From positions 1 to 20,541 of IMG/VR virus record IMGVR_UViG_3300033156_001393: a DNA stretch of 20,541 bases; one strand, written 5' to 3'. Below the pieces are notes generated by a model. That model had not been told where the DNA came from. It worked only from the letters and a program-made list of their open reading frames with translations, and did no database searches. Position numbers and translations under genes: made by a program. Of this stretch, positions 1-20,541 are shown one piece after another. The stretch comes from a virus. Position 1 is the stretch's first letter. The number at the start of each line of letters is the position of its first letter.

Positions 1-225
1 ATGAGGCATAAAGAAGACATTTTAGAAGAAATTTGGAGCCCATACGCCAAATCTGACGAAAATCAAACTCAACGTCTTATAAGGGCGCTTGTAGAGGTTC
101 TCATTGACGTTCGCGACCAGTTGGCAAGGCAAAACGACATTCTCGAAAGTATTGGCGTGACGGTTTACACGGAAAAAGCCGAGAGCGACGAGTTGATTGT
201 GAACCCGGAGAGGTATGAAAGATGA
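1..225 (+). CDS. Small hypothetical protein, 74 aa
   Basis: The frame opens with ATG at the first base of the window, so a longer upstream start cannot be excluded. The product is charged and probably mostly helical: residues 20-50 (RLIRALVEVLIDVRDQLARQ and following) have an amphipathic heptad-like pattern that suggests a coiled coil or a small oligomeric helical protein. No catalytic motif or cysteine cluster is visible. Its TGA overlaps the ATG of the next gene (ATGA), so the two are probably translationally coupled. I do not recognise the family. Confidence 0.6.
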   Translation: MRHKEDILEEIWSPYAKSDENQTQRLIRALVEVLIDVRDQLARQNDILESIGVTVYTEKAESDELIVNPERYER

Positions 226-425
226 GTAGAATTGTGGTTCTCACCAAGGCAAGCGTCAGACGCATACAACCAAAATGTAGAGGATGTGGACGCTTTTTAA
301 AACCGGGAGAAAAAGTTGAAGTAACACATCACCGAGGCGGGCGTACATCTCATTTTTGTTTAAGTTGCGCTCAACAAGAAGTTCTGGTTTTTCCTCTCTG
401 TAAACCGAGAAGAACAAGGGGGTGA
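222..425 (+). CDS. Small zinc-ribbon protein, 67 aa
   Basis: The start ATG overlaps the previous stop by four bases and follows a GGAGAGGT Shine-Dalgarno-like stretch. C19-x2-C22 (KCRGCG) and H44/C46-x2-C49 (HFCLSC) form a treble-clef or zinc-ribbon metal site. The tail is basic (KPRRTRG), which fits nucleic-acid binding. It is one of about eight small Cys4-type proteins in the first half of the window. The specific role is unknown. Confidence 0.7.
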   Translation: MSRIVVLTKASVRRIQPKCRGCGRFLKPGEKVEVTHHRGGRTSHFCLSCAQQEVLVFPLCKPRRTRG

Positions 426-434
426 GTAGAGAAG

Positions 435-755
435 TTGGAAGAAAAAATAGTTGACGTCATCTTGAAAATTGCAGAGGGATTTGAAACTACAGCGCAAGCT
501 CTCCGCGACCTCGCAGCAAAAGAAGCGCCGCAACAAAAAACAGTGGAAACAATCGACAAAATAGAAGTTGTTTTTCCCAAGGATTTGAGGGCGCTTTTAA
601 ATTTTGATGTGGAAGGCGATTATGTGAAGATTACACCGCGTCAGTTTTTAGGTGCTGAAAATTTTGCGAAGATTGTTGGTATAGTGCGTGACATGGGCGG
701 CGAATACGTGAGCGCTGGAAAAAACAGTTACTTCAAAGTGCCGGTGAAAAAGTGA
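435..755 (+). CDS. Hypothetical protein, 106 aa
   Basis: It starts at TTG 435, with GGTGA ten bases upstream inside the preceding stop region. Residues 1-45 are helical and acidic. The C-terminal half (about 47-106) looks like a compact alpha/beta domain with the patterns FPKDLRALLNF, YVKITPRQFLG and FAKIVGIVRDMGGEYVSAGK. The end of that domain (GGEYVSAGKNSYFKVP) reads like a beta-hairpin that could bind nucleic acid, but this is inference. No enzyme motif is visible. A GC-rich structured segment starts directly after the stop. Confidence 0.65.
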   Translation: MEEKIVDVILKIAEGFETTAQALRDLAAKEAPQQKTVETIDKIEVVFPKDLRALLNFDVEGDYVKITPRQFLGAENFAKIVGIVRDMGGEYVSAGKNSYFKVPVKK

Positions 756-860
756 TGGTCGTAGCCCGAAACAACCCGATGCGCCCACGGCAACGGGTTA
801 AGGCGCCGGCCTGTTGCAGTTCTCCCCGTGAGGTCTGCGGGTTGCGGGAGACCAAGGTGA
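756..860 (+). ncRNA. GC-rich structured leader (candidate cis-acting RNA)
   Basis: This segment is clearly richer in GC than its neighbours and is full of complementary arms: TGGTC 756-760 with GACCA 850-854 (closing stem), AACCCG 773-778 with CGGGTT 794-799, GCGCC 781-785 with GGCGC 802-806, GCAAC 790-794 with GTTGC 813-817, and TCTCCC 821-826 with GGGAGA 846-851. Several pairings exclude each other (AACCCG can also pair with 838-843), as in a switching leader. It ends at the GGTGA of the next gene. A 38-codon ORF (ATG 755 to TGA 869-871) spans it and overlaps both flanking genes, so a tiny basic Cys-containing protein is the alternative reading. Confidence 0.4.
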
Positions 861-867
861 ATAAGTG

Positions 868-1023
868 TTGAGTGAAAAACATGTGTTTTGGTTTGACCTT
901 CGGCTATCATATCGAGAAGTTGAAGCGTTAGACAAACTGGCTAAAAAGTATACTGATGGCAACCATATGCGCCTACTTGAAAAATTGTTGCGAGAAGCAG
1001 TAAAGAAGGAAGAGAAAAGGTGA
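868..1023 (+). CDS. Probable ribbon-helix-helix DNA-binding protein, 51 aa
   Basis: It starts at TTG 868, eight bases after a GGTGA at 856-860. The product has the layout of an Arc/MetJ-type protein: a short beta strand (FWFDLRLS), helix 1 (YREVEALDKLAKKY), a turn (TDGNH) and helix 2 (MRLLEKLLREAVKKE). These proteins dimerise, insert the paired strands into the major groove and usually act as transcriptional repressors. The assignment is from pattern alone at this length. It sits directly behind the structured leader, which may control its expression. Confidence 0.6.
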   Translation: MSEKHVFWFDLRLSYREVEALDKLAKKYTDGNHMRLLEKLLREAVKKEEKR

Positions 1024-1029
1024 AAGCTA

Positions 1030-1185
1030 ATGAAGTGCCCTAAATGCGGTTGCACAGAGATTGATGATGGGAAAACTCCGATAATCAACACATACGGCGA
1101 ACTTGTAGGGTATGACTATGATCCCTGTTGCAAAAACTGTGGCTACCCTCTTGGAGACGATTGGATTGAAGAAGGTGAAAACTGA
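1030..1185 (+). CDS. Zinc-ribbon protein, 51 aa
   Basis: The ATG lies six bases after the previous stop. The protein begins MKCPKCGC and carries a second cysteine set, CCKNCGYPLGD, near residues 33-43, giving a classical CxxC...CxxC zinc ribbon with a knuckle spacing of about 27 residues. The tail is acidic. The stop overlaps the next start (TGATG). The role is unknown; a transcription or protein-interaction adaptor is possible. Confidence 0.7.
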   Translation: MKCPKCGCTEIDDGKTPIINTYGELVGYDYDPCCKNCGYPLGDDWIEEGEN

Positions 1186-1400
1186 TGAACGAGTGGAAAT
1201 GCTACTTTCATAATGGTCCTTGCAGGTTACTTAAGAAATATGGAGGAATAACACTTGAAAGGCACAGTAACGGTAAGTATGTTTGGTGGGAAGTCTACAG
1301 CCAAAATATGTTCAAAACATGGATTTTCGAAAGGAAAAGAGATGCTGAAGCCCATTTTGAACTTTTAGTTTCAATTGCAAAAGAAGAGGAAGGTAAATAG
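1185..1400 (+). CDS. Hypothetical protein, 71 aa
   Basis: The start ATG overlaps the previous stop by one base. The product is aromatic-rich in the middle (KYVWWEVYSQNMFKTWIF) with predicted beta strands, followed by a helix (DAEAHFELLVSIAKEEEG). The last codons carry an AGGTAAA stretch. No family recognised; the two cysteines (C6 and C13) are too few to argue for a metal site alone. Confidence 0.6.
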   Translation: MNEWKCYFHNGPCRLLKKYGGITLERHSNGKYVWWEVYSQNMFKTWIFERKRDAEAHFELLVSIAKEEEGK

Positions 1401-1431
1401 CGTTGAAATGCCGGGAAGGGTGGAAAGGAAA

Positions 1432-1633
1432 ATGATTGAACTGCTTTGGTGGATCTTTGGCTTTGTTTGTGGGTTATGGATTGCCAAAGTAGTACGGGAA
1501 GAGACCATGTCGGGGTGATGAAGAGCCGAAATGGGATGACTTGTGCGTGGGCTGTCCTTGCAACTGGGAAGAGGAAGAGTACTGGGAGGAAAAGCGTTGG
1601 GAAGAAGAGGATGATGATATGGAAGGTGAATAG
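1432..1633 (+). CDS. Small membrane-anchored acidic protein with apparent frameshift
   Basis: An ATG at 1432, preceded by GGAAGGGTGGAAAGG, opens a 28-residue frame whose core is one hydrophobic segment (ELLWWIFGFVCGLWIAKVV). It ends at TGA 1516-1518 right after a GGGG run. The +1 frame then continues without a usable start as a very acidic stretch with CVGCPC (DEEPKWDDLCVGCPCNWEEE...) to TAG 1631-1633, and its last codons contain the GGTGA of the next gene, as in many genes here. Reading through a one-base skip at GGGG would give about 66 residues: a TM anchor plus an acidic Cys-containing tail. Either a base-count error, a programmed +1 shift, or two separate micro-ORFs could explain this. 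Confidence 0.45.
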
Positions 1634-1636
1634 CCG

Positions 1637-1846
1637 TTGAGTGACGCTTGGTTTTATTATTGGTTGGAACTTGAAATTAAAAAGGAAAAGTTTCCGCCGT
1701 ACAACACAGTACATTATCTGTGGGAAGCACTACGTAATACTGTATGGTCGGTTAAGGCTAAAACGTTAATTGCATTTCCAAATTTTTGTAATTTTTATGA
1801 TGCTTTGTGGACGCTACACCATGCACTAACTATATTGTTCAGGTGA
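1637..1846 (+). CDS. Hypothetical protein, 69 aa
   Basis: It starts at TTG 1637 with GGTGA at about 1625-1629. The product is rich in aromatic residues (AWFYYWLELEIKKEKFPPYN, then NFCNFYDALWTLHHALTILF). The C-terminal 25 residues are hydrophobic but contain histidines and an aspartate, so membrane insertion is possible rather than clear. The gene ends in AGGTGA, which forms the binding site of the next gene. No family recognised. Confidence 0.55.
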   Translation: MSDAWFYYWLELEIKKEKFPPYNTVHYLWEALRNTVWSVKAKTLIAFPNFCNFYDALWTLHHALTILFR

Positions 1847-1853
1847 AAGTTGA

Positions 1854-2120
1854 ATGGGCACCAATTATTATCTGGTTTGTAAAGTTTGCGGGTCTCGCAT
1901 ACACCACATTGGAAAACAATCAGCGGGATGGCCGTTTACCAGTGATTGGTCGGAAGAAACCGTGAAGAAATGGCTTGAAAACCCAAACATGCAAATTGAA
2001 GATGAATATGGAGAAAAATATTCTTGGAAAGAATTTCGTGAGAAAATTACTAGAGAATGGTGTATCCGCGCCCCCGTGTCTTATCCTTGTCCAGAAGAAG
2101 AGGAGTTTCTTTGGTGTTGA
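1854..2120 (+). CDS. MGTNYY-type small zinc protein, 88 aa
   Basis: ATG 1854 follows AGGTGA by about seven bases. The N-terminus MGTNYYLVCKVCG, then HHIGKQSAGWPF, matches a widespread small phage protein type that I know as 'MGTNYY...CxxC...HIGKSSAGW'; its function is not established. C9 and C12, with nearby histidines, can form a metal site. The remainder (WSEETVKKWLENPNM...YSWKEFREKI) is helical. The gene directly precedes the ATPase gene. Confidence 0.65.
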   Translation: MGTNYYLVCKVCGSRIHHIGKQSAGWPFTSDWSEETVKKWLENPNMQIEDEYGEKYSWKEFREKITREWCIRAPVSYPCPEEEEFLWC

Positions 2121-2123
2121 AAC

Positions 2124-3749
2124 ATGAAAGTTTTAGAGGAAGTTGACAACCATGTCGACGAGTTCGGTGCAGACCCAAACATCTTGCAAAAAGTGATTCA
2201 ATCCTTGGATAAATTGATAAAACGTGACCGCGCTACCAAACTAAGCGTGTTTTTTACAGGTTTAAGCGCCCGCCTTGAAGAACCGTTAAACCTTTTCTTG
2301 CGAGGCCCTAGCAGTGTAGGTAAAACTTACAATGTCACTAAAACCCTGCGTGTTTTTCCGCAAGAAGATGTTTGGTATCTCGGCGGTCTTTCGCCTAAAG
2401 CGTTGGTGCATGATCACGGCGTGTTAATTGGGCGGGACGGTGAAGAAATTGATTTTGACGAGCGGCCGGATAAAAACGCGAGTAAAGAAGATAAAAGGGC
2501 GTGGCGTGAAAAGCTTCGTGGGGCTCGTTACCTTGTGGATTTGCAAGGTAAAATTCTCGTGTTTTTGGAAGCTCCTCACATTGAAACTTACAATATGTTG
2601 CGGCCGATTTTAAGTCATGACAAATGGGAAATCAGCTATAAATTCACGGATAAATCGGCGAAAGGCCGTTTGAAAACAATGCACGTGGTGATTCAAGGGT
2701 GGCCCGCTACAATTTTTTGCACGGCGGAAAAACGTTACATGGAAGAATTGGCAACGCGAAGCTTCACTGTGAGTCCGGAAGAAACAAGTGAAAAATACAA
2801 GGAAGCAAACGAGTTAACTACGCTTAAAAACGCGTTTCCATGGCTTTACCAAAACGGAGAGCAAGAGGAAACCTTGCGGTTTTTCATTAAAAAATTATGG
2901 TTGGCAACAAGAAAGGTAATTGTGCCTTTCGTTGGGCTTGAAAACGTGTTTCCCGCCGAGATTCCACGGGACATGCGGGACTACGAGCATTTCATACAGT
3001 TTGTGAAGGCTGTCACAGCTCTTCATTACATGCAACGGCCAATTGTGGCAGTTGGAAAGCCGCGGGAAGCGGAACTACGTTACCTTGCTACGGCGCAAGA
3101 CGTGTGGATTGCTTATGCGTTGTACTATCAAATTTTTGAGACTACACGTACGGGCTTGCAGAAACACATTCTCGATTTTTACCATCAAATTATTAAGGGT
3201 GGGAAAGAATGGTATGTTAAACAACTTGTTACGGAATATAATAAGACGTTTAAGCCGAAACGAAGCCAACGCACTATAAGGCGTTATTTGAAATGTTTGG
3301 AAGACATTGGCTACGTGGACAGTTCTCCCAGCGAAGTTGACAAACGCCTTATTGTTTTCCGTCCTTTAATCTCGGATTCAGCAGAATTATTGCCAATTAT
3401 GGACATTTCGAAAATGGCAACAATTTTAAACCCGATTTTAGAAAAGGGCTTTGAAACGTGGAGAAAAAATATTGTCGACACACATGTATTTTACCTATAT
3501 AATTGCTACGAGGATTACATTCATCAAAAAACTTGTGATTGGCAAACTCTTCAACAGAAAATATTATATGTACAAAATGACTTGGTGTCGACATTATTTT
3601 TAAACGGTAAAAACAGCTTTTCAGAAAAAAAGAAGCTTGAAATTATGAACATTTCGGAAATGTCCAAATCTGTCAATAATTTAGGGGAAAATACGCTTAA
3701 AAAATACATTTTTATAAATCGAGGAAAAGGAGGGAAGAAAAGAAAATGA
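2124..3749 (+). CDS. AAA+-like ATPase with C-terminal winged helix (replication helicase candidate)
   Basis: The protein has 541 residues. A P-loop (GPSSVGKT, 61-68) follows a hydrophobic strand (LNLFLR). A Walker B-like strand with an acidic end is at about 143-150 (KILVFLEA), and a sensor-1-like strand (PATIFCTA) at about 194-201. Around 350-420 a winged helix-turn-helix is suggested (WYVKQLVTEYNKTF ... SQRTIRRYLKCLEDIGYV). This arrangement fits the helicase or initiator ATPases of archaeal viruses and plasmids that load on or unwind viral DNA. The 3' end of the gene is noticeably more AT-rich. No polymerase or primase is seen nearby, so host replication enzymes are probably recruited. A helicase role is inferred; a regulatory ATPase is possible. 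Confidence 0.7.
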   Translation: MKVLEEVDNHVDEFGADPNILQKVIQSLDKLIKRDRATKLSVFFTGLSARLEEPLNLFLRGPSSVGKTYNVTKTLRVFPQEDVWYLGGLSPKALVHDHGVLIGRDGEEIDFDERPDKNASKEDKRAWREKLRGARYLVDLQGKILVFLEAPHIETYNMLRPILSHDKWEISYKFTDKSAKGRLKTMHVVIQGWPATIFCTAEKRYMEELATRSFTVSPEETSEKYKEANELTTLKNAFPWLYQNGEQEETLRFFIKKLWLATRKVIVPFVGLENVFPAEIPRDMRDYEHFIQFVKAVTALHYMQRPIVAVGKPREAELRYLATAQDVWIAYALYYQIFETTRTGLQKHILDFYHQIIKGGKEWYVKQLVTEYNKTFKPKRSQRTIRRYLKCLEDIGYVDSSPSEVDKRLIVFRPLISDSAELLPIMDISKMATILNPILEKGFETWRKNIVDTHVFYLYNCYEDYIHQKTCDWQTLQQKILYVQNDLVSTLFLNGKNSFSEKKKLEIMNISEMSKSVNNLGENTLKKYIFINRGKGGKKRK

Positions 3750-4018
3750 AAGATTTTCATAACTTTGCTATTAATAGAATGGCTTCATTGATGGCTTTCC
3801 GATTTTTACAAGGTGAAAAATGCCCGATTTGTGGACATGTAATTGAAAAGTTGGAAGATATCGAAAAACGAAGGCCGGTAAAAGGTTTTTTGGGTGATAC
3901 GGCTGTTTGTAAAAAATGTTTTCCAAAATATTTGAAACGAGTAGAATTTTTGCTCACTTTGTTTGTTGGGAATTATCTCTTTGAGGAGTTGATGAGAGAT
4001 GCAAGTTTTGAAAGTTAA
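3746..4018 (+). CDS. Zinc-finger protein, 90 aa
   Basis: The start overlaps the ATPase stop by four bases and follows a strong AGGAGGG site. C26-x2-C29 (CPICG) and C55-x2-C58 (CKKC) form a zinc ribbon in mid-protein, followed by a helical and hydrophobic C-terminus (FLLTLFVGNYLFEELM). Coupling to the ATPase suggests a shared role in viral DNA metabolism, but no function can be assigned. Confidence 0.65.
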   Translation: MKDFHNFAINRMASLMAFRFLQGEKCPICGHVIEKLEDIEKRRPVKGFLGDTAVCKKCFPKYLKRVEFLLTLFVGNYLFEELMRDASFES

Positions 4019-4790
4019 AATCCCATACGAAAAACCGTCGGACAGCTTTTACATCGCGTTTACCGGCGACTGGCACGTAGGCCACGCCACCGTAGAATGG
4101 GATTACCTTCACCGTACGCTGAAGTGGATTCGTGAGCACGACGCGTTTTGGGTTGGAATGGGCGATTGGGCTCACGCTATAACGCCGAGTTCGAATGAGC
4201 GGCGGTTTGACTTTGACGAGTTAGACATGCGGTTTTACAATCCGGACAAACAATACCAGAAAGTTTTGGAGTTGTTAGAACCCATCAAGAAAAAAGGGCT
4301 TATGGTTTTGACGGGTAATCATGACGACGTGTTACGTAGGCGTCATTATCACGATTTTGTAGCGTGGCTTGCATGTGGGCTCGACGTGCCTTACATGGGT
4401 GTAAGCGGGTTTTTAAGGCTTATATTTCAACGGGGAAAACACCGTTCGCAACTTGACGTTTACGCGCATCACGGTTATTTTGGCGGTCGCACGAAAGGCG
4501 GTAAGATAAAACGGGTTACGGAAATGGCGAGTTTGTTTGAAGCGGATGTTTACGCTATGGGGCACGTTCACGAAATCGACCACACAACTGTGGTGCGGTT
4601 AACTGTGAACCGGGCGATGAAGGTAACGGAGAAAGTGCAACACTTCCTTGTTACCGGCGGGTTTGTGCGGGGCTACGTTCCGGGCAACCAAACGTATATT
4701 GAACGGAAAATGCTTCAGCCGACAAGGCTTGGAAGTTTGGCTTTACGGTTTTGGCCTGAAACCCGCCGTATAGAGGTGATAGAAATATGA
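3999..4790 (+). CDS. Calcineurin-like metallophosphoesterase, 263 aa
   Basis: All core motifs of the binuclear metallophosphoesterase fold are present in order: GDWHVGH (D24, H26), GDWAH (D56), GNHDD (N107, H108), the HHG motif (H157/H158) and GHVH (H189, H191). Relatives include Mre11/SbcD-type nucleases and phage phosphoesterases acting on DNA ends or nucleotides. Here there is no Rad50-like partner and no Mre11 capping domain, so the substrate is open. It is coupled to the following Cas4-like nuclease gene (ATGA overlap), which supports joint action in DNA end processing or recombination. Confidence 0.85.
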   Translation: MQVLKVKIPYEKPSDSFYIAFTGDWHVGHATVEWDYLHRTLKWIREHDAFWVGMGDWAHAITPSSNERRFDFDELDMRFYNPDKQYQKVLELLEPIKKKGLMVLTGNHDDVLRRRHYHDFVAWLACGLDVPYMGVSGFLRLIFQRGKHRSQLDVYAHHGYFGGRTKGGKIKRVTEMASLFEADVYAMGHVHEIDHTTVVRLTVNRAMKVTEKVQHFLVTGGFVRGYVPGNQTYIERKMLQPTRLGSLALRFWPETRRIEVIEI

Positions 4791-5404
4791 TTGAAGAATT
4801 ACCTAAAGTAATTCAAAACCACATCTTGGAAAAAACAAGTGAAAAATTCATTAGGGAAAACAACCGTATAAGCGTAACAGAACTTTTATATTGCATTCGA
4901 AAAGCGTATTATCAACGTGTCAATCCGAAACCTCTTAGTTTACAGCATGCTTGGTATATTTATCGCGGTGAGCTTTTCGATGAAGTTTGGACAAGTCTTT
5001 TTTCCCGCAACCAATTAACATGTACACATCGCATTCGAGATGTGCCTGTTGTAATTGTAGGTCGCGCTGATTTTATCGATGAGGACGGTGCGGTAGCTGA
5101 TTTAAAGACACATGCAAACTTGAAGTGGTTGGAAAAACCAAAACCAGAACATGTTATGCAAGTGCGGTTTTACGGTTGGTGTCTCGCCGTTCCCAAGGCG
5201 CGGCTTTACTACGTGGATTTCCGCGACTGCAAAAAATTTGACGTTGAAATAGGAGATGTTGAAGCTGACGTTTTAGAACCGCTTGAAAGTTTAGCAGTGG
5301 AACTTTACAGTTGTCTTGAAAAGAAAGTGCCTCCGTTTCCACAGAAAAGTTGGGTTTGCAAGTTTTGCGAGTACCGAGAAGAATGTGAAAGGGACGGTGA
5401 ATAA
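4787..5404 (+). CDS. Cas4-like PD-(D/E)XK nuclease 1
   Basis: The protein has 205 residues. A lone N-terminal cysteine (C36 in ELLYCIRKAYY) and the C-terminal trio C191, C194, C200 (CKFCEYREEC) make the four-cysteine iron-sulfur site of Cas4/RecB-family exonucleases. The nuclease core shows D95 (GRADF) and D105-x-K107 (ADLKTH), then a QVRFYGW helix. The usual motif I histidine is replaced by an acidic residue in RGELFDEVW, which could alter activity. Viral Cas4-like proteins process DNA ends in replication or recombination and some are suspected of acting against host CRISPR adaptation. No cas1, cas2 or CRISPR array is in the window. Confidence 0.85.
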   Translation: MIEELPKVIQNHILEKTSEKFIRENNRISVTELLYCIRKAYYQRVNPKPLSLQHAWYIYRGELFDEVWTSLFSRNQLTCTHRIRDVPVVIVGRADFIDEDGAVADLKTHANLKWLEKPKPEHVMQVRFYGWCLAVPKARLYYVDFRDCKKFDVEIGDVEADVLEPLESLAVELYSCLEKKVPPFPQKSWVCKFCEYREECERDGE

Positions 5405-5653
5405 ATGATTTTTGAATGTCCGGTTTGCGGTAAAACTTGGAACCCCGACGAATTGAAAGAGTGTCCATTCTGTCATTATTGTCCTTCTTGTGAAGGTGGC
5501 GCTTGTAAGGTGTCGCCGTCCGTTGTGAATAAGGCGAACGTGAGGAAATGGATCAAACAAGTTGAAGATGAAATAGCAGCGGCGGAAATTCACATTAAAA
5601 TTGCGAAAGATAGTTTGCAGTTGGCTAAAAAAGAAGCGGGGTTAACGTGGTGA
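5405..5653 (+). CDS. Multi-cysteine zinc-ribbon protein with coiled coil, 82 aa
   Basis: The ATG follows the previous stop directly. The first 35 residues hold seven cysteines (C5, C8, C20, C23, C26, C29, C34) in two overlapping zinc knuckles of rubredoxin or rubrerythrin-like appearance (CPVCGKTW ... CPFCHYCPSC). Residues 40-78 are one amphipathic helix (VRKWIKQVEDEIAAAEIHIK onward), probably a coiled coil. The shape suggests an oligomeric adaptor, but the function is unknown. Confidence 0.7.
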   Translation: MIFECPVCGKTWNPDELKECPFCHYCPSCEGGACKVSPSVVNKANVRKWIKQVEDEIAAAEIHIKIAKDSLQLAKKEAGLTW

Positions 5654-6036
5654 ATGATAAAAAAATCTGTAGAATATCATACTACATAATGCGAAAAAAA
5701 GTTAGATGTTACAGGTGCAACACACTTTTACAAGGGCAACCGGCACGCATTACTTCCCCGTCTGGACGTGAAAGTAAACTAATCGGAACTATTTGGGCTG
5801 AGTTGGACATAGAAATTTTTTGTCCAAAATGCGGGTGGGTCTGGTTTGGTGAAGCGTGGATGTGGCAGTTGAACGCACATCAAATTTGGTTCCGTGAGAC
5901 CGGTTGGAAATTTGCGAAGCCACTTTGCTCTTGCCCGTCACATTTGAAATATTGGGTTGAAAACAAGGTAAGTTCAGATGAGGCGATATCGTTTTTACGT
6001 ACACTTTTTGGAGAAGATAGAAATGGGGCGGCCTAA
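5650..6036 (+). CDS. Zinc-binding hypothetical protein, 128 aa
   Basis: I chose GTG 5650, whose GTGA overlaps the previous stop; GTG 5647 and ATG 5689 (MRKKVRCYRC) are alternatives. Metal-site candidates are C20-x2-C23, C58-x2-C61 (CPKCGWVW) and C93-x-C95 (CSCPSH). The centre is rich in tryptophan (WVWFGEAWMWQL). The pattern fits a zinc ribbon around a beta-rich core. The last 14 bases overlap the next gene, which uses an internal GGAGAAGA binding site. Confidence 0.6.
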   Translation: MNDKKICRISYYIMRKKVRCYRCNTLLQGQPARITSPSGRESKLIGTIWAELDIEIFCPKCGWVWFGEAWMWQLNAHQIWFRETGWKFAKPLCSCPSHLKYWVENKVSSDEAISFLRTLFGEDRNGAA

Positions 6037-6316
6037 ACGAAAAAACGAAAGATGGTTCACATGGAAACAAATCTTAAACATCAGAAGAATTTACGCGGTA
6101 GTAAAAAATTCGGAAATAAAGTGTCCTCGGTGTGGTATGGAAGGCGTAGAAAACTTCAGTTATAAATGGGATGGAAAAGATGAAAAAATACGTTTTAGAT
6201 GTTTGAATTGTGGGAGACTGGGCGCTTTGAAATCTAAGTTTCAACAGAAACACGTTTGGTATATTTCTCCCTTCGCTCACGACTGGCGGACTGAAAGGGT
6301 TTTCACAGCATATTAA
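6023..6316 (+). CDS. Zinc-ribbon protein with basic N-terminus, 97 aa
   Basis: ATG 6023 is preferred over an upstream in-frame ATG because GGAGAAGA lies a few bases before it. The protein begins MGRPKRKNERW (basic, an AT-hook-like GRPKRK) and carries C34-x2-C37 (CPRCG) and C60-x2-C63 (CLNCG), a zinc ribbon. A DNA-binding or transcription-factor role is plausible. It is the last gene before the promoter region at 6317-6358, so it probably closes the first operon. Confidence 0.65.
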   Translation: MGRPKRKNERWFTWKQILNIRRIYAVVKNSEIKCPRCGMEGVENFSYKWDGKDEKIRFRCLNCGRLGALKSKFQQKHVWYISPFAHDWRTERVFTAY

Positions 6317-6332
6317 AACATATTTTTATTTC

Positions 6333-6340
6333 TTTATATA
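6333..6340 (+). promoter_or_regulatory. Archaeal TATA box
   Basis: TTTATATA in a very AT-rich gap between genes matches the archaeal box A consensus. The usual 22-27 base spacing puts transcription start near 6360, right at ATG 6359, so the transcript may be leaderless. A second AT-rich run (CATATATATT, 6349-6358) lies 16 bases further on. This is the clearest promoter in the window and marks an operon boundary. Confidence 0.6.
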
Positions 6341-6358
6341 TTTTTGCACATATATATT

Positions 6359-6858
6359 ATGAGGGGGTATGCTTCATTTTTGCGGGGGGCGGGCAAGCAA
6401 ACAACGCTCTAACCGGCTTTACTGAAGCAAGAGTTAGAGCGTTAAAAGGAAGAGCAGAACAATTTGGTGGAAAAGCCAGGTTTTGCCCGGAAGAATGTGA
6501 AGTTGTCGCCGTTGATTATATTCCCCCTCACCACCGAGTTTTCTACGCATCTTTCGCTATAGAACGCATAATGTTAGATTATATGGAATATTTAAAATAC
6601 TTAACAATTCGGCGTAAACATATAGACGAAGAAACAATTGAAAATCTTATACAAACTATGCTTTTGGAGTTAAAACCGTATCGAGGTTACACTGAATATT
6701 ACCCTCCAGCCGAACCGGGCACCGTTTTATATGATTTTTGGGGTAACGGCTGGTACGACAAACACGTCCACGTTGTTTTTCACTCATTTTTTTACAGATT
6801 TGGAAATGCTCCTAGAAAGCGTCCTCGCCTAAGACCAAGGGTGAGGGCGCCTAGATGA
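6359..6858 (+). CDS. Hypothetical protein with abnormal 5' end (frameshift or unusual start)
   Basis: From at least 6361 to TGA 6856-6858 one frame is open and protein-like (GGGQANNALTGFTEARVRAL, ... VVAVDYIPPHHRVFYASFAI ...), but it contains no ATG, GTG or TTG before ATG 6571. The only promoter-proximal ATG (6359) is in a different frame and stops at TAA 6410-6412 after 17 codons. A -1 change in the GGGGGG run at 6384-6389 would join them into about 166 residues. The C-terminus is very basic (RKRPRLRPRVRAPR), suggesting nucleic-acid binding. No family recognised. The alternative is a shorter gene from 6571 (95 aa). Confidence 0.5.
6403..6443 (+). repeat. Perfect 11-bp inverted repeat (hairpin)
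   Basis: AACGCTCTAAC at 6403-6413 is exactly complementary to GTTAGAGCGTT at 6433-6443, with an inner GCTT 6416-6419 / AAGC 6425-6428 pair in the loop. It lies in the first 85 bases of the transcript predicted from the TATA box. There is no following T-run, so it is not a typical terminator. It could be an operator, an RNA control element or a DNA site. Confidence 0.6.
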
Positions 6859-6859
6859 G

Positions 6860-7065
6860 CGTGGCAAGTGCCTCCGGTAGTCACGTGACGTGATACCTTG
6901 TAAATGTGAAAACAACTGTTGTAAAAGAACTGTGAGGGGAGAACGGAGGCCTCCCACCAATTCACGGCTTTTAAGCCGTGAGAAGGGGGATGCGGAGCAT
7001 CTCCCCTAACCCCTTCGATGAAATATGCCGAGCGGGTTGCGTGGTCTCCAGAGGCAACGTCCGCG
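6860..7065 (+). ncRNA. Structured RNA region resembling an IS200/IS605 right end (omega-RNA-like)
   Basis: No credible gene occupies this stretch. It starts with a palindrome GTCACGTGAC (6880-6889), then GAACGGAGGCCTCCC, then three hairpins in a row: TCACGGCT 6962-6969 with AGCCGTGA 6974-6981; 6985-6993 with 6997-7005 (nine pairs, one G-U, loop GGA); and GCGGGTTGC 7032-7040 with 7054-7064 around a two-base bulge. The first hairpin followed by GGGGGATG recalls the right-end/omega-RNA end of archaeal TnpB elements. No tnpB gene or Y1 transposase is visible. A decayed element, a solo guide RNA, or simply a structured leader of the protease gene are all possible. Confidence 0.4.
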
Positions 7066-7096
7066 ATGACGACGCTAAAACGAAGGTGAGTAAGTT

Positions 7097-7939
7097 TTGA
7101 ATGTAGAAAAGAAACATGTAGAAATGCTTTGGCCTTGCGTACGCGTAAGAAGCAATAAGGCCGGTGGAAGCGGAACCGTAATCTACAGTAAACCAGATGA
7201 AAAAGGCGTCTACCATACCTACGTGCTCACATGCGAACACGTCATCGACGACTTAATTGAAATAAAGAAGGGGTGGGATCCCATCGCGAAGGTTGAAAGG
7301 CGCATGGAGTTTCTAGGCAAGCCCAGCGTACAACTGTTTTACTACGAGCATTTAAGCCGTTGCAGAGGGTCAAGCGGCGAACATAGGGCCACAATAGTAG
7401 CGTACGACAAAGAAGGCGATATTGCCCTTCTTGAACTGGAAAAAAGAGAAAAACCAATTGAGTATGTGGCTCACTTGTTCCCCGAAGATAAAATAGAGGA
7501 AATACACGTTTTCGACGAGTTGTACTGTGTAGGCGCGGTTATGGACCACGAACCCATCACAACAAACGGAATCCTCAGCTACATGGACGAAATAATTGAA
7601 GGCCGAGAGTATTGGATGAGCACCGCGCAAAGCATTTTCGGCAACAGCGGCGGCTCAGTCTACCGTTACAGTCCTGAACGCGACCGATACGAGTTTCTCG
7701 GCATGCCCGCCCGCATCACCGTAGCTATCTTCGGTTTCGCCGCGGACGCAATCACTCACATGGGCTTTTTCGTGCCCATCACCCGCATCTATGAATTCCT
7801 AAAGAAGAACCATTACGACTTCATTTACAACCCGAACAAAACTTACGAGCAATGTCTTGCCGAGAGAAAAAGGGCGGAAGAGGAAAGACGTAAAATTTTA
7901 TTGGCTAAGTTCGGCGAAGTAGAACAAAAAGCAGAGTGA
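7097..7939 (+). CDS. Trypsin-like serine protease (S1 family)
   Basis: The protein has 280 residues from TTG 7097, eight bases after GGTGA 7085-7089. The catalytic triad is visible as H48 (LTCEHVID), D108 (EGDIALLEL) and S184 (GNSGGSVY), with GGSGTVI at 23-29 as the usual first strand of the barrel. This is a chymotrypsin fold of the HtrA/S1C type but without a PDZ domain. A lysine- and glutamate-rich helix (about 245-280) closes the protein. No signal peptide is seen, so it probably acts inside the cell or in the virion. The normal head maturation protease is encoded separately at 14075, so this one may cleave host or tail proteins. Confidence 0.85.
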   Translation: MNVEKKHVEMLWPCVRVRSNKAGGSGTVIYSKPDEKGVYHTYVLTCEHVIDDLIEIKKGWDPIAKVERRMEFLGKPSVQLFYYEHLSRCRGSSGEHRATIVAYDKEGDIALLELEKREKPIEYVAHLFPEDKIEEIHVFDELYCVGAVMDHEPITTNGILSYMDEIIEGREYWMSTAQSIFGNSGGSVYRYSPERDRYEFLGMPARITVAIFGFAADAITHMGFFVPITRIYEFLKKNHYDFIYNPNKTYEQCLAERKRAEEERRKILLAKFGEVEQKAE

Positions 7940-8020
7940 CAACTCAATAGAGGGCATGTTTTCACTGAATAATGAAAATTGAACAATACCACAAATGAAA
8001 TCTTTCACGGAGGTGAAAGA

Positions 8021-8269
8021 ATGGGAAAAAGAGCGAAAACTAAGGTTTGGCGGGTTTGGAGTAAACTGAAAGCTCGGCCCTACGGACTAACCCGTAAAAG
8101 CATTCTTGTAGGCGTCCTCGTAGCAACCGTCACGTTCTGTTCAGCTTTACTCGTAGCAATAAAAGACGCTCAACAAATCGGACAACTCGTTTTAATCGCG
8201 GCGGCCCTTGCTGCAATCATAGATTTTTGCAATGAGCTTTTGAAGGACGTGGACGAAAGTGAAGAATAA
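8021..8269 (+). CDS. Two-TM small membrane protein (holin-like candidate), 82 aa
   Basis: ATG 8021 follows the strong site GGAGGTGA and is preferred over an upstream in-frame ATG at 7979 with no such site. The N-terminus is basic (MGKRAKTKVWRVWSKLKARP), then two hydrophobic segments at about 27-47 and 52-70, then an acidic tail. This charge layout and size fit class II holins, but small two-TM proteins have many roles. It lies between a protease and a transglutaminase-like gene, which suits a lysis or egress cassette. Confidence 0.6.
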   Translation: MGKRAKTKVWRVWSKLKARPYGLTRKSILVGVLVATVTFCSALLVAIKDAQQIGQLVLIAAALAAIIDFCNELLKDVDESEE

Positions 8270-8405
8270 AGAATGTCCTCTCTGCGGCGAGCCCATGCTT
8301 TCACTTACACAAGGCTATTACTGTCCACGATGCAAATTTTTCCATAAACGGCTCCGTCTTGTTGATTGGGTTAAATTTGTTTTAGGCCTTCGAGACAAAC
8401 CTTAA
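8259..8405 (+). CDS. Zinc-ribbon micro-protein, 48 aa
   Basis: It begins at GTG 8259 inside the end of the previous gene. The sequence starts MKNKECPLCGEPM and continues YYCPRCKFFHKRLR, a short CxxC...CxxC ribbon with 12 residues between the pairs, then a hydrophobic-basic tail (LVDWVKFVLGLRDKP). Overlap with the upstream gene and clean cysteine spacing make it very likely real. Function unknown. Confidence 0.65.
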   Translation: MKNKECPLCGEPMLSLTQGYYCPRCKFFHKRLRLVDWVKFVLGLRDKP

Positions 8406-8427
8406 ACTTCGTTTTTAGGTGTCAGTT

Positions 8428-9069
8428 TTGAATGATGTTCCAATTGTTGATTTTTCGCTTCTCGGCGAACAAGATTACGTTACGGCTTACGTGCAAGTAG
8501 ACAATCCGCAGTTGAAGACGATAGCGCGGAAAATCAAAGGGAAAACGCCGAGCGAAATTATAAGGGCCGTGTCAGCTTGGGTTGCCAAACACGTGGACTA
8601 TCCGCTTGACTGGAGAGGAAAGCCGAACGCGAACCGTAAAATTAAACTTTTTAAGTTTGGCGGAAGCGTGTATCACGTTGACCTCAGTAGAGAGTACGGT
8701 TGGCTTAAACCGAACCAGACGGCGACTGTGCGGAAAGGCATTTGCTTCGACACAGCTTGCCTTGCTACGAGTATTTTACGCATTAAAAAAGTGAAGGCGT
8801 ACACGGTGATAGGCGCAATTTTAACAAGCAAAAAACGAAAACTGCAAGGGTTTCACGCTTGGACAGAAGCCGCCGACGAAGAAGGTCAGCATTGGGTGAT
8901 TGAGACGACGGTGCACCCGAACCCGCCTGAACTTGTTTTGGCGAAAGACTTGTACAGCGGTAAATTTCCGCTATTATACGACCCTATCATTTGGTTTAAC
9001 GAGAGCGAATGTTATGTTGACCAAGTGAAAGAGGCTCAATACGAGGCGTTAGGAGTTGACGGATGGTAA
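8428..9069 (+). CDS. Transglutaminase-like cysteine protease/transferase
   Basis: I chose TTG 8428 because AGGTG (8417-8421) is correctly spaced; GTG 8419 in the same frame overlaps that site. The 213-residue protein has the transglutaminase-core pattern: C106 in KGICFDTACLATSILR, H143 in GFHAWTEA, and an acidic residue E159 in HWVIETT where the family usually has Asp. The upstream region (PSEIIRAVSAWVAKHVDYPL) matches the helix before the core. Such folds include papain-like peptidases; the archaeal virus endoisopeptidases PeiW/PeiP that cut pseudomurein belong to this superfamily. An egress role is inferred, and no cell-wall binding repeats are seen. Confidence 0.75.
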   Translation: MNDVPIVDFSLLGEQDYVTAYVQVDNPQLKTIARKIKGKTPSEIIRAVSAWVAKHVDYPLDWRGKPNANRKIKLFKFGGSVYHVDLSREYGWLKPNQTATVRKGICFDTACLATSILRIKKVKAYTVIGAILTSKKRKLQGFHAWTEAADEEGQHWVIETTVHPNPPELVLAKDLYSGKFPLLYDPIIWFNESECYVDQVKEAQYEALGVDGW

Positions 9070-9628
9070 AAACAGTTTTTTCAATTTTCTCGCTGAAGTT
9101 ATGGGCCGTAACGAGTTGCAAAAACAAAAGGCAATTTGGCGAGTTTTCGGCGTCGACTACGAAAAAGAAAAGGAAAAACAAAAGTTGATTTGGGAAAACA
9201 TGAAAGCCAAACAGCCAAGCCGCGTGGAAAGCCCCCCCGGGTATATTTTTAAACGTAAACTTATGTTGAAACGCTTTCAAAAAGTGCTTGTTCCAGCCGA
9301 GTTTGAACGTGAATACCGCGACTTTAAAAACGCCGTGTACCGTCACCTTAGACATCGACCAGACTTTGCGAAACGGATTGACCGGCGGTTAATTGAAAGG
9401 CTTGCACGTATATGGACCCTCTGGTTATTATACGAGAAAAGGTTGAGTATAGGGCCTCCGGAAGAATTGGCGCGGCTTACAGACGGTTTCTACAAGATTG
9501 ACGCTATGCTGTCAAGGGCCCTTGAAGAGTTACATCTCACCCCTTCATTGAGACGTAAAATTACAGCTGACTTGCAAGAGGATGATGAAATCACCAAAAA
9601 ATTGAAAGAGTTGTTAAAAGTGAAGTAA
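9056..9628 (+). CDS. Hypothetical protein, possible small terminase subunit
   Basis: It starts at TTG 9056 within the end of the transglutaminase gene, with GAGG about ten bases upstream; ATG 9101 is an alternative without a site. The 190-residue product is helical and strongly charged (YEKEKEKQKLIW, RHRPDFAKRIDRRLIERLAR), with an acidic-basic C-terminal tail. Position just ahead of the large terminase and the helical character fit a small terminase subunit, but no clear helix-turn-helix can be shown. An HNH gene separates it from the large subunit. Confidence 0.55.
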   Translation: MTDGKNSFFNFLAEVMGRNELQKQKAIWRVFGVDYEKEKEKQKLIWENMKAKQPSRVESPPGYIFKRKLMLKRFQKVLVPAEFEREYRDFKNAVYRHLRHRPDFAKRIDRRLIERLARIWTLWLLYEKRLSIGPPEELARLTDGFYKIDAMLSRALEELHLTPSLRRKITADLQEDDEITKKLKELLKVK

Positions 9629-9630
9629 AA

Positions 9631-10143
9631 ATGATTGTGGAATGTCCCGAATGTGGTTATAAAATTAAATCTGGAGAACGAGGAAGACCAAACAAATATG
9701 GTATAACTCGTTGTACTAGATGTGGGAAACGAATAGTAATTGATCCTGAAAAAGCTTCAGAATATTACAAAATAAAATATGAGAAATATAAAGAAAAGGC
9801 AAAAGAATACTACAAAAAATATTATTTGAAAAAGAAAGAGCAAATTATAGAGAAAAATTCAAAAAAAGCGAGAATCACCCATAATTTATTGAGAAAACAA
9901 AGAATGATTGTTTTGGGAAACAAGTGTAATATTTGCGGTTACAATGAATGTTTGGAGATTCTTGAGTTTCATCATATAAACCAAGAACATAAGTATAATT
10001 CTAATGACTGGAAAACAAAAAGATTTGACCCCGCTGAGTTTCTCCTTGTTTGTCCTAACTGTCACAAAAAAATTCATTTAGGGATTATAAATGTTGAAAA
10101 AAATAATAGAAGACCCAGTCTTGTTTGTGAAAACATTTTTTGA
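9631..10143 (+). CDS. HNH endonuclease with zinc ribbon, AT-rich
   Basis: The 170-residue protein has an N-terminal zinc ribbon (C5, C8, C28, C31), a long lysine- and tyrosine-rich helical linker (about 40-85) and an HNH nuclease domain: C99-x2-C102 (CNICG), LEFHHIN with H114/H115, then C141-x2-C144-H145 (CPNCHKKIH) with H149. The gene is far more AT-rich than the terminase and portal genes and uses ATA and AGA freely, a sign of recent arrival. Its 3' end runs 53 bases into the terminase gene. HNH proteins beside terminases can assist packaging (as HK97 gp74) or be free-standing homing nucleases. Confidence 0.85.
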   Translation: MIVECPECGYKIKSGERGRPNKYGITRCTRCGKRIVIDPEKASEYYKIKYEKYKEKAKEYYKKYYLKKKEQIIEKNSKKARITHNLLRKQRMIVLGNKCNICGYNECLEILEFHHINQEHKYNSNDWKTKRFDPAEFLLVCPNCHKKIHLGIINVEKNNRRPSLVCENIF

Positions 10144-11446
10144 TTTTAACCCCACCGAATACCAAGCGGCGTTACTGAGAGACAGAAGCAAACGAATTGT
10201 AGTAAGATGGTCTCGACAGGCTGGAAAAACCACGACCATCGCCCTACGAGCAATTTGGTACGCAATCACACATCCAAAAACGCTTACACTTATCGTGGCC
10301 CCATCGCTTCGGCAAAGCATGATAATGAGCGACCGCATACAAGACTTTCTAATGGGCTTGCCTAAAAAATGGCGAAGTTTACTGATCGACAAGTTGCAAC
10401 GTACGGTTGTGAGGTTTAAAAATGGAAGTCGAATCGTGGCGCTACCGAATAGCCCTCAGTTACTACGAGGATACACCGCACATCAAGTTATCTGTGACGA
10501 AGCCGCAAGCTAACGCATACACGGCGTTAGCCGGTAATTTTTCCGAGACGATGAACTGGTGTTTTACAACGTCTTATATCCTATGTTGGCCACCACGGAC
10601 GGTGTTTTGGTCGTGTCATCGACCCCATGGTCGACGGACTCGGTGTTCTACCAAATGTGTATGAGCGAGCATTTCAGCAAGCACGTGGTGAATTGGAAAG
10701 AAGTTGTTGAAAGCGGCTTGATGAAAAAAGAGTTTATTGAGGAAATGCGCGAGCAACTTCCTCTCGAACGTTTTCAAAGGGAGTTTGAAGCCAAGTTTGT
10801 TGAGGATGTGGATCGGTGGCTTCCTCAAAGCTTGATTGCGAGCTGTATAAACTCGGAGTTGGAGCCCTACAGTTTTCATGATTCGCCGAAGGGCGCGTTT
10901 TACGTGGGCGTCGACTTCGGCAAACACCAAGACTACAGCGTGGTCGCGGTTGTCGAAGCCGTCGGCAAGGCCCTTAAGCTTGTACACGTTCACCGGTTTC
11001 CACTTGAAACGGAATATGCAAGCGTGATAGGCTACATCAAAAGCTTGTGCGACCGTTGGCAAACCGTGAGGGCCGTGTACGCTGACCAAACCGGCGTCGG
11101 CGACTACATTGTTAGTGATATGAAAAACGCGGGTATTACCAACGTCACCGGTATTACCTTCACCGTCGCCACAAAAGAAGAGATGGCTACAATACTACGA
11201 GAAAAATGTAGGCAAAACATGTTTCAAATTCCCTACGTGCCCGCGAAAGGCCCCCGCGACATTGACTTGCCCGCCGAGTTGAACGTGGAACGTTACGAGT
11301 TGACTAAGACGGGGCACATCAAGTTTAGTCATCCTGAGGGCACGCATGACGACGTGTTTTGGGCTGTCGCGTTGGCTGTATACGCGGCCGCGCAACACCC
11401 GTTTAAAGGCGGATGGGTAGATTTTGGAGAGTTAAGTGAAAAATGA
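10091..11446 (+). CDS. terL: Large terminase subunit, interrupted by a 30-base intron
   Basis: The terminase is the ATP-driven DNA packaging motor and cuts viral DNA to length. Exon 1 (10091-10507) has the adenine/P-loop region WSRQAGKTT (about 40-48) and the Walker B strand HQVICDEAA. Exon 2 (10538-11446) begins FFRDDELVFY, then the coupling motif VVSSTPW and a RNase H-like nuclease with D265 (VGVDFG), D322 (YADQTG) and D410/D411 (THDDVFW). Both parts share one frame but are split by in-frame TAA codons at 10511 and 10535. Removing 10508-10537 gives a 441-residue protein with the canonical DEAAF motif. Unspliced RNA would give only 140 residues. The N-terminus (DPVLFVKTFFDFNPTEYQ) is typical for the family. 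Confidence 0.9.
10508..10537 (+). other. Candidate archaeal BHB intron (30 bases) in terL
   Basis: The fold matches the bulge-helix-bulge substrate of the archaeal splicing endonuclease. Inner helix: GCTAACGC 10509-10516 with GCGTTAGC 10524-10531, loop ATACACG. 5' bulge: C10506 A10507 | A10508. Central four-pair helix: GCCG 10502-10505 with CGGT 10532-10535 (last pair G-U). 3' bulge: A10536 A10537 | T10538. A short outer helix (GAA 10499-10501 with TTT 10539-10541) is weak. Cutting after the second base of each bulge removes exactly 30 bases and restores DEAAFF in frame. Confidence 0.85.
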
Positions 11447-11523
11447 TAAAGAATTGGCGTTTTTGGAAGCGGCGTAAACGTAAGGTTTGGCTTGCTTTTG
11501 GAAAAGTGGGAAAACAAAAATGA
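11443..11523 (+). CDS. Basic micro-protein, 26 aa
   Basis: ATG 11443 overlaps the terminase stop (ATGA), and its TGA 11521-11523 overlaps the ATG 11520 of the next gene in the same way. The product is very basic and aromatic (MIKNWRFWKRRKRKVWLAFG...). The double ATGA chaining argues that the frame is translated at least for coupling between terminase and the next gene. Function unknown; it may be only a translational bridge. Confidence 0.4.
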   Translation: MIKNWRFWKRRKRKVWLAFGKVGKQK

Positions 11524-12041
11524 AGTTTACTGTTACTCGTAGCATGCCCGCCATGTGGAAATGTATTCAATGCGGCGAATGTTGCAAACACTTGGTAGGC
11601 CGAAGGTTCGGCATGGCCATCACACCCGCCGAGAAAACAAGGCTTGAAACATTGGCGCGGCGAAGAGGCATCACAGTAAACTTTCAACCTTTAACATGGA
11701 ACGGCTACAAAGTCACACTTTACCAATTCGCTACGAGTATTTGCCCCTTCCTCGACAAAAACACGAACCGTTGCCGAATTTATGAGTGGCGGCCTCTCGC
11801 CTGCAAAGCTTACCCGCTTCATCCTCTCGGCGTAAGCGACTGCACGGCTCTTGACCAGCTTCAACGTCGAGGTTTTCGCGTAACGTTTCCACCACATCTC
11901 TACGTGGCCGCTAAAAAATATTTGGTCTCGGTTATGCCCTTGATTCGGGGCGCCGTTAAAAGGTATAATCTTAACCGCGGATGGGAATTGAACGTTCCCT
12001 TCCAGTTGAAGTATAGGCCTACTTTTGGAAGGAGTTTATAA
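11520..12041 (+). CDS. YkgJ-like zinc/iron-sulfur cluster protein, 173 aa
   Basis: ATG 11520 is chosen over an upstream in-frame TTG 11487 because of the ATGA overlap and because the family begins near the first cysteines. The cysteine pattern is typical: C15, C18, C21, C22 (CIQCGECC), C75 (ICPFLD), C85 (NRCRIYEWRPLACKAYPL, with C95) and C108. This family (formerly UPF0153) binds a metal cluster; its biochemical role is poorly known. It is unusual between terminase and portal. A part in modifying or repairing virion proteins would be a guess. Confidence 0.8.
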   Translation: MKFTVTRSMPAMWKCIQCGECCKHLVGRRFGMAITPAEKTRLETLARRRGITVNFQPLTWNGYKVTLYQFATSICPFLDKNTNRCRIYEWRPLACKAYPLHPLGVSDCTALDQLQRRGFRVTFPPHLYVAAKKYLVSVMPLIRGAVKRYNLNRGWELNVPFQLKYRPTFGRSL

Positions 12042-13403
12042 ATGTTTGAAAAATTGAAGGAGTTGTTTAAGCCTAAACAGCGAAGCAGTTGGGTTAGCGT
12101 GGCCGGTCGAGAACAAGGAAGTTACTTGGTAGCTTCCACAGAACAAGTGGGCTCTGCAGGCGGCATAAGGGCTCGTTTAGAAAAAGCCCAACTTATCGAG
12201 GCAACCGTAAACCCACAAACCGCAACAAAACTGACAAGCCTGCCGTTTACCGGTGTTGAATATCCAGAAGATTTTAACGAATTTCAAAATTATTTGGACG
12301 CTTATTATTATGTGCCCTACATTGCAAGAGCCGTGGACGTCAAGCAGTTTATGATTTGGCAAATGGGCTACGACCTTGAAAGCGAAAGTGTCAGAGCGAA
12401 AAAGTCAGTTGAAGACTTGCTAAAGCAAATTCAAGCCGACATCGTTATTCGTGAGGGCACGCTTTACGCGTTGATTTTCGGAAACATGTATTGGCGAATC
12501 AGCCGTTCCGGCGATAAAATCAGTTTGACACCGCTCAACCCTATGAAAATAGGCATTCGACTTGACAAAAACAAGGAAAAAGTTGAAGCGTATGTTTATC
12601 AGCCTCGCTTCGGCAAAAAAGAAGAGTATAAGCCTAAAGAAATCCTTCATTTAAAGTTTAACGCCGAGCCGTGGGCGCTTTTCGGTATTTCAACTTTGCG
12701 GAGAGTAATCCCAACTGTGAAAGCCATTTTGTTCATGGAGGAAAAATTGCCTTGGATTGCAAGGCGAAGGGCTGACCCCTTACTTAGCATAGGCTTCTGG
12801 TATGAAGATGAGAAAGGCCGGAAAGTTCCTCTCAGTAGCGAAGAGTGTGAGCGATGGAAAAAACAAGTTTTAGCGCGGACGCCTGGCAAAGACATTTTCC
12901 ACGACGGTTGCATTCACATCGAAGAAGTTTACAAGTCAAGCGGTATCGCGGCGAGACAAGCAATCGAGCCTTTACTTTCACATTTCCGCGAAAACCTTAT
13001 TGCGGGGTTGGGTGTTCCGGAGCCCGCTTTAGGCTTTGGAGGCACAACTACGCAAGCGACGGCGGAATATCAAGAGCGGATTCTTGAGGCGGAAGTGAGG
13101 GCGTATCAAAGGGCGCTTAAACGGATGCATGAGCAATACATCTTTTCGTTGGTTGAGGGTGGTGAAAAAGTGCGGATGGTGTTCCGACCGTTGAAAGAAG
13201 AGGATAAAGCTCAATTGTCGAAAGTGTTGCAGGGTGAAATTGAGCACGGTATTGTTTCGCCGAAGTGGGCTAGGCAAAGGCTTGGCTACCCGGACGAGGC
13301 TGGAGAGGGCACGGTTATTGACCAGCGTCTTGTCCCAAGTTTTGAGAAGCCGGAAGGTGAAAAAGAAGAAAAAGTGATAGAGTTGGATTGGATGTATGAA
13401 TAA
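12042..13403 (+). CDS. Portal protein
   Basis: ATG 12042 follows GGAAGGAG with suitable spacing. The 453-residue protein is of the HK97/SPP1-type portal group: an N-terminal region with YYYVPYIARAVDVKQFMIW, a central strand set (LYALIFGNMYWRI, LTPLNPMKIGI, EILHLKFN, FGISTLRRVI) and the C-terminal helical part with GLGVPEPALGFGG followed by TTTQATAEYQERILEAEV. Twelve copies form the ring at one capsid vertex through which DNA passes. It follows the terminase by two small genes and overlaps the next gene by one base, as expected for a head module. Confidence 0.85.
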   Translation: MFEKLKELFKPKQRSSWVSVAGREQGSYLVASTEQVGSAGGIRARLEKAQLIEATVNPQTATKLTSLPFTGVEYPEDFNEFQNYLDAYYYVPYIARAVDVKQFMIWQMGYDLESESVRAKKSVEDLLKQIQADIVIREGTLYALIFGNMYWRISRSGDKISLTPLNPMKIGIRLDKNKEKVEAYVYQPRFGKKEEYKPKEILHLKFNAEPWALFGISTLRRVIPTVKAILFMEEKLPWIARRRADPLLSIGFWYEDEKGRKVPLSSEECERWKKQVLARTPGKDIFHDGCIHIEEVYKSSGIAARQAIEPLLSHFRENLIAGLGVPEPALGFGGTTTQATAEYQERILEAEVRAYQRALKRMHEQYIFSLVEGGEKVRMVFRPLKEEDKAQLSKVLQGEIEHGIVSPKWARQRLGYPDEAGEGTVIDQRLVPSFEKPEGEKEEKVIELDWMYE

Positions 13404-14074
13404 TGTTAGATAATTTAATAAGTAATTTCATTGACAAAAAAGTGATTGAACGAAAATATAAAATAGGCGTTTATTATCCAAGTGAGTTGCCTTTCTGTCT
13501 CCGCAAACAATTTTTCAGATACACTGTCCCCAAAGACGTCGCACCGGAACAAAAAAGAGTGTTTGGTGTCGGTTGGGTGTGGCATCAATTCATCTACCAA
13601 GTTTTAAAGAACAGCAAAGACGTAAAAGTTTTAGAAGTAGAGAAAACTTATCGGCTTAAACATCCATCAAAAAAGATAATTTTAGAATGTACTCCCGATG
13701 CTAAAATACAAAAAAATGGAAAACAATATTTAATTGAAATAAAATCTGCCAAAGCCTTAACACAAATAACGGAACCTCAAATTGAACATGTTTTTCAAAT
13801 AATGCCTTATATGTATGCTACACAAACAAAAAAGGCAATTCTCCTTTACATTCATAAAACAACATTGGAAACAAAAGAATTTCAAATAAATTTTGAACCG
13901 GAAAAATTAACATTGATGTTTGAACGTGCTAGACGGTTAGATGAAGCTTTAAGAAAAAAAGTTTTGCCCTCACGTGTAGGGGCTGGTGGTGAGTGGCAGT
14001 GTAAAAATTGTGAATATCGAATTGAATGTGAAACTTTCATCAAAACCTCGCAAAAATTGGAGGGTGAAAAGTAA
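13403..14074 (+). CDS. Cas4-like PD-(D/E)XK nuclease 2, AT-rich
   Basis: The 223-residue protein has all Cas4 hallmarks: C32 (LPFCLRKQFF), H61 (GWVWHQF), D99 (CTPDAKI), E112-x-K114 (IEIKSAK), a Q-rich helix IEHVFQIMPYMYA, and C200, C203, C209 (CKNCEYRIEC). Unlike nuclease 1 it keeps the motif I histidine. It is clearly more AT-rich than the portal and protease genes around it, and sits inside the head module where such a gene is not usually expected, suggesting insertion. Likely a 5'-3' exonuclease or end-processing nuclease; an anti-CRISPR-adaptation role is possible but unproven. Confidence 0.85.
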   Translation: MLDNLISNFIDKKVIERKYKIGVYYPSELPFCLRKQFFRYTVPKDVAPEQKRVFGVGWVWHQFIYQVLKNSKDVKVLEVEKTYRLKHPSKKIILECTPDAKIQKNGKQYLIEIKSAKALTQITEPQIEHVFQIMPYMYATQTKKAILLYIHKTTLETKEFQINFEPEKLTLMFERARRLDEALRKKVLPSRVGAGGEWQCKNCEYRIECETFIKTSQKLEGEK

Positions 14075-15739
14075 ATGGTTTTTGAAACTGTTTACACGGT
14101 AAGCGAGCCTAGACACCCGGATTTTGAGAAAATCTACCGGCAATTCATGAAGCGTTACTGTGGTTCGCCGGACGAAGAGTGTGAACGTGGAAAACGTGTT
14201 TATTACGCTTGGCTAAACAAGCTTGGGCTTGACGACACTAAGCCTTACCGTAAACCGCAAGAAAAGTTCAATTGGGCAAAGTCGGCCTTTACTTACTGGA
14301 AACAAGACAAGCAAGCCAAATACTACAAGGTCGAGGCCCTCTTTCCTCTCAGCAGTATGAACTATAATGTTTACACGGAAGACGAACTTGTAGCGGCTGC
14401 TCGCACGTTGATCGGTAAACCGGTCAATTTGAATCACGACCACGTGTTGCGCGGCATCACTATCGTGGACGCTGAGTATGAGGACGGCGCCGTTGAATGT
14501 GTGCTTAGGGTTTTGAAGACGGCTGGCCGTGGGCTTGGCTTGAACATTTGCGACATGATTGATAACAAGGAAATTCTTCACGTAAGTATTGAAGCGGTTT
14601 GTCTGCGTGGTATTGATTACACACCGGAAGGCCGTAAATGTAAAGGGCTCGTTTTCACCGGGCTTGCGCTTCTCACAAAAGACGTTTTACCCGGTGTGCC
14701 TTTAACGCGAATAGAACCCGTTGAAAAAATAGTTGAAAATTTCAAGTTCACCAGTTTAGGTGAAAAAGACATGGTGTTAAACATGAAAGAAGAAAAAAAC
14801 GAGGAAAAAGAAGAGCCCACAACGGAAGAGGCTCCCAAAACTGAAAACGTTGAGGGGGCTCAAAACGAGGAAGGGGAGCCTCAAACCGGAGAAAGCAAGG
14901 AAAGTGAAGACATTCATCATGTAGAACCGAAAGAAGCAGAAGTTGAAACAGAGAGTGAAGAAGACGTGAAAGAACGAGAGTGGGACACGGCTTGGATAAA
15001 CAATTTGCCGGACGCGGCTTTCGCCGTTATAGAACCAGCGTATAAGCGTGGTGAAACTGAGGATAAAAGGGCTCGTCACCTTCCACATCATGGGCCTTCA
15101 GTGAAAGACCCCGATGAAAACGGTAGCGTGGACATTCCGCATTTACGAGTTGCTTTGGCGAGAGCAAATCAAATTGAACCTATAACAGACAGTATAAACG
15201 TTGAAGAGTTGCGTAGTAAGGCAAGGGCGCATTTGATGCGTCACGCAAGGGCTCTTTTGAAGACTTATCAAGAAGAGTTTGACGATGCTATGAGGATGCT
15301 CGTAGTTTTAGATTGGCTTGAAGAACTTGACGAAAAAGTTCACGGTTTAACGGAAAGCTCTGTTATCACCGGTCATAACAATACCGCCAACATTATGATT
15401 ACTCAAAGCAATACTGCCACGTTCCCTGTAATTACTCAAGGTGACAAAACGGAACAGTCACCTAAACAAGGCGACGAAACTAAGGAAGAGCAAAAAACCG
15501 AAGATTTACCAAAGGAAAGTAAGGAAGTTGCAGAGAGCAAACCAAACGAACCTCAAAAACAACATTTCGAAAAACTTGAAGAAATTTTCAAACTTAAAGA
15601 AGCCCTTAAAAGTGGTTGTCAAACAAAGTTTCGAGACGCTTTTTGGGAAATTTATCGCGGCTACCGTAAAGAAGGAAAAAGCAAGGCTGAAGCATACCGA
15701 TTAACCTACCAAAAAGTTCTGAAAGCATTAGAAAGCTGA
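14075..15739 (+). CDS. Prohead protease fused to scaffold-like region
   Basis: The 554-residue protein seems to have four parts. An N-terminal helical region (1-75). A prohead-protease-like domain (about 80-220) with a catalytic His candidate (VNLNHDH, H121/H123) and Ser171 (EILHVSIEA), ending DVLPGVPLTRIEP. A strongly acidic Glu-rich stretch (about 236-305). Then a domain beginning DTAWINNLPDAAFAVIEPAY and ending ELRSKARAHLMRHARALL, found from memory in other phage protease or capsid proteins (DUF6582-like). A second charged linker and a helical C-terminus (AFWEIYRGYRKEGKSKAEAY) follow. In such fusions the acidic and helical parts scaffold the procapsid and the protease then removes them. 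Confidence 0.75.
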   Translation: MVFETVYTVSEPRHPDFEKIYRQFMKRYCGSPDEECERGKRVYYAWLNKLGLDDTKPYRKPQEKFNWAKSAFTYWKQDKQAKYYKVEALFPLSSMNYNVYTEDELVAAARTLIGKPVNLNHDHVLRGITIVDAEYEDGAVECVLRVLKTAGRGLGLNICDMIDNKEILHVSIEAVCLRGIDYTPEGRKCKGLVFTGLALLTKDVLPGVPLTRIEPVEKIVENFKFTSLGEKDMVLNMKEEKNEEKEEPTTEEAPKTENVEGAQNEEGEPQTGESKESEDIHHVEPKEAEVETESEEDVKEREWDTAWINNLPDAAFAVIEPAYKRGETEDKRARHLPHHGPSVKDPDENGSVDIPHLRVALARANQIEPITDSINVEELRSKARAHLMRHARALLKTYQEEFDDAMRMLVVLDWLEELDEKVHGLTESSVITGHNNTANIMITQSNTATFPVITQGDKTEQSPKQGDETKEEQKTEDLPKESKEVAESKPNEPQKQHFEKLEEIFKLKEALKSGCQTKFRDAFWEIYRGYRKEGKSKAEAYRLTYQKVLKALES

Positions 15740-15776
15740 ATTTTCCTCGATTTTCCTTTACAACTTCGTTTTCACA

Positions 15777-15864
15777 GTCACCTTCATAGTTTTGATTAGG
15801 TGACACGCCCTAGCGGGCCTTGGGCGTCCACCCGACCTGGAGAGCCGGCGAGGGAAATGTGGCC
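15777..15864 (+). promoter_or_regulatory. Structured leader before the major capsid gene
   Basis: The gap 15740-15887 starts pyrimidine-rich and then becomes GC-rich. Paired arms are GTCACC 15777-15782 with GGTGAC 15799-15804, ACGCCC 15805-15810 with GGGCGT 15822-15827, CCAC 15828-15831 with GTGG 15859-15862, and CCG 15832-15834 with CGG 15846-15848. GGCC copies at 15816-15819 and 15861-15864 could also kiss. No ORF fits. It may stabilise or control the capsid mRNA, or be an RNA-processing site separating it from the protease gene. Confidence 0.45.
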
Positions 15865-15887
15865 TTAAACTTTTCTAGGTGATAGTG

Positions 15888-16841
15888 ATGGACGAAAAGA
15901 AAATTTCCGAGTTAAAAGAGACCCTTGAAGGCTTTTACGCGAGTGAATACGCTAACATGACCGTTAAAGAGTTGACGACTGGAACCAGCAACATCGCTTT
16001 GCCCACGATGGTGCAGGCCAAAGTTATCCTTGACCTTCAAAACTTTATTGACCTTCGCGATATAACTATGCGTGTCCGCGTGCCTAAAGGCGCTGGCAAA
16101 ACAATAAATGTGCAAGTGATAAAGAGACCTGACTACGACGATTGGAGTGAAGGGAGCGCTCTTTCCGCTGGCGATCCAACCCTCGCAAGCAAGTCGATAA
16201 CCCTTGCAAGCTTCGGCAAAGTCACACAAATAACTGACCTCTTAGCCAACACTTCTGCAATAAACTTTGTTGAGCAGATAGGCGCCGTACACGCCGCATG
16301 CATCAGACAAGGCATCCTCGACAAAATTGTGGACGGAATGGCCGGCGCAAGCTCACCTAACGCGGTAAGCGTAGGCACTAAGGGTGACGGCACTGAAGCT
16401 GACTTCGACTTCAGCCATATTTCTTCAGCCATATCCGCTAACTTGGTGGACGGTTGGGCTCCCGACTTTTTGGTGACTGCGCCGGACAAGTTCTGGACTG
16501 CTGTGACAACCGACTACGATAAGAAACTGTTTTACGGTGCTCTCGCCGACTTCATGGTCAGCGGAAAGGCTCCAACCGTGATGGGCCTAAAAGTTTACAT
16601 TGACCCGTACTTTGAACTTGCCATTAACAGCGGCTCCGCTTGGGACGGAACTGACGGTGAAAAATATGCGATAGTGGGCACCAGCGGCGTGTCGGCGATA
16701 TGGGCTTCGTTGCAAGACGAGCCTGTCGTGGAGCTTTACCGTGTGGGCACTGAACTAAGCAATTATGTAGTAACTCATATTGATGGCGGCGCAGATGAAG
16801 GGCCTGACGCAAGCATTTGCATAATTAAGCACGCGGCTTAA
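15888..16841 (+). CDS. Major capsid protein, HK97-fold type
   Basis: ATG 15888 is preferred because AGGTGAT (15877-15883) lies just upstream; GTG 15879 overlaps that site. The 317-residue protein has the order expected for an HK97-like capsid protein after the protease gene: helical N-terminus (ELKETLEGFYASEYANMTV), N-arm/E-loop strands (DLRDITMRVRVPKGAGKTIN, VQVIKRP...WSEGSALSAG), spine-helix region (IGAVHAACIRQGILDKIVDGM), P-domain and A-domain (FLVTAPDKFWTAVTTDYDKK, VMGLKVYIDPYF, GTSGVSAIWASLQDEPVVEL). It forms the icosahedral shell. Confidence 0.85.
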   Translation: MDEKKISELKETLEGFYASEYANMTVKELTTGTSNIALPTMVQAKVILDLQNFIDLRDITMRVRVPKGAGKTINVQVIKRPDYDDWSEGSALSAGDPTLASKSITLASFGKVTQITDLLANTSAINFVEQIGAVHAACIRQGILDKIVDGMAGASSPNAVSVGTKGDGTEADFDFSHISSAISANLVDGWAPDFLVTAPDKFWTAVTTDYDKKLFYGALADFMVSGKAPTVMGLKVYIDPYFELAINSGSAWDGTDGEKYAIVGTSGVSAIWASLQDEPVVELYRVGTELSNYVVTHIDGGADEGPDASICIIKHAA

Positions 16842-16880
16842 ACTTGGCGTTTTTGGCTGTTGTACTTTCCAAATTTCCCC

Positions 16881-16886
16881 TTTTTT
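16881..16886 (+). terminator. Possible T-run terminator after the capsid gene
   Basis: CCCCTTTTTTCGG lies about 40 bases after the capsid stop. Archaeal RNA polymerase can end at short U-runs without a hairpin. A TATA-like TATTATACTA follows at 16891-16900. Support is only the base pattern. Confidence 0.3.
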
Positions 16887-16918
16887 CGGTTATTATACTA
16901 TCCAAAAATGAAAGTTTC

Positions 16919-16925
16919 GAGGTGA
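16919..16925 (+). promoter_or_regulatory. Ribosome binding site deciding a CTG start
   Basis: GAGGTGA is the strongest Shine-Dalgarno match in this gap and ends six bases before CTG 16932. No ATG, GTG or TTG is in the same frame until TTG 17016, which has no site. Confidence 0.65.
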
Positions 16926-16931
16926 AATAAA

Positions 16932-17474
16932 CTGCAAGTTCAAGAAAAAATAAGTTGGAAAAGCAAGTGGACAATAAACAAGTTCGTTGATCCAGACAAT
17001 GAAGTAGCCAAGTTCTTGCGTAACGGCGGTTCAATCGAAGAGGCTGTAAACCTTTTCGGGCACCGCTATTTAGGCAGAGAAGCTTTTAAGGGCAACGTTG
17101 CCCTTAACGAGGGCCTTCAACTGCTCGCGGATATTATCGCGGGAATCGACACTACTTCAAACAAGTGGGACAACTCGAACGCTTATTTAGGCGTGGGCGA
17201 TTCAAGCACAGCAGAAGACGCGTCGCAAACCGGACTGCAAGGCACAAACAAAACTTTCAAGGGCATGGACGACGGTTATCCTTCACGGTCTGGACAAACA
17301 TTAGAGTGGCGAGCTACCTTTGAAAGTGGCGACGCTAACCACGACTGGAAAGAGTTCACTGTGGTCAATGCAAGCGACGACAACGGTACAAACTTGAACC
17401 GTAAAGTTGCGGATAAGGGCACTAAGTCGAGCGGTGAAACTTGGACGCTTAGCCTACAAATAACGTTTAGTTAA
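16932..17474 (+). CDS. Virion structural protein with CTG start, 180 aa
   Basis: The frame is open from 16926. The only start that fits GAGGTGA 16919-16925 is CTG 16932, giving MQVQEKISWKSKWTINKFVD..., an N-terminus that matches the rest (phage structural proteins of this kind begin with a W-x-W beta strand and then GNVALNEGLQLLADIIAG). The central AYLGVGDSSTAEDASQTGLQ, FKGMDDGYPSR, LEWRATFESGDANHDWKEFT and LNRKVADKGTK are typical of this beta-rich phage family, usually encoded in the tail or head-decoration region. Starting at TTG 17016 would remove a conserved part. Confidence 0.75.
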   Translation: MQVQEKISWKSKWTINKFVDPDNEVAKFLRNGGSIEEAVNLFGHRYLGREAFKGNVALNEGLQLLADIIAGIDTTSNKWDNSNAYLGVGDSSTAEDASQTGLQGTNKTFKGMDDGYPSRSGQTLEWRATFESGDANHDWKEFTVVNASDDNGTNLNRKVADKGTKSSGETWTLSLQITFS

Positions 17475-17485
17475 GGCGACGGGAA

Positions 17486-17998
17486 ATGGAGGATTTACCT
17501 TTTTCTTTCGGACGAACTAAAGTAGAAAAGATATTAGTTGTTCTCGTTTGTTTAGCTTTGATAGGTGCGGTTCTCGCTTCCATTTATTACCAACATGTGC
17601 TAACAATGCAAGGAGTAATAGAAGGTAAGGCAATTGCGTTATACAACGAGGAAAAGGACGCTCCTCTGATAGGTCTCTATTTCGGTAAGATACCGCGCGG
17701 CGCAGCTTGGGGAGACACGTTCTGGCTGATTAGTGGAGTCAACGACACAAGCCTTGTAACTTGGAATTACACTTCGGTTCCAGATGTGATTGAAGTTAAA
17801 ATGATGTATGAGAACACAACAGAAAACGCTTGGTTACCGTGGGAAGTTGACGAAACAAAAGTTTTTCCGCCTTATGGAGAGCTTCACATAAAACTTATCA
17901 TGCTCTGTCACAATGCCACGGGCAATTTCCAAGTCAAAGTCTATTTCAATCAATGGGAGGTCAGTATCGAGCCGCTTCCCGAATGGTTATACAGATAA
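17486..17998 (+). CDS. Membrane-anchored beta-rich surface protein, 170 aa
   Basis: ATG 17486 is twelve bases after the previous stop, behind GGCGACGGGAAATGG. Residues 15-36 form one strong hydrophobic segment (ILVVLVCLALIGAVLASIYY) after a positive residue, typical of a type II signal anchor or of an archaeal pilin-like N-terminus without a clear cleavage site. The rest is beta-rich with several N-x-S/T glycosylation sites (NDTS, NYTS, NTTE, NATG), as in archaeal exported proteins. It may be a virion spike or a host-surface protein. Next to structural genes the virion role is favoured. Confidence 0.55.
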   Translation: MEDLPFSFGRTKVEKILVVLVCLALIGAVLASIYYQHVLTMQGVIEGKAIALYNEEKDAPLIGLYFGKIPRGAAWGDTFWLISGVNDTSLVTWNYTSVPDVIEVKMMYENTTENAWLPWEVDETKVFPPYGELHIKLIMLCHNATGNFQVKVYFNQWEVSIEPLPEWLYR

Positions 17999-18011
17999 AG
18001 AGGTGAATGAA

Positions 18012-18296
18012 ATGGCTGTTGGAGACGTTGTAAGCAATCTACAAAGCGTTTCAGCAAGCGCATACCTTACTATTCAACCTTCTGCTGGCGTTGAATGGGT
18101 AATACATAACATATATCACGAGAGCGACATTGAAGTTTACTTTACAAACGGAACGAACGAGGTTAAGGTTGATAGTGAAAGTGGCAACGGTGATTTGCAG
18201 GGTGTTTGGCATGTGACAAACAGTTACTATCTTAAAGTCAAAAACGTGGATACAGCGGCGAAACTGATTGGTTATGATGGAGTCGTCACCAAATGA
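18012..18296 (+). CDS. Beta-rich virion protein, 94 aa
   Basis: ATG 18012 follows AGAGGTGA; an upstream in-frame extension overlaps the previous gene and is not needed. The sequence (YLTIQPSAGVEWVIHNIYHE, VDSESGNGDLQGVWHVTNSYYLKVKN, AAKLIGYDGVV) is a compact all-beta domain that I recognise as a recurrent type among tail or decoration proteins, although it has no settled name. It overlaps the next gene by four bases. Confidence 0.65.
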   Translation: MAVGDVVSNLQSVSASAYLTIQPSAGVEWVIHNIYHESDIEVYFTNGTNEVKVDSESGNGDLQGVWHVTNSYYLKVKNVDTAAKLIGYDGVVTK

Positions 18297-18502
18297 GGCT
18301 CACTATAATATTCGAAGATTTACCAGACAGTTTAGTTCAAAAAATTAAGGATTACACAGTTGAGAAAATAGACAATTTCCTCAAAAACAAGTTTCCATCT
18401 TTAATTTCGTGGGAGTATAATCACGTCGATAATGTATTAACAATAGAGTTAACTGTCCCATTGGAAAAACTAAGTAAGATTAGAGAGTTGAGGGGAGAAT
18501 GA
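18293..18502 (+). CDS. Hypothetical protein, 69 aa
   Basis: The start overlaps the previous stop (ATGA). The product is a strand-helix-strand pattern: LTIIFEDLP, then the helix SLVQKIKDYTVEKIDNFLKN, then SWEYNHVDNVLTIELTVP and a short helix. It could be a ferredoxin-like small domain. Its own 3' end has GAGGGGAGA, which serves the next gene. No role assigned. Confidence 0.6.
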   Translation: MRLTIIFEDLPDSLVQKIKDYTVEKIDNFLKNKFPSLISWEYNHVDNVLTIELTVPLEKLSKIRELRGE

Positions 18503-19269
18503 TAAAACGCCGTGTTTGGGACTCAGAAAAACTCATCGATTTTACCTATCCCTCTCCAGTTGAAAACACACCAACTGCCACTGACTTGCCTACAAGTGAT
18601 CCGGGAGTTGGTGGTAGCGACTTGTTCAGTTACACGGTTGCAAGTGGCTTTTTAGTTTCGACGAGTATGCCGCTTGCTGTTAAGCAAGATTGCGTTGAGT
18701 TGATAGTGGCTGGACAAAACCTTAGTGGGTCAACACAAACGGTTTATTGGCGTATGAAAAAGAATGGAAGTCAGGTTGCTACTGGAAGTTCAAACGTTTC
18801 AAACAATTACTATTGGACGTTATCGGCGGAGTTTAAAGACATATCTGTCGGAGACGTTTTGGCGGTGCAATGTTGGACTGGTGCAAGTGGAGTGAAATAT
18901 GATTATAACGCTCGGCGAAGTTATCTGTTACGTTTTTGTCCTTGGGATGTTGGGCGTCTTTGTGGTTTTTTGAAAGTTGTGTTGCAAGACCTACCTAGCT
19001 TAACTTTAGGTAATCCTTCCCTTGAAGCTAATAAAGCGTTTAAGGTTAAACAACGGGAAACTTTCAATGTAAACTATACTAAAGGATACACGTCAAATTT
19101 TACACTCTATCATCTCTACAATCCTGATTGGGTTTTTACTTTACACGCTTTTGAGGAATTTACTGGTAAAATAATAACAAAAGACTGGTCTAGACCTCGT
19201 TATTACCAAAACAAAACACCTGACACTATGCGAATACGTTTACTGTCAAAAAAGGTTGACCTTCAATGA
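18499..19269 (+). CDS. Beta-rich structural protein, 256 aa
   Basis: It begins at ATG 18499 after GGGGAG with a four-base overlap. The first 150 residues are serine-, threonine- and glycine-rich with alternating strands (LFSYTVASGFLVSTSMPLAV, VELIVAGQNLSGSTQTVYWR, YYWTLSAEFKDISVGDVLAV), a jelly-roll-like pattern found in receptor-binding and tail fibre domains. The C-terminal 100 residues (NYTKGYTSNFTLYHLYNP, WVFTLHAFEEFTGKIITKDW) look like a separate domain. Probable tail tip or fibre part. Confidence 0.6.
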   Translation: MIKRRVWDSEKLIDFTYPSPVENTPTATDLPTSDPGVGGSDLFSYTVASGFLVSTSMPLAVKQDCVELIVAGQNLSGSTQTVYWRMKKNGSQVATGSSNVSNNYYWTLSAEFKDISVGDVLAVQCWTGASGVKYDYNARRSYLLRFCPWDVGRLCGFLKVVLQDLPSLTLGNPSLEANKAFKVKQRETFNVNYTKGYTSNFTLYHLYNPDWVFTLHAFEEFTGKIITKDWSRPRYYQNKTPDTMRIRLLSKKVDLQ

Positions 19270-19997
19270 CGGATTTAACTACTGAAGGACATTTCGTTTT
19301 TACGACGCTTGATGAATTTGGAAAAATAAAAATAAACGGGTTACTTGAAGATGGAACTGTTATAATTTCTGGGGTTGTTTTAATTTCTGTCGCGGACTCG
19401 CTTAACCTTTCCGACAATGTATATGGCCATAAAACTTTCACAGTTTCCGATTCAATAGGGCTTGCAGACGCTACGCCCTTGACGAACCGCACGTTACCAA
19501 TCACAGACCAAATCAGCTTGGCGGACGTGGTGCTACGTGACAAAATCCTCGAAATACTCGACAGCCTCAACTTAACGGATAACGTGTTAACAAACAAAAC
19601 CTTCACCGTCACAGACGCGATAACCCTTACCGAGAGCATTTTCAGAAATAAAACCTTAATAATTACAGATTCAATTTCGCTTTCAGATGAAGTTTTCCGC
19701 AGTAAACTAATTGAAATTTTAGATTCGCTTTCACTTTCAGACCAAGTTTTTACCCATAAAAACTTAGTTGTCACTGAACCAATAACTTTGAGCGACGTGA
19801 TTTTAACGGATAAAACCCTCACGGTTTTAGACACGCTTGGCTTAACTGACGCCGTAGTTGTTACGGCGGTGACAGAGTGGCCGGGCGTCGTCATGATTCT
19901 CGATTTGAAAACTCGCACGCTACAATTAGTGATTTCGAAGCGTGCTCTTGAACTTGCAGTTAAAAAACGTAAGTTGGAGTTGAATTTAAGTGAGTAG
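19266..19997 (+). CDS. Tandem-repeat surface/fibre protein, 243 aa
   Basis: After 38 N-terminal residues the protein consists of nine consecutive units of 18-19 residues with the pattern (T/E)(V/I)xDS(I/L)xL(S/T)DxVxxxKTL, from about residue 40 to 203, then a short tail of alternating LxLxxxKRxLEL strands. Regular D-S-x-x-L-S-D units suggest a beta-solenoid or stalk. It is most likely a fibre or adhesin that touches the host surface. The opposite strand also stays open over the repeats, which is an artefact of the repeat composition. Confidence 0.7.
   Translation: MTDLTTEGHFVFTTLDEFGKIKINGLLEDGTVIISGVVLISVADSLNLSDNVYGHKTFTVSDSIGLADATPLTNRTLPITDQISLADVVLRDKILEILDSLNLTDNVLTNKTFTVTDAITLTESIFRNKTLIITDSISLSDEVFRSKLIEILDSLSLSDQVFTHKNLVVTEPITLSDVILTDKTLTVLDTLGLTDAVVVTAVTEWPGVVMILDLKTRTLQLVISKRALELAVKKRKLELNLSE
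19383..19875 (+). repeat. Nine in-frame 54-57 base repeats
   Basis: Each unit encodes 18-19 residues such as EILDSLNLTDNVLTNKTF and IITDSISLSDEVFRSKLI. The DNA copies are diverged at third positions, so the repeats are old and held by protein selection. Confidence 0.7.
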
Positions 19998-20292
19998 CCA
20001 AGCTTTAAAAATAGTTGTTGTCAGAGGCAGCACTATACGTGTGACTAACACTATCACGGATTTTGACGGTAATGCTCTCGATCCGGACAGCCATGTTATT
20101 AAATTGTTTAAGCCGGATGGAACTCAACAAGGTTCAGACTATACAAGCCCAACTAAATCGGCAACCGGCGTTTATTATCAAGACATCACTATCCCAAGCG
20201 ATGGGGACGCCGGCGAATGGTCGGTTGAATGGAAAGTTACGAAATCCGCGAAAGATTCGATTGAACGTGTAAAGTTTAAGGTGGTGGAGTAA
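19990..20292 (+). CDS. Ig-like/beta-sandwich virion protein, 100 aa
   Basis: GTG 19990 overlaps the previous stop (GTGA). The strand pattern TIRVTNTITDFDGNALDP, VIKLFKPDGTQ, GVYYQDITIPSDGDAGEWSV, ERVKFKVVE is that of a bacterial-Ig-like or BppU-type beta sandwich used in phage tail and head decoration proteins. It sits directly before the connector gene. Confidence 0.65.
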   Translation: MSSQALKIVVVRGSTIRVTNTITDFDGNALDPDSHVIKLFKPDGTQQGSDYTSPTKSATGVYYQDITIPSDGDAGEWSVEWKVTKSAKDSIERVKFKVVE

Positions 20293-20541
20293 ATGGCTGG
20301 AAACTACATTAGCAGTTACGATGTTAAAATGATGGCGCAAATCACCTATGAGGATTTAGGCTTCAACACGGACGGCGACTACGAATCGTGGCTTGACAAC
20401 GTGCTTGTCCCAAACGTTGAAGGCATCATCGACCGGTTTTGCAACGTGCCCTCCGGCTTTTTCGCGGCTGGCGGCACAACATTCTCGAATGAACGGCATG
20501 ATTACCGAGAAGATGGTTTTGTAGCTTTGAAGTATCACCCG
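20293..20541 (+). CDS. Head-tail connector protein (partial)
   Basis: The frame starts at ATG 20293, after the GGTGGAG at the end of the previous gene, and runs off the window after 83 codons. ITYEDLGFNTDGDYESWLDN, then VLVPNVEGIIDRFCNVPSGFF, is typical of gp6/gp15-like connector proteins, whose helical N-terminus docks under the portal ring. The C-terminus is missing, so length and full domain content cannot be judged. Confidence 0.65.
   Translation, partial: MAGNYISSYDVKMMAQITYEDLGFNTDGDYESWLDNVLVPNVEGIIDRFCNVPSGFFAAGGTTFSNERHDYREDGFVALKYHP

Follow-up and report, generated by a model that had tools for sequence, protein, structure and literature searches.

A free-standing HNH endonuclease gene beside a predicted bulge-helix-bulge mini-intron in the terminase gene of a probable Bathyarchaeia virus: a tentative case for homing in trans

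In the Vibrio phage ICP1, the terminase gene terL is spliced, as demonstrated by RNA-seq and RT-PCR, and a free-standing homing endonuclease gene (HEG) of the T5orf172 type stands beside its N-terminal exon, an arrangement that was called collaborative homing (PMC10448857). In phage T4, the HNH endonuclease MobE is encoded between nrdA and nrdB and acts on nrdB, with trans homing of the nrdB intron (PMC2988022). Introns of the bulge-helix-bulge (BHB) type have been described in the archaeal cbf5 pre-mRNA, where they are 16-44 bases long, have been demonstrated to be spliced and are too short to encode their own nuclease (PMC2738675); the same paper cites Peng et al. for putative introns of 12 bases in an archaeal virus genome. 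Furthermore, the BHB introns of archaeal rRNA can carry their own homing endonucleases and be mobile (PMC4496867, PMC6125680).

The locus discussed here is part of a 20.5-kb virus record (the window, i.e., the whole stretch of DNA that was analysed), which contains a tailed-virus head module. A gene at 9056-9628 is followed by an HNH gene (9631-10143) and by terL (10091-11446), with a portal gene and a weak match to capsid downstream (Table 1).

Table 1. Positions of the features of the terL locus, numbered along the window
Feature	Position	Strand	Basis or remark
Gene before the HNH gene	9056..9628	+	Position suits a small terminase; no family match
Free-standing HNH endonuclease gene	9631..10143	+	170 aa; phrog_2255 match, 4.1e-16; 29% GC
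HNH core, CNIC ... LEFHH ... CPNCH ... H	9925..10077	+	Alignment with phage homologues
53-base overlap, HNH tail out of frame within the terL start	10091..10143	+	Coordinates, homologue alignment
terL exon 1, start to Walker B VICDEAA	10091..10507	+	Family matches, translation after excision
BHB central helix, 5' strand GCCG	10502..10505	+	RNA fold
BHB bulge 1, CAA; predicted cut 10507/10508	10506..10508	+	RNA fold, shuffles
Predicted BHB mini-intron, AGCTAACGCATACACGGCGTTAGCCGGTAA, 30 bases	10508..10537	+	Comparison with relatives, fold
Intron hairpin, 8-bp stem GCTAACGC/GCGTTAGC, 7-base loop	10509..10531	+	RNA fold
BHB central helix, 3' strand CGGT	10532..10535	+	RNA fold
BHB bulge 2, AAT; predicted cut 10537/10538	10536..10538	+	Fold, shuffles
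terL exon 2, rest of the ATPase and RNase H-like nuclease domain	10538..11446	+	Family matches

terL, its insert and its relatives

Compared with the relatives L002 and L003, terL of the window carries an insert of exactly 30 bases, located after the acidic Walker B pair DE (D136, E137) and following A139. Two in-frame TAA codons lie within the insert, which has no ORF, so that full-length TerL needs the insert to be removed; excision of 10508-10537 yields a 441-aa TerL that has no stop and in which the sequence DEAAFF is restored. The insert folds as a 3-4-3 BHB, with the 4-bp helix GCCG/CGGU between the 3-base bulges CAA and AAU, and the canonical cuts, each behind the second bulge base, rebuild the gene, giving exactly the product predicted from the relatives. 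When the insert was shuffled 400,000 times, a BHB cut at the insertion boundaries arose only twice. The intron side of the structure is strong and the exon-exon helix weak, and both exons retain high identity to the relatives. It is very probable, on the strength of this predicted structure, that the insert is removed by splicing. The preliminary description of this DNA had called it a BHB intron in a conserved motif, too small to encode its own endonuclease, and the fold with its exact boundaries and restored frame, the position directly after the Walker B residues and the lack of an internal ORF bear this out.

The cellular genomes with terL relatives are nearly all assemblies of Bathyarchaeia (Candidatus Bathyarchaeota), and a relative is present in 119 of 257 genomes of this class. 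Because the relatives are concentrated there, the host probably belongs to Bathyarchaeia. The relatives of the window virus are proviruses or viruses of Bathyarchaeia, and the tRNA-splicing endonuclease family PF01974 occurs in 60 of the 61 genomes of the class that were sampled. The closest relative is L002, with 80% identity, and a maximum-likelihood tree places the window as its sister (97/94), with L003, L145, L146 and L176 next.

Several terL relatives in Bathyarchaeia contain a single in-frame stop (L092 at ~5400, G045:C52, G085:C1, G099:C110, G134:C19 and G055:C56), which is TAG in most; that of L092 lies just ahead of the CDE motif, at a position that is Tyr in relatives. These stops could be due to decay, to sequencing error or to TAG being decoded as an amino acid. 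In addition, a terL segment is partly duplicated downstream of an intact terL in L005 (4998-5201) and L073 (7310-7522).

A different element occupies the same motif in L129, a Bathyarchaeota provirus contig, whose terL contains a mini-intein of ~140 aa (L129:2408-2830) between VVY and CDEMN (Pfam Intein_splicing, 1.9e-11; both TIGR intein end models match). It is inserted five codons (15 bases) upstream of the site homologous to that of the window's intron. Thus, the motif has been invaded at least twice in this terL family by different elements, and the intein marks it as invasion-prone. The other interrupted terL genes were considered as carriers of BHB introns and rejected, being explained by the intein of L129, by frameshifts or by point stops, and viral contigs searched for exact copies of the intron hairpin gave four matches, all unrelated and inside other regions.

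The homologue of the 9056-9628 gene in L002 (L002:3012-3557) directly abuts terL, with no HNH gene between them. Among near kin the gene preceding terL is common to the window and L002, and in L003 (upstream of 3503) it is an unrelated short ORF. The HNH gene had been placed between a possible small terminase gene and terL; the position stands, and the small-terminase identity found no match in family searches with the 9056-9628 product. The packaging/head module of the window also includes a transglutaminase-like protein (8419-9069) and a protein with a CxxCxxCC metal-chelating domain (11487-12041). Elsewhere in the window, the ORFs 13403-14074 and 4787-5404 encode C-terminal Cys clusters (CKNCEYRIEC, CKFCEYREEC) that, on reading of the sequence, are suggestive of Cas4/PD-(D/E)XK nucleases, and the ORF 13403-14074 resembles the HNH gene in being AT-rich (33% GC).

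The HNH gene and the distribution of both elements

The HNH protein combines a CxxC-rich N-terminus (CPEC, CTRC) with a complete Cys-paired core, whose metal and catalytic positions are kept in the phage homologues; C99, C102, H114, H115, C141, N143, C144, H145 and H149 are invariant in the alignment. Besides the phrog_2255 HNH endonuclease family, it matches phrog_3106, and its scores against the Pfam HNH models are all under the model cut-offs. The similarity to its homologues stops at about residue 155, where terL starts, and the final ~16 residues are terL sequence read in another frame. With terL starting at 10091 and the HNH stop at 10143, the gene does end 53 bases inside terL, as first described. 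Its description as compositionally foreign is equally well founded, since its GC content is 29.2% (GC3 23.4%), compared with a mean of 42.8% (s.d. 4.6; GC3 42.1%) for the remaining genes of the window. It is the most AT-rich of them, and only ~1% of 460-base stretches are comparably AT-rich.

Genes of the same kind occur next to other genes in phages. In Escherichia phage nataliec, a free-standing HNH gene of the families phrog_2255/3106 overlaps a tRNA gene, and in a T5-like phage a related unannotated ORF lies directly ahead of tRNA-Ala. A survey of 74 ORFs beside members of the HNH family in viral contigs found varied neighbours, such as NrdD, endolysin, tail fibre and other endonucleases; in the matches listed, which cover the 25 commonest families, those matched by at least two neighbours included homing endonucleases, NrdD and endolysin. 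The HNH gene of the window has the features of a free-standing HEG, i.e., a complete core, a gene of its own between other genes, absence from close relatives and a family with varied neighbours, and it is likely that the product is a homing endonuclease.

Both the intron and an HNH gene at terL are absent from L002, L003, L145, L146 and L176. On a wider scale, no further intron was found at this site among 145 distinct terL genes, and in the 136 distinct relatives with at least 600 bases ahead of terL, that stretch of 600 bases had no HNH-like ORF. An HNH gene of another type lies ~1.6 kb upstream of the intron-less terL of L087 (1/111). When 35 related virus records were searched with phrog_2255, a single HNH gene emerged, again of another type; it belongs to the record of L012, where it stands on the other strand ~5 kb from an intact intron-less terL. 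The HNH protein as query had no match in the archaeal genomes carrying terL relatives and only weak relatives in the whole class Bathyarchaeia, the best of which (L140/L183) have no terL beside them. A search for near-identical intron-less alleles found none.

Both elements are thus far seen in one genome, ~0.4 kb apart, and neither alone in any sampled relative. With 137 genomes and random placement of both, they would fall in the same one with a chance of ~1/137, a post hoc figure that ignores relatedness. The joint absence from the sister and the other sampled relatives fits a gain of both in the same lineage. The preliminary description had proposed co-occurrence in relatives as a check on its idea and independent occurrence as its refutation. 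The first yielded a single genome with both elements and sampled relatives with neither, and the second was not meaningfully encountered, as the HNH genes of L087 and of the L012 record are of other types and lie ~1.6 and 5 kb from terL.

Third-base identity between the window and L002 is 0.32 in codons 1-180 and 0.47 beyond (p = 0.004). These codons resemble a co-conversion tract, but control pairs lacking both intron and HNH gene (L145-L147, L146-L081) show equal swings; synonymous sites are near saturation even in the comparison with L002, so that such a tract would be unreadable.

Explanations for the shared location

The layout of the locus, an intron without its own endonuclease and an HEG adjacent to it but outside, is that of a collaborative pair. 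An HNH enzyme encoded at the junction of terL and the preceding gene would most likely have its target in the adjoining, highly conserved terL, in or close to the Walker B site now occupied by the 30-base BHB intron. In a mixed infection, the enzyme would cut intron-less terL, and in repair from the HNH-bearing genome the intron and, ~0.4 kb from it, the HNH gene would be copied together. The host tRNA-splicing endonuclease and the RtcB ligase would then excise the intron from the mRNA and restore TerL. The steps of this scheme differ in how far they can be trusted. The case for terL as the HNH target is evenly balanced, cleavage at the intron site itself is more doubtful, and mobilisation of the terL BHB intron in trans by the free-standing HNH enzyme of a Bathyarchaeia virus is rather unlikely. 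Collaborative homing, which had been put forward from the DNA alone, is therefore retained as a tentative explanation: the homing-type HNH family, the exact insert with its frame-restoring BHB cuts, the splicing endonuclease of the host class, the joint absence from relatives, a layout like that of published loci and the mini-intein of L129 as a sign that mobile elements enter the motif speak for it, and a co-occurrence observed once and spotted after the fact speaks against it. Also counted against it are that the archaeal intron endonucleases named in PMC6125680 are LAGLIDADG enzymes and that no nuclease is invoked for the cbf5 mini-introns of like size (PMC2738675).

That the two elements arrived independently has about the same likelihood as collaborative homing; it is rated slightly higher, although it too falls a little short of an even case. 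The HNH gene would then be a free-standing homing endonuclease gene aimed elsewhere, whether at some other stretch of terL, at the gene upstream or at the junction between genes. The BHB mini-intron would have come by its own route, e.g., RNA-level insertion, and the two would be close because both are attracted to a locus that is conserved and essential. Clusters of free-standing HEGs occur near terminase and further essential genes that have no introns (PMC10448857), the HNH family adjoins many kinds of genes, and the cbf5 introns of 16-44 bases and the viral inserts of 12 bases indicate that tiny introns arise without a nuclease (PMC2738675). A free-standing HEG may have its cut site hundreds or thousands of bases away from itself (PMC2988022), which leaves room for a target elsewhere and also means that a spacing of 0.4 kb is no obstacle to collaborative homing. 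Against independent arrival, both elements are absent in the sampled relatives (0/136 for HNH-like ORFs; 145 terL genes) and yet stand together here.

A role of the HNH protein as a packaging accessory like HK97 gp74, acting with terminase at the packaging site and unrelated to the intron, is improbable. The gene does adjoin terL directly, as packaging HNH genes do, but its product has no BLAST similarity to HK97 gp74 and shares no PHROG family with it, close relatives with the same terminase do without an HNH gene beside terL (0/136 within 600 bases upstream), the phage homologues lie among tRNA genes, and no terminase family had at least two matches among the 74 neighbour ORFs in the matches listed (25 commonest families). 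The neighbour survey and the family membership therefore speak for a free-standing gene of homing type rather than a packaging accessory. Least probable of all is that terL is broken, or that the insert is bypassed or read through in translation or is an assembly error, since the single metagenomic contig and the weak exon-exon helix next to the central helix are outweighed by BHB cut sites that coincide with the boundaries of the exact 30-base insert (2/400,000 shuffles), by two exons highly identical to relatives and by two in-frame TAA codons that oppose simple read-through. A bypass of the T4 gene 60 type with matching codons was also considered and rejected, because DEAAFF would need TAA as the landing codon.

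If collaborative homing is correct, an HNH enzyme would here be paired with a protein-spliced archaeal intron for the first time in the literature searched, where, with subscription journals mostly outside the search, no paper was found with an HNH enzyme serving a BHB intron or reporting such an intron in the terminase gene of a virus. It would extend collaborative homing from phage introns to an intron spliced by the host and explain the spread of introns with no room for any coding sequence. A nuclease that is encoded close by and recognises the intron site would be a testable answer to how BHB mini-introns enter archaeal protein genes. Even apart from the nuclease, if the terminase gene of an archaeal virus contains a BHB intron, genes of this sort are liable to be mistaken for broken ones, and inteins and introns alike invade a single conserved motif of terL.

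Comparison with known systems

The locus resembles that of ICP1 in having an intron-split terL and an adjacent free-standing HEG. It differs in that ICP1 is a bacterial phage with a T5orf172 enzyme, whereas the window probably derives from a virus of archaea and has an HNH gene and a 30-base BHB intron whose splicing is predicted. As with MobE of T4, the HNH gene is free-standing, lies in the junction before the intron-bearing gene and is close to or overlaps its neighbours. However, the nrdB intron carries the defunct I-TevIII gene, whereas the intron of the window has 30 bases and no ORF and is predicted to be protein-spliced. The HK97 gp74 gene is likewise an HNH gene beside terminase, but the two belong to different sequence families and the window's relatives have no HNH gene beside terL.

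As regards the intron, the resemblance to cbf5 lies in a tiny BHB intron at a functionally critical codon of a protein-coding gene. In contrast to cbf5, a cellular gene with demonstrated splicing, the gene split here is a viral packaging gene and splicing is predicted. The inserts of Peng et al., as far as they are described in the citing paper, are also tiny, in-frame and in protein genes of an archaeal virus, but they have 12 bases and are possibly unspliced, whereas the 30 bases and two stops of the present insert call for excision. Finally, the mobile archaeal rRNA introns hold their endonuclease inside the intron, whereas the candidate in the window stands outside it and is of the HNH type.
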